A program made the position numbers and the translations under genes. Below the pieces are notes generated by a model. That model was not told where the DNA came from. It saw nothing but the letters and a program-made list of their open reading frames with translations, and searched no databases. Below, piece after piece: positions 1 through 64,000 of a DNA stretch of 64,000 nt (position 1 is the stretch's first letter; every line of letters begins with the position of its first letter). Origin of the DNA: Rhizophlyctis rosea (taxonomy: Eukaryota > Chytridiomycota > Chytridiomycetes > Rhizophlyctidales > Rhizophlyctidaceae); contig JADGJC010000095.1 of assembly GCA_027596075.1 (NCBI GenBank), positions 62,001 to 126,000 on the forward strand. The letters are read 5' to 3'.

Positions 1-105
1 CCGCCCGGGGCCTCCTCTCCTTTCCTCCTCTTCTCTCCTGGCCCCTCCCAAATGATTATAAATATTTTGGTATATATATTATGCGTACTGTACCAGCAAT
101 CACCA

Positions 106-178
106 GCCTTCTTGGCTCAGTTGGCAGAGCGTCTGCCTAGTAAGCAGAAGGTCATGAGTTCGATTCTCATAGAAGGCA
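106..178 (+). tRNA. trnT-AGT: tRNA-Thr (anticodon AGT)
   Basis: A 73-nt cloverleaf. The acceptor arms GCCTTCT and AGAAGGC pair perfectly, followed by discriminator A178. The anticodon stem TCTGC/GCAGA closes the loop CTAGTAA, so the anticodon is AGT. The T-arm reads ATGAG-TTCGATT-CTCAT. There is no intron and no encoded CCA, as expected of a eukaryotic nuclear gene. A T-rich tract follows within about 10 nt, suiting Pol III termination. Confidence 0.97.
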
Positions 179-660
179 CTTTCGAACATTTTTTGATGAT
201 GAACCGCCATACTTTTGGCTGTCCCGCGCCCAGAAGTAAGGTCATTTTTATCTCATGTTCATTATCACTCCAGCTTGTGGTTCCACGTTGTGATAATATT
301 GTTGATCTTGAGGCGTCCAACACGCAAAACTTTCTATACCCAATCGGTGGCGTGCCATCCCCTTCATTACGTGGGTGATCACCCCAAGAAAACTAAGAAT
401 TGTTCGACGAACTCAACTTTGAATCATTACAGAATCTAGTCACATTGAAACCGAAGCCAATATATGACAAGGCCAGTTCTTTAACGACTTCGTTACAAGG
501 TGCGGATACATATTTCTTGTGCATGTAGGCTGTACAGAGACGTACTGAACTTCAACACCTGATGCCAGCATCAGGTCGCCCGCCCATATATGCGAAGTCA
601 GTTTCAACTTCCGGGAGCAGGGGTAAAATTGGAACGCCGCAGCTCATATAGCATATGAGC
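179..660. other. Intergenic, no gene seen
   Basis: Between tRNA-Thr and the 3' end of the monooxygenase gene. I see no convincing coding frame or repeat; it should hold the 3' UTR of the minus-strand gene. Confidence 0.5.
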
Positions 661-1942
661 TTACAAGCATTGAGAGTAGTAAGAATTCTGCCCCCGGCAT
701 GTGGATCCAGATGCGCAACAAGTCGCTCCAGACCATCCCTGTCCACCACACTGCCCGTACTTGGCCGCACAGTTTCCGCCGCTGGAAGCAGTGGTGGTAG
801 TAGTCCGAGGAGGTTGAGTGACAACAGTAGTTGTGGTAGTACGGGGCGGTTGAGTAACATTGCTGGTGGTTGTGGTACGAGGAGGTGATTGAGTAGTCTG
901 GGTGGTGCTGGGGGGCCTGTATGATGTGCGGACACCAGTACGTTAGAACCACAGCAAACATAACACCACCCAGCCACCACCCAATGCCCGCAGCCATGAA
1001 GACAATACTAACGGGTTGGAGCTTCCACCGCCGTAGGCGAGAGCAGGACCGACGGAAGGGTACAACGATTGATCGCCATTGTAAGGGTTCCAGTAAATAC
1101 CCGGAGTGCTGGGTCCGTAAGCCCCAGGGAACTGAACAATGGATGGAAATTATTGCGTGAGTGGACGAATCAATGAGTATGACCATCTCAGCGCTGAACA
1201 CTCACCTGCGTGAGAGGAGACGGGGCAGTGGAGCCGCCACCAGTGACAGTGATGTCCGCGCAACGGACGTAAATCTGAGCACCACCGACGGTGTTGGCTT
1301 GGTGGAGAGCGATGTGCTCAATGCGAACAATCCAATTGCCCGAAGGAAGTTCAGAGGGGATGCGGAAGCTGAAGTGAAAAACATTGGCACATCGGGTTAA
1401 GCGATGATACGTTTGTAAACAGCAGCAATGTAAACAAATACAAGCCACATCCGGACATTCATAGTATTTATTGCCCGAGTGCAATTCCTCACCTCAAAGT
1501 CCTGTCGTTGGCCCGGAAGCGAGAGTCGCACCATTCGCCGTTGATCTTCTTGGAGTCCTCATATATCTTAGCCCAGTTCCTTCCGTCCTGAGAGATGTAA
1601 ACATAGCATGGCCCAATGTGCCATGCACTGGATTCGGAGTATTGGGCATTGATGGTGGAGCCGGCGGCATAGGTGCAACGAGAGGAAGCTGGGTTAGCCG
1701 AGGCGGGGTTAGCGCCGCAAGTGATTTTGGAGCTCTGTTCGAGGTAGGTATCAGTACAGAACAGGCGTCCGCTTATGATCAGCATAACGTACCGAAATGT
1801 CATTGCCCGTGACGGGGAAGTTTTCGTTATACAAGACCAAGGGACGCAAGCAGTTGCTTTGACCATTGATGTTCGTCACGTAGTAGTGGGCCTGGGCAGA
1901 GCCGAGGAGGGCCAAGACGAATGCGGCAGCAGTCTTGAACAT
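661..1942 (-). CDS. AA9-family lytic polysaccharide monooxygenase with C-terminal CBM1
   Basis: Secreted copper enzyme that oxidatively cleaves cellulose or related glucans. Five exons: 1793-1942, 1493-1734, 1206-1368, 1013-1131, 661-916 (introns 58, 124, 74 and 96 nt, all GT-AG with matching phases), giving 309 residues. Residues 1-18 ([18 protein letters not shown]) are a signal peptide, so His19 becomes the mature N-terminal histidine of the copper brace. The second brace histidine is His89 in [10 protein letters not shown]. The AA9-typical block [18 protein letters not shown] supplies the conserved Gln and axial Tyr, and [12 protein letters not shown] is the usual AA9 C-terminal signature. 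A Thr/Pro-rich linker then leads to a CBM1 with [16 protein letters not shown] and ending YYSQCL. The catalytic domain is on the short side for AA9. AA16 is the main alternative, but the C-terminal motifs favour AA9. Confidence 0.93.
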
Positions 1943-2042
1943 GGTGGAAGATGGTATTTGCGGACGAATATAATGAAACTTGGTCGGTGACAAGTGGGTT
2001 GACGAGCCCTTCCTGTGTGCGTGCCTGACCGCACACCGCTTT

Positions 2043-2049
2043 GTATATA
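2043..2049 (-). promoter_or_regulatory. TATA-like element upstream of the AA9 gene
   Basis: The minus strand reads TATATAC about 100 nt upstream of the ATG at 1942, a plausible position for a fungal core promoter. It is called on sequence and position only. Confidence 0.35.
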
Positions 2050-2960
2050 AGTTTTTTAGGAGCGCAAAACGCAATGTGCGAGTAGGCAGAGCTCGCAAAA
2101 TGCAGTGACGCGTGTATCGCGTGTTGCAGAAGTCTTAATATTACCTTCGGTCCCTCGGGTATTGCATTGTTTGCAGCCGTTTGCAACCATTGCACAGCAG
2201 CCACAGCTGCACCATGCAGCGAAACCGGAAGTGGTCGGACCCTCTCCAACGAAAACCTTCTCTAAGGAGCCAACGACCCCAACATGCGGATAATCCACAC
2301 CTGCCAAAGACGGCCAGGCTTGCCATTTGGCGCAGAAATGACGTTGAGGAAAGGAAAACCTTAAAAGCATATGAGTCAATCTTGTGCAGCACACTTAACA
2401 ATTTGAGAAGGTTGTCCAGCACATGCCGTTTCGCGTTCGCAGCCGCAACGAAGTGGGAAGTGAGATGGAGTGGTGTGTGGCACTGGCAGGTGACGTTGAG
2501 CTTTTTGCAGCAAAGTTCACTCGTTTACTTCGTTTGGAGCAATGCAAATGTTCGGAAATGCAATACTTCCACGCACGGGCTGTACCAGATGGAGCAGTAC
2601 CGGGCGATGTGCTGTATGGTATGAATCAGAAATGATTGTAATGGTGGTGATGATGAAGATGTTGATGGTGGCTGTTGACTCCCACATAAGAGGCATCGGA
2701 AGTGATCGGCGGGGGAGTACGCTTCCATATGTTTTCAATAGTGATAATGGTCGACATCCTCTCTACATCCCGGTCGAATGCTACACCGAAGTCATTTCAG
2801 CGACAGGTAGAATGGGTGACGACGATCACAAGCAGGTCTGTCGTTTCTTACACAACGAAGAGTAAGCGGCGTTGCACGATGTGCGACATGGTATCACCAA
2901 CTGTACCGAACTTACCGATAACAAGGGCGCGGGCGTGCAGCCCGCTGCGGCCCCCACCGG
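2050..2960. other. Intergenic between divergent genes
   Basis: Shared 5' region of the AA9 gene (-) and the F-box gene (+). Short open frames occur on both strands, but none shows a domain or splice pattern I trust. A CATAAAAA motif near 2964 lies about 75 nt upstream of the F-box gene start. Confidence 0.4.
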
Positions 2961-3039
2961 TCGCATAAAAATGCGACAGGCGCCTTTGTCTCCTTCTTTC
3001 CTCTTGCACTTTTCAACGCCCTCTACAGAGTCTACAAAA

Positions 3040-4298
3040 ATGTCTCCAGGCATGTCAGCCGCCCACCATGATCTATCCCGCTATTTCGTAGGCGACCACA
3101 TTCCTCTGATTTGCGACTATCTTGACATATCTACCCTTCTCGCACTTTCAAGAACGGGCACCATTTTCAAAGACAACTTTGTCCTCTGAAATCTACTCCT
3201 TCTAATTCTAATAGCAGCGCAACCAAATACGACTACTCCCCGTACCTCGCCAAACGCATCCTCCACGCCCTCCTCGCACCCTACATCCATGCCACAAGCC
3301 CTTCGTTCGAAGTGACATCCTGCCTTCCTCCAATTATACGCAATTCCAATCCCCGAGATACATTCCAAATCGTCGTCCGGACGTTCCAAACCATATCCCG
3401 CTTGATCGACAACCTATACCATACCATGCGCTCCACGAGATGCGGCGAACCCTGCCCACATGACGATCATGTGCCCATCCCAACCTGGTCCCTGGATAGA
3501 GCCAAGAAGTTTGACATTGTCAATAAGAAAAGGATGCTCCGGTACGACGAGGTCACAGAACGGAACAACCGGTACTGGGCCAAACGCTTGGAAATAGAAG
3601 AACGGATCATACAAGAAGCTTGCGAACAGAATCACCATCTGTGGGGCTCAATGCCGGCCGTCTTGGCTCTGGCCGTTCACCAACACGTAAAACAAGGCAT
3701 CACAACAAAATCCGGAAACCCACTTCCATCCAATATCGTCCTACCCCTCGATGCCATCCTCATCTTCCGTTACTTCGTACGCTTCCTGAACGACCTTGTA
3801 GATTCAGTGGAAGGCGACACTCTGGTCCTTCACTCTGAGTTCGAAGAGTTTGTCAAAAGCTGTCGATGTTGTCATGAACAAGACGAATTTGACGGAGATG
3901 ATGGAGGGTGGTGGGTCTCTGATGTCGACGACGAACGGAAACTTCTAGTCCGCTGCGGTGAGACCATGATCTCATGGAGTGATGGTTCCACGATGTTATA
4001 CCTGGATTGCACTCCTGATGGGAAGTCTAGCACGTACGGAGCGGTGTATCATTCGGGGGAATATTGGGGGAAAGAGATGGAAATGTTGGCGCCGACAATG
4101 ACGGATTTCGTTTGGGGGTTGTTGAGGGCCTTGGAGAGGGTGGAATTGGTAGGAACACGGAGTGATCGTGTGGTGTGGAAGGAGGGAGTGAATTGTGATA
4201 GAGATTTGGGATGGGTATTTGGGGCTAGGGAGCGTTTGATGCCCAAAATGGAGGAGAGTATATGGAATGGTAGAGCGGTGGGATGTAGTGATGTGTGA
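3040..4298 (+). CDS. F-box-like protein with an internal frame break, possible SUKH-type domain
   Basis: The ATG at 3040 opens a frame whose first 50 residues include HIPLICDYLDISTLLALSRT, resembling an F-box (Skp1-binding helix bundle). That frame stops at 3187-3189 just after FKDNFVL. The next frame is open with no stop from at least 3180 to 4298, beginning near LKSTPSNSNSSATKYDYSPY. No GT-AG intron in this interval joins the two in phase (the only nearby GT, at 3181, gives the wrong phase with either AG), so I infer a one-base indel, real or from sequencing. The C-terminal part, with DGSTMLYLDCTPDG and an acidic DEFDGDDGGWW stretch, faintly resembles SMI1/KNR4 (SUKH) domains, which do occur with F-boxes in FBXO3-type proteins; that is inference. 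Likely a substrate adaptor for an SCF ubiquitin ligase if functional. Confidence 0.6.
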
Positions 4299-5399
4299 TC
4301 AATCCTGTTGGAGCTGTTTGGATTTGTCTGAAGCTGTACAAACCTTCAAATGTTTCTCCGAAAAGAGTGTGAATGTTTGGATAGATTGTTTGGAGACCTA
4401 TGCGATCCACTGGATGTGGCACATGGTGCATACTTAACCATATCACCAACGTGGCAGATTCCCAACACTGCACTATTGCTAGTCGTCTAAACAAAAGCAT
4501 GAGAAGGGAGAGGATGAACAGACGATACGGAGAGTACCCTGCGGCATGATGATCTCGAGCAAGATGAATATAAATTGAGCTCTCCTCAACAATCTCATAG
4601 TGCTGTCAACAACTTTAGGCGCACCAGTCGCGACGGCTGTCATCGCCGGCCAGCCTACCACAACCAATGAACATTATGGTAGTCATTTAATAATGTTGAA
4701 ACTCTCCAGATTGTTATAAGCAAATATCATCCTTTCCCGCGTATATACATATGTTAATCTGTGTAGCACAAACGACTGTCGACGTCATAGGCTCTGTGAT
4801 TGTTCCATATGATCTCTACCTTCCATTGCACATCCTTTCGTATTGAATCAAGTCGTGCACTGCGTGACCATTGACTCGGGCATTGTACACAGACGATTCC
4901 GCAGCATTCTCATCTATATCCAGATCAGATCCCAGTCATCTCCAGGCAGTATCTCACTACTAAGGCTTGTCCGCAATGTGCGGCGGGTTTGTAAAACTTC
5001 CCTTCTCCATTTTGCAAAACATCCCGGAAAGCACTTGCCAGCCCCACAACCATCAGTGACCCAAACAATTGTAAGCTGCGATTCAATCAACAAAACAAAA
5101 CAAAAAAGTACTCTATTGAATAACCACAGTCGCCGTCATGCCGGCTGCAGGAGAGAATCACACGAACGGTGCCCTTCTTGATTCACCAAGAAAACAAACG
5201 TCGTTCCGAGCTGATTCCCCTTTGCCTCCCCTCGCTGTTACACTCTACTCTATCTACATGCCCTCCCAAACGATGAACATCTGCCAAAGTGGAGCCCGAA
5301 AAAGAGACCCCCTCCCCCAGCACCAAACTATCTATAACCCCATAAATCGAATCTACGCCCCTGGAAGCCCAGCACACGCCACTCCTCACTCACACCCCA
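4299..5399. other. Intergenic between convergent genes
   Basis: Lies between the 3' ends of the F-box gene and the first carboxylesterase. Short open frames only; no RNA gene, repeat or recognisable coding segment seen. Confidence 0.45.
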
Positions 5400-8117
5400 T
5401 CAACGCCCCTCAAAATAATACTCCAACGAATAATTCAACCACTTGCACTGCGGAACATCAACAAACCCACCAAACCTAGTCGGGTAATCCACAAACGCAA
5501 CGGGTCCCCTCTCACCCTTCACAGCCTCCCACCTCCCCGTCTCCCGCACCGCTTTCAATACGTCCGTGTACTCCCTCGCCTTAAGGTACCACCCCTCCGG
5601 ATTCGGATCTCCCTGATTCCGGATAAAAGCACCATAATACGCCATACCCAACTGAGTGGTTTTCAAATCCCCCGCATCCCTCAACGGCGAAAGCCCACCG
5701 AAAACGTTTTCTGTGTCCCCGCCGTGGATCTTGTAGTATGGCAGGTTGGGGTTTCCGTGCGGGTATCCGGGGGTGATGGGGCCCGTGATATCGACACCGT
5801 TCGGGTTATAGGATGGTGGAGCGTACCCCCTAACAGACTCATAATAATAACTCTTCGAGAACGCCCCCGACTTCGCGGCAGCATAAATCCCGGCCTGGTC
5901 AACACACCTAAACATCGTGTCCGTAACAATACGTTGAGAGACGTTGTACGAGTCTTCCACGACGTCCCCGGTAGAATAATACGGGAATAAACCCGAATCG
6001 ATGACTTTCTTGGCCCAGTCCGCGGAGATTTGTGTGTCGGCGGCCAGGCAGTCGATTTTGGTAGTGCAGGTTTTATTGTATCGGTTGAAGGAGGCGCCGT
6101 CGTTGGTCATGATGCCGAACATGACGGGGACGTGGGCGGTGTTTTTGGAGCGTTTTGTGACTTCTAGACGTGGGGTGACGACTATCGACCCGTCTTGCAC
6201 GACGTAGCGGGCTTGGCTGCTGATGTCGTTGCCCTTGTACGAGCGCAAACATTTCACTTGTTCCGCCGTGCTGGTTTGGTTGCACCCTGCAGCGATGAAA
6301 ACTCCCTTCCCGGAAACTTCATACGCCTCTTCGATGGTGTAGTAATCCGAATACGCTGTACTGTAATCGCCCGAAGACCCGAATGCTTTGCCGCCTCCCA
6401 AGTTGGACATGGCGATAGCCGCCGCGAACTTGCCGATGGCTTTTGGGGAGCCCAGAAGGACACGAACGGAAGCTGCACCGGCCGAGCCGCCGTTGATGGT
6501 GATGGCGTCGGGGTCGCCACCGAATTTGGCGATGTTTTTGATGGTCCAGTCTAGCGCGTTGATTTGGTCGCCGATGCCGTAGTTGCCTTTGAGTATGCCG
6601 GGGACCTGTGGTGCCAGTGAGTGATTTTTGTTAGGAAATTTTCTTGTAGATGAGACATCAAAGGAAAGCAGCGCTCCCCCAACCCCCAACCCCAACCTCA
6701 CGAAACAAAGAAGGAAGCCTGAGCACAACTTACAGCCATAAACCCATAAGCCCCCAACCGGTAATTGAAGTTTACAGTAACAACATCCTCACGAGACGCG
6801 AGCTCTCCACCATCAAAATCAGACCCTTTCCCACCCTCAAACCCGCCGCCGTGGATCCAGAAGTGGACGGGGCGGAGGTTAGCCTTTGAGCCAGATTTCG
6901 GAATGTAAGGGGTGTAGATGTTGAGGAAGAGGCAGTGCTCGGCGCCTGAACCGTACCTGAGGGGGGGAGTCATATGGGAGATGGGTCCAAATATTAACAA
7001 GAGACCAGGTGAAGAAGCAACAATGTAGGGGAAATGGCAAAAAACACATACTGCAAACACTGAGGCCCAGCAACCGTAGCATCATAATTCACACCCGTGG
7101 CAGTGAGGAGTTTTGAATGCGTGAAACGTTCAGTGAAATTCGCATAGGGAATGCCCAAGAACCGGAACGATTTCTGGTTCCTGAAGCCCGTGTATGTGTT
7201 TCCGGATGCTGAGACGGTGATCTTGGTTGTGGCGCTTGCTGCGGCGTTGGAAGGAGCGGATTGGGTGCAGAGGATTGGGAGCTGGGTTTTTGGGTGTGCG
7301 ATGAGCGGCGCAAATTCGAGGGGTGAGCCTTCGGATACTTTGACGATGGCGTCGCGGATGTAGTAGCTCCAGCCTGGTTTTTGGTGTGTGGTGGGTGGGT
7401 GGAATGGCATGTGTTAGGTGTTGTGTAGTCGGAGTCACGCCCTTTGTTCGCTTGACGGACATTCCTCTGAGTGACATCCTCCTTCGGGGCTGGTGGGGGG
7501 GGGGGGGGGGGGGGGGGNNNNNNNNNNNNNNNNNNNNNNNNNNNNNNNNNNNNNNNNNNNNNNNNNNNNNNNNNNNNNNNNNNNNNNNNNNNNNNNNNNN
7601 NNNNNNNNNNNNNNNNNNNNNNNNNNNNNNNNNNNNNNNNNNNNNNNNNNNCCCCCGTCTCCCTCCCCCCATCCTCTCTCCCCATCCCTCCCTCCCTCCC
7701 TCCCCTCCCTCCCTCCCCTCCGTCCCTCCACCCTTTGCAACCTAGATCCCTTGGCGAGCCACGTCGGACAAACCCACCTTTAGCATACCCCACATTCGAA
7801 GCATACGCCAACTGAGCCCTAAAATCATCTTCATGCTTCCTCATCACATCCTTCGTAACCAGCGTCTCATACAAGGCAGCACAAGCAGCCTCTGCCTTCG
7901 GATACGCCATGGAATCAAGCAAGAGGGCGCCGACATGGTTCGCGTTGTCGGTGAGGTTGAGGTTGTTTTGGAAGAGGAGGTTTATGGATGTTTGGGTGTT
8001 GGAGGGTGGTAGGAGGGCAGCAGTAGCGGTGCTCAGGAGGGTGGATAGCAGGAGGATGGCGGTGGGAGGTGCCAGGGTTTTGCGTGTTGAGTTGGAAAGG
8101 GGTAACTCGACACACAA
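5400..8117 (-). CDS. Secreted type-B carboxylesterase/lipase, 5' end unresolved
   Basis: Alpha/beta-hydrolase of the carboxylesterase type-B family. Exons: about 8117 to 7778, then 7052-7373, 6734-6956 and 5400-6605; introns of 404, 95 and 128 nt fit in phase. Exon 1 encodes a hydrophobic secretion-signal-like stretch (APPTAILLLSTLLSTATAAL). It has no in-frame ATG: the frame opens after a TAG near the ATG at about 8152, and 8117 is only a TTG. A 5' exon is therefore missing from this model. The hydrolase domain starts at FRFLGIPYANFTERF, after some 140 extra residues. HFWIHGGGFEGG is the oxyanion loop, INGGSAGAASV the nucleophile elbow (GGSAG instead of the usual GESAG), and IHGGDTENVFG carries the catalytic His. 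The acid site reads TNDGASF, with Asp where Glu is usual. Intron 1 contains the 134-base assembly gap. Confidence 0.9.
7495..7735. repeat. Poly(G) run, 134-base assembly gap and CCCT-rich tract in an intron
   Basis: A run of 23 G (7495-7517) leads directly into 134 N (7518-7651), followed by C5 and then a CCCTCCCT-rich pyrimidine tract to about 7735. All of it lies inside intron 1 (7374-7777) of the minus-strand carboxylesterase, so the gap should not cost coding sequence. Translated X-runs and Gly/Pro runs across it are artefacts. Confidence 0.9.
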
Positions 8118-10372
8118 GGAAGGGAGGAATGCACACCACTCCTACATATGAAATCGCCGGACTGGTGGAATCAGCGCCTGGTACGAATGTACCCCACCGT
8201 GATCTCCTGACCCCACGCCGTGTCTGCGATGGAAGGACGCAACGATCGGGATTCGGGCGGTTACGCGACCGTGAAGGAAGTAGGCGACCGGCTTCATGCA
8301 CGACTTTACAATGTCCGTCGCCGACTCCGACCGAGGCTCCGAGCCCAAAGCTATTAAGTCACATTAAAACAACGTTGAACATATATGGTTACATTGGTTA
8401 TGATGCTGCGCGAAAGAGGAAGGTGCCGTCGGAAGCTGTGTCACATGCAGTTGAATTGATCAACCCATCAATGGTATTACTTTCCATATGTGGCAGCAAT
8501 GGTCTGATTGTTAGTCTGTTACGCCACTCTCTTCTTGTTCCCAACTTGCACGCGACGCGTTCCATGATCCTCCTTCGGCCTCCGCAAAGAAGAGGAAAGT
8601 TGGAAATGCCACGGACGCGCCCCAAATGGGTGTAGCAAAAGACTCATAATCTGAAGAACATCACTCCTGTCAGAAGGCACACATGACAAAATCACGGCAA
8701 GGGTTATCCGGCCGCGTGCACTGACGTTTCCTCAACCTTGCGAATCACTCATGGTGCAAGTATGATGAGCAATGATGGGACCATAAGTATCAAGAGCCTA
8801 CTGAACCTTGGCCAACCGCAAACAACAAAAACCCCGTACAGTGTTCAAAAAAGAGAGGTCTGATATTCTCGACCAGACTTGGGCTTGAGGAATCCCGGGT
8901 AGGATGGTCAACATCATGCATCCAACCAGTGGGAGGGGAGTCAGCAAACCAAACCCTGTCACATCTTCAAGCACGCGGAAAGGTTCATTCTCATCTGCAC
9001 TATCTGCATTGACAGACGCTCTGCAGTTGCTCCGTGAAGAGGTTTTGTTTCTCTTGCAGCGTTGAGAAAAGGCACCGTTCGTATGTTTTTTTCACAGGCG
9101 GGCATGATGGCCGAACGTGGTTATTCAATAGAGCTTGTTTCAGTTTTGTTTTTGTTGATGAAATCGCAGTTTACAATTTTTTGGATCCCCAGCGGTTGTG
9201 GGGATGGGCAAGTCGCTTCAAGTTGTTTTGCACCCTTTTAATCCCTGAGGAGTAAGCTGAGTTGTAGTCGTTCAAATGATGTCTGATTGTGAATTGGGTG
9301 AGAGATGTGCGGATGAGGATGAATATCAGTCTGGAAACGAATGGCTTCAACCAATTTCATTTGGACCCTTTGGACGCGCACACATTCCTTTTTCCAGATC
9401 GTCGCCGCAAATTCCAGTTCGGTTGATGACTTTAGTGGTCTCACCATTGCTGCCATATTGTTTGGCCACTTGTAAGTGACATATAAACGTCGACTTATAA
9501 ACGTCCAGAAGGAACACAAAGGGTGGACCGGTGCCACAGTTCATCCAGCGCTCAACATAAAGACGATCAGTGTGCAGGCGCCACTGTACATTTCCACAAA
9601 GAGGGGAGGGGGGCTCGGCAGGGATTGGTTTGCCCCAACGTTCAATGTAATGATGGTAGCAAAACCCTGCGATCCTACCAGTTAGCGGCCTCCACCATGG
9701 GAGTGAGTACGCAACCTCATTGTCACTCTTGTTGCGATTCCTTTTCGCTGGTCGTCGGCTGAAATAGCATGCCCAGACCAAGGTTTCGATGACGACAATT
9801 GGAGTCTTCGGGGTTACTTAGCTCCAAGCAAGGGCTGAAATCATGGCAATCCAGACAGGACTCTTTCTTGGTACTCAACCGGCTGTTGCGCGATGTCATT
9901 CTTTTCGCTGTGAACAAAGATATGCTTCACGAGATTGGGCATTGTCATAGAGATGCAAAGAAGAAAAAAAACACAGCCCATCGCCCTGGAATACTACAAC
10001 CAGAGAGGTCTCGACTGATTTAGTTTTTGCGTGCGTGAGAAGATGGGTCCTTTTAAATCGCCCGAAAAGTGTATTAAAGGACGACCCCTTCACCAGATGA
10101 ATAAAGTAGATGTAGAATGGAGATGTAAGCAACCGGAAAAAGAAAGCTTGGAGACGCAAGAGAAGGAATAGGGACTCGTCATGTCATTACAGTCGTTGAC
10201 GCTTTGATGATGTGAAGTTCGCTCCAACAGACTTTTAAGCCATTCCCAACCAGTGGAAGCAAACAATCCGTATCGTTTGCCAAGAAAAGACGAAAACAAA
10301 AGCAAAATCGTTGTTTTCCATACATTCTGACAAGCACCTCTTCATCCCATCCCTACCAACGACTACCCCACA
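8118..10372. other. Gene-poor tract between the esterase and the Brr6/Brl1 gene
   Basis: No complete gene recognised. It should contain the missing first exon or promoter of the esterase near 8120-8400. A minus-strand stretch around 9240-9540 has a protein-like frame (for example NNMAAMVRPLKSSTELEF) with no start, domain or supported splice sites, and may be coding debris. Confidence 0.4.
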
Positions 10373-12733
10373 TCAATCATGATCATCATCATCATCATCA
10401 CTCCACCTCGTACCTCGCCTACCACTCTCTTTCCCACTACTCCCCACCAACCGCCGCGAAGGCGTCGAAATGCTTTTTCGTGTCGGTGTCTGCCATGCGA
10501 AAATTCCACAAGTTCAGCAAGCAGAACGTAAAAATGTGAAAGTCCACAATCAGCCAATCCTCACCTTATACCCCTCCCCACCCCACCCCCCGCCTACACC
10601 CCACCCACCCCCGTGCCCGCCACCCCACCCATACACATCCCCCCCAAACGGCACAGGCGACGCAACAGCATGCGGATGCACAAACGTCGTATGCGTCGTT
10701 GCCGCCGCCGGCGCACCACCCCGTCCCTTAATCATCCCAAACGCCGTCGAGGAAAGTAAGAGCGTACCGAAAATCAACACAGTTCCAAACGCCATGGTTT
10801 TATAGGAGAGAGGCTCGACGAGTTTATTGAGGATTTCGGCGAGGGTTTCTGCACCTACTTTTAGTCTGTGTGGGGTGGGATGGGGGGTGGGTGTTAGGTT
10901 TGGGGAAGTGGGATTGATGGTTTGACGTATACTCTCAGAAGCAGAGGAGAAACGTAATTCAGATAAGTACCTCCCGACCTCCTTCGGATCCCTCTCCATA
11001 CAAAGCTCCCACTCCTTACACGCCTGCTCCATATACTGCACCCTTGTCGCCGGATCACACCGGTTCGTGACGTACAGTTTGGAGCATTCTGCTATTTGGT
11101 GGATTATTTCTGTGGATAAACATCATGGAATTGTTGTGTTCGTCATTGATTGTAAATAAACATAAACAAATGATCGAACAATGTACCGGTGGAATATTCC
11201 TCAGCCTTCATCTGCAGATCGTGGTGCACGGTCAACATGAATTGGACGACTATGTAGAGGAGGACTCCGATGACGAAGATGGTGAAGAATAGTTGGATGT
11301 AGCTGGTTGGTGAATCTGTTTAGTCGACAGGCGATTATGTGCCAGTTTGATGATGTCGAAATTTACCCGCTAACCATGTACGGCAGGACTAACCACTTTG
11401 TGCCAATCTCCCCAGAACGAGATGGTGCCCGGTATAATGGAAATCCTCCCCATCCGGATGGGACTAATGGCTCATCGATCTTCTTTCGTTTGCGTGATTG
11501 CTGTGGTGTGGAAATATACTTCGATGAGATTTTTCCCCATGCAACCTAGATACTTTCTCCTTCCATATGTATGTCGGACAAACTGCTGATCCCCCCAACT
11601 TCCAACACCCAACCCCCAACCCCAATTCATACACAATTGATCACAATGAGTTTTGCTTTCCAAACGCATCACATCGCATCATTCATGAGGAACGCCCTAC
11701 GCCTCATGGTGCCGCCATCATCGAACTCCGGTCATGTTCGAGCCAATGTCGAGTCCAGTGACTTCATGCTGTCTCATCCCAAGACATCGCCTCAAGCGCC
11801 ATCTCAATCAACATCACCCAACATCATCAACCCACCCCATATGTCTGAATCTCCTCTTCCGTCTCTGATCCCTCTTCATCGCTTACATCCTCGTCGGTAT
11901 GAGATAGACCATATCCCCGCTGCTTGGTGGACCGTCCCGCTCGTGATCGGCTGTTTAGGGATAGGCGGCTGCGGGCTCTTGCGATGGGGCGGGAAGATGG
12001 GGATGTAGGATGTGATTGTGATTCTGGCGGTGAAGATCGTGCATGGGGCGAGTGTTGCGTGGATAGTGTTGTGGATGTTGAGGTTGATTTTGAGTTGAAG
12101 TTGTAGACGTTTTCTATGAAGTGGTGAGTACCAGTCGTATGAACACGCCCGAGTCGGGCGTTCCCAAAACAGTCACAAAACCCGTTTGCAGAACTCACCA
12201 GGTTTACCGTCGTTCGCGGCAGTAAACAGCAACCCAGCTGATGACGAGTCGCCTATGATGCTGTGCGTCCGCCCGCCCACCCCACCCACACCGCCCACCC
12301 CACCCATTCCACCCATTCCACCATCCCCGCTCAATCGAAGCGAGTCAAACGCGCCGCCTAAAAGGCTTCCCAAACGTGAACGGGACCGTGATTTACCACT
12401 ATCGCCACTCGTGATATCAGGCGTTACCCCTCCCGGACTTGCCGCCAACCCAGCCCCACCCACCAACCCAGCCCCACCCACCAACCCAGTCCCACCCACC
12501 AACCCACCCCCTCCTACCAGCCCACCCCTTCCCACCAACCCGCCTCTCCCGTCTCGTGCAACAACTGGCGAAGTAGCCCCGTGAGCGTGATAAGGAGAAG
12601 TCATAAAGTCAGGGGCTGCTGATGTAGTCCTTTCCAGTATACGAGAGTGAGCAGTCAACCAAGGAGTATCTTTCCCACGCGGTTGCAGTGGATCTAGTTG
12701 GAAGTCCATGGGAGCCTGTTTCCCACGGTTCAT
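10373..12733 (-). CDS. BRL1: Brr6/Brl1-family nuclear envelope membrane protein
   Basis: Seven exons: 12199-12733, 11836-12113, 11367-11500, 11187-11302, 10971-11109, 10565-10865, 10373-10489. All junctions are GT-AG and in phase, and the total is exactly 540 codons (539 residues). The family acts in nuclear pore complex assembly and nuclear-envelope lipid homeostasis. The N-terminal 180 residues are low-complexity with GGLVGG-like and GGMGGVGG repeats; an acidic cluster DEDVSDEEGSETEEE follows. KWLVLPYMVSG leads into a first membrane span (about 317-339, YIQLFFTIFVIGVLLYIVV). The lumenal segment has the four family cysteines Cys363, Cys372, Cys385 and Cys391 in ECSKLYVTNRC and QACKEWELCMERDP. 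The amphipathic NKLVEPLSYKT precedes a second span (about 425-446). The tail ends in a run of Asp. Brr6 and Brl1 are paralogs; which one this matches is not decided. Confidence 0.92.
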
Positions 12734-15700
12734 GGTGGAGGGCGTGTGCGCGGGTGGAATTAGGGAGGTGTCAAGCTAGGAAGAGACGGGAGTCTTTCTT
12801 CCTCTTCCAAAGGTGCTTATGCACTGTATTGAGGATATTATATTCTGTGGGTTGTGGGGAAAAGGCAGCATGTCACGGCAGTGTTCCCAGTCTCCACACC
12901 GATCCAGAATGCTACAAGTCAAGCGACAGAAGGCAGGACAGAAGGTTTGTCGCTGGAGATGGGAAGTGGGAGTTTGTGGGTTTGTGGGTGTTACTAAGTA
13001 GCTAGCAGTAACATTATTAGCCATTGTTAGCTAGTGCCGTATGCATGACATAAGCATTCAGGAGGTTGGATACCACGTATTCGGTATTAATAGTCCAAAT
13101 GGACCTAATAAGCTAATAGAGACTACTTTCAGCACTTTGCTAGCAGCGGTGATATGATACCTTTGTGCCATATGAAGCGCGGAAGTGGAGGGGTGCGTGG
13201 ACTACACGCCCCTTACCAGAGCTTACGAAGGACCAGCTCACTGGAAAGAAAAAAACAGTTCAGGAATCGTCAACACCGATGCAATTAATTCCTCCAGTTT
13301 ACTTTGCCTCACAGCCTGTTTTCCACCCACGCGTCTAATTCGTTTGGACATGCAGGGGGCGAAAGTGCCTTGCCACTCACCGCCAATCACACAAAAACAA
13401 TGATAACATTGGTCCAAGAAATTAAGGAATGGCAGGTCCGAGACCCTGGCGCCATCGTTGCTGCCCACACCCAATGTTCACCACTTCTCTACTGATCGAT
13501 CTCTATGAAACGGAATGATTGGCCGAAAGCGCAAATTCCTTTACCAGATGGCTGGTTTCGGCCATCACAATCTCCACCAATTTTGAAGTGTTTCATATTG
13601 CATGCGATCGAATCAAGTCCAGAAATGTCAATAGCAATCGCTATCATTTCATTGAATGCCCAACTCTGCAAAAAATGAAGGCACACAAGCTGGGAATCAT
13701 TTTCCCCACATATCTGCAATATGTGGGCATCCATGATGATGCTTAGTATGCTTGGAAGGCTTTCGCTAGTCTTCAGAAGGCGCCTCACAATCCAGTACCT
13801 TGAACAGGGAGAAGTGGGAGATAAGAGGAATCCAGAAAAAAAGTGAAAAAGTTTAGACCCGAAGGATATTGGACGCATATGCATCAAAGCTGATACTTGA
13901 TGACATCTGCTCCAGCAGTGCCTTATGACTCTTATGCACAGGACAGAGTAAAGCACGGATTTGAAAGAGGACATGCCCATTCCGAAGTTGCGGAACCAAG
14001 TTGGTTGTGTACGCACCAAGCATCTGACGCTCCATCTTGGAGGTATCCACCACGTTATACGATTCGAAATGGTGCAAAAAGCGACAACATTTGGCATTAT
14101 AAAGGGCTCCAGCACCTCCGAATACACTAACGTGAGGGGCTCAGCTAAATGCAGTGCCTCCAAGCTTTCGCCATGCTTGTTTGTGGCAATTACGTCTTGT
14201 AGCACTTGTTGCGCGAATGAGGTCCCATTCTTGTTGAACCATGATACCTACGCAACTTTGTCAGGGAACGCACTGTCAGTCCATGTTCAACAGTCGCTGC
14301 ATAGATGCAACAGTTGAATTACGGCTGGAGCAACAGAATACGTTCCTTCTACACTCACATTTTTCCCATTTTCTGCGTGGCGGGACCTACTTGACTGGTC
14401 TGGATTGGCCACGTTCTATTTACGTATGCTATTTGAGCGCACAAGGCCATACTGTTCGGGTATAGTGAATGCAATCGTGTTCTGCACGATGTGATTCAGA
14501 GCCACAAAAGGCGTGTTTACCATCAATACACCTCACCAGCAAACGACTGCGTGAAATACCTTTTGCCTCATGGGTTTGCAAACTGACTGCCTTTTGTGTC
14601 CTAGCTGGTATGGTTTTTTGAACACCTCCAACATCAGTATTTGTTTACTTTCTGTGGCATTGCTTTGTTTATATTTGCCCTAAAATTCTGTGCCCGCAGA
14701 TCGTAAGTAATCATCGAAGGGATGCGCCCATATCTCGATTAGCAGATACGGTCAGAACATCCATTTCGGGGAGTGGCACCTTCGCGGAAAGAATCTCTGA
14801 CGAAAGCTCAAATGCCTTCGGACATTTAATCAGCTGAAATCTGCCATCCAGCAAAATGAGCAAGCCAGGAACAGAACGTTGCTGCTGCACAAAAGCTGTT
14901 TCTGAATTGAGGTAATTTGTGCGGATGCTTTTTCGCTTACACTGCATTGCACTCTGCTCGCATGCAACGAAAGATGGGATCGCCCAGCTCATATCTATCC
15001 TCTCCTTGAATTCGTGGGTGGGAAGAAGGAAATGATTCGTGCTCTCGTCCTCCCTGCACTCACCAGTCTGTAGTGGCCGCTACATCTGATTCGCATTGAT
15101 CCCTTTGGTTCCTGTACCAGACACGAAGTACACAACTCGTGTGGTTGAATTGAATTGACAGACCGAATGATTGATGCCGTACGTCGCATGGATTGGATCT
15201 TCGAGTTGCATCTTTGATGAAGTATTACCTGGTGTGAAATGAACCAGACAGGGCGGTCGGTACAGCGCGTATGAGTTGATTGGATAGCGATGGACGCGCA
15301 GTGCGAAGTTGCAACTCTCGATTCGCTCTCCAAATCATGTCGGCTGCCGACCGGCGTCGCAAAAAGCACGTTGCTGGTGATGACGGATCAGCAGAGTCTT
15401 GATGGAAATCAAAACGTATGTCCTTCTGCCATTGGTTAGGCTGCCAAACCATGACTTCTAACCTTGGAGGCACTTGCTAATTGAAAAGAAGGATAACTTA
15501 TATATCCCCAAATAATCGAGAGGTTGACTTCTGCAATGCGCGCAGACATGCATATACACGACGAGGATTGATAGTACCAAATGATCGGCGGGATGCGCCT
15601 TCATGCTTTGCAAAGTTTTGATATCCTATTACATACAAATCACAACATCAGTCTCGCTCTACACCATCGCGGAGTGATGAACGCCATTTGATAGATGAGC

Positions 15701-15901
15701 GGATCTAAGCGGTAGTGCTGGGGCATGGAGGCATATAGGCAGAGCATTGGCAGGAGGAATCTTGCTGGCAGTGGTATGTCACCTGATGACAAAAGCGGGA
15801 AATAATGAAATAATGACAACATGATGGATTGTTAGGATTCATCATCAAGGTAATTGAGCCGCCATTGTTACTTTTTTTGGGCGTCGCCAAAAGAAAAGCC
15901 T
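12734..15901. other. Gene-poor tract with coding-like debris on the minus strand
   Basis: The left end should carry the Brr6/Brl1 promoter. No complete gene was assembled. Protein-like minus-strand stretches occur near 13853-14077 (for example MERQMLGAYTTNLVPQLRNG) and 14711-15030 (listed separately). A 238-codon minus-strand frame at 13489-14205 has no recognisable domain. Confidence 0.4.
14711..15030 (-). pseudogene. Coding-like exon of an unrecognised protein
   Basis: One minus-strand frame of about 105 codons runs from near 15030 to a stop at 14711. It includes EFKERIDMSWAIPSFVACEQ and later SVPGLLILLDGRFQLIKCP. Its residue mix (spaced hydrophobics, few stops) reads as coding sequence rather than chance. 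I could not connect it to a start codon or to neighbouring exons, and I recognise no domain. It may be the last exon of a live gene or part of a decayed one. Confidence 0.35.
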
Positions 15902-16352
15902 TCAACGTGCACGGCCACGTACCGTGCTGCCATCGGGACAGAGCTTGGCAAGAGCAGGCATGATGCATCCGGTGCATGCAGTACCGGCGACGCATGTCGG
16001 AGATGAGGTGGCGGTGGGAGTAGCAGTTGCTGTGGGGGTAGGAGAGGGGCATGGGTCAATGGTGTTCGTGCATTTGCAGGACTTGTCGTATGCGCAATAT
16101 GGAGCACGCTGATACAAATGAGATGGTTTGGATTAGCATTGAAGGGTTTCGCGGTATAATCCTCGTTTTCCTCATCGGGGATGGAATTGTTCGTGTACTC
16201 ACGGTGACGTTGGTTCCTGGGCAGAGGAGCACGTATTGGGGGAGGATGCACGCACCGCATTTTGCTCGAACAGTGCACCTGCCGGTGCTGACGGAGGCCG
16301 CGGAAACGGAGCTGGCGAGGAAAGCGGTGACGGCGAGGGTGAGGAACTTCAT
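15902..16352 (-). CDS. Small secreted cysteine-rich protein with duplicated four-Cys motif
   Basis: Two exons, 16203-16352 and 15902-16108, around a 94-nt intron with GTGAGT and TATCAG borders in phase, giving 118 residues. Residues 1-18 (MKFLTLAVTAFLASSVSA) are a clear signal peptide. The mature chain has two copies of a motif with identical spacing, C-x5-C-x2-C-x8-C-P: the first begins CTVRAKCGACILP, the second CVAGTACTGCIMP. Between them lie YCAYDKSCKCTNTIDPC and a PTPTATATPTATSS linker. No family is recognised. Size, signal and cysteine pairing suggest an extracellular disulfide-bonded protein such as a wall component or effector-like protein; the function is not shown. A CATAAAA element lies about 75 nt upstream. 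Confidence 0.78.
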
Positions 16353-16516
16353 ATTGGCGGGGTTGAAAAAATGTGGAATTGGGAATGGAATATGGAGGGG
16401 CGCCGAATGAAGTAGGGTCCATTTTATGAGACGAGAAAATATGGCTTGCTGCGTGCATTGCTTCCGGCACACGCGCGTTATGGGGAAGCTGTCCGATTTG
16501 CTTAAAGACCTCCCAA

Positions 16517-16939
16517 CTAATCCTCCACCCTGTGCCTCCATGTGCTCCGACAGATTGGTGTTTTATCTACGAAACCAAGTTTTTCTCGGCACTTTCGAGG
16601 ACGTTTCTTTTGCAGCTTTGCTGCTGCCATTACGATGGTCGAATGTTCCTTCCGGAACCTTGGGAAATGTTCTTGGTGGAACTCCTGGAACTCCTCTCCA
16701 GATTGGGAAGAACGCATGAGGGACGTTTGTGCTTCCCATGTGTTCCAACTTTCAGACTTTCGCACCAGAGTTGGGTGTGGCTGGTCGGGCCAGATTGCTG
16801 ACATAATCAACCTCCTCTCCTCGTGGATTTTTGCTCGCTCGTTTTTCATCAGCGAATTGAAAATTTCATCTTGATGCTGAATTCTGAGACGAAAGGCTTC
16901 TTTGCCCGCCATCTTCGAACAGAACTCTTCCGGGATAAA
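16517..16939 (-). CDS. Unrecognised protein, 140-codon terminal exon
   Basis: An open frame of 140 codons plus stop begins just after a good acceptor (GATGTCAG) at 16940 with FIPEEFCSKMAGKEAFRLRI and ends at 16517. An internal ATG at 16912 would by itself give 131 residues. The product is charged and basic, with helical stretches (NERAKIHEERRLIMSAIWP) and a basic tail (KLQKKRPRKCREK). No domain is recognised. The sequence upstream to about 17260 also looks protein-like, so this is probably the last exon of a multi-exon gene, or its remnant. Confidence 0.4.
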   Translation of the reverse strand, partial: FIPEEFCSKMAGKEAFRLRIQHQDEIFNSLMKNERAKIHEERRLIMSAIWPDQPHPTLVRKSESWNTWEAQTSLMRSSQSGEEFQEFHQEHFPRFRKEHSTIVMAAAKLQKKRPRKCREKLGFVDKTPICRSTWRHRVED

Positions 16940-19900
16940 CTGACATCATTTTTGCCCACAGCCAACCGCATCGGAATGCAGACACACCGTGGCCGCAAAG
17001 TTGGACTCCATCTGATGCCGGAATCAGCAAAAAAAATAACTGACGAATCCCCCAGGAAGTCAACGGAAGTTGGCCGCTTGAGCGCGCAAGAACAGTTGGC
17101 AATGAAGCTTCCCCATCTGCACTGAGCCTCATACTTGGTGGGATGAGGTAATCTGGAATACCAGCAATTATGGAGGATGCGCTTCAGAGGAAGTAAACCA
17201 GGAATAGTCAGAATGAAATGATGACATCCACGCAGCATCTTTGACGCAAGACAGCGCAAAAGGGTGTCGCAAATCCTCTGGACTTGATATGGCGGGCAAA
17301 GTCTTATATCGCAGTCGGTGTACTAGTATGGTCAATCGTTTTGTCTGCGGTTTTCGAGAACACTCACTTCAACCCGAAGAAGGCCATACCAAAACATAGC
17401 CCTTGCTTTTATGGAGCGAGTCCTACTCGTTGAATTATTCGCCAAATCACGCTGCAACATGCCTTGGTGAGGTCGTTGCCTCATCCACCTGGGCGGAGAC
17501 TAAAAGAAAGTTAGGGAGGGAATGGATGTAAAGCTAACTACTGGTCCCTGCATCAGGACTATCTGGACAACCTTCAATGAATGAGGCTCAGTCTATCAAG
17601 AAATCGACGAGATTTTGGACACCGTTTTCTCCATTGAGTCCAATGTTCCAAGAGGTCAAAAAGTACATGGCCTCACGTGGACAATAACGTCCCATGTGGT
17701 ATTAGACAAGATGGGATCGAGACCTCCAACAGAAACAGCTACCTGCCAGTGAGATCCGTTCCTAGTCAGGATGGGAGGTCTTGGACACCAACATCGAAAA
17801 AAAGTCCGCGTTCAAAGCCATAATGGAGCGAGTGAAGGATGGACCCATGCGCTAACCACCACATGCTCCAGTCGATGACAACTCCAACAGAATGGGTTGC
17901 ACATTCATCCATGGGCGGGCGGGAGGTCCTGTCAATCTGTCCCTCTACTGCAGTCATATTTTCCGGACGGGTACAAAGATCCGTTCCAGAAATCACACAC
18001 AGCCCTCCGATTTTTTTTGCATTCGTTTTCGTCGAGCAGAACCTCACGTTGATGGCTGCGGCAGACATGACATCTATTGTGGGCAGGGCGGAAAAAAAAC
18101 ATCAATGAATCGCAAAACCAGGAACACATATCGTGAGCTACGAAGCTTAAAGTTTGGCGAAGTATCGTGCATGACTTTCACAATCATCCGTCCTAAGCGC
18201 GTTATAGAGGAGAAGATTGTGCGGCGGGATGCATCGAAATGTACACTCAGCAGCATAAGAACTCGAAGTGCATCAGCACAGCTGACAGTGTTTGAGACGC
18301 GCAAGGCGCCATCACAACATTCCTTGACCTCGACTGAAGCAAGTCCTGCGATTGTAAACTCAATGGATGCACAGTCTCCTGCGGCAGCGAAACCACATTC
18401 AGTTGTCTCTACTGATTTTCGCTCTCGACCATCCCATTCGGCAACCCCACGAGTGGTTTCTGAGAAGGACACCGAAAACCGTATGGGACAGGGATGCCGA
18501 CCGGAGTATGCAACCTTTCACGGCAAAACAATGCCAGTGAAATGCAAAAAGATTGATGTGTTGGATGCATATAAATGAATCAAAATGGTGGCAATCACTT
18601 CATTTCGTCATACGTCTACTGGATTGTCTGTACCCTGCTTCGAGTGCTCACCTCCTGTTGCTGATTTCAATGTCGTCAATCCTGCTTACGGCTAAGCAAC
18701 CCGACTGGTCAAAGCGGCAGTCTGGAGCTGTTCTTTGCATTGATCGACGGTTTACATCCTTTTTTGGGCAAGATTTGTTCGTTAGCAAGGGTTGAAAGGT
18801 CAACTCGATCGCGATCTCGGCTGCTGACATGAGAAAGAAAAGGCAGTCAGTCGTAACTCCACAAACTTTTGGGTGCGGATTCAACCATGAGCGCACTGGA
18901 CATGTTTTTTTGCCGCCGACGACGTGTTCACGCATTGAGTGGCAGTACATGGCAAGGGAAGTATCAACATTCACCATTGAGCGCGCAACGAATAGGCGTG
19001 CAACTATGTGTCCAAGTCCGCATTCACGCAGACGATGCGATGGCAGCTAACGAATCAGAGCGAGTTATATCCTTTTCCTGCGCACAAAAGAAAGCCGCTG
19101 TTGACTACCTCAATCATCAACTTAATATTGCTGTAGTGATATGTCGTGGCTAATGCAAATCCGCAAGCAGCACAAGTAGCACTTTCTCTCTGCTGACCTC
19201 TTATCAAAGAGTAAGTGAATTGCCATAAAGTACCCAGCAAAAAGGGGGAGATCCGGAATGCTTGATTGCTTGACGGCACCGCCATGACGCAACCGCTCAC
19301 ACTTCACTTGCCAGTCATTTCACTTTTCGCCAATCAATGCACTGGCGGTACTGGCGAAAAGAAATAGTTTGACGATGGTACCCTCGCGACTGTCCGCACC
19401 TAAGCTGAATGTGAAAAGAATCAACCGGGTAGTACCGGTATTTTCCATTGAGCATCACCAGTGGGGGTGGGATAGTGAGCGACTCACGTTGTAAAAGGTG
19501 TTGAAGTACGTGCACTATGATTCATGCAGCCCAAACCATCTCCGTGAGCTTTTTGTATTCCCTCCGCAATCCTCAGAGGAAAAAGGTATGGTATGCACGG
19601 TTTCGGTCACCTTGGCATTGCGCGGACCCACTGGATCGCCAATCATGAGCAGTGGTATTACCATCCCGAAGTACTGCGTGAACTCCGTCGTTCCCTCTCC
19701 AACCAAAAGTGACATCCCCTGACCGCACGATTGAGTGTGAAGGTGTCCCCAATGCTGTGGTCAGATCTTTGCACATGTGCCTTCACGATGCCATAATACG
19801 ATATTGCTGGACTGGAATATGGGCGGCAATTGCGCACTTCCTGCCCTTATTGCAGACTGCAGGATTACCCCATCCGCCAATCGCCTATCAGAGATGGACC

Positions 19901-20776
19901 TGGAGATTTCAGTGGTCCTGTGCACGTAGCCGGACATTGCATAAGATTGATTTCCCGAAAGTGAATGCTGCCTGCTCCTCTCAAAAGCAATGGTAAACTG
20001 CTAGGCTTCGGACGCCATTCATATTTGTTCACCTCTCTTCTTTTTAGTGTCTGGAGCCAAAAAAGACAGAGACTCGGAGGAATACACACTCAATCTGCTC
20101 CGCATGACGTTTGAGACAGAAACAAGAATGGATCAACACACCCCAAAGTTTGAGCGGTAAGCTCTCAGACATGGAACCCAACTACCCATCCCACAACAGT
20201 GAAATCAACCGAGCGCAATGAAGCAGAAGCGGCATCCTCATCAGTTATGAGAGTTGAGGGCGGGACAAACAACAAACAACCAATGCTGATCAACTATCAT
20301 AGCATGAGCAGGTGGCAGTTTGCGGGGCATTAGAAAGAACGTGCACGTTGTCTCTCAAAAGCTGGAACATGAGAGAATGTTTGATATCGTTTACTTCCTT
20401 TTGAAAGGGGTTGCTGGAATCCAATGTTGGTGCGGGTTCTGGGCAATTCCGACACCCGAAGTTGAACGAGTTATCAACCACGTGACCGCCGGGCCAATAT
20501 GACCTGTCACTGTGCCACCGATGATGACTGTGCTAATTTTTTGTATCTTGTGCTACCAAAAGGCGATCAAGGGCCATCTGTTGACAACGACAGATGACTG
20601 CAAGGGCCGTCGGTTTCAAAGCAAAGAGCGAAAGTGTAAAAGCAATCTTGCCATCTTCTTCACCGGTACGCAACCAAGCAATTGTCAAGAGGCAAGGCGA
20701 GATAGACAGATACCATCAATCTGCTTCTCGCCGCGCGTAAATTGACAGCGTAACATACAATCGATTGCGAAAGGAT
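16940..20776. other. Gene-poor tract upstream of the coiled-coil gene
   Basis: No complete gene recognised. A plus-strand frame at 17892-18578 (228 codons) lacks any domain or splice support. The last few hundred bases should hold the promoter of the coiled-coil gene starting at 20777. Confidence 0.4.
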
Positions 20777-23700
20777 ATGCCGAACGAATCGGCAGCAACC
20801 CTCGTCGGGCTGGCCGCTCTAACGGCCTCGGTCGTTGCGCTCCTCTTCGGTGGCAAGCGCGGAGCTGGCGAGCTTGAGCCGGAGCCTATTGAACAGCAAG
20901 TCGCTGGACCGCCAGCGAAGAAGCCCAAGAGGAAGAGGAGTTCGTCGAAGTTGGAGAAGCCTGTGAAGGAAAGTGGTGTTGCTGAGCGAGGTTTGGAGCT
21001 TATTCCTGAGAAAAGTGCTGTGGAGACTTCCAAGAAGGTATGCATCTGGAACTGGGGACCGTTATTTTCTTATGTGTCATATTCCATGCCTGTATCGAAT
21101 GTGTTGCGGCGGTGGCAATTAGTCTTCTTGGTTGCTCCATTACAGAACACCTTTATGAGTTTAATGGGCAAAAAAAGATGTGTAACCGCTGAGGAGATAT
21201 TTACAGTGTGGTCATATAGTGAATGATGGGTTGAATGTGCAAGATCGGACCTCAGAGACTGACATAGAACACTTCTACAGGAGATTGACATACCCAGGTC
21301 GTTACCCGCCATTGCTGAGGTAGAGCCAGCTCTCACAGCATATACCGCAAAATCAGATGTCCCCATTGCGCCATCTACCAATGCTACGGCCTCCATCCTG
21401 CAGCCATCCGCTACCAAAAAGACCGCATCACAGAAGAAGCAAATCAAGCGTAAGAAGTCCAAGCGGGACTTGGCCACCAAAGCCGTACGCCCCTCACCCA
21501 CTGGAGCCTCTGCTGTTCAAGAGGACGACAAGGAGGAGGAGGAACCCATTGCGGAGGACTCTATTGAGGACTTGATCCTCCTGGGTGCTCTTTCTGGACG
21601 GGCGCCAGCTGTTTCCACCGCTGCTGCGGCCTCTAGTGGTAGCACCAAACGGAAGAGAAGCAAGAAGGAGAAGGAAGCTCAACAAGAAGTTCCCGCCCCG
21701 CAAGTGGTTGAGCCCACTCCCACTCCGTCGGCGACACCTACCCCCGTCGCCTCGCCCGTGACTACCCCCTCCAAAGCCGAGGCCTCCGCCCCAAGGAATT
21801 TGGACACCGATACCCGCGACGCATACCTGACGCCTCCACGCTCAACTGGCACATCGACCCCGATCTCTCCATCCCGTCTCGCGGCAAGTCTCCCCACCCC
21901 AGACACCACCGACGCCCAAGTCCTCTCCACCCGTCTTTCGTTCCTTGATGCGGAGCTTACGCGGTTGAATGCGGGGTCTGCCCAGAAGGCTGCGGAAGTT
22001 GCGGCGCTGAAAGCTGAGGTGGCGGCATTGAAGAACGAGAACTTTGCTTTGAAGGCGGAGAAGGGACGGTTTGTGGAGGAGGTTCAGCAGAAGGATAGCA
22101 AGATTGCAGAGGAGGTCAAGGTTTTGCGTGACACCAACAGAGTCTTGACTCGGAACTTAGGCGACGTTCAAGTCCAACTTCGTGACATGAAAGCATCCTA
22201 CGAAAAAGACCTCGCCACCTCCCAGAAAACCATCACGACGCTTCAATCACTTCTGGATAAATCACAATCACAAGCCGCCCTGCAACCGGCACTTGATAAA
22301 GCCCGCGCTGAAGTGGAAGCGTTCAAGGGTCTTAATGCCCAGTTAAGGGATATGGTTGCTGCGCGGGAGGGTGAGATGGACAACATCCGAAGTGAATTGG
22401 CGGTTAAGGATGGGGTAGTTGAGGAGTTGAAGGCGAATGTTGATGATACGAGGGGGGCGCTTGTTGGTGCTGGGAAGGAGGTTGGGAGGTTGGAGGGGGT
22501 TGTTGGGGAGTTGAAAGCTGAGGTTGAGAGGGAGAAGAGTGGGAGGAGGGAAGTTGAGGCGGAGGTTGGCGGTTTGAAGAAGAAGGTTGGGGAGTTGGAG
22601 GGGGAGAAGAAGACGTTGGTTGGGCAAGTTGAAGGGGCAAAGAAGAGTGAAGCGAAGGTCAAGGCTTTGGAAGGGGACTTGAAGAATGTGCGAGAGGAGT
22701 TTGAAAGGTGTGAAGTTCAGGCGGAGTTGTTTAGGAAGGGTGTGTTTAGGAAGTGGGATGAGGTTAGGGAGGTCATTAAGCAAAATATCGCGTTGCGTAA
22801 GGAAATCGAAGCTTTAAAGAATGCTCCTGCTCCCGCGGCGCCTACCCAAGTCGTGACTCGCGAGTTGAAGGACCCGCAGATCAGTGCGAAGGCTGCTGCG
22901 GACTTTGAGGCTGTGGCTGGGTACACGGCTTTAGTTAGGTCCTTGGCGGGAGGTTTGGAAGCTGCGGCTAGGAGTGTGCCGAAGGGTGATGGGAAGGAGG
23001 TGGAGGCTCTCAATGCGCGTGCGGCGAAGGCGGAAGCGGAGGTGAAGGTTTTGAAGGATGCGGCCGGTGCTCGGGCAGTGCAGAATGCGGAAGGGACGGA
23101 GGGTTACGCGGCGCTTGTTAGGTCTCTTGCATCTGGGTTGGAGAGTGCTAAGGCCGTCAAACCGCCCGTCACGGATGGAAAGGATGTTAATGCCTTGAAG
23201 GCTAAACTTGCGGAAGCTGAATGTACTGCTAAGGCCGCCACTGCGGAAGTGCAACAACTCAAAAACGCTCAAGCATCTCGTGCTGTTGGGCAATGCGAAG
23301 GCAGCGAAGGCTACGGTGCTTTGGTCCGATCGCTTTCGTACGGTTTGGAAGCTGCTGCCGCCGCGAAGAAGGGTCCCATCGTGGACGCCAAGGAGGTTGA
23401 TGCGTTGAAGACTCGTCTTGCGGCCACGGAGGGCGAGCTTCAGGCTTTGAAGGCGGTGCAGGGTCAGAAGGCTGCTAGGGAGGCTGAGGCTCTTGCGGGG
23501 TACACTGTTTTGGTTAGGACTTTGTCTTCGAGTTTGGAAGCTTCTCACAGGCAGGTTGAGGCGGTTGGGAAGGAGATTCTGGTGTTGAAGGAGGCTGCGG
23601 TGAAGACTCGGGCGGTTGAAGCTGTTGAAAAGGTCACGTCTACATCCAAGAGCGCGGATTCTGCCATCGCTGCGGCCGAATCTGCTAGTGGGTACGCTGC

Positions 23701-26647
23701 GCTAGTGAGGAGTCTTGGTCGGGAGGTCGAGAGTTCGCATGCGGCGTTGGAGTCATCGAAGCAGGTTCTGAGTGTAGCTAAGAACGACGAGGTTGAGAAG
23801 TTGCAGAAGGAAGTGAAGGGATGGAAGAAGGAAGTTGACGCTTTGAAGTGGGAGACGAAGGAGCTTTTGGGACGGTTGGGACGGAGTGGACAGGCGGAGG
23901 TTGCCAAGGCGGAGGTTGATGCTGCTCAAAGTATCCTTATCCGTGGACTGAGCCACAACGTTGAAATCGCTCACCGCACCGCAGAGCAAAAAGAAACTCA
24001 AATTGCTTCCATCCAGAACGAGCTTTTATCATCGAAGAAGGACGTCACGTCACTCACCTCCCGGTTGGCGGATGCAAAGAAAGAGGTTGAGGCACTTAAG
24101 TGGGAGATCAAGGAGTTGCTGGCGAGGTTGGGACGCAGTGGGTACCCGATGAGTGAGAATGTGGCCAAGTTCCAGGCTGCACAGGCTTTGGAGGTTGTTG
24201 CGGGGCAGAGTGCGCTTGTTGCGGCTATGGCGAGGGAAGTTGAGGATGCGTACAGGGGGAGGGAGGCGGTTGTTGAGGGGAAGAGGGTGTTGGAGAGGGA
24301 GGTTGAGGAGTTGAGGAAGAGGGAGGTTGTTGTGGAAACTTCGAAGAAGGAGGTTGCCAAGGAAACTCCCAAGATAGTTGATACAGATGCAATTAAGTTT
24401 GCGGAGGCGACTGCTGCGCAGGGTGTTTTGATTCGGTCGCTTGCGGTGGGGTTGGAGGGTGCTGTTGCTGGACGGGTTAGGGCTGAGAAGAAGGTTGAGG
24501 AGTTGGAGAAGAAGGCGAAGGAGACGCCTAAAGCGGTCGAGAAGGTGGAGGCGTCGAAATCAGCGAAGAAGGCGGATGGATCGGTTCATGATGCTGTCAA
24601 AGCTGCGGAAGCTGCTGCTGGTCAAGCCAGTTTAATCAGAAGCCTGGCGAAGGCGGTCGAGGATGCGCATAATGTCAAGCCGGAGGTGAAGGGAGTCGTG
24701 AAGGAAGTTGTTGTGGAACGGGTTGTTGTTAAGGAGGAGAAGGCTAAGCAGAAGGGTGATGTGGATGGTGGTGTTAAGTCTGCGGAAGCGCTTGCGGGCC
24801 AAGCGAGTTTGATTCGGGCGTTGGCGAAGGCTGTGGAAGATGGGCAAAACGGTAAGCCGGACGTGAAGGAAGTGGTTGTGGAAAAGGTTGTTGTTAAGGA
24901 GGTGGAGAAGGTGGGCAAGAAGGTGGAGGCGGATGGCGGTGTAAAGTCGGCTGAGGCTATCGCGGGTCAGGCTAGTTTGATTAGGGCCTTGGCTAAGGCT
25001 GTTGAGGAGGGTCGGGCAACGGGATCGGCTGCACCAGCAGCTGCAGTTGCGAAGGATGCTGTTGTTGAACGCGCTTCGGGAGATGACGCGAAGGCGCAGG
25101 CGGAGGTTGCTGCCTTGAGGGACGAGCTTAAGGCTGTGCGGATGGATCTGGAAGGGGAGATCGCTCGTGCCGATCAGGTGCGACGGATCCGCAAGGTGTT
25201 GGAGGAGGTGTATCTCGAAAGGATTCAAAATTTCGGGAAGAAAGTTGAGGGCGAGAAGAAGGGTCTCGAGGGACAAATCCGGGCCGGTGCGGAGAAGGGT
25301 ACATTGGACTTTTCCAAGCTCCAAGCGGCACAGGCGAGGCTTGATGCTGAGAAGGCTAAGCTTGTAGAGGCTGTCAAGAAGGCCGCTGCCGAGAAGATCG
25401 AAGCGGACAAGAAGCTGGACGAATACCAAGCTCGGATCGTTGAGTACGAAGGCAAAGTCAAGACACTTTCAGTTCAACTCGCAACCGTGTGCGAATCCAC
25501 CGCTTTCCTCGAATCCCAAGTTACCAAACTCACCACCCAAAAGACTACATTGGAAAGAGCCCACGCCGCACTTGAAAACCAGCACAGCGCCCTCCAAAGC
25601 TCTCACGGCCAACTCATGAAAACGCACTCCATCACCCTCCACGAATTGGAAGACGCGAAACGTCACCAACCGACTGCTCAACTCTGGCGCCAAGTTGACG
25701 ACTTGAAGAACCAGCTTCACCTCGCTCGCGGGGAAGTGGAGAACGCCCGGAGTGAGAAGCGGGGCTTAACGGTTCGTGCTGAGGTTGCGGAGCGCAAAAC
25801 GTTGGTTTACAAGAAGCGGGCGGAGGATGCCGCGGAGCAGGTTGAGATGTTGGAGAAGAAGGTTAAGGAGTCTGGGGCGTCAAATGGGGTTGCGGGTGTT
25901 GCTTGGGAGGAGGAAGAGAAGACGAAGGAGTTGTTGAAGAAGGTTGAGGAGTATCGGGCGCAAGTCGAGAGTGCGGAACATCGGTTGGTTGTTTGGAAGC
26001 AGAGGGCGGAGAGGGTTGAGGCTCTTGAGGGTGAGAAGGAGGGAGCGGTGAAGGCGAAGAAGGAGGTTGACGAGGCTTTGGTGCGGGCTGTTGAGGAGAA
26101 GGAGAGTGCCTTGGCGGATATCAAGAAGGTTGTTGAGGAGGCTGAGAGTGCTAAACGGACGCTTGCGGAAAAGGAGGAACGTTTCGGGCAATTGGAGGCG
26201 GATATGTCTGCTATGACTAAGCAGATTGCGGAGTTGGAGGAGCGGTATAAGGGAGATGTCGACCGGGCGAAGGCGGAGCAGGAGACCTTGATTTTGCGGT
26301 CTGCGGCTTTGGAGGCGGAGAAGGAGAAGTTGCGGAGGGAGTGGGATTTGGAGAGGAGGAGGTTGGAGGTTTCTGGGAAGGTGTTTGAGGCGAAGTGGAA
26401 GAGGTGTGAGGAGGAGATTGCGGGTTTGAAGAAGACCATTGAGGGTGGGGAGAAGATGCAGGAGGAGGAGTGTGGGTGTGGGGAGGAGCATCGTCATGCG
26501 CCGGTTGTAGCGAAGGCTGAGGAAATCGTTGATCAGACTCCGCGGGACAGTGCTGTTGCGATGGATGGAGCGGAGAATGGCGCTGGGGAGGGGTCAGCGG
26601 AGGGCGCGAAGAAGAAGAAGAAGAAGAACAAAAAGGGAAAGAAATAA
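20777..26647 (+). CDS. Giant membrane-anchored coiled-coil protein with 11 internal repeats
   Basis: Two exons, 20777-21037 and 21281-26647, join in phase 0 across a 243-nt intron (GTATGC...TCTACAG) to give 1,875 residues. The ATG at 20777 is chosen because the frame's earlier opening is a TTG. A single hydrophobic segment near the N-terminus (AATLVGLAALTASVVALLFG) is followed by a basic patch KKPKRKR, then a Ser/Thr/Pro-rich region, then roughly 1,600 residues of Lys/Glu/Ala-rich heptads typical of long coiled coils. The C-terminus has a CGCGEEH cluster and a lysine-rich end (KKKKKKNKKGKK). One short N-terminal membrane anchor plus a long charged rod recalls p180/kinectin-type ER or organelle tethers; that analogy is architectural only. 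Residues about 625-1330 carry 11 copies of a 25-residue motif (separate entry). Codons are strongly G-rich at third positions compared with neighbouring genes. Confidence 0.9.
22890..25015 (+). repeat. Eleven-copy protein repeat (GYxALVRSLAxxLE motif)
   Basis: Within the coiled-coil gene, a roughly 25-residue motif recurs 11 times with variable spacers of about 30-70 residues. Examples: FEAVAGYTALVRSLAGGLEA, EGTEGYAALVRSLASGLES, AESASGYAALVRSLGREVES, AEAAAGQASLIRSLAKAVED, AEAIAGQASLIRALAKAVEE. Early copies carry Gly-Tyr, later copies Gly-Gln, and the last three are nearly identical to each other, so the array grew by recent duplication at its C-terminal end. Two copies of a second motif, ALKWE-[TI]-KELL-[GA]-RLGRSG, lie between repeats 5 and 7. 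Confidence 0.9.
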
Positions 26648-26991
26648 GGAAGTGGCACTCAGAGTTAGGATGTACTTGATAGATAGGGATGTGATACCAT
26701 TGGCTGGCTGCCTGATTTTGTATTGACGCCGTCCGGCCCGGGAAAGGAATGTTTATTTGTTACATGTAGCTCACTCGATGTCTGAAACTACAGCTGAACC
26801 GCTGCGTATGGTGCATATGCTTGAAAAAGAAACAAAGGATACTGAACAGGACCACTGCGTCAGCAAAGGATCAAGTCCACTTCAAGTGCAAAGACGTGAG
26901 GATGTTTTTTGTGAATGTTTTGTAGGGGTTCCCCGCCATGAAAAAAATTGGCGGACAAACATTAGCAAATGGAGTGGGGCATCACTAAAAA
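26648..26991. other. 3' flank between the coiled-coil gene and tRNA-Gly
   Basis: Presumed 3' UTR and spacer. A small stem can be drawn near 26929-26955 (CCCCGCCA and TTGGCGG); no gene seen. Confidence 0.4.
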
Positions 26992-27063
26992 TGCAACGAC
27001 CGGGATTCGAACCCGGGCCGCTTGCTTGGAAGGCAAGCATGTTAACCACTACACTATCGTTGC
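26992..27063 (-). tRNA. trnG-TCC: tRNA-Gly (anticodon TCC), copy 1
   Basis: A 72-nt minus-strand cloverleaf. The acceptor GCAACGA pairs with TCGTTGC, discriminator A. The anticodon stem CTTGC/GCAAG closes loop CTTCCAA, so the anticodon is TCC. The T-arm is CCGGG-TTCGAAT-CCCGG. No intron and no encoded CCA. Compared with the second copy at 42099 it differs in one compensating acceptor pair and two unpaired bases. Confidence 0.97.
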
Positions 27064-29206
27064 TCATGTGACTTTATGCGCTAAACACCTCTATACTCTT
27101 TGTCAAATGTTGGTCGGAAGCTTTCAGGATTCCATCATCCCACGCAATTCACTACAAAGGATCATACTGGTCCTACGCAAAGTCCTGTAGTACCAACATT
27201 CTGTGCTGCATTTCAGCTGATTTTGTTCGATAGTGTCGATATGAATGACCTATGGAATTATAGCGCAACCTGTAAAGTCGATCTGTGTCTTCTGCGAGCA
27301 CCCGCTGCATGGAGATGTGTCCCAAGGGTAACCTCCGGCCAGTTCTCCCGCGGTGTGCTGTTGTGCAATTATTGATAAGTTTGATATAGCCACCCTAGAT
27401 TCGAATAAAAGGGAAGTTAAAGCGACGAACGGCCGCAAATGGTAGTTGCTAATCGTTAACCACTCAAATCGGCACTTCTGCCCCCCCTTCAGGTTAAGGT
27501 TTGGCTGACTTAAATGTGTTCAAGAGGATGACCAAGGTCGATGGGCAAGGTGCAGAGGGCGTCCCGCTTAGGCATTGGCATTGACGGAAACAATGGGGTG
27601 GGTGCCGACCTCCCGAATTAGGGCGTAGTTTGCAGATCAATGCAATGGCTGCAATGACACAAGAAGCGAATGTGCAGATAGGTTCAAGAAAGGGCGCGAC
27701 CGCTTGGAAAGGCAAGCAAGGACCGCAGCTCCTCCTGCCTCTGAATGAGCCGGGATCGATATCAGCGATGAGACTTGGGTACGTGAGCGATCTGTTGGAT
27801 GTCAAAAAGACACCAAATCAACAAAGAAACACAAAAAGGAAATTCATCAAAATGCCCTCAAAGACGCGAATGCTGCGGTTATTCAGCATTGGCCTTTGAA
27901 CCAGCAGACTGCCGAGTCTTACGTTGATTTGTTTCCAAGTTTTCCAACATCCCCTGCTTGGGGACACCAAGGCAAATTGCTGAGATCCACATGCAAGAGT
28001 AGAAAGCGTCGCTGCTCAGCAGTGGCATGATACGTACCAATCAAGTCGTCCAGAATGTCTCGTAAAGTTCAAAACTTATCGATCTGATCCCGAACCTGAC
28101 GTCATGTTGCTTCCTTTTGAGGGAGTCAGCTGTTTTTGGGAATCTGTTCATCGTGCTTGCTGCCGTAGTTAGACTGATGAACAAGTGCGAAAAAGGATAT
28201 ATGATTACAGGAAGTCTTTTCATGTCGAAGGATCCTTGGGGTGCTCCTTCTTCGTCTGCAGATCCGGTCCGACTACCGTCGTTCAAGTTGTTTGGTTACC
28301 CTTGATTGTCCATAAAGGCAAACCTTGGACTTTGCAGCGAAGCAGCCGAATCATTCGACCAATCTCCTCCGTGAATATAGTTGGTCAGTGTCGGACAGTA
28401 ACGGTCAAGTACCTCATCCTGCATAATGCTCGCAACTTCCATTTACTTACTGTTATTTTCTTTTTGGATTCAAGACGGCGTAGAACGCAAGCTCACGCAC
28501 GCAGGTCACTTGTCACTTGCGACATTTATGAGAGAACGGCACAAATCTGGAAGAGCTCCACCATGTTCGACAAACATCGACGTATCGTACTCGAACCTAC
28601 CGTGTCATATCGCGGGAAACAGTCAGCTTTTTTGCTGATCTCATCAAGTACAACTTTTTCAGTTTCCATGTCTCTACCGATTGATCACCGATGGGCAGGC
28701 AGGGCACATCATGCCGCCGTGCATCGATGAGACAACAACTTCGGACGTGCAGCAAAGATGTTTAGAGCGTGACATTACCCACACTCCAATACAGCAACCG
28801 CCAATCACAATTGCTTCTTTTGCTCACTCGCCTGGTATGCACGAAAGATGAACCAACTTTGATGTCTTGCAGAATCTACACGAACATTATGCCCGCCGCA
28901 TCGAGCAAAATCCACGAGCAAAAATCGAAAGTACCAGGGAAGCATGAAATTATGGGACTCGATATCACCTTGAAGATGACTATCTGAATCCCAAGTGCGC
29001 CATTGCAGATGCAACTCAACCTGGTTTACTAGATAGCAGAATTATATATTTCCAGATTACGATACAACAAATATAACCAAAAGACTACATCATCNNNNNN
29101 NNNNTTTTCAATTTTAATTAACAAAAAAATAAACAAAAACACTACAAAAACGAAGGGTTTTGTAATACCCCCCCCCCCCCCCCCCCCCCCCCTAACAACA
29201 GTCCCC
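27064..29206. other. Gene-poor tract with a small assembly gap
   Basis: No complete gene recognised. A minus-strand stretch near 28560-28690 reads protein-like (for example METEKVVLDEISKKADCFPR) but meets stops. The right end, 29095-29206, is the 3' flank of the GT4 gene and carries a 10-base gap and a poly(C) run. Confidence 0.4.
29095..29192. other. 10-base assembly gap and 25-nt poly(C) run
   Basis: N at 29095-29104 is followed by A/T-rich sequence and then 25 C at 29168-29192, 15 nt beyond the GT4 stop codon. On the sense strand of that gene the run is poly(G), probably in its 3' UTR. Confidence 0.9.
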
Positions 29207-30967
29207 TTACGCACTCTGCGCAACACCCTTCCTCACCCTTTCACACCCCCTCATCCACCTCTCGTACCCCTCCCACTCAATCCCCCTAACATACTCCACC
29301 GCCTTCCTCCGCCCTTCCTCTCTAACCCTCTCATAAACCTCCTTATCCCCAAGAACCTCCTCAATAGCACCCTGCCACGTACGCAGTATCTCCTCATCTT
29401 GTTCAGGCACTTTGTAATCCACCATAAACCTTTCAACGAGTGTGGGATCTTCTTCGCGTTCGCCGGTGAACTTGTTAACGGGGAGGATGTAAGGGACGGA
29501 AAGGTGGGCTTCGGGCAGTCCGCCGGCGTCGGAGGATAGGACGGGTATTCCGCGGAGGAGGGATTCAAGGACTACGAGGCCGAAGGCTTCGAACCAGAGT
29601 GAGGGGGCGAGCAGTATGCGTGTGCGGGCGAAGACGTTGTCGATGTTTTTTTGTGGGGGGATTATGGTTACGTTTGGGAGGGCGCGAAATTGGGAGAGGA
29701 TGTAGGGTGTTGTTGACCAGGATGCTACTACCAAGAATTTCTGATGCGGATTACGCGATGCGAGGGCGTGGACTATGGGGAAGCCTTTGTGGACTCCCGG
29801 GTTGATGGCGGTTATGTATTCTGCGGCGTGGTTGTCGTAGTAGGGGAGGGAGGTGATGTCGTCGCCGTAGATTAGGGGGTGGTTGGGGAGGGAGGTTGGG
29901 TAAAGGGAGCCGTGGGTTATGAAGTATTGGCGGACGGCTTCGCTTACGGCCCAGAGGCCTTCGACGTCGCGGAGGCGTTGCCAGCAGGGGCGGGATTGGT
30001 ATGGTTCTGTGAGGGAGCATGCGTTAGTCATCGAGAAGCAAGCAGTAATGACCCAGGCCCATGCATGAATACTCACTCTCATCCACCTCCTTAAACCCAC
30101 TCCGCGGCATAAAAGGCCCAAACGGCAAATTCTCACAATCATGCACAATGAAGATTCGTGTAACATCCAACCCCCTCCCCGCCTCCCCATCCATCGTAGC
30201 CTTCAAACTAGCCTGATCATTCATAATAACATGACTAGGTCCAAACTCCCCAATCTCCCTCCGTACAAACTCTTCCCTAACCCTAAACGCCGCGTCAAAT
30301 TCCGTTTCCACGCCCTCTAGGAATCCGGCCTCGGCGGCGACCACTTCAGGACGGGCGAAGATTGATTTGTAGTCGTCGACGTTGAGCGCGACGAAGGACA
30401 TGGAGTTGTATGTAAAGCGGTAGACTCGGCAAGGAGAGTTGGGGAGGAAGTAGAGAGGGGGGTCGACGGTGTGCGGGAGGGATGTGAGGTCGGTGTGGAA
30501 GACGAAGGCGAGCATTTTTATGGTGTGGCCGGTGGAGAGGAGGGCGCGGGCGAACGACATGTTTGCGCGGTAGCCGCCTGTGGGAGGTTGGGGGGTTAGT
30601 TTGGGGGGGTTTGAGTGGAGTGGGGTGGAAGGGAGGGGGATAATGCACATACCACTACTTGCGTATAATCCGTGAGCACTTTGGATGTAGAATACTTTCA
30701 TGGGGCTTTCGGTCATTTCGACCGGCAGCTTGGGTGCGTTGAGTGTTGACGAGAAGGCGACGGCATCGGTTTTTGTTGTTAGGTCGGTTTTGATGGGGTC
30801 GCTCTGGGTGATTGTAAATAGTGGGTGGGGTTAGATTGGATTGGGCTTGATTGACCATGAGGGGATGGCATTACCTTGAGATGTAACCGGATTGGAGTGT
30901 ACATCTTGGGTTCGGCGAGGGTGGGTATTGTTGTGGTGACGGTTTTTGCGATGGTAGCGGTGGCCAT
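29207..30967 (-). CDS. GT4-family glycosyltransferase
   Basis: Four exons: 30875-30967, 30653-30803, 30077-30577, 29207-30006. All introns (71, 75 and 70 nt) are GT-AG and in phase, giving 514 residues. The GT-B fold is recognised from the N-terminal MKVFYIQSAHGLYASSGGYR with ALLSTGH, and from the C-terminal nucleotide-sugar site LLAPSLWFEAFGLVVLESLL, whose EAFGLVVLE is the E-x7-E motif of GT4 retaining transferases; GIPVLSSDAGGLPEA completes it. No signal peptide or membrane span is seen, so a cytosolic enzyme is likely. Donor and acceptor are unknown: GT4 covers sucrose, trehalose, glycogen-like and glycolipid synthases, and nothing here singles one out. The ATG at 30967 is the first in frame and gives a 31-residue first exon. 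Confidence 0.9.
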
Positions 30968-32207
30968 TTGGGTATGCTGATGGTATGCGTGTGTGTGTAA
31001 AGTGTGTGTGTGGGTGTTGTGATGAGTGGTTTTTGTTTGATGTGGAAATGTACACGTGTGTAATGAAAGTAGCCAAGTACAAAATCTAACTCTACAAGTG
31101 CCCTGCGTTACGAGGAGGAAGCGGTAGATGGGAAATGGCGAACCGGGCAGAGTCGTGTTGGTGTGAAGGGGTTGCGGGCTGGGGTATATATGATTTGATG
31201 AAGAGTGAATGAAACAGATGTTTCAAAAAGACGCGTTTGAGTATATGTGTTTACAATGGAATGGGGTGGAACCCTGAGCAAGTTTGTGAAACGGTGCGAC
31301 GGATAACGTGAGAATGAGAAAGAAAGATGGGGGGAGAAGGTCGGGTGTGCCTGTAGGCGAAAGTTGGGACGCTTAGCTGTTGAACATTTTGGGAGACCGG
31401 AGGGGGTGAGGTGTTTATCAAGAAAAAATTTGGTGCTGGATCGCATTGTGGATCGCATCATACAAAGGATGTTGTTGAAAGGTTGTCCATTACGGAATGC
31501 GGGAGGGGCCTCCCCTGAAGGGCGAGAAGGGCTCACTGGGCTCGTTTGGGTTCTAGGAGCATGGCTGGGCGGGACTGGGGCTGGGGCGAGGATTATGACG
31601 ACTGCCGCACTACTTGACAGGAGCCAAGGACAGGATCTACTACAGTAAAGCTGGCAGTGCAGAAAATGGTTACACGTCGGAGAAAGTGTTGTACAAAGTT
31701 CCTGCTAGCCCCACAGAGCGTCTTCATCTTGCATGCCCACTCAAACTGGGTAATGTTTGGAAGGATCTATTCGAATATGACGAACTCATTTTTCACATGC
31801 GCGGACAATGTCTCTGTGCCCTCCCCCGATACGGGGTGTATGAATGAAGTGATGCCATCATCATGGGCACCGAAATTGTCTCCGATTTTGGGGTAACGGT
31901 GCCAAGAGTTGGGAACGTGTGCTTGAGCCACTCAACTGCTTTGAAGGGCTACCATCTAGCACTGGAAAGTCCAAGGAGTTCGTCCTGGTTTGCTCCTTTG
32001 GTCAGCGCTGCCTTGCTTAGTTTGCTTCTGGGTGCCCAATCGTTGAACCCTTCACAATTTTCGCACTTACACAGCCTTGATGTGGACAAAAGCTTTCGCT
32101 TAACAGCCTTTCACGGCCACGAATGTTCGGGAAGATGGCGGAAAAGATGCAAGAAGGTGCCCATTGCGTGATACGGCGGTGTGGGGCCGGATAAAGTGTA
32201 TGAAGGA

Positions 32208-33300
32208 TCAGCTTCTGGCATGTTCAATGATCCATTGACCCAATGCATCCAGGACCGGAGGGTTGGGATCCATCTTCCGACATTTAGATGCGAGGTTGCG
32301 AATGTCGCATTGTGCTTGCCGGGACGTGGTTCCGGCGGTGACTTCACTTTCCATCCATTGCAATGCTGTAATGCCTACCGGTACGCCTTTACGTTGTGCT
32401 TGTCGATGGGGATCCATGATGTTCGATGGGGTGTGGACCGTGTGGATGTGGGCCAATGTGGCTTGGAGCACGCGTTTCTTCGTGGGAAATTGGGGCTGAG
32501 TAAGCCAGATTGTTGGTTGGGGCAGTGTAACACGGGCGTCACCACCCAGCACTTCTATTGCACGCTTGCTGTAATTGTGCTGAACGTTGGCCGATCAACC
32601 AGTAGAAGCGGATCGGCAAATCGACCTCACGCTGACGAAGCACGGTCGTACCCCGTTAGTTACCCGCAATTGGGAACAGGTTCCCGATATCATTGTTTGT
32701 TAGTCCGATGATGAGCGCATGAATATCAACTTCTGTCTTGCTGTCTCACGGTGCTCTAACATCATCGTTGCGTGGGATGGGTAACAAACGCGTGTTGGCG
32801 TTTGGCGGAGAGTTGCACGATCTTACCGATTGTTCGGCGCGACATGTCGTGGGTTGTCTCCCTCCTCACCCGGCGGTGGTTATCGGGTTGCTGCCGGTAG
32901 TTCCGCCGGCGGATATATATGCGCTCTTGCAACCGCTGGGCAGCTGCGGGGGTCAACACAGGTAAGAGTAAATGCACCCACCCGATCGGGGTCGGGCTAC
33001 CATTACTACCATTGCTTTGACATAACAGAAGCCCAATGGATTCGCACACACAAAATCTTTAGGTAGTGTAGATAGATACTTACATTCCAATGCAAGTCGC
33101 ACAACTGCACAAGGTTACGTTCATGGCTCATAGTGCTCAGAGTGCTCAGTATGGCTCTCCCTCCCCGCCACCGCACCCCTGCCTTGCACACATTTCATTT
33201 GCAACCCTCGACGGTATCCAAATGGATGGGTAACGTGGTTGCGTCAATGCATCCTCATCGGCCATCCCATTTTGACATGTGCCAGATGTGCCCACCGTGC
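32208..33300 (-). pseudogene. Possible DNA-transposon transposase relic
   Basis: Minus-strand frames in this interval include GCIDATTLPIHLDTVEG (near 33240, interrupted by stops on both sides), a segment with SRRTIGKIVQLSAKRQHAF (near 32830), and an open stretch to 32208 with HRQAQRKGVPVGITALQWME. The first phrase resembles the GxIDGTHxxI catalytic block of PIF/Harbinger-type DDE transposases. The frames are shifted and contain stops, so any element is dead. The assignment rests on one short motif. Confidence 0.25.
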
Positions 33301-33460
33301 TACCTATGTACCTATGTCGCATTCTCAATGCGAAGTGATCGGCAGTGTTGACGTATTGAAGTTGTTGTACCACACTCATAAGGTGCAAGTGTGCAAAAAC
33401 TGCGCCACAAAAATAATTTCAGTATAGACGCGTCTGCTTACCGTAATCAGCCAATGATTG

Positions 33461-33720
33461 GTCAATGTAGAGCACACTTCCCATTTTGGGAATCGATTAC
33501 GTCAATGTAGGCACACTTTCCTTTTTAGGTGGGGGTTCTCGCAGTCCAAGCCACGCGGATTTGAAGGCACAGTCAAGATTAATTGTTGTGCATGAGTGTG
33601 GCACAACTCAAATGTAGCACTCGTGGTACAACTGAAAATCATAATCAGCCACTCGGGCTGGCGCCCTCGTGTCCTATAAATCACTGGTTTTCAGTTGCAC
33701 CACAGGAGCAGCGCTACATT
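33461..33720. repeat. Imperfect foldback with a neighbouring direct repeat
   Basis: The left arm at 33611-33641 (AATGTAGC...GTGGTACAACTGAAAA) pairs imperfectly with the right arm at 33682-33720 (TTTTCAGTTGCACCAC...GCTACATT), with about 40 nt between. Just upstream, GTCAATGTAG(A)GCACACTT occurs twice (33461 and 33501). This arrangement resembles a MITE-like foldback or the end of a DNA transposon. Confidence 0.5.
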
Positions 33721-34268
33721 TAGCATTTGTAGTCATTGACACGATCATACAGTCATACGTCATTGGGATGACCCTTATCCAAGCCTCACCCAGCCTCACA
33801 CCTCCGGGGGCTCCGAGGGCTTGGGCCAATGACTCAAATGGCTTTGTGAACCCCCGTAGCCAGAATGGGCCATATGAGAACGACCCTTTTGGCGGCACAG
33901 TGACACCGTCGTTGGCCCGGATGCCTACCCCGGTTTTGGCTTTCCCAAGGCAATCTTCAATTTCACTATGCCTATTGTTGCATGGGTGCAGGTCGCTCCC
34001 AATTAACAACAGTTTGATAGGTGCGCACTTCATATTGCGCTTTTTGTGCCCGACAGGCAGCTGGTGGCAAGCGGACGTTCGATATTGTTTTTTTGGGTGT
34101 AATCCTTTGAACCGGCCTTTCTCCCTCGTCCACGTGAATCGACTCTTCTCAACTCCTAATCCTTTTCGTGTTTCGCGCTTCCTCGAGTATGACGCCCTCC
34201 TGCATCCAATCGGTGGTTTCTACATCCGCCACTGCTCATCGAAGATGTCACTCGGTCGCCCAACACCA

Positions 34269-34303
34269 GTCAGTATGCCGTAGTGGTCCACAGGGTTAGA
34301 CTT
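34269..34303 (+). pseudogene. Decayed 5' half of a tRNA-Ser gene
   Basis: GTCAGTATGCCGTAGTGGTC and the following GGTTAGACTT align base for base with the first 35 nt of the intact tRNA-Ser that begins 99 nt downstream, with about seven mismatches. The similarity ends at the anticodon loop. It has no 3' half, so it cannot be functional. Confidence 0.7.
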
Positions 34304-34367
34304 CCGTCCACGACAGATACTCCTCTACATTGTATATATACTAAAATCTTTTAAAAGTCAACAACTC

Positions 34368-34450
34368 GTCGGCATGCCACAGTGGTCTACTGGGTCAGAC
34401 TTGAAATCTGATGGTCTCTGACCTCGCAGGTTCGAACCCTGCTGCCGACG
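34368..34450 (+). tRNA. trnS-TGA: tRNA-Ser (anticodon TGA)
   Basis: An 83-nt class II tRNA. The acceptor GTCGGCA pairs with TGCCGAC, discriminator G. The anticodon stem TCAGA/TCTGA closes loop CTTGAAA, giving TGA. The long variable arm TGGTCTCTGACCTC is typical of tRNA-Ser. The T-arm is GCAGG-TTCGAAC-CCTGC. No intron, no encoded CCA. Confidence 0.97.
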
Positions 34451-34520
34451 CTTCGAAGTATGTGTCAAAACGTTTTGGTCAGCCACCGTTTTGCCGCTGG
34501 CTGTTATTGCGTTCGGTGAA

Positions 34521-34992
34521 TCAATTCATGGCGAATTGGCAATGTATTCGGGGCTTTCTGATGCGCAGAATATAGTCATCGTCGATACAGACAAGATTGA
34601 GTTCCTTTCGGTGCAACGTCTCCAGGCTGTTTTGTGTTGTTCTTGTTTTTGCTCGTATGTGGTTATTGCATTTCATGAATCGGTCGTCAACCTCGAGGTA
34701 TGAATGCATTTGAAGCTCTCTGGCCTTCATTACGCATTGAAAAGCTTTGTCATCAACCCGATCCAATTCTTTTGCTGCGACGGAAATTGTAAAGTGTGGC
34801 TCTCTTCACCTCATAACGTTCATGAATTTGTCACCAACTTCAGTGTCGTGATTAGCAGGTGCTCCTTGTCCCCGCAGGCACATTTCTTGTTCCTGTTTCT
34901 CGCATGACCCGTCCGTGTTATGGGGAATGTTGAAAAAACTGCCAAGTGTCAATCTGAATGGGCTCGTTGAAGGAAGGTGGATGTGTGGCTAA
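34521..34992 (-). pseudogene. Unrecognised coding frame broken by one in-frame TGA
   Basis: A single minus-strand frame runs from about 34992 to a stop at 34521 and is interrupted only by a TGA at 34806-34808. Upstream of the TGA it includes LTLGSFFNIPHNTDGSCEKQ and EVGDKFMNVMR; downstream, AAKELDRVDDKAFQCVMKAR and KELNLVCIDDDYILRIRKP. Around 155 codons with one stop is unlikely by chance. No domain is recognised. It could be a pseudogene or, if a short intron removes the TGA (a GTGAAG donor overlaps it), a live exon pair. Confidence 0.4.
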
Positions 34993-35435
34993 CGCGGGCC
35001 AAAAATGATTTCATTGGGCGCGTCACTCTTTCCCCTTCAAGAACCTCCGCCGCATCAAGTGTCACCGGCTCTTTTCCCTGAGCCCCGTCCCCAAGAGAGA
35101 CCGAAAGTGACCCATCCAGTACTGTAAGGTAGAATTGAGTACCGCATCATTACGAACTTACTACGAAGAAGCTGTGCAATTCAACCATTTGGAGGAGGTT
35201 TCGGAGGACGACCCCACCTGAGCTTCAGGTTGCTCTCTTCGACGGACTGGATGGGGTTTTGTTTTCTTGTAAGCTGTGCTTTCCGGGATGTTTGAGAGAA
35301 ACGAAACTTTTACTTTCGACCGCGCCTTCTATTCCTGATTGACAAAAATTCCTTAACTTTGCCTCATATATTCAGTACTTAGTTATTACGAACATCATAT
35401 ACCCATATTGCAATTGAGATAGTCTTCAGCGGACA
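34993..35435. other. Intergenic, promoter side of the GPI-type protein gene
   Basis: No gene seen. A CATATATTC motif near 35364 lies about 70 nt upstream of the ATG at 35436 and may be the core promoter. Confidence 0.4.
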
Positions 35436-36199
35436 ATGAGATCCGTCCTGTCATCGTCCTTGATTATGATGCTTGCGCTCACGGGAGCGGTGAACGCTCA
35501 GAAGGAGAAGGAGAAGCCTGTAGATGGTGCGTATCGTCTGGCTGTTTTTCATGCTGAAGGACACTGTCACTGATAGTATCAATATCTAGGCCCAGGCGGT
35601 GTTTTACCACCAGTCGTTACGGTGAGCAGGAGAGTTGTTACAACCGTTGTGTAAGTGGAAATATGAGTCCCGTAGTCCGGAAAAAAAGAAGACGGTATCT
35701 CATACCATATAATACCTTCAGAGTTGTCACGCGGCCAGCTTCGACAACGACGGAGCGGGAGGAAGCTCCTCGTCCTGCTCCCACGAGGGAGACGACTATC
35801 AGAACGACTACCACAACGCAGAAACCTCCTGAACCAGAGACGCCTGCACCAGCTCCCAATCCCGCCCCTGCGCCAGCGCCGGCGCCGGCACCCGAACCCG
35901 CACCAGCACCAGCACCTGCTCCTACTGCTGCACCAGCCCCTGCACCGACAACAATGACACCACCACCTCCCGTTCCCGCTCCCTCACCTGCCCCCGTAAT
36001 ACCAACAACAACCACGTCATTCTCGATGGGACCTGTTACCCCATTACCACCTCCGAGTGGCAGTATAAGTTCAGCCATTCCGTCGTTTACGCAGCCGGTG
36101 GTTATTGCTAGCGGCGGTGGGCCGGTTTTTAGTAGCGGGATTTGGGCGGCATCGCTGGGGGTTGGGGCCGTGCTGATGGTGATGGGATGGCTGGTATGA
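35436..36199 (+). CDS. Pro/Ala/Thr-rich GPI-anchored-type surface protein
   Basis: Three exons, 35436-35526, 35590-35650 and 35722-36199, with in-phase GT-AG introns of 63 and 71 nt, encode 209 residues. The N-terminus (MRSVLSSSLIMMLALTGAVNA) is a secretion signal. The mature part is Thr-rich, then has a long Ala-Pro alternation (PAPAPAPAPEPAPAPAPAP-type), then Ser/Thr/Pro sequence expected to be O-glycosylated. It ends in a small-residue site (ASGGG) and a terminal hydrophobic stretch (AASLGVGAVLMVMGWLV) with no charged tail, the layout of a GPI-attachment signal. No catalytic domain; a stalk-like wall or plasma-membrane protein is the simplest reading. Confidence 0.82.
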
Positions 36200-39100
36200 T
36201 GATTGATGGGCCTGTATGAACGTGTGGGAGATACCGTGGTGAGTGGTGAATCATGACTCTTCTATGGTGATTGGACACATATTATGGGTTCAGACGCGTT
36301 GCATGAACAGTCCGGTGGTACTTTTTTTTCGATGTGTCTGACGCGGTGTTGTATATAGGGTCCTTTATTGGATTGCAGTATTTGCTGATCTGTATGTTGG
36401 ATTCTGGGTCTCATTCTGTACTTTGTAAATAATGCAATTGGTTATATTCTGTTGGTGAAAGTAGACGCAGCTGTTGGATTTGGTGCCTCAAATGTGCGCA
36501 CCGGATATCTTTCATGCTCGCGATTTCGTTTTCTTCCAAGCACGTCTGACGTCTAACAACAACATTCAAAAAAGGATTTTTCGAGACTTCCCCAATTGGT
36601 TACCGAGTATGTAGAAGATCCCAATCACGATGCGGTGCATACAGCCATACACCCAGGCAGATCCTCCAAATCTTCTGTCATGCCCATATGTGGTAGTGAA
36701 AGTTACAAAAAAAGAGAAGAAGGGTGATCGTGCACTTCGCACAGGTAAATGCAGCACACACTATCCTACTGATGATTGTCATCACATGGGGAATTTCACG
36801 ATAGTTATGACCATGGTGACCATGTTCGTGTGGTTTGTTACAAAATAAGAGAATATCCACAAAAATGAATGGTGCCTTCGGTGTACGTAGGTACGCTCGG
36901 TTCTATGGATGGTACGAATGTTGATTGCAGTGAAGTGCGATGCTCATTTTTTCGGATTGCGAAGATAATGATGGAGACGTGGTTGTAAAGCTCCACCCTC
37001 GCACGGCCAGGACAAAACAGACTCGATAATGAACACCTTATGTGGAAGGGGTTTGGGTGAGGCAAGGTCTCCGCCCTAATGCTATCCCGGGATTGTGTGA
37101 GATTGTACAACCCTTTCTTTCTGGTCTCTTGGCTGCCAGCGTGCTGAAACGTTAGACGAAGAATTTTGGTGACGCCAATGGCATTTGGCGGCTGGCAGGG
37201 GAATTGATCATTGAGGGGGGGTTCGTATGAGGAAACTTTGTGGCGGTCGTTTGCAAAATCAGCAGTCGCAGTGATGCTGAAAGTCCTATTTTTCTATGGC
37301 GGCAGTACGGAGACCAAAGTTGATGCGCATCATTCGTGGTAGTTTGTCGGATCCCCGTTCTTTGGTTCGCGGATGGTGTCGAATGTTTTGAATGTTGCAT
37401 GTACCTTTGGTTGTAGGTCTCATTTCTCAAATCTGAATAAGACAAATTGGTTTGCGCCGAGTCTGTAAAAATTGATGCAGCCCTAGCTTGTGCCTTCAAC
37501 ATGCATATCGTACAGCATCCGCCGTCGGTCCCGTCTCGCTTTGTTGGGCCTGGGGACATTTGAGAATAAAAAGATGTCCTTCGAAACCGACCCGCCGGCG
37601 GAGTTCAGCAGCTACAACATTTTTCGTTGTGATGCTGTGGTTATGCGCCCAACATCCATCAAGAGAAGTTCGGCTATGGGATTTTCGGGATGCTTATAAA
37701 ACTGGCACAGTTGTCCCGATTGGTGGATGGCACGATATACAGCCTTCAAAACATAGTGGCAATCAAGTTTGTTGCAATCTGTTGCTGATTGGAGCAATCA
37801 GGAATGCAGATGTTCCCAAGGAACCCATCGATCGACAATCACGTCACTTTTTGACGTAAAGAACGATGAAGATGAGTCGTTTACGTCGGCAATTACAATT
37901 CTTGCGCCGGGCAAACTTGCTAACGATGAATATCTGCATCAGCGCCAGCTGGCTGGTGAGCAAAAACAAATCACGCAACCACCATGACTGACGATTGTGC
38001 AAGTCCCAACCTGTGCAATGGTCAATCTTAACCGCGGCCAATGGACTCTATTGATTGAAATGGCTCATACTTCAATACCACAAGGAGGCTTGAGAACTTT
38101 AAGCAAAAGGGCAACCATTGACGGGCGTCTCGGCCGTGAAACCCGCAACAGTACCATATGATGTGTCAATCAAAAGGTACGTCTCACATGGTGCCAGCTG
38201 CCGATTGCGGTGGTCGCCTGCTGAGTCTCAAGATGCCGGTCATTCCAAGAGCCTGTTGTGGAGAACGCGGCGATAGTGGAATGGATGATAAAATGGCAGT
38301 GGGGCTTCTTCCAACATATTGGAATGATGCGAGGATACTTGCTGAATCTTTCATGGGTACTGACACCAATGTTATGGCACATAATATGCGGTTGGCCTCT
38401 TCATTTTTGGGCATGCAGATGGAGGTAGGGATATTGTATGTTGTGGGGTCTCATTTCTCCCTTATAAATTGAATGACGTAGATTGTTTGTATGGAAGCTG
38501 TATAATTGTGTGAAGAGGCAAACATTGTGCCTCGGCATCTATTTTGCTTGGTTCGGAAGTGGCGAGACTTTTCCTTCTTTGAGTTTGTTGAAATTGTTGA
38601 ATTGAGGGCTCCTTAGCTCAGCATGCACGGCTTTTCCATTACAATGCTGTGCCCGGAAGCGTAAGTACATGGTCTACGTTTTCCGAAGGTTAACACTCCA
38701 GATTTGTTTGATATCCCTATCAAAATGTTTTGGAGATCAGACTCATGAAAATGAGGAAGATCTTGACTGTGCGCTTGTAGAGGTTCGCTTCCGCGTTTAT
38801 CGCACATGATTTTCAAGTGGCTCATTACCACCAATCAATACGTCCAGACTGCAACGATTCAGTAGCGACAGTGACAATCAGACTGGTGCAGTTTTGCAAA
38901 TTGAGAGAAGTTCCGCAAGAAAAAGGAGCGGTGCAATTGGGTAGGGTATGTTTGCTCGCTTCCCTGGGGAAATGATGCAAATGGAACAGGATTGAGGCGC
39001 GATGCTCCTTTCTTTTATGAGCATGGTTGTGCAGTGACTGTATGTTCTGAGACCTACTTGCTAGTCGGGAAAAAGATTGAGCAGTGTGAATAAAATACGA

Positions 39101-41684
39101 TGTGAAATAAAGTAATGTAGGGAATGCTCTACAGTGTGTTAGATGGCTTGTAGTACTCGGATTGTATTGTAAGAACAAGAATACTCCACCCAATAACACA
39201 GTTAACAACATTGAAATTAAAGTAAGAGATCAATAAGATGAGACGATGTGGATCCATGTGCCAGTTGCGCAGTTGAGGCAGCTGACTCCTCATCGCATTG
39301 CGACATTGATGGTCGCCGGTTGAACGATGGGTCGCCTGCGATATCTGCATCCCCATCTCCTTGGCGTTTGGCGCACTGTTGTGGTGGGAGTTCTCATTGA
39401 CAATGGTGGTGACGCAAATTGGGGAGTTCGAGCTATCAACCTGTGCGAACGCATATTTTTTCAGCGTCCCATGTGGTTGAAGGCTTATTGAGTCAAACAT
39501 TCGATCCTGAGATGTAATTACTACCGAAGCCGGCGTGAAGTAAATTGTATTGATTGGCTGAGTTCAGTTGCATGTGAAGGATTGCGCAGCAGCTTTGAGA
39601 AATTCCACCTTGACGCCTTTTTCTTTTGCGACCAGCAGTGCCGAACTGTCGGGATGCGACGTCACTGAAGCGATGAACTCAAAAGCGGAGTATAGCCCAA
39701 CGGCGGAGCACGCTGAAGAGATGCAAAGCATTCGAGGAGTGAAGCACGCTTTACTCAGGATTTACGCATCAAGTTCATACTTTTTTATGCATTTTGACTT
39801 CATGCATTCGCGGCACAGAGGGAAAGGTCTGCACAGGGCAGTCTGGACGAGGGTTCAGAGTTTGCATGCCTACTCAGTGCCGAGCGAAAAAGTACGTATC
39901 TTATAATCACCGAAATGGCTTGCAATTGGCAGTCGTCGCCAGTTGAGCTTCATGACGGCGCTCTCCGCGTGGTGAAGATCTTCTTGTAAGAGCGGTAGGA
40001 ACCAAGTAGCAGCGTCTTAGACTTGGCCTCCAAGTCAGCGGATCGTGTCGTAATGTCAATTTGAGGGGTCATTGTGACTCTGCTGGCCTCGCTGACATAC
40101 GTCGCGCATCTTCGTGGTGGTAGCATGAGGAATGTCGCATGCAGATGTAGGCGAATGTTGCACATGATTTGGTTGGAGTCTCGTTTTATAATGTAGAAAA
40201 ACCTTAGCGAATGGATCTAGCGCGGTATGTGAGGTCTGATGAGATCCCCAGATCATGGCCTGGACTAGTATTTGTGATCATTCAAAACGCAACTTTGCTT
40301 TCCTGCGAGCCATTCACTGACAAAAATGAAGATCTCGGTGATCCAGTGACATATACTAATTCAGCGCAGACATCATTCTGACCATGTTGTCCGGTTGGTT
40401 GATTTCAATCACATGCGTGTCGTACGGTTCGGTTGCCTATCATGGATTCCGACATGGGGTGGAATAAGTCAGGGGTAGGGGAAGGGCAGCTTCGATGCAT
40501 TTCAATGCTGATAGACTCCATTTGGAAATTCGAGATTTTCAGCAACCGTTGCCGACGCTTCGAGTCTTCTCGATGTTGATAATGGCCCCCCTCTTTTTGA
40601 GGGAGTATGAGACGCCTGACAAACGTGGAAAATCAGCGACCCTTGAGACATGGTTGCTGTCAATGATATCTGATGAGGGCCGGTATGCTTAATGTGATGA
40701 TACCATCTCATTGTATTCCTCGGTGTCCAATTTCCATATTTTTGGCCGGACATTAGGCGTTGACCATTGTTTTGGGCGAATGGATCTCACTTCAGCTGTT
40801 TTGAGGTGAGGGATTGCAGATTGAGATTAGAATCCCGTCATTTGAGCCAATGAAATGACAAAATCCTGACATCGTTCAATGCAACTTTTGCTCCTGGTAC
40901 GGGAAGTTCCAACTTTTTTCGAATCATTGCGCTTCAAACGGTAGATCTTTTCTCTTTTCTGCTGAACATGAACACATGCTGGAGTCGCATTGACTCCTCC
41001 ATCGGAAGTGCCAGCCCCACGTCCTTGAGCGCATCTTGCATTGGCTTGACGATGTGCACAAGTTTCAAAGCTGCGTAACGTATTGACTTTTCGTTTTTGC
41101 AGACTGATAAGACATTGGTTTCGGATATGACAACGAATTCCATGTCCGAATGTGGTAACATTGTACTTCGAAAACTTGTCGAAAAGCATGCCGTGAAGGA
41201 CGGATGACAGTCCGTTCAGTTTCTGGTGCCGCCTTGGTGGCACGGTCTGTGGCTTGTGTCGCGATTGGCCCGAATGGAGGGAAGTGGTTGTGTGTCCCCT
41301 TGTGTGTCCGACCTGTCAATCTGTCAAAGTGGGAGGCGCCGAAAGGGGAAAAAATAAGGAAGGGCAGGCAGGTGCTCAACTCCCTCTTCTCCACTGTTTC
41401 CTCGAATCCTGGTTCAGTCTTTTTCGTACTCCGTTGTTAGGCCTTGGATGTCGGCAAACATACCACCCATCGATCGTTGACATCTCTCGGTTGGTACCCA
41501 AGGCGATGTGAGTTCGCTCCTACCTCATAGGACACTGTCAGCAACAAAGATCTTGCAAACCCAGGGTGCGGTCTATTATTGTCAGCAACTTCCGGAGCAG
41601 TCAACTCGAACTGTCTTTTGGATTGGGGATATGAAGGCAAGGGGTAATGAAAGTATCAGTCGGGGGAGGCGGTGAAGTTCAGGA
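36200..41684. other. Gene-poor tract
   Basis: About 5.5 kb with no complete gene. Scattered protein-like minus-strand pieces occur (for example near 38640-38830), plus the frame-shifted relic at 40934-41220. A plus-strand 104-codon frame at 38158-38472 has no domain. No RNA gene seen. Confidence 0.4.
40934..41220 (-). pseudogene. Frame-shifted coding relic, unrecognised
   Basis: One minus-strand frame reads LNGLSSVLHGMLFDKFSKYN down to about 41155. A second, overlapping frame then continues with HSDMEFVVISETNVLSVCKN and KLVHIVKPMQDALKDVGLAL to a stop at 40934. The two protein-like segments abut but lie in different frames with no clean intron between, which suggests a decayed gene. No domain is recognised. 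Confidence 0.35.
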
Positions 41685-42059
41685 CTACTCAATATACACC
41701 AGCCGTTGAAAGACTTTGACGGCTTGTCTTCTTCCAGATAAGGACCATTCGCCCACATACTCATATCCATTTGTATTCAACCAGATGTCCACCATAAAGA
41801 TGATGACCAATGCACTCCGCCAACCCCAGCCGAGCACTCCTTTGCAGGACACCCACTATTTTGTTGTGCCGCCCAAATCACGACGGGTCCGAGAGTTCCA
41901 CGATTACCCATCGCTAAACCAGATCCGTCCGCTCAGTTTCACATAGCGCTTGATCACATCCCTGCCGTAGCCGTCGAATGGCCTTTGTATTGCCTCGACA
42001 TTCACCGGCCGCCCCATCAGTTCCACAAACACAGAGGCAACCCTCTCCCGGCAATCTTT
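41685..42059 (-). CDS. Unrecognised two-exon coding-like segment
   Basis: Exon A, 41910-42059, reads ERVASVFVELMGRPVNVEAI through RYVKLSGRIWFSDG and ends at a GTAATC donor. Exon B, 41685-41814, can join in phase after an AG at 41815 and reads ALVIIFMVDIWLNTNGYEYV through VFQRLVYIE before a TAG. Third codon positions are G/C-rich as in the real genes of the window. An ATG in exon A (42017) could start a short protein, but the frame is open further upstream towards the tRNA-Gly gene on the opposite strand. No domain recognised. Confidence 0.35.
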
Positions 42060-42098
42060 ATTGTGAGTGTTTCATTTGAGCTGGACGCATTCATCAAA

Positions 42099-42170
42099 GC
42101 ACCGATGGTGTAGTGGTTAACATGCTTGCCTTCCAAGCAAGCGGCCCGGGTTCAAATCCCGGTCGGTGCA
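42099..42170 (+). tRNA. trnG-TCC: tRNA-Gly (anticodon TCC), copy 2
   Basis: A 72-nt cloverleaf. The acceptor GCACCGA pairs with TCGGTGC, discriminator A. Loop CTTCCAA gives anticodon TCC, and the T-arm is CCGGG-TTCAAAT-CCCGG. It is the same isoacceptor as the minus-strand gene at 26992-27063, with different flanking sequence. Confidence 0.97.
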
Positions 42171-45100
42171 TCAAAAGCTTATCCAAGATGAATTTTTGGC
42201 TGTCGGGATCATCGGGGCATAATTTTTTCATTAGCAATCGTTTATTGCGTTGCTTTTTTTGGTATGCATTCACAGGACTCGGTGCTCCGCGAGGTGAGGA
42301 AGCGGCGACACGGTGGTGGTGGGATGTCGTCCTGGGTCTGGAGCGTAACGCGTCGCGGGTGGGATCCCCAGCTCCAACCGCGGTTCAAGGGCTGCATCAT
42401 CATTGGAGTCGTGCGTATGTCCAATTCCGACCATTGGGACTGTTCCTTTTGCTCGTTCACAGTTCTTCTAATATTGATAGTTGTTTTCCAGCGGCGCACA
42501 AATACATTTCGTTGGCAGTAATTGCGGGCACGCTGCCAACTATAGCTGATTTATCAACGTCGTCAGCTCACGACGAGTCCGGTCGTACGCTAGTTTGCTT
42601 TTTCTTGCTCCTTTGTGTTTGATTGTTTAAGCTTCGGTCAACTACTCACTCCACTGCACGAGGGCATTAGGGTGATTTGTTGCGAGATAGTGACGTTGGC
42701 AGGCCACTTGAATCCTCTCGTTTGCTGATTCCGTCCGTTATCAGCCGATTACCATTTTTGCAGCCGGTGACGAGTTTACTTCAGTCTCACTTGATCAGTC
42801 ACCGAGCAGCGTTACGGTTCGCGGATTGCGAATGAATCAGTTAAGACATTCGTCGGACTAGCATATCGCTTCATTGAACGTTGGTCCGCTTCGAAGCCTT
42901 TCTGCCATACATCCTGATCCTTCTTGGTGTCCGCCATACGCTGTTGGATGCGTTATGATTCTTCCAGATTTTCAGTAGTCGGTTTGAACTGGCATTGAGC
43001 TCATTGGCTGTCATCAACTGTAGGTGTTAGATGGTAGGACGGTTGTATGACTTTATTTCTGCGTGACCGTCAGCAACTTCCAATCTCTCCCACGTCAATG
43101 TTGTGATGGCTGCGCAATGCCGTTAGTTAGGCTGTCAGTGCTTCCTCTTGTAACCGTCGGGGCAGTCATCATTTTTGTTTGTGATCAGGTGTTGAACTCC
43201 ATGCCTAAAGCAATACAAGGAGAATGAAAAAAGTAGTTACGTGGGACTCAATTGCATTCGATGTCAATCCACCTATAACGATTGTGTAACAAGCAAGGAA
43301 TACACTGACATTCTTCCATGTTCGGCTCATCAGATAATTAGCTAGTTTCGGATGAAGACGGTAGACGAAATCCCGGACGCTTTAGTTAATTTGCCATCCT
43401 TGATATTGGAGGCTGGTATGGCACTCCAGTTACCCGTTACAGAAAGGCATCGGGACAATCAACGAATTGGATACCAAAACCTGTGACATTTTCTTACCGG
43501 ACATTCTACACTGGGCAATGACGTGGATGAGTGTAGCAGGTTCGTACTCTTTGATTGATCTTTGTTAAGGACCAATGTTCGGAAGAAAACTGCAGGGAAT
43601 GTGAGTGGATGGATGTGATTGATGTGACTGCAGTCATTACACTGACGATACTTTGGGTGGGAGATTAGCAACATCAGTAAGATCGGACAAAAGGGCGCCC
43701 AAGACGGTGGAAAGCAAATCCATCGCGTCGTCGGCGAAGAGCTGCTGAGCATGATCTTTGAATGACCATAATTTCGAGACGAATCGCCTTGTGACTGCGG
43801 AATGGGTATTGTCGCTGACACAATATTGCGAGAAAAGAGGAGGATATGAGAGCGATGTGCCAGGATGAGGATCAGAGCTCATCTCAGGTGAGCAAGACTA
43901 GCTTGCCGATGTTGGAAGCCGAAAGCAATAATATTTGGAGTATCATATGGGCGAAAAAAAGCACTGCTAAACAAAACGATACCCATATAAACTATGTGGA
44001 CACAGGTTTGCTGTGCCGGCAATGATGGAAGATTTCACACCGTCACCTGCCAGTGGAGGACAGCATTTTCGATTGACATACTTTATTCGCAAAGGTCGCT
44101 AGGTGACAAGAATGCTGAAAGTTAGTGGTATATCAACGACGGACATATTTTGGATCGCATGGAAGTCGATAGTCGCCAGCCAATCAGATGATTCGTACCG
44201 GTGGTTATTGGATCATGTCGTTGAGATGAGGATCCTTCTCCACGGCCGCTGCCTTGAGCTGTATCTGTTACAATGGACTATCCCATCAACACTCATGAAT
44301 AAAGTGACTCTGCATGTTTCATTCTATCGGTGCGCTTGTTGTTTCACGGAAAAGAACATTGGAAGGTGCCAGGACGAATGACGAGCAGTGATATGCTTGG
44401 TATCATATGTGCCGTGACAAATTTTCGGATATGAACATGCGTGGAGGCACTGTGGTTCACTGAAAGCTAACGCAACAAACTTGGTGGCTGTAATGAAATC
44501 ACAAGCAGACGTACCAAATCTATGTAAATCTATGCCCTCATACTCCACTTCATCTCTAGAAAGAGACTCTCAAAACCTTCCTACGGGGTGACTTGACAGG
44601 GAACTGGCAACATGTTTTTTTTTTCAGGTCCGTCGCTCGGACAAGTGATCATTTCAATTTCAGGATGAAGGGAGATGTCTTGCAAAGCCGGTCACGTCCT
44701 GTTTTTTGATTCAAGTTGATCAGGAAAAAGATTGGAGATGAGCCCGCAAATATCCCGTCCAGGCAAAACCTGGCGCAGTTCGGCTGTGAAGATAGCGTAA
44801 GAATACATCGGTCGATGAAGTGTGTTGGCATTGGAGAGCTCTTCCGTGTATCCCTCTTAGGTGTGCGCTGATCTGCTGTTGTCCAGTCTATCAACCTTGC
44901 TGCCTCTCCCACATTGACAAACCCTTCCTCAACCTACAATATTTATACCTACCTCTGCAACCCCTCCATGTGAACTGCCTCAAAATTAAGACGCAATTTA
45001 ATCCCTTCGTCCCAATGAGTTAAAAAATAGGCGCATTGTGAGGTGCGAGGTGTGTACCAGTTCTGTTCCAAATGCAAAAAGGTTGCACAGTCACTAAATT

Positions 45101-47818
45101 GGGCAGGGGAAGCGGTTGAGTATCCCCGTTATGGAGCTTGATTGGCGCAACAATGTTGGAGTACTTCGGTCAAAGTTTGGCAGAAAGACGTACGTATAGG
45201 CAAACACTGTCAAGGAAAAAATGAGAACGCCGGTGAACCGCCACTCACAATGATAGAATGGTAGCGCCAAAACATTCAACATCGTATGCAGAAGTATTTT
45301 CACAATGGTAAGCTGTTGAAAATTTGGAGCAGCATGCTCATGGGAGTGAATGTGCCATGTCGAGATGGCGACATTTGTCTTGACCGACTGTGAATGGTGA
45401 AGTGACGGCCATGGTCGTTGTATTAGTTGTAACTGTCTTCTGTCTGTTGGGCTGGCACGGAAGGCTCAATGATGGATGCTAATTGGATCACGGGCTGTTG
45501 TGGGAGAGGATGAGGAGCCGGAGGAGGTAGGGGGTGTAGGGATGGAAGCAGGAGCGTGGGTTGAGGACAGTGGAGTAGTAGTACGACATTGGACTAATAA
45601 GGGTAGATGCTGTATGATGCGCACAACATAAATGAAAACGACGGATGCAATCTGAATTTGAGGTGCGGAATGGCAAGAAAGTAGGGGGTTGCAAAGGGAG
45701 TACCTGCCAGGTTGCGCAGAACTGCCCCACCCGCAACCCTATCGGCTGCTCTCCTGGCACTCGGTGATTTGGCGCATAGGGTTTGCAACCCTAGCGGGCA
45801 CCCACCGACCAACCGCTCGTACTATCAGGCGATTTGCAGATGAAGCGGGCGTATTCAGGCGGGGATAATCTGGAGTATTTTGGATGTGGATGAGTACGTT
45901 GCCATGTGGGATGCTGTGAGCACAATCACAATAGTAGCTTTTGTCATACATCAACAGACTCTTGTCACGCCGGGTGGCCGTGTGGATGTCATAATGTTGA
46001 TGTTGTACTTTTGTCTGTTGGCCTTGGTGACGGTGAAGGAACCACCGAGTCAAAACACCCTGACCATACGTCAATGTCCTGGAACAGATACTGAACATTC
46101 CTTCTCGTTGTGGGCCTTTTGGTGGTGCTCATTTTTAATCCAGGCAGATCAGAGGATGGGCATTCTTAATGAACAAAAAGCTCACTTGGCTCTGATGATG
46201 TTGATCAGTTTGATCCATGAACGCGAGAAAAGAATTCAACGAGGGCAAAGTCAGGCGGATGGGCAATAGCGCTTGTGCAGCCACACATTGCAACCTTACC
46301 AAGATCGAGTGACATACGCCGCAAGGCAAATCTAAATAGGGGTTGCGAACTAGAAACATTTCAGGAAGGAAAAGGTATGAGCATGGGCGAAGGCAAGCAA
46401 CAATGGTTCCCATGTGCATTGACATCATAGATTCCGGGTCCTAGTATCCAACTTCCCCAGTGAATCCGTCTCAAGAATTGAGCACCTCGCCCCAGATCAC
46501 CCTGACAATATAGCAGGTACGGAAAAAGCCTGAAGTCTCATCATGAAAGGCGTTTTCAATGAGGAATGGTCAAATCAGCATGGTCGTCGTGCCTGGCGAC
46601 TCGTGGTGGGTGGCCAAGGTATGTACATACTTTTTGTTGCCATCCGGTTGGGATGATGATGGCACCGTTGACTCAACTTGATGTGATGCAAAGCCATGGC
46701 GCTGTGAACGCTTTCTATGCATTGGCTAACGCTCGTGGCCTCATACCATTCCGTCTCTTTTGGTGCCCTTTCAACATCACCTTCTTTCCAGGCGCACTAT
46801 CGGATTCACAAAACCTTGTGCAAAGAGCGTACAGTAAAGAAGCAAACTAGCAAACTGGGCCTACACAGCTATTAGTGTCTTGAGTCGCCAGTTACCGAAA
46901 CCTTGGCAAGTCATAGCACGTATGAGCATTGAATACAAGAGCGAACGACAATGCAGGGGAAGCCTGAAGCAGCAATGAATTACGTCATGATCGGAAAACA
47001 GGGTTTGAAAATGTCACTGTATTTGATGATGGAAAGATGTCGCACGTCCCCAAATCCAAATAGCTGGTGCCATGATTGCCGCCACATAAGTCTCTTCCAA
47101 TTCTCCTACTCACCCTTATGATTGCAATTTTGCATAAACGCACAAGAAAACCTTGACACCTGCAGCCAGTCAACCCACTTTCAAGTTGTCAATTCAGTAC
47201 GAGGTTTGCTCTGCTTTTTCGAGAAGCACTAGTGCAACTTCTAGGGTGGATGATCATGAAGTCGACGTATTATGTGGGTGTATGTGTCGGACATGAAATC
47301 AAACAAGAAAACGAGTGCAAAGAAGATTAGGGCGGAATTACAGGATGGGGCACTTGTGCTCTGGCACTAAGATTGGTAAAGTGCGATCTGGGATGTTTGT
47401 TTTATCTACAGCCATAAAATAATTAAGGCGTGCAACTACGGGAGAGGGAAAAAAACGAAGTGGGAGAGAGGAAGACCATGATGGAAGGGCAATACCAAAT
47501 CCTCCCGCTTATAGCTCGTTAGATTCCCCATGCTCCCAAATTCTGCCGTGTCGGATGTACCAAGCGTCGGCCTCCCCTAAGATTCGTCAATCCATTGTTT
47601 GACTGACAGTTTCCTTATTCCCACATCGAAATCTCCGCCAAAAGTCTCTTTAGACGCAACTCGCTCCAGATCACAATATTAAATACAAAAAAACCGTGAA
47701 ATCTCAACAACAAAGGCGTTTCAATTGACGCCTTGCCCTTTTCTTCCACTGCAACGATGATCTACCCCATTCACCTAAATCCACGAATCCCCCACCAACT
47801 ATTTCCGAAACAATCCTC
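42171..47818. other. Gene-poor tract
   Basis: About 5.6 kb without a complete gene. A minus-strand stretch at 43637-43882 reads protein-like (SFKDHAQQLFADDAMDLLST, then LLSDLTDVANLPPK) and is followed in another frame by similar-quality sequence, probably coding debris. No RNA gene or clear repeat found. Confidence 0.4.
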
Positions 47819-49513
47819 TTACATCTCCAACGTGAACCCAGCGCCGACACGGCCGGCGCCGCCTCCGCCCTTTCCGTAATCGATTTCTCCGGCGAGCTGG
47901 AAGTTGGGAAAGGGTTAGGCAAAGGAGCCACTTTGAGATTATCATTGAAAAGACATGCGCGCAATAGACACAAACCTGCAAGGCAATTCCAGGAGCGATC
48001 CTCTCCTCCACAACAGCACTAAGCCTACCCTGACTGTCCACCTGACCCCTAATCGTCGCCGAAATAGTATCCAGCTTGAACCCAACAGTAGCAATACCCT
48101 CCCTCCGTCCCTCACCCATCCTCGATCCCTTGCTAAGAAGCGCCTGCAACTCAGCGCTAACCTCCAACCTCTGGTTCAACCTCCTCCAATAAGTCGAATG
48201 AAGCAACCCAGACGACGGCGCAAACGTCGTGGTGAAAACCTGCGTCGGGTCGCGCGGGTTGACGGGCGGGAAGGGCGATTGCATTCCCGTCGGGATTGTG
48301 GTTGGGTTTGGGAGTGTGGCGGGAGGGGGTGCGTAGCGGAGGGCGAGGGTCAGGGAGGGTTCTTCGATTTCTGGGTTGGGGCGTTGGTAGACGAATTCGC
48401 CACCTACGGCTAGGGAGCGGGAGACGGATTGGAGGTAGGCGACTTGGTAGATGCCGGTTTGGGAGGAGCGCTTGGAGTCCGACCAGGATGCGGGGGTGTC
48501 GATGGGGTTCGGGTTGACGGCTTTGACATTGAGGGTGTAGTCGCTGCCGTGATGGTCGTGCTCGACTTGGAGCATGCTTTGGCCGCCGCTGGGGGTGACG
48601 TGGGCGGTGAGTTTGGTGGTGCTGGTGTTTCTGGAGTCGAGGAGCGCCGGGTGGGGAGCGTTGGGGTCGGCGGCGGGGTCGGAAAGAGAGTGGCTAGTGG
48701 GTGCGGGAGTGGCGGCCTTTGCGGCGGCTGCGGCCCAGTTGTAGTGTGCGCGAGCCTGCAAACCTCCATCATGGTCGATCTGACCGTGCAACATGGTCTG
48801 TAATTGCCGAATTGCGTTAGGTTGACCAGGTCTCATGGGTGTCCGATAACCAACTGTAACTTCATCCGCTTCCCCTACCCCCCCCCCCCCCCCCCCAACC
48901 TCAACTTCCACACAATCGCATCACGGTAAGGCGCAGGACCCATTTCCACCGCTTCGCTCCCAAGCCCAACCCACGGAACTCATTTCCACCACTTCGCTCC
49001 AACCCCAATCCACGAAACGCATCCACCGCTTCGCTCCAGGCCCAACCTGCGGGCATATCCACCGCTTCGCTCCAGTCCCAACCCACGGAACTCAATTCCA
49101 CTGCTCATTTCCACTGAAGAAACTCACCACACCATCAGCAAAAACGGAGCCAAATTGGTAAGAAGGCGGATAGGACTGAGAGCCCCAAGAAAGAGAGTGA
49201 AGGACCTGGAAGTTAGGGGTGAGGATGGAGGTGAGGTCGAATTTTGCGCCATCGAAGAGGAAGTTCGTTGTTTGAACGGCTGTGGGAAAAAAGGTTGGAG
49301 GATTTGGGAATGAGTACATCCACTCAGCACGGGTTTATGTGTGATTTGAGAGACAAGACAGCTATGCTGCTCTTGGGGACACCTACATTTTGACTCCCTG
49401 TGCAAGCCTTCCCAACCACCGGGACTAGGCAAGTTTAGCTTCTCCCTGAGACGAGATAAGCCAAGGAGATCGACAAACGAGAACGAAGAGGATGGTGGTG
49501 GTGCAGCAGCCAT
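47819..49513 (-). CDS. TOM40: TOM40, mitochondrial outer-membrane protein import channel
   Basis: Four exons: 49387-49513, 49128-49279, 47976-48797, 47819-47896; in-phase GT-AG introns of 107, 330 and 79 nt; 392 residues, normal for TOM40. It forms the beta-barrel pore through which preproteins enter mitochondria. Family features: the N-terminal PSPGGWEGLHRESK, then DGAKFDLTSILTPNFQVLHS, SYQFGSVFADG, HGQIDHDGGLQARAHYNW, the near-C-terminal STYWRRLNQRLEVSAELQ, GIATVGFKLDTISATIRGQV and the closing LAGEIDYGKGGG...VGAGFTLEM, all in the usual order of the Porin_3-type barrel. The second intron carries a 4-copy tandem repeat and a 19-nt C run. Confidence 0.96.
48878..48896. repeat. 19-nt poly(C) run in TOM40 intron 2
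   Basis: A run of 19 C on the plus strand (poly(G) in the TOM40 sense) inside intron 48798-49127. It makes a spurious Gly-run start in a longer open frame that should not be taken as coding. Confidence 0.9.
48941..49092 (-). repeat. Four-copy tandem repeat in TOM40 intron 2, shared with the SET-MYND gene
   Basis: Units of about 34-40 nt begin near 48941, 48981, 49020 and 49054. In the TOM40 sense each contains a core like GGTTGGGCCTGGAGCGAAG followed by a (C)GGTGGA-type junction. The best unit matches the repeat in intron 1 of the SET-MYND gene at about 33 of 36 positions, in the same sense relative to transcription. Confidence 0.85.
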
Positions 49514-52500
49514 TGTGGAAAGCGGCTGTGGGTGAGTGGGGGTAGGTGATCGTGACAGTTATGGATGCCGATGGCGAAGGGAAAGTTGCAAGCCTGAGCA
49601 GGGTGGGATGAGCCCGTGTCCTCAGCGTCTAAAATTGGGTCCCAATATTGAATCGTCGATTGAGCAACGAGCCATGGTCGATTGAGCAAGAAGATTTGAG
49701 GATTTCGATTTGTGACTCACGGAGGGTTAGTGGGTGTGACTCACCATGCCTCATTGCATGTGAAACGGCAGCGTCTTCGTTGGTGCCCAATCACAATTTC
49801 ACATCCAATTGCTCAACCATGCCTCAATTCACAATCTGTTACTTTGTTGCTTTGTGTTTGTTTCCCTCAGTTACTAACTGTTACTGACTGACTGTAAGCT
49901 CTGTACTTTACTTCAGTTCGCTCTATAACTTACATGGTCTCACACCACGTTTGACAACACAGAGAAGGATCAGGGAGAAACTCCTTCCGCGCATACTGGT
50001 TGGCAGGATGTTGGAACTTTGGTAATTGCAGCTAATCGCCATCACATCCGCCTTCAGCTGTACACGAGGCATTGCTGCACATACATGTTCGGTCACGCAA
50101 GTCGTCCATTTTTTGATTTGTTGTAAAAGTGTATGCTTTTTTTTTTTTGACATTAATCTGTTTCTGTTATTCCGTCTGTTACGCACAACTGGGCAGGGTG
50201 ACGCTCAAGCGCCCCCCGTTAGTAGGTCCACCCACAGAAACCCAAAGACACAACTATTCTATGATGCTGCACCCCAATCACTCCAATCTGCATCTTTTTT
50301 TCGACAAAATTTTCAGATTCAAGTGATTCACTATAGTCATGATCTGTTCAACTTCATACTAATCACCACTTCGGTATGAACTGTTCTCATGCACATTTGT
50401 TTGGAAGAGTGCCTCAATGCATCTTGAAAGCTGGGCACTCCTACAGAAAAAGTGTTTGGGAATATTATCGCAGAGTCAAATGGTCATAGTACTTTTTCCC
50501 AACCACATGGGATCAACATTCGCAAGAGGCAATTTGGCCAGCTTCCAACTTTTTGGGAAGTATTAACACAGACGGACGATGGTAGTCTCTGGGCATTGTT
50601 CACTCCCAACTGTATTCTAACTGCACACAAAGGTCAAAAGAACCGGATGGAAACATTTGAGTTACCAAGCAGTTGCAAGACAAGCTATGAGACCTGAGAT
50701 CGTTGAATATTTACAGCATCCCAACAAAGTAGTGAGGTCTCCATTTATCAACACCATTTGACACAGTTTTTGGAAGCCCAGCAAGAGATGCGACGTAGGA
50801 TACCAAATGAAGTCATCTAAGAACAGCATGCAAAGAATGGGCGGTAGAGCCCTTGAAAATCTGGGTAGCTCAATACATGCCTAGGTCTGATATTTTCTGC
50901 CATGACCGTAGAGGCAAAGAGAAACAGTAAAATCAAGAAACAGATAGATGTCTAAGTAATGAATGTCTCCCGTCACCAGCATTTGTTGCGGGTTGTGAAC
51001 GATGCTGATTGGCGAAGCGTTCGTTACCCTGTGGTTTGATTCATTTTGTTTTCCTAGCGGTCACATAATTGGTGTTGCAGCCCAAAATTCAGCATTTGAA
51101 TAAGTTGGATACCTTTCCATGTGGCAAAAAACTGCACTAAATCGATCTGAAGTAACATCAGCAGCAGGATGCACTGCGGCCGGGTATTCGGGTCGGGATT
51201 ACCTTGCCGGAGATCGTGTTCTATCGACCGTTACGCCAATATAGTTGCAGCACTTGACTTCGGTGCGCGATGAGCACTGACACATTCTGCTCTGAGCAGT
51301 GCCAATGGAATGAGGAAAAAGATCATTCAGAATTTAGAATGGGAGATGGGGTGTTCACTGTCCGTCTCTGATATTGTTCGGAAAGCTCTAGTCGATTCGG
51401 TGCAAGGCAACTTGTCGTACGGAGCGTTTCCCTGACCGTACGACCATTAATCCACTATAAAAAGAAAAACTGCGGCGGAGGCTCTCTACTAGGCCACTGG
51501 TTGTGCTCCATGATCGCAGCACATGGGAGGACGGAAAAACTTTCATTATAGCGTGCAAGTGTTAGGGATTTGCCAATCAGCGGCGAGGTTTGGGGCAATC
51601 ATCCGTGTCTGACTTGACTTGGTTGTAATGAAGGGGAAACATGCAGTGATGTTTCATCCTGTTGAGGTTGACGATTGTTCAGGAGATAATTTCGACAATC
51701 TCGCGTCCACTGGGCCGACCTGGTAGGTGAATGAGACATAATCATGCGACGTAGGAGTTTTTTTTTGCGAGGTATGTCCACAGCGGATAGATCACAAGCA
51801 CGATCGGATGCTGATAGAGGTTTCGATTCTACTGTCATGAATCTCACTTGCTGAGTGCAAAGTGTAAACGAAATCTGAGGTACTCAACGTTACGACCAAA
51901 TGGCACAGCAGGGCGGTTGGCGAATGCAAGATGTGCAACTTCCCAGCATCCCAGAGTCACAAGTGTCATGAGTTCGTGAGTTGGCGCTCCCATTCGACCA
52001 GCATGCGTGTCGAAAACGCGGTTTCAAGAATGAGACCAGATCAGGTGTTTTTGCCAGGCTTTGATATTTGCGTGAGTGGCCGAGATGGCGTTGGAGTAAC
52101 TTGAGCTCAACTTGGTGAAATTCATGCGCCCACAGTAACATACTGAAGAGGATCAACGGATCGGTTGTTCCCAAACTGATTACCGTGTGACGACATCTGA
52201 AGGCTTTCTTATCGTTGATGATTTATCATTAATAACAGGAACAGTCAGTATTGCTATGCACGGATCGCGCAGAAAAAGGATTGTACAAGGGGTGTAGCGG
52301 CAACATGTCCACAGTTTCTTGTGTGTCAACTTGGGGATTCCCGGAATGCACTTTCTTTTCGAATCGCTTCCAGAACGGATAGCCACATTGGGCAATCAGA
52401 TGGTTGCCCTCTGCAACGATCATTCAATGATCGAACCGTACTTCGGTAAGATTCCAGCTCGGCAGCCATCACATGAAAATATCGTGGCCCACGCAGATTG

Positions 52501-52884
52501 TGTTTTCCTGCATTCAAAAACTTGTGCTCGTGGCAACCTGAACTTTCCAGTTCATTGGTTTGAGATCTGGAACCACAAGGCCAAGCAAAAAGGATTCGCC
52601 GGAGGACGCTACAGAAGGTCACAGCAGAATCCCTCGATGAGCTAGACAGTCATTTGACATCGTGCACCTCAATCGCACTGCGAAGGACAGAAGTTCGGCT
52701 CGAGATACACCCTTTGAATTAAAAGATAGCGTAGGTGGTTTTCTATGACTGTATTGGAGGTGCAGTACTCTATGACTCTACCGGCATTATGATAGCGGCA
52801 CCACTGATGGGTTTTGAGAACTGAGAATAGGTAAAATACAATCTTCCACCCTCGCACATTGCATGGACAAATACTTGATTTGAT
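49514..52884. other. Gene-poor tract upstream of TOM40
   Basis: The left end is the TOM40 promoter side. No complete gene. Minus-strand protein-like stretches at 51599-51847 (SADVIP-like frame with DLSAVDIPRKKKLLRRMIM), 51890-52174 (LLWAHEFHQVELKLLQRHLG) and near 52240-52420 may be exons or relics of one gene; I could not link them. Confidence 0.4.
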
Positions 52885-53588
52885 CCACTATACAACCTTC
52901 ACCTCATCCCTAATATCATCTAGCATCGCCACAAGATTCAGAGCTCTACCCATTAGTACGGCTCGGACGCTGATGATGTCATCAAGTGGACGCAAGCCAT
53001 ACCTTTCCTGCGGAGTAGTCAAAAATTCTTGCGCTTTGTCGTCGTCCTTGTCCTTGTCAGCTTCGAATCCTAATGCTAAAGCGGACTGGCCATGCAGAAG
53101 TGCGGCTCCCCAATGCTCTGAGAGTGAATGGGGACTTCCCTACCCGGGTAGTTGTCATTCATATGACATTGGCAATTGATGACCTCATGACCTTTCAACG
53201 TACTACCATCTGGGCTAACATGTCATTCTTTTGTCTGAATGCTTTCCCCGCCGCGCACCATCCATCAAGCAGCATCGACATGAAGACTTCTGTGGCTGTG
53301 GTAAATTGGGAGAACAGATGATAAGGAAATTGGGCGTTGGTAGTGTTGAGCAGCACAGTGAAGTAGAACTGAGGCAACAAACACCTCGAGGAACACACGC
53401 CTATCTTCATATTCTTGACTAAGTTGCTTGTGAAATTGGAGAGTGTACGGTTCCTACTTCTACGCACAGGTCCCCTTTCCGGATGGTGTGAGTGGCACCA
53501 TCGTACTCAAAGAAATGAAATTGGTGTACATCGGTGAGGACACCGCGGACGGGTATGATGTTGAGGCCGTTGATGAAGTTTCGATAGT
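52885..53588 (-). CDS. Unrecognised multi-exon gene (3' part)
   Basis: Three minus-strand exons join in phase. The first runs from 53588 (after a GGCAG acceptor) to a GTAGGA donor near 53454 and reads DYRNFINGLNIIPVRGVLTD then HQFHFFEYDGATHTIRKGDL. The second, from about 53372 to a GTACGT donor at about 53201, reads FYFTVLLNTTNAQFPYHLFS through KNDMLAQMV. The third, from about 53137 to a stop at about 52889, reads SEHWGAALLHGQSALALGFE, then an acidic DKDKDDDK, then LDDIISVRAVLMGRALNLVA. Phase agreement at both junctions argues this is or recently was a real gene. The RGVLTD...FFEYDG phrase loosely recalls restriction-endonuclease-like domains of some fungal effector families; that is a weak inference. 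The 5' part was not found. Confidence 0.45.
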
Positions 53589-55314
53589 CTGCCTATGAAT
53601 GCAGTTGGGATGGAAGGCATATGTGGCCCATAGTCAGCCAACAACAAAACTGATGAAAGAGGTCGTACCATCCAGTTCACACATTAAGCAGCAATCCCAG
53701 CTTCAGCATTCTCATAGAGACGTCAGTCCGGCAATCATGTAGATGTCGGTGTTTTGAAGTTTGCGTTTGCCCTTGCTACAAATCGGCCTACAAAAGAAGT
53801 TGCGCAGATATCGACATTGTTCCGGGTTCGCCAATGTACGTTTTGAATCCCATACATGAAACTCGAGGATTTTGACTATACGACGACGTTTTCAGACATG
53901 CCTATTGTGTCTACCGATTGGTGCATGCCCTTCAGATGACGATGGACTGTGAATTTTTTATCATATGAAATGAAGTCGAAGGATGAAAAAAAGAACCATA
54001 CGGGGTACTCAGGATGGCGGCAGTTCGTGCTCTTGGCCACAAGAGATGGTAAGAGATGATAAGAACTTGAGTGCTTTACCTTCATGTATAGTTTGATTGA
54101 GGATGGATGGTCGATGACTTGGCCGCAATAACAGCGCGGTTATTTGACATTGTGGACCGTGGTCCATTTGCTTTGGCAATCATACTGTGACGAGAGGGCA
54201 TATAACCAAAATACCAGGAATGCTCTGCACCTCGAATCAAGTACGGCAGGCAATGCCGCGCATCCATCTGCATTGTTCTTTGATGATCCGTGGGCATTCA
54301 GTTCGGATGTTGGCTGAAATTGTCTATACGGTGTTTTGCAGTACGTTTCTACTTGGGGCGTTGTCAATGCGCACGCAAATCATAACTGTGCGAGTCACGC
54401 CCCTTAAAAATGTCAGCCAATGTTAAACACATCATCGAAAGATTGCATTCCGATCTTTACCGATGTTTCGCTATCTGACACATCTGAACAGCGTGAAAAA
54501 AAAATCCCATGCTCGGATGTTGTACATTTGCAAAGTGCCAGGGGAAAGTTCGTGTCAAGGTAACACCTTTTTATGGCGCACTCTGATTGGCGATGCTTTG
54601 AGATATCCTCTCTGGAATGACCTTGACGAAACAACGGCGGTTCGAAAGGCCAGTCTTACTGGCGAATCCGCTTCGTCAGATGAGACCCGGACATGACCCA
54701 TTAATATAATTAAGCAACCAGCCCTATGCATATCCACGGTAATGACATGTCTCGGTATGTTCACTACCAAATGGCCTTGATTCAGGAAACTGTCCACAGA
54801 TGCAGGGAGTCTCCCTTGCATGCCAAAGTGGAAGTCAAGTATGTTAGTGCTTGCGTGCACGGTTTGCTGCGACCATCTAAGACGGTGCATCCCTGGCAGG
54901 CTGAGGCCACCACCAGGAAAGGCACAGCAACAGCTGGGACTCAGCAGAAGCCATAGAGCCATCGACCTCACCACATGGCGCCATGAACGCAAAGATACAT
55001 GTATCCTCAATGGTTACGGAAAGTGCTGCCGCAAAAGGTATTGTGTTGGGATTTGGCCACAGTCATGGCCAAAGCTTCAGCCTCCCGCAAAGGGCTCCGA
55101 ACCGGCAAGGAGTGCCGAAAGTTGCCGAGTCGGTGGGATACACGGAACACTTCTCGGAGGAGAATTCCGATACCTCCGGGGTGGTCTCAAGCTGCCAAGA
55201 TGTCCGACATTCCTTCAGCCTCCGCCAACTCCTCCAACAAAAGAAGACACTCCACTCCCGCTGCAGTTCCACAAGATTCAAGGAGGGCCATGGACAAGTC
55301 TTTGCCACCGCTCA
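53589..55314. other. Gene-poor tract upstream of the second esterase
   Basis: It probably contains further 5' exons of the minus-strand gene to its left: a frame near 53740-53880 reads FHVWDSKRTLANPEQCRYLR. No other gene recognised. Confidence 0.35.
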
Positions 55315-55321
55315 TATATAA
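55315..55321 (+). promoter_or_regulatory. TATA box of the second carboxylesterase gene
   Basis: TATATAA lies 73 nt upstream of the ATG at 55394, a normal spacing for a strongly transcribed fungal gene. Confidence 0.5.
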
Positions 55322-55393
55322 GTCATCGGGACAACGTCCCCTTGGAGCTGGAATTCAGGTTTTGTGCCAACGTCCATCCCGAGGATCTCAACC

Positions 55394-57235
55394 ATGCTCA
55401 AATCCCTCCTCCAACTCCTGGCGACGACGTCAACCATCGTCGCCGTCACTGCGGCAACCGCTCCAACAGCCACCGTCGACAATGGCGTGTTCGTAGGCAC
55501 GGCGACACAAGTGCCAGACGCCGGCACCGTCAACAAATTCGTGGGCATACCTTTTGCGCTTCCGCCCCAACGTTTCAGTGCTCCTGTAAAACCCCCCAAC
55601 TCGAGGGCGGTCCGTAATGCGACAGTTTTTGGTCCAATGTGTATTGCTGCGGGTTTTGGTGAGTTGTTGGAGCGTGTTTTTGCTAGCATCCATCGTTACG
55701 ATTGTCATGATATGAGATGCAATTGCTGACGACATCTAATACCTTCCGCAGTGCCTAATCCCGTAATTCCGGGACTTCCCGCAGACAGTGAGGACTGCTT
55801 GTACCTCAACGTTTGGGCTCCAGCGTCCAAAAAGCCTGCTGGTGGGCGGGCCGTCATGTAAGTACATTTTGCCGGAATTTGGTAATCAAATCGTGGGAAA
55901 TATAATATCTAATATTTGAGCCCGTCATTCAAGGTTTTGGATATACGGCGGCGCATTCATTACGGGTGGTTCCTCCATTCCGGACTACGATGGCTCCAAT
56001 TTGGCTTCCAAGGAGGACGTTGTCGTTGTGTCCTTCAATTACCGGACCAATTGTGAGTAGAGATTCGGCCTTCTGGATGTAATTTTGTCGTAAAGCTAAT
56101 TTACCTATCTTTCCAAGTGTTCGGCTTCCCTGGCAACATCCCCGGCCTCAAAGACCAAAACCTTGGTCTATATGATCAACGTCTCGCCCTCGACTGGACC
56201 AGACGCAACATCGCCGCCTTTGGCGGAGACCCCAAGAAGATCACCATCTTCGGCGAGTCCGCTGGCTCCGCCAGTGTCGATTTCCTCTATCTCACCACCT
56301 CCCCCATCAACCCACCCTTCCGTGCCGCTATCATGGAAAGCGGATCCTACTACCTCAACGACAATGCCATCGGTGTGTTGGTACCCCAAAACCCTCCACC
56401 CGGCGAACCTGTCCAGAAACTCTCAACTGCTATCGGCTGCGGATATGATGCGAACACCCTTGCCTGCCTTCGGAACAAGACCACATCGGAGCTCAAGGCG
56501 GCGTTGGACGCGAATTACGTCCCCTGGCAGCCAACAGGGGACGGCATCACAGCACCAAAAGACGACAAAGGCGATAGAATCCGCCGTGCAGGGGGTGGAG
56601 CGCGTGTTCCGACACTTCTTGGGACAAACGCAGATGAGGGAATCGTGTTTACGATCTTTGGTACTCCAGGAACTTGGGACTACCTCTTCAACAGCATGTT
56701 CCCCGAACTTAGCCCCTTTGAACCTCAACTCCGTAAAGCATACCCCGTGGGCGGATGCGCACGCGCAAAGTGTTGGTCGACGGAATTGGAAGCCGTTTCG
56801 CAAGTCCTCACCGACTACCTTTTCGCTTGCCCTGCTTCGAAGGAAGCGAAGGCCCAAGCGGAGTTTGACGTCCCAACTTGGCGGTACTACTTTAACCATA
56901 CCTCCCCTGCCACTTCTCCGCCTTTGACCCCCTACGCCGCACACTCGGCGGAAATTGTGTATGTGTTTGGGAACCTTCCCGCGGGGGCTACGGCGCAGGA
57001 TAAGGCTATTAGTAAGTTTTTGATGTCGGCGTGGGCGAGGTTTGCGAAGAACCCGACGGCTGGGCCTGGGTGGAAGCGGTATTCTGGTGTGAGTGGGCGG
57101 AAGGATGTACAGGGAATTCAAGGGAGGGTGAATGGGACGTCGTCGGTCTTGTTTGATGGTGTGGATGCTAGTGTTATTGATGAGACGTGTGGGATCTACA
57201 AGCCTTTGTATGCTGTGCGTGATCCTGCGTACTGA
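55394..57235 (+). CDS. Secreted type-B carboxylesterase/lipase
   Basis: Four exons, 55394-55658, 55752-55857, 55934-56052 and 56118-57235, with in-phase introns of 93, 76 and 65 nt, encode 535 residues, the usual length for the family. It hydrolyses carboxylic esters such as lipids or esterified plant polymers outside the cell. Signal peptide: [33 protein letters not shown] and [12 protein letters not shown] are the family entry motifs; [12 protein letters not shown] is the oxyanion loop. The catalytic triad is Ser211 in [10 protein letters not shown], Glu337 in [10 protein letters not shown] and His439 in [12 protein letters not shown]. Compared with the minus-strand esterase at 5400-8117 it has a canonical GESAG elbow and lacks the long N-terminal extension, so the two are distant paralogs. 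Confidence 0.96.
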
Positions 57236-60200
57236 AGAGGTTGACGGATGTGGAGAGTCTACGGCCAATTTTTACCCTTGGCATTAGATAGATAAATAGA
57301 TTCCGAACGTATATCTGGGCTGGAATAAAATTTGGTGTTGGATCGGGTCAAATTGAACCGCAATCACATCATGATGCCAACGAATGCCCGTCGGGCGCCC
57401 CATGTATGAGGGCACGAACCCTGTGGAGTATATCTAGTTGAGCTCTTTCAGTCTTCCTCAGTTAATAAAACGAAGTACAAAAATCATGCTTATGTGGGGT
57501 GGGGCATTTATGGAGTTGGAGAATGAGCTGCTGGTTGGGGGCAAGTGTAAACAATGGGAGTGGCTTAGCGCATCGGCCATCTGATAATTGCATGATGCAG
57601 ACCATGGCACGTTCATCGCTCATCAGCATAATGTAGGACTAAATGAGACAGGTTGGTGATGTGAGCCATGCTGTTGTAGTGCAGAAAATACCCATTTTGA
57701 AGGACTTGTTTGGCAATGCGAGAAGGAGGTCTAAAATGTGGAAAAAATCTGTTGAATGCAACTTCACCCAATTCCGATACAAGGCAGGATCGACCACTCT
57801 GATAACCAGTGGTATCCGAACCTAGCATCGGAAAGACGACCACAAGAGCTGTTCTGCCAGATCTGAAAGGAGATGCATGATCAGGTGGATGGGAGCTACG
57901 GAGCTTTGCATCTCAAAGTATTTACCTATGCGTTTCAGGTAACGAACTTTGCGAAGTTTTGCGAGGGAGGTGGGAATCATCGATCGCTTCCATGTGGAAG
58001 TGCTGCGGTTATAGATGTGGCCATTGCATAATCATAACATCCACACCTTACATGGGTTGTTTTGAAGGCTGGCAGAATCAGGAAAGGTCGAGTGTCACAA
58101 ATGACAGCGCAAATACCAGTCTTGAAAAGGTTTGGACAAAAAGTCCCGGTCTTTGCCGTCCGGCTGATCCTCGGCTCCTGCTGCTCTACTTTTTTTTAAC
58201 TTTAGGTGCAGGGGGCAGCAATTGACTGGTGCAGCATTTCTGATTGCATATTTAGGCAGCAACGCATTGGTTGATGTGCATATAACGTTGCACGTTGCGT
58301 GGCGAAAACGTTGGATGCGCCCAGATTTTGAATGGCAACTGAAATCACCACGTGGTTACGGCGACTGCTGCTCTATTGGCTGCGACATTGCGGCACGAGA
58401 GGTCATCAGGTTGCAAATCCTCGACCGGTCAATGGAAGTGGTATGTACAGGGGATGCGGGTCACCGTTACGAGGCAAGGAAGAGGTCAGTGCGAGCTATT
58501 GCAAGCAGCAGGAACATCTGCAGCTATAATTGGGATAGTATTGGGAGGGTGCTATATATTTCGGGGGGGCATTGGACTTTGTGCCACTACAGCGTTGATT
58601 GAAATTTTGGGCGCAGCGTTGATTGCAAAATTTCAATGGGAAGCGTCGAGATGAGTCGGGGGTACGGTTCTCGTTATCTGGAGTTGAAGGGACAAGGTTG
58701 GTTTCATTGGGGTGTTTGGCATGCAAGATTCAATTTATGAAACACGGACATTTATGTCTTTGTTCGTTCGCTTCAAGAGATATATGAGAGACGGGAAAAA
58801 AGGTTCGAAAAATCGGAAGGCGCACAAGGGCTGGAGACGCTAGCTTAACGGTCATGCCGCAAAGGGGTGGGAGATGGCGAGGCTGACGAAGCTAGTCCAC
58901 ATCTGCGAAGCCGCCCGGGTCGTCCACAGGCGCCGTGTGACTGTCTTTATGGAGAATTGTCCTTTTATAGCGAAGAATAGATGACTTGCACATATTTTTT
59001 CAGTGACTACAGGATCCCATGCAGGAGGCGTGGTTTGTGTAAAAGTTGGTGATCGACGCGTGCCGGTTCCTCGATTCATGCACCATAGGGAAGCGCAGTG
59101 AAGTCATGAAGCTTTCATGATATTTGTTGAAGGTGACTTCTAGCAGCTGCAACTCTGTTGAAGTCCAAATGTTTATCGGCACACACTTGCTTGAACATGT
59201 GTACTGACAGTTTCTCAATCGGTAGCTAGCTAATGTTTTTGGCGAAAGGAGACGTCAATGCATATGTTGGGCCTTTGACTAGAGAGACTTGCTGATTGAG
59301 TCCATCTTCAGGAGAGAGATCCATCCGCATCGGGGCAGAAAAAAGTGAGCACAAAAGGGGGGAGAGTCAAATTTGCACGGAGAGGCGGTGTGCGCATGCC
59401 AAACCATGTTGCAAGCAATGTGTGCGGAATTGAAAGTATTGAGGGAATCGGAGTGGTGGAGCTGGGTATTTAACGAGGAAGCATGGGATTTGGAAGTCTT
59501 GAACGGCAAGAAAAGGAGGTCATTTTTTTGGGCTTGTATATACCGAGACATCTTTGTTGGTGAATGGTTCCACAGCGCGATACGCATTGGTCGGAATTTT
59601 TTTGGGATTTGCTCGAGTGGTTCGAGGCGGTTCGGGGGGGAGAAGCAGTTTGATTGTTGGAATGACTGGAGAAATTTGGCCATCTGGCGGGCGGCCCCCG
59701 TGTTGGAACCCGTCAAATGTTGGCGGAAACGGCTCTGCAACGCAATTATTTTTGGGTGCATGTTCACCATGGGGCGCAATGTCCAAAGTCAAAAAGTTCA
59801 AATCCCGTCAATACAGTTATGTGACTCGTTTCGATGCAAAAACCGAAGGGCCTCGACAGTGTATGTTGCGCAACCCACTCAAACGGGTCCCACAATGTCT
59901 GACAAAAAATGTTATATGATGCGGTGTCATTCGATATGGTTGGCTGCCCTAGTGGGTATTTGTGGTGCAGCGCTTACTATGGACGAAGCTGCTCCTGGGC
60001 CATGACTCCCAGTCCTTTCTGTCACACTCTCTCGTAAAATTCGTATGTTGTATCCTTCAGACGAGTCGTGCAAAGAGGGATTGAAGATTCCATCATATAG
60101 CCTAACTATGTGATGATGCGACTTATTTATTCCGACATTTTTCATTTTTCTTTTTGTTCATATCCGCCTGAGATCCCTTCGGCGGCAGCACTCGCGGATC

Positions 60201-61952
60201 ACTGGGAATAACCTGCAACACACGGTTGGGAGGTCTTTAAGGGCGCGTCAGTAATGATGCTAGCATTTGATTTTGTCAATAATCAACTGCACTGATTCAA
60301 GTCGAAGCATCTGATCAGCCCATATGTTGGTACCCATTTAGTCTCGTGCTTGTATTCTTCGCATTCGAGGCGGCGAAACTCGACATTTCCATTGACTGCA
60401 TAGACATTCCTTTTGCACCCATCCATTAGGCTAATGAAGTCCAGACAATTGCCGTTTATGATTGAGAACTGATTAACTGCACTGATTGCGGTCAACTACG
60501 TTGCTCCGTAAAATCTAGAAGCACTCGAAACTTGTAGGGAAAAGTAGCAGTATCAGGTTTGTGGGGGTGTACTGGCACAGACACCGCTCAACTTGGTGCG
60601 CTCCGTTTGGCCCGGCAATTGTTTGCAGCGGAATACTGGGACCATATTTTGGGCCGGCACGCTTGATACTATCTAGTTTTCCGCCACAGGAGGTTTCTAA
60701 ACGGGATTCAACTATTGGCGAGGCAATTGAGATTGGCATACATCAACGCGGATGAAATATCCCCATGCAGCAATATTAACGACGAGTTCAAACACGAATC
60801 AAGGAAATGAGTATCGTTGAATAGGCAAAAAGCAACCCCAGTTGAATGTCGCGGTGTCAGCACCGCTGGCAAGCGTGCTCTGTCCCCTCTCGAATTTGGC
60901 CATCACCATAGGGTATTAGCTGACGATTTACATGGAGCTCGTGAAATGCATGCCAGGATACTGAGACTCTGATCTGCGTGCATGGAGATTGAGATGGAAC
61001 GATGTGCATAATGAGCATCAAGGGTATAGAAAATGGCGGTGAAGACTGTGCAAGGAAGGAGGGGGGAAGGAGGTTTTGGATGGGTTTTGGGGGGGACGCG
61101 TGTTGAATGGGGGATCGGCGTGCCCATCACGTGTGGCTATTGTGCAACCAGCGGAGTGTGGGGTCATTTCCGCGCCTGCGGACCAATTGGGCCATGGCCA
61201 TATCACACCCCCTGTGGTCACCCTGTGGTGCATACAGCGTGATCGACACTCCGGGCCTGCTGAGTATGATGGGAACCCTGATGGGAACCCTGATGGGAGC
61301 CTAACTGGGCCCTGGCTGAGCGACATTGAATGTCGCGTGTGTTGGTGCTACCCAGATCTCATTAGACTCATCGGGGTTATACTAGAATCAAGATTATGGC
61401 TGATCATACAAGCCCAAATCACTGTGCCACCCATTCACACCAATCATCTCAATTCAACGCGCCGCGAGCCTCCCATTTGGTGGCGGTGGCGTCATGAAGC
61501 CCCCACCTTCTGGCACGCGGATCTCATCTTTGTGCGCGTTTGATCTGGAAGGCCGGGAGGTGGCTTGCACTGTAGGAGTGGTGGGAATGCATTGTTTACT
61601 GGTTGCCACAGTAGAGATCTGGATGTGGGGAGGCCAGTCAACGAATGTGCAGGTGACCTGGTCGAAGGACACTGGAAGGGCCCAGCCAACGTCCTTCTGG
61701 AACAACTTAACACTCCTCAGAACTTGACACCTTCATCTCCTCACCACCATCTGCATTCCCTATAGCGAGACCATATCCGTGCGGGGTCAGCAACATAGAC
61801 ACGTGGAACAAGAGCTGGAATAATGTGAGTGCTAACGCCCCTGTGGGAAGGTCACCTTCTCTCATACAGCTGATCTCATCTCGCGTGTCTGACATCTCAC
61901 TTTCCCACGATGAACATAGAACTCGTAAACCTGCCACAAACACCTATCAAAA
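57236..61952. other. Gene-poor tract between the esterase and the SET-MYND gene
   Basis: About 4.7 kb with no complete gene. Overlapping open frames on both strands at 59279-60005 lack domains or splice signals. A 4-copy GGGAACCCTGAT-like mini-repeat lies at about 61270-61297. The last 200 nt should hold the SET-MYND promoter. Confidence 0.4.
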
Positions 61953-64000
61953 ATGGTCGCAGAAACGAAAAACCAAACAAAATCTAACGGTACCTCTAAC
62001 GGGGCTGCAGCTGCGGCCGCTACCGCATCCGCTAAGAAGAAGAAGTCAAAGAAGGCCCAACCCGCTGCTCCCATTGACACCTCTAAATATGAACAATTCG
62101 TCAACGAAAACAAGCTGCCTATCAAGGTTCAATTCTCCCAGAACAAGGGACGGCATGCCGTTGCGGCTGAAGATCTGGAGACCGGAACAATCGTCTGCAA
62201 TGAGAGGGCGACTTCGTTGATTATCTCCACTCAGGGACTTCAGGATTACTGTCATAACTGTGTCCAGCCTCTCATCAAGGCTTCTCTGCGTCAGGAAAAG
62301 GTGGGTTGACTCGCGCAGAGTGTGAATGGGGTGGGGTGTGGATTGGGGGGTGGAAGGGGAGGGAGTAGGGCCAGCGGGGCTGGTGGATATGCCCGCGGGT
62401 TGGGCATGGAGGGAAGCGATGGATATGTCCGCGGGTTGGGCCTGGAGCGAAGGGGTGGATCATTGTGAGCAAAGCGAACGGATGATATAGTGGAAATTGG
62501 TTAGAGAACGCACCAATCTAATCAAATTCACCACAAATCAGGTCTCCTGCGGAAAATGCGCAAAAGCCTCCTACTGCTCCGCCAAATGCCAAAAAGCCGA
62601 TGCCGCCCGCCACACCCTGGAATGCCCCCTCGTTCCCAAGCTCTACGAAGTCGCCACGAAGCACGAGCTTAACGTCGATCTCCTTCGTTTGATCTTATCG
62701 CTTATCACCAGGCGTGTTTTGGAACAGAAGAAGCAGAGGATGTTGGCTAAGGGCGCCGAGTTCACTGAGGAGCCTGGACCGCCTGTTGGGCCTTTCTTCT
62801 GTGTTGAGGATTTGCCGGTTCATCGTGATGCGTTTGAGAAGACTTGGCTGAAGGCTGTTACTGGTGCTGGTGAGTTGTCTGATGACGTGTTGGTTTCTGT
62901 ATGGGTGGGCAGTGCACACACTTGAAGTTTGACTCACACTTTGTCACCAGCCAAGACCCTCCAAGAAGTCCTTCCGGAAACTCTTGCCACTCCAGAAGAC
63001 GACATCATCGACTACGCGTGCCGCATCAACTCAAATGCTCACAGTCTCAGTGATGAAGAGGGCAGCAACCCTGACACTGCCTTCGGTCTCTTCCCCGTCG
63101 GATCTCTCTTCTTCAGGCACAGGTATGTTGATACCCTTGCTCATTGATCGACTTCACATCCAAGCCAATTGCATGACACATCCACACAGCTGCGCACCCA
63201 ACTGCCACTTCGTCGGCGGCTACGGCATCCTCACCTACCGCACCACCCGCCCCATCAAAGCCGGCGAAGAACTTCTTGTCTCCCACGTCGAACTCTACAA
63301 CGCGCGCCCGATCCGCAAACAGGAGCTTAAACTCACCAAGCACTTCCACTGCCGCTGCTCCCGCTGTGAAGTCCCCATGCGCAAATCCGTCGATAGGTAC
63401 CTCGACGGTGTCTTGTGCAGGGAATGCCACACTGGTGTATACTTGAGCGAGAAGGATCTTCCGAAGGAGGAGGTTGAGAAGTTGAAGGAGGCGAAGGCTG
63501 CTAAGGGCGGGAAGAAGGGAAAGAAGAAGTCTGCGTCCCCGGAGAAGGAGGAGGAGGTTAAGGAGAACGGTGAAACTTCTCCAGAAGAAACTCCCACAAT
63601 CGAAAGCGCCCACTGCGACGTCTGCGGCCACGCCATCCCCCACCCCGAAGTCCAAATGATTCAAGCGCGCGCGCAACAAGAATTCCGCGACCTCTACCAA
63701 CACGTCATGCGACCCGGCACCAACCAAGCCCAAGTCGCGAATCTCCTAAACCAGTTTGTCAACTTTTACGGTCACCGGAACAGGATTCTCCACCCTTACA
63801 ACGCGACGCTTCATAACGCCCGCATCCCGCTCCAACATACGCTCTTCACCCTTGGAGACTACGCCCACGCTTTGGCCGTCGCGAAGGAGACTGTTGATAT
63901 TTGGGAGAAGAGTGGTGTTGTTCCGGGTGCGAGGCAGGAGTATGTTGATATGCTTTGTGCTGTTGCGGATTGTTTGGAGAAGTTGGGGAGGGCCAAGGCG
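61953..64000 (+). CDS. SMYD-type SET and MYND domain protein, truncated by the window edge
   Basis: Exons 61953-62300, 62542-62869, 62951-63122 and 63190 to beyond 64000, all in phase, giving more than 550 residues. Likely a lysine methyltransferase. The N-terminus is Ala-rich and basic (AKKKKSKKAQPAA). The split SET domain begins at IKVQFSQNKGRHAVAAEDLE. A MYND zinc finger is inserted (CHNCVQPL; then CGKCAKASYCSAKCQKADAA and HTLEC), its Cys/His ligands spread over intron 1. The SET core is FFRHSCAPNCHFVGG with GEELLVSHVELYN; post-SET cysteines follow in HCRCSRC. A Lys/Glu-rich insert (KGGKKGKKKSASPEKEEE) precedes CDVCGH. The visible end (LHPYNATLHNARIPLQHTLF, then GDYAHALAVAKETVDIWEKS) resembles the TPR-like C-terminal domain of SMYD proteins. 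The 3' end is missing. Confidence 0.93.
62385..62460 (+). repeat. Two-copy 36-nt tandem repeat in SET-MYND intron 1, shared with TOM40
   Basis: Units at 62385-62420 and 62421-62456 agree at about 31 of 36 positions. Each has GGATATG-(C/T)-CCGCGGGTTGGGC and a GGAG(C/G)GAAG core. The same unit occurs four times in TOM40 intron 2, in the same orientation relative to transcription. It sits in the middle of a 241-nt intron (62301-62541). Confidence 0.88.

What the first reader, a model, noticed from the sequence alone, without database searches (positions are those of the whole stretch)
48941..62460. The same ~36-nt repeat sits inside introns of two unrelated genes, in the same sense orientation
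TOM40 intron 2 (minus-strand gene, 48941-49092, four units) and SET-MYND intron 1 (plus-strand gene, 62385-62456, two units) carry the same repeat. Read in each gene's sense, the best units agree at about 33 of 36 positions and share the core GGTTGGGCCTGGAGCGAAG. The genes are unrelated, about 13 kb apart and on opposite strands, so the repeat follows transcription direction rather than DNA strand. No further copy was noticed elsewhere in the window. This pattern would suit an intron-borne mobile or selected element, such as an introner-like sequence, or an intronic splicing or regulatory minisatellite.
Basis: partly seen in the sequence, partly recalled or inferred. Interest (0 to 1): 0.75.

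Follow-up and report, generated by a model that had tools for sequence, protein, structure and literature searches.

The report
Sense-only hairpin repeats inside introns
In the nuclear genome of the chytrid fungus Rhizophlyctis rosea, about a hundred places, nearly all of them apparently introns, carry related short repeats built on a tiny, very stable hairpin that almost always faces the same way as the gene, which points to a little-known kind of intron-dwelling repeat.

Summary
The window is Rhizophlyctis rosea contig C630. The 36-nt repeat occurs at 23 loci of this 44.1-Mb genome (22 arrays, one single unit). In 22 of 22 scorable loci it lies in gene sense; I read a protein continuing across it at 15, with outside support for 5. 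The array, not the intron, is shared. Its two unit forms share the core C-GAA/GGA-G. A larger set of repeats follows the same rule: different perfect stems closed by C-GNA-G on the sense strand. Genome patterns with a free loop give GNA in 45 of 50 listed sites (74 in all) and 38 of 45. A test noted before analysis gave 19 of 19 scorable loci in sense. In 46 introns triloops are enriched tenfold, tetraloops not; stems co-vary. C-GNA-G is the motif of unusually stable DNA mini-hairpins (partly recalled). I propose that the repeats fold in the displaced sense DNA strand of transcribed introns and are copied between introns: structure and orientation are shown, copying is inferred. It is not an introner. 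Function is untested.

The parts
48798..49127 (-). TOM40 intron carrying the array (330 nt; donor GTGAGTTT at 49127, acceptor TTACAG ending at 48798)
   Evidence: junction FADGV|TMLHGQ agrees with protein P0027 of another R. rosea contig
48939..49104 (-). 36-nt array in the TOM40 intron, four units plus partial ends (limits set by eye; TRF 48941-49089)
48945..48957 (-). hairpin core GCGAAGCGGTGGA, fourth unit in sense
48985..48997 (-). hairpin core GCGAAGTGGTGGA, third unit in sense
49022..49034 (-). hairpin core GCGAAGCGGTGGA, second unit in sense (33 of 36 identical to the second SET-MYND unit)
49058..49070 (-). hairpin core GCGAAGCGGTGGA, first unit in sense
47799..48797 (-). TOM40 coding region downstream of the array intron; one match in the genome. 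The deposited protein (298 aa) is shorter than this open frame, so a further in-frame intron is possible
62301..62541 (+). SET-MYND intron carrying the array (241 nt; donor GTGGGT, acceptor AATCAG)
   Evidence: zf-MYND match runs across the splice junction
62381..62461 (+). 36-nt array in the SET-MYND intron, two units (limits by eye; TRF 62384-62460)
62411..62423 (+). degenerate core GGGAAGCGATGGA, first unit
62447..62459 (+). core GCGAAGGGGTGGA, second unit
62465..62483 (+). module GTGAGCAAAGCGAACGGAT just 3' of the array; the same 19 letters stand in L065, a locus of the second intronic hairpin family
   Evidence: by eye

Best explanation
SHOWN: the 36-nt repeat is one member of a class of short modular repeats that lie, in nearly all loci read, in nuclear introns of Rhizophlyctis rosea, face the same way as transcription, and are built around mini-hairpins whose sense strand reads C-GNA-G. 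INFERRED: the working form is single-stranded DNA. When a G-rich intron is transcribed, its sense (non-template) strand is displaced; the GNA hairpin, among the most stable small DNA hairpins known, folds there. Breaks or stalled synthesis at such sites are healed by copying from another intron whose sense strand is folded in the same way (templated insertion or fold-back synthesis), so a module arrives in the same sense, in an intron, and then expands in tandem by slippage. Copies in exons, and antisense copies (which would carry cryptic splice acceptors), are removed by selection. The repeat is therefore mainly a selfish or by-product element shaped by transcription-exposed DNA, not a built-in gene regulator.
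For: Sense-only: 22 of 22 scorable 36-nt loci by a strand score that does not use the loop (1 of 23 unscorable at a contig end); 19 of 19 scorable of 20 in the test noted. Loop rule: GNA in 45 of the 50 listed sites (74 in all) of GTGCGCNNNGCGCAC and 38 of 45 of GCCAGCNNNGCTGGC, against 1 in 8 if loops were random. In 46 introns, stems of 5 bp or more: GNA 134, TNC 4, other 28; without the two hairpins used to find the loci 65, 2 and 24; closing pair C-G in 134 of 134; 19 different inner 5-bp arms. DNA rather than RNA: triloops 166 against 16.6 expected, tetraloops 17 against 16.1; RNA would favour GNRA and UUCG tetraloops (recalled). 'Extraordinarily stable' mini-hairpins melt at 76.5 C with 2 bp and 88.5 C with 3 bp (PMC10527192, passages and table; their sequences were not visible, that they are of the GCGAAGC type is recalled). 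Stems co-vary: score 0.209 against 0.090 +- 0.014, 0 of 500 shuffles. The sense strand 5' of the arrays has GC skew 0.72 (15 introns), a composition prone to R-loops (recalled). Fold-back synthesis from two base pairs and templated insertion are described for Pol theta (PMC11292364, abstract and passages). Local expansion plus dispersal: aligned long units are 88.6% alike within (18 pairs) and 83.4% between arrays (388 pairs).
Against: No R-loop, ssDNA or transcript data exist here. No empty site could be compared: relatives' DNA is not held. ViennaRNA's DNA parameters give the isolated sense and antisense hairpins equal energy, so the strand difference rests on published melting data and recall. 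In the long 36-nt unit the hairpin is only the 2-bp GCGAAGC core. Two introns (C53, C104) hold one reversed hairpin each among sense ones; C35, C603 and the lone weak unit C52 do not look intronic; 5 of 50 and 7 of 45 sites have other loops, AAA four times. After leaving out the selecting hairpins 12 of 46 introns show no excess either way. Copies are related, so counts are not independent events. Sense bias could also come from selection against antisense acceptors: 8.0 per kb antisense against 0 sense in the arrays.
Confidence: 0.42

Rival explanations
1. RNA-level function: the repeats are intronic RNA structure or G-rich splicing enhancers that bring the 5' splice site and branch point of long introns together or recruit a splicing factor; selection keeps them in sense.
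For: Sense bias; in 15 introns the arrays start a median 62 nt after the donor and end a median 101 nt, at least 59 nt, before the acceptor; array introns are long (median 325 nt) next to the 81- and 67-nt introns 2 and 3 of SET-MYND (read off); stems co-vary.
Against: RNA hairpins would favour GNRA/UNCG tetraloops (recalled), and tetraloops are not enriched in 46 introns. At least 98 loci is few against the thousands of introns expected of such a genome (not counted here). Many different stems; 0 Rfam matches up to E 0.1 in 10 loci.
Confidence: 0.25
2. Ordinary dispersed minisatellite with a purifying filter: it inserts anywhere, but antisense copies in introns are lost because they carry pyrimidine-CAG acceptors, and exon copies are lost because they break proteins.
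For: Antisense arrays would carry 8.0 acceptor-like sites per kb and sense arrays 0; in the other hairpin introns 4.2 against 1.5. A few loci do not look intronic (C35, C603, the lone unit C52).
Against: It predicts many intergenic copies in both orientations. Of the 23 loci I placed none in intergenic DNA, though four (C432, C93, C268, C633) rest on possible 5' UTR introns and C274 is cut by a contig end; the strand score assumes an intron and does not test for one. It does not explain the GNA loop rule.
Confidence: 0.15
3. Introner or introner-like element: the repeat multiplies as an intron and created the introns it sits in.
For: Unrelated genes, same sense, copies in introns; introner families may co-opt both splice sites (PMC9860276, passages).
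Against: Outside the arrays 14 introns share only short G-rich stretches; arrays end a median 62 and 101 nt from the splice sites; the arrays are tandem and differ in unit number.
Confidence: 0.05
4. ssDNA transposition by an HUH (Y1/REP- or Helitron-type) nuclease that reads the GNA hairpin on one strand, as TnpAREP reads REP but not its complement.
For: Strand-specific loop rule over 19 different inner arms; TnpAREP and IS200/605 enzymes bind folded ssDNA strand-specifically (PMC8266576, passages); mosaic copies of a ~300-nt composite element.
Against: Neither a nuclease gene nor a constant cleavage site was sought; the stems differ much for a single recognition sequence.
Confidence: 0.1

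Closest known systems
Repetitive hairpin-forming elements (RHE) and double-hairpin elements of mitochondrial genomes (sponges, Allomyces, yeast GC clusters)
   Same: Short hairpin modules, diverse in sequence, copied singly or in clusters of a few hundred bp, by unsettled means (PMC2800124, abstract and section 23).
   Different: Those sit in mitochondrial intergenic DNA; these sit in nuclear spliceosomal introns, in sense, with a C-GNA-G loop.
Bacterial REP/BIME elements with TnpAREP (RAYT)
   Same: High-copy small palindromes with a strand-specific mark, in composite arrays; the enzyme binds folded single strands and distinguishes REP from its complement (PMC8266576, passages; PMC2817692, start of abstract in listing).
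   Different: REPs are extragenic and marked by GTAG beside the stem, and alternate in orientation in BIMEs; here the mark is the loop, orientation is nearly uniform within an intron, and no nuclease is known.
Introners / introner-like elements (ILEs)
   Same: Repeated in many unrelated genes within introns (PMC4457414, one passage; PMC9860276, passages).
   Different: ILEs are whole near-identical introns; here only an internal array is shared.
Intronic G-rich minisatellites
   Same: Tandem units, mostly 25-41 nt, local expansion, period-36 arrays.
   Different: The same unit recurs at 23 loci in one orientation, with two unit types that share a hairpin core.

Membership tests
Introner-like elements | Whole introns, ends included, are similar between genes | tested here: not met
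   14 introns: 79 of 91 pairs match with arrays, 4 of 91 (14-17 nt G-rich stretches) without
Introner-like elements | Element carries or co-opts splice sites at its borders | tested here: not met
   arrays start a median 62 nt after the donor and end a median 101 nt before the acceptor in 15 introns
Introner-like elements | Insertion created the intron (intron absent in relatives) | not testable with these tools
   no DNA of relatives held
Introner-like elements | Present in introns of many unrelated genes in sense | tested here: met
Mitochondrial RHE/DHE | Repeated short hairpin-forming modules, mosaic clusters | tested here: met
Mitochondrial RHE/DHE | Located in mitochondrial intergenic DNA | tested here: not met
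   nuclear genes such as TOM40, AlaRS, arginase, NOG1
REP/BIME | Strand-specific mark on or beside a palindrome | tested here: met
   C-GNA-G loop on the sense strand
REP/BIME | GTAG-type tetranucleotide at the foot of the stem | not tested
   no count made
REP/BIME | Cognate Y1 HUH nuclease (TnpAREP) in the genome | not tested
Ordinary dispersed minisatellite | Hits in both orientations relative to genes | tested here: not met
   22 of 22 scorable loci in sense
Ordinary dispersed minisatellite | Hits spread over intergenic DNA | tested here: inconclusive
   none of 23 loci placed in intergenic DNA, but no whole-genome annotation; the lone unit C52 looks like promoter DNA
d(C-GNA-G) DNA mini-hairpins | C-G closing pair, loop G-N-A | tested here: met
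   134 of 134 GNA hairpins close with C-G; all four N occur
d(C-GNA-G) DNA mini-hairpins | Exceptional stability as single-stranded DNA | not testable with these tools
   the energy parameters used show no difference between strands; published melting points only

The most novel reading that the evidence does not exclude
Introns of Rhizophlyctis host a previously undescribed class of nuclear elements that exist and spread as folded single-stranded sense DNA: the transcription-displaced strand forms C-GNA-G mini-hairpins that are copied from intron to intron, so that orientation is fixed by transcription itself. The loop, not the sequence, is what is inherited: 19 different stem arms obey one rule.
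Probability: 0.25. Interest if true: 0.93.

Novelty: new variant of a known kind. Interest (0 to 1): 0.8.

Why it matters
If the DNA-level reading is right, introns are a niche in which transcription direction decides which DNA strand can fold, be copied and spread; that would connect R-loop biology, palindrome formation and intron growth in one testable system, in an early-branching fungus. Even under the RNA reading, a sense-only loop rule across about a hundred loci is an unusual structural constraint on introns. It also offers natural markers for strain comparison, since arrays differ in unit number.

Tried and rejected
Introner: rejected on flanks and borders. Known RNA family: 10 loci (22,193 bases), 0 Rfam matches up to E 0.1. 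Presence elsewhere: the long-unit pattern has 0 exact matches in viral contigs; the short-unit pattern has 5 single matches in the prokaryote genome collection, taken as chance and not read. Second TOM40 copy as an internal empty site: one match only. Single weak unit hits: C52, C160, C333, C320, C417 and C7 were read; none is an array; C160, C333 and C7 look coding by eye, C320 and C417 were not assigned, C52 (3 mismatches, loop GCA) looks like promoter DNA and may be chance or a real non-intronic copy. Other isolated 3-mismatch hits were not fetched; they are of the order of the reversed-pattern controls (14, 1 and 8), and the list was cut. Excess of triloop hairpins in the window itself: none (60 against 68 expected; GNA/TNC 8 against 7.9). 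In pooled loci with all their flanks triloops also look unremarkable (79 against 75); the excess appears when introns are isolated. Strand difference by folding energy of the isolated hairpins: none with these parameters. A first script stopped on a wrong assumption about locus orientation, put right. Pfam on spliced peptides: 2 of 10 (C146, C71) had no match and C98's two domains flank the junction without crossing it. Literature: ten searches; their listings (titles and starts of abstracts) show no report of sense-only intronic GNA hairpin repeats or of repeats in R. rosea introns. Only open-licence papers are held, so this is not proof of absence.

Rows dropped before counts: C52 from the 24 fetched 36-nt loci; C35 and C603 from the 46-intron loop count (27 introns and 19; intron limits set by eye and score; C192 only up to its N gap). 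C53 and C104 were turned round to gene sense before loop counting. The loop counts of the 36-nt units rest on 29 of 30 long and 40 of 53 short units listed. The covariation alignment holds 22 rows: 24 of the 53 pattern hits were picked by eye as having the first hairpin in register, and 2 with a shifted second hairpin were left out; this choice raises the percentage paired. C306 was left out of the flank comparison because its exact borders are not settled, but is in the 15 introns. The 20 loci were all chosen from GNA sites. Of about 28 distinct loci, 20 were fetched for the noted test; seven were already held or not fetched, and C130, C301 and C442, whose only hairpin has another loop, were left out. 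The count of 98 loci leaves out sites with other loops.
Full report
What the window is. The TOM40 reading frame in the window is 99% identical, over 74% of the query, to a Rhizophlyctis rosea protein on a contig of 126,177 bp, the length of C630, the contig that holds the window. R. rosea is a chytrid fungus. The genome held has 44.1 Mb in 634 contigs.

The observation. The TOM40 intron runs 48798-49127 on -, the SET-MYND intron 62301-62541 on +. The first is supported by the spliced protein of another R. rosea contig, the second by a zf-MYND match (residues 94-138 of the spliced peptide) that crosses the junction at residue 110.

The family in the genome. Patterns and a two-unit query find the same loci again and again: 15 loci with long units and 9 more from the short unit; relaxed patterns add no further array (41, 41 and 63 matches, reversed-pattern controls 1, 2 and 8; a dozen isolated 3-mismatch hits were not read). 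One of the 24 (C52) is a lone weak hit and was dropped, leaving 23 loci: 22 with at least two units and C272 with one. Units are modular: a long form (consensus YCCCGCGGGTTGGGNCTGGAGCGAAGCGGTGGA) and a short form (YCCCGCGCCGCGAAGCGGTGGA), joined by linkers such as TATG, AATGAGT or ACTGCCGGGC, and mixed in the same array. The loop is GNA in all 29 aligned long units (one row is offset by a base in the automatic count) and in 39 of 40 aligned short units: GAA or GGA, the middle base being the one that varies.

Introns and orientation. Reading frames spliced around the repeat give what I read as conserved proteins at 15 of 23 loci (gene names there are my reading of peptides unless a Pfam match is cited). 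Outside support exists for 5: tryptophan synthase (profile 61-140 before, 135-236 after the array), an RRM (88-146 across 109), alanyl-tRNA synthetase (71-141 across 110), SET-MYND and TOM40. Nop, Orn/Arg decarboxylase, PP2, Y-phosphatase and Rcd1 matches (the last just below its cut-off) lie next to further arrays, but only open frames of the repeat's own strand were given to those two calls, so they do not test strand. A strand score that uses splice signals and codon usage trained on the window, and not the loop, favours the repeat's strand in 22 of 22 scorable loci, 21 with a margin of at least 4; C274 ends in the array and cannot be scored. The score assumes an intron on either strand, so it tests orientation, not intron residence; the two window loci share their training data. 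Four loci (C432, C93, C268, C633) may be introns of 5' UTRs and are less certain. Fourteen array introns compared with each other match in 79 of 91 pairs, no match in minus orientation; without the arrays 4 pairs match, through G-rich stretches of 14-17 nt. The array, not the intron, is the repeated thing.

A larger class. The 3' tail of one array (C268) led to other loci whose introns hold strings of different perfect hairpins with GNA triloops on the sense strand. Patterns with fixed arms and a free loop then tested this across the genome. GTGCGCNNNGCGCAC has 74 sites; of the 50 listed, 45 have GNA on one strand. GCCAGCNNNGCTGGC has 45 sites, 38 with GNA. One in eight would be expected if loops were random (binomial values; copies are related, so these overstate independence). 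All four middle bases occur.

Orientation of the larger class. In 20 loci fetched the strand score favours the GNA strand in 15, 12 with a margin of at least 4; of the five against, three have such a margin, C36, C53 and C104. C36 is a miscall: the spliced frame on the GNA strand is a protein disulfide isomerase (two thioredoxin-type matches). C53 and C104 are genuinely reversed for that one hairpin, while other GNA hairpins of the same introns are in sense. C35 does not look intronic; C99a is undecided by score (-0.4) and looks sense by eye. In the 8 tail loci 6 are sense and 2 weakly against; C416 looks sense by eye, C516 is undecided. A test noted before the analysis then took 20 loci: 19 of 19 scorable loci favour the GNA strand, 17 with a margin of at least 4, C69 with 3.3 and C603 with only 0.5; C192 is cut by an N gap. 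In this larger class an arginase match (C124, set) and a NOG1 match (C29, set) run across the junction, and an S10 match (C604c) ends two residues before it.

Structure. In 46 such introns (16.4 kb) there are 166 triloop hairpins with stems of 5 bp or more against 16.6 expected from first-order Markov sequences, but 17 tetraloop hairpins against 16.1; the 5-nt-loop excess (129 against 14.8) is mostly the same hairpins counted with the closing pair open. Sense loops are GNA 134, TNC 4, other 28; leaving out the two hairpins used to find the loci, 65, 2 and 24, with GNA ahead in 34 introns, behind in none, level in 12. The closing pair is C-G in 134 of 134. There are 58 different hairpin sequences, some of them longer forms of one stem; the inner 5-bp arms are of 19 kinds. 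An alignment of 22 double hairpins has 95.1% of cells paired, four pairs with changes on both sides, and a covariation score of 0.209 against 0.090 +- 0.014 in shuffles and at most 0.046 in slid versions. All changes on both sides fall in the first hairpin: its stem is kept while its sequence changes. The same result could come from a process that copies one arm onto the other.

Why DNA. C-GNA-G is known as an unusually stable DNA hairpin (recalled; a search for the term found nothing). A paper on 'extraordinarily stable' mini-hairpins gives 76.5 C for a 2-bp and 88.5 C for a 3-bp stem (PMC10527192, passages and table without the drawn sequences). RNA favours tetraloops (recalled), which are not enriched here. 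The sense strand 5' of the arrays has a GC skew of 0.72, a composition that favours R-loops and G-quadruplexes (recalled). ViennaRNA's DNA parameters do not tell the two strands of the isolated hairpins apart, so this step is not shown by computation here.

Mechanism. The step from structure to spread is inference. Fold-back synthesis by Pol theta from two base pairs and templated insertion (PMC11292364) would make perfect stems with minimal loops and move modules between exposed strands; if the exposed strand is the displaced sense strand, intron location and sense orientation follow. Selection then removes copies in exons and antisense copies, which would bring acceptor-like sites (8.0 per kb against 0 in the arrays; 4.2 against 1.5 in the other introns). 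The rival that fits nearly as well is selection on intronic RNA. The HUH route is attractive because TnpAREP distinguishes REP from its complement (PMC8266576), but no such gene was sought.

Extent. Merging the listed places gives at least 98 loci, 23 of the 36-nt family and 75 others (typed from the listings, sites with other loops left out, lower bound because one search lists 50 of 74 sites; not all were read). A 326-nt query from one intron has 52 matching pieces, many of which begin at query 62-64, with ragged 3' ends, that is, mosaic copies.

What remains open.

Noticed in passing
L082:505-830 and 52 matching pieces in the genome: A composite element of about 300 nt with hairpin modules in a recurrent order, spread as mosaic pieces; one of its module types (GTGAGCNNAGCGAACGGAT) also stands beside the SET-MYND array of the window.
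   Followed up: partly
L085 (C162), L075 (C74), contig C216: GTGCGC-GNA-GCGCAC hairpins recur every 83-85 bp, a second tandem period within introns.
   Followed up: partly
window 48878-48896 and the C2 and C186 introns (L004, L028): Poly-G runs of 14-19 nt in sense in several array introns; sense strands 5' of arrays are strongly G-rich (skew 0.72).
   Followed up: partly
P0001 against window 47799-49127: The public R. rosea TOM40 protein begins at MLHGQ just after the array intron, so the deposited gene model seems to have lost its 5' exons, perhaps because the long intron misled prediction.
   Followed up: no
P0027 (contig of 12,770 bp): A second R. rosea TOM40 on another contig, 80% identical over 39% of the query, suggests that the name R. 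rosea covers divergent strains.
   Followed up: no
L034 (C146), sense about 1380-1490 of the merged locus: A different G-rich tandem repeat (GTGGGTGGAAGTG) precedes the 36-nt units in the same intron.
   Followed up: no
L068 (C35:84300-85900), L099 (C603) and L047 (C52): GNA hairpins or a lone unit in stretches that do not look like introns; the candidates for non-intronic copies.
   Followed up: partly
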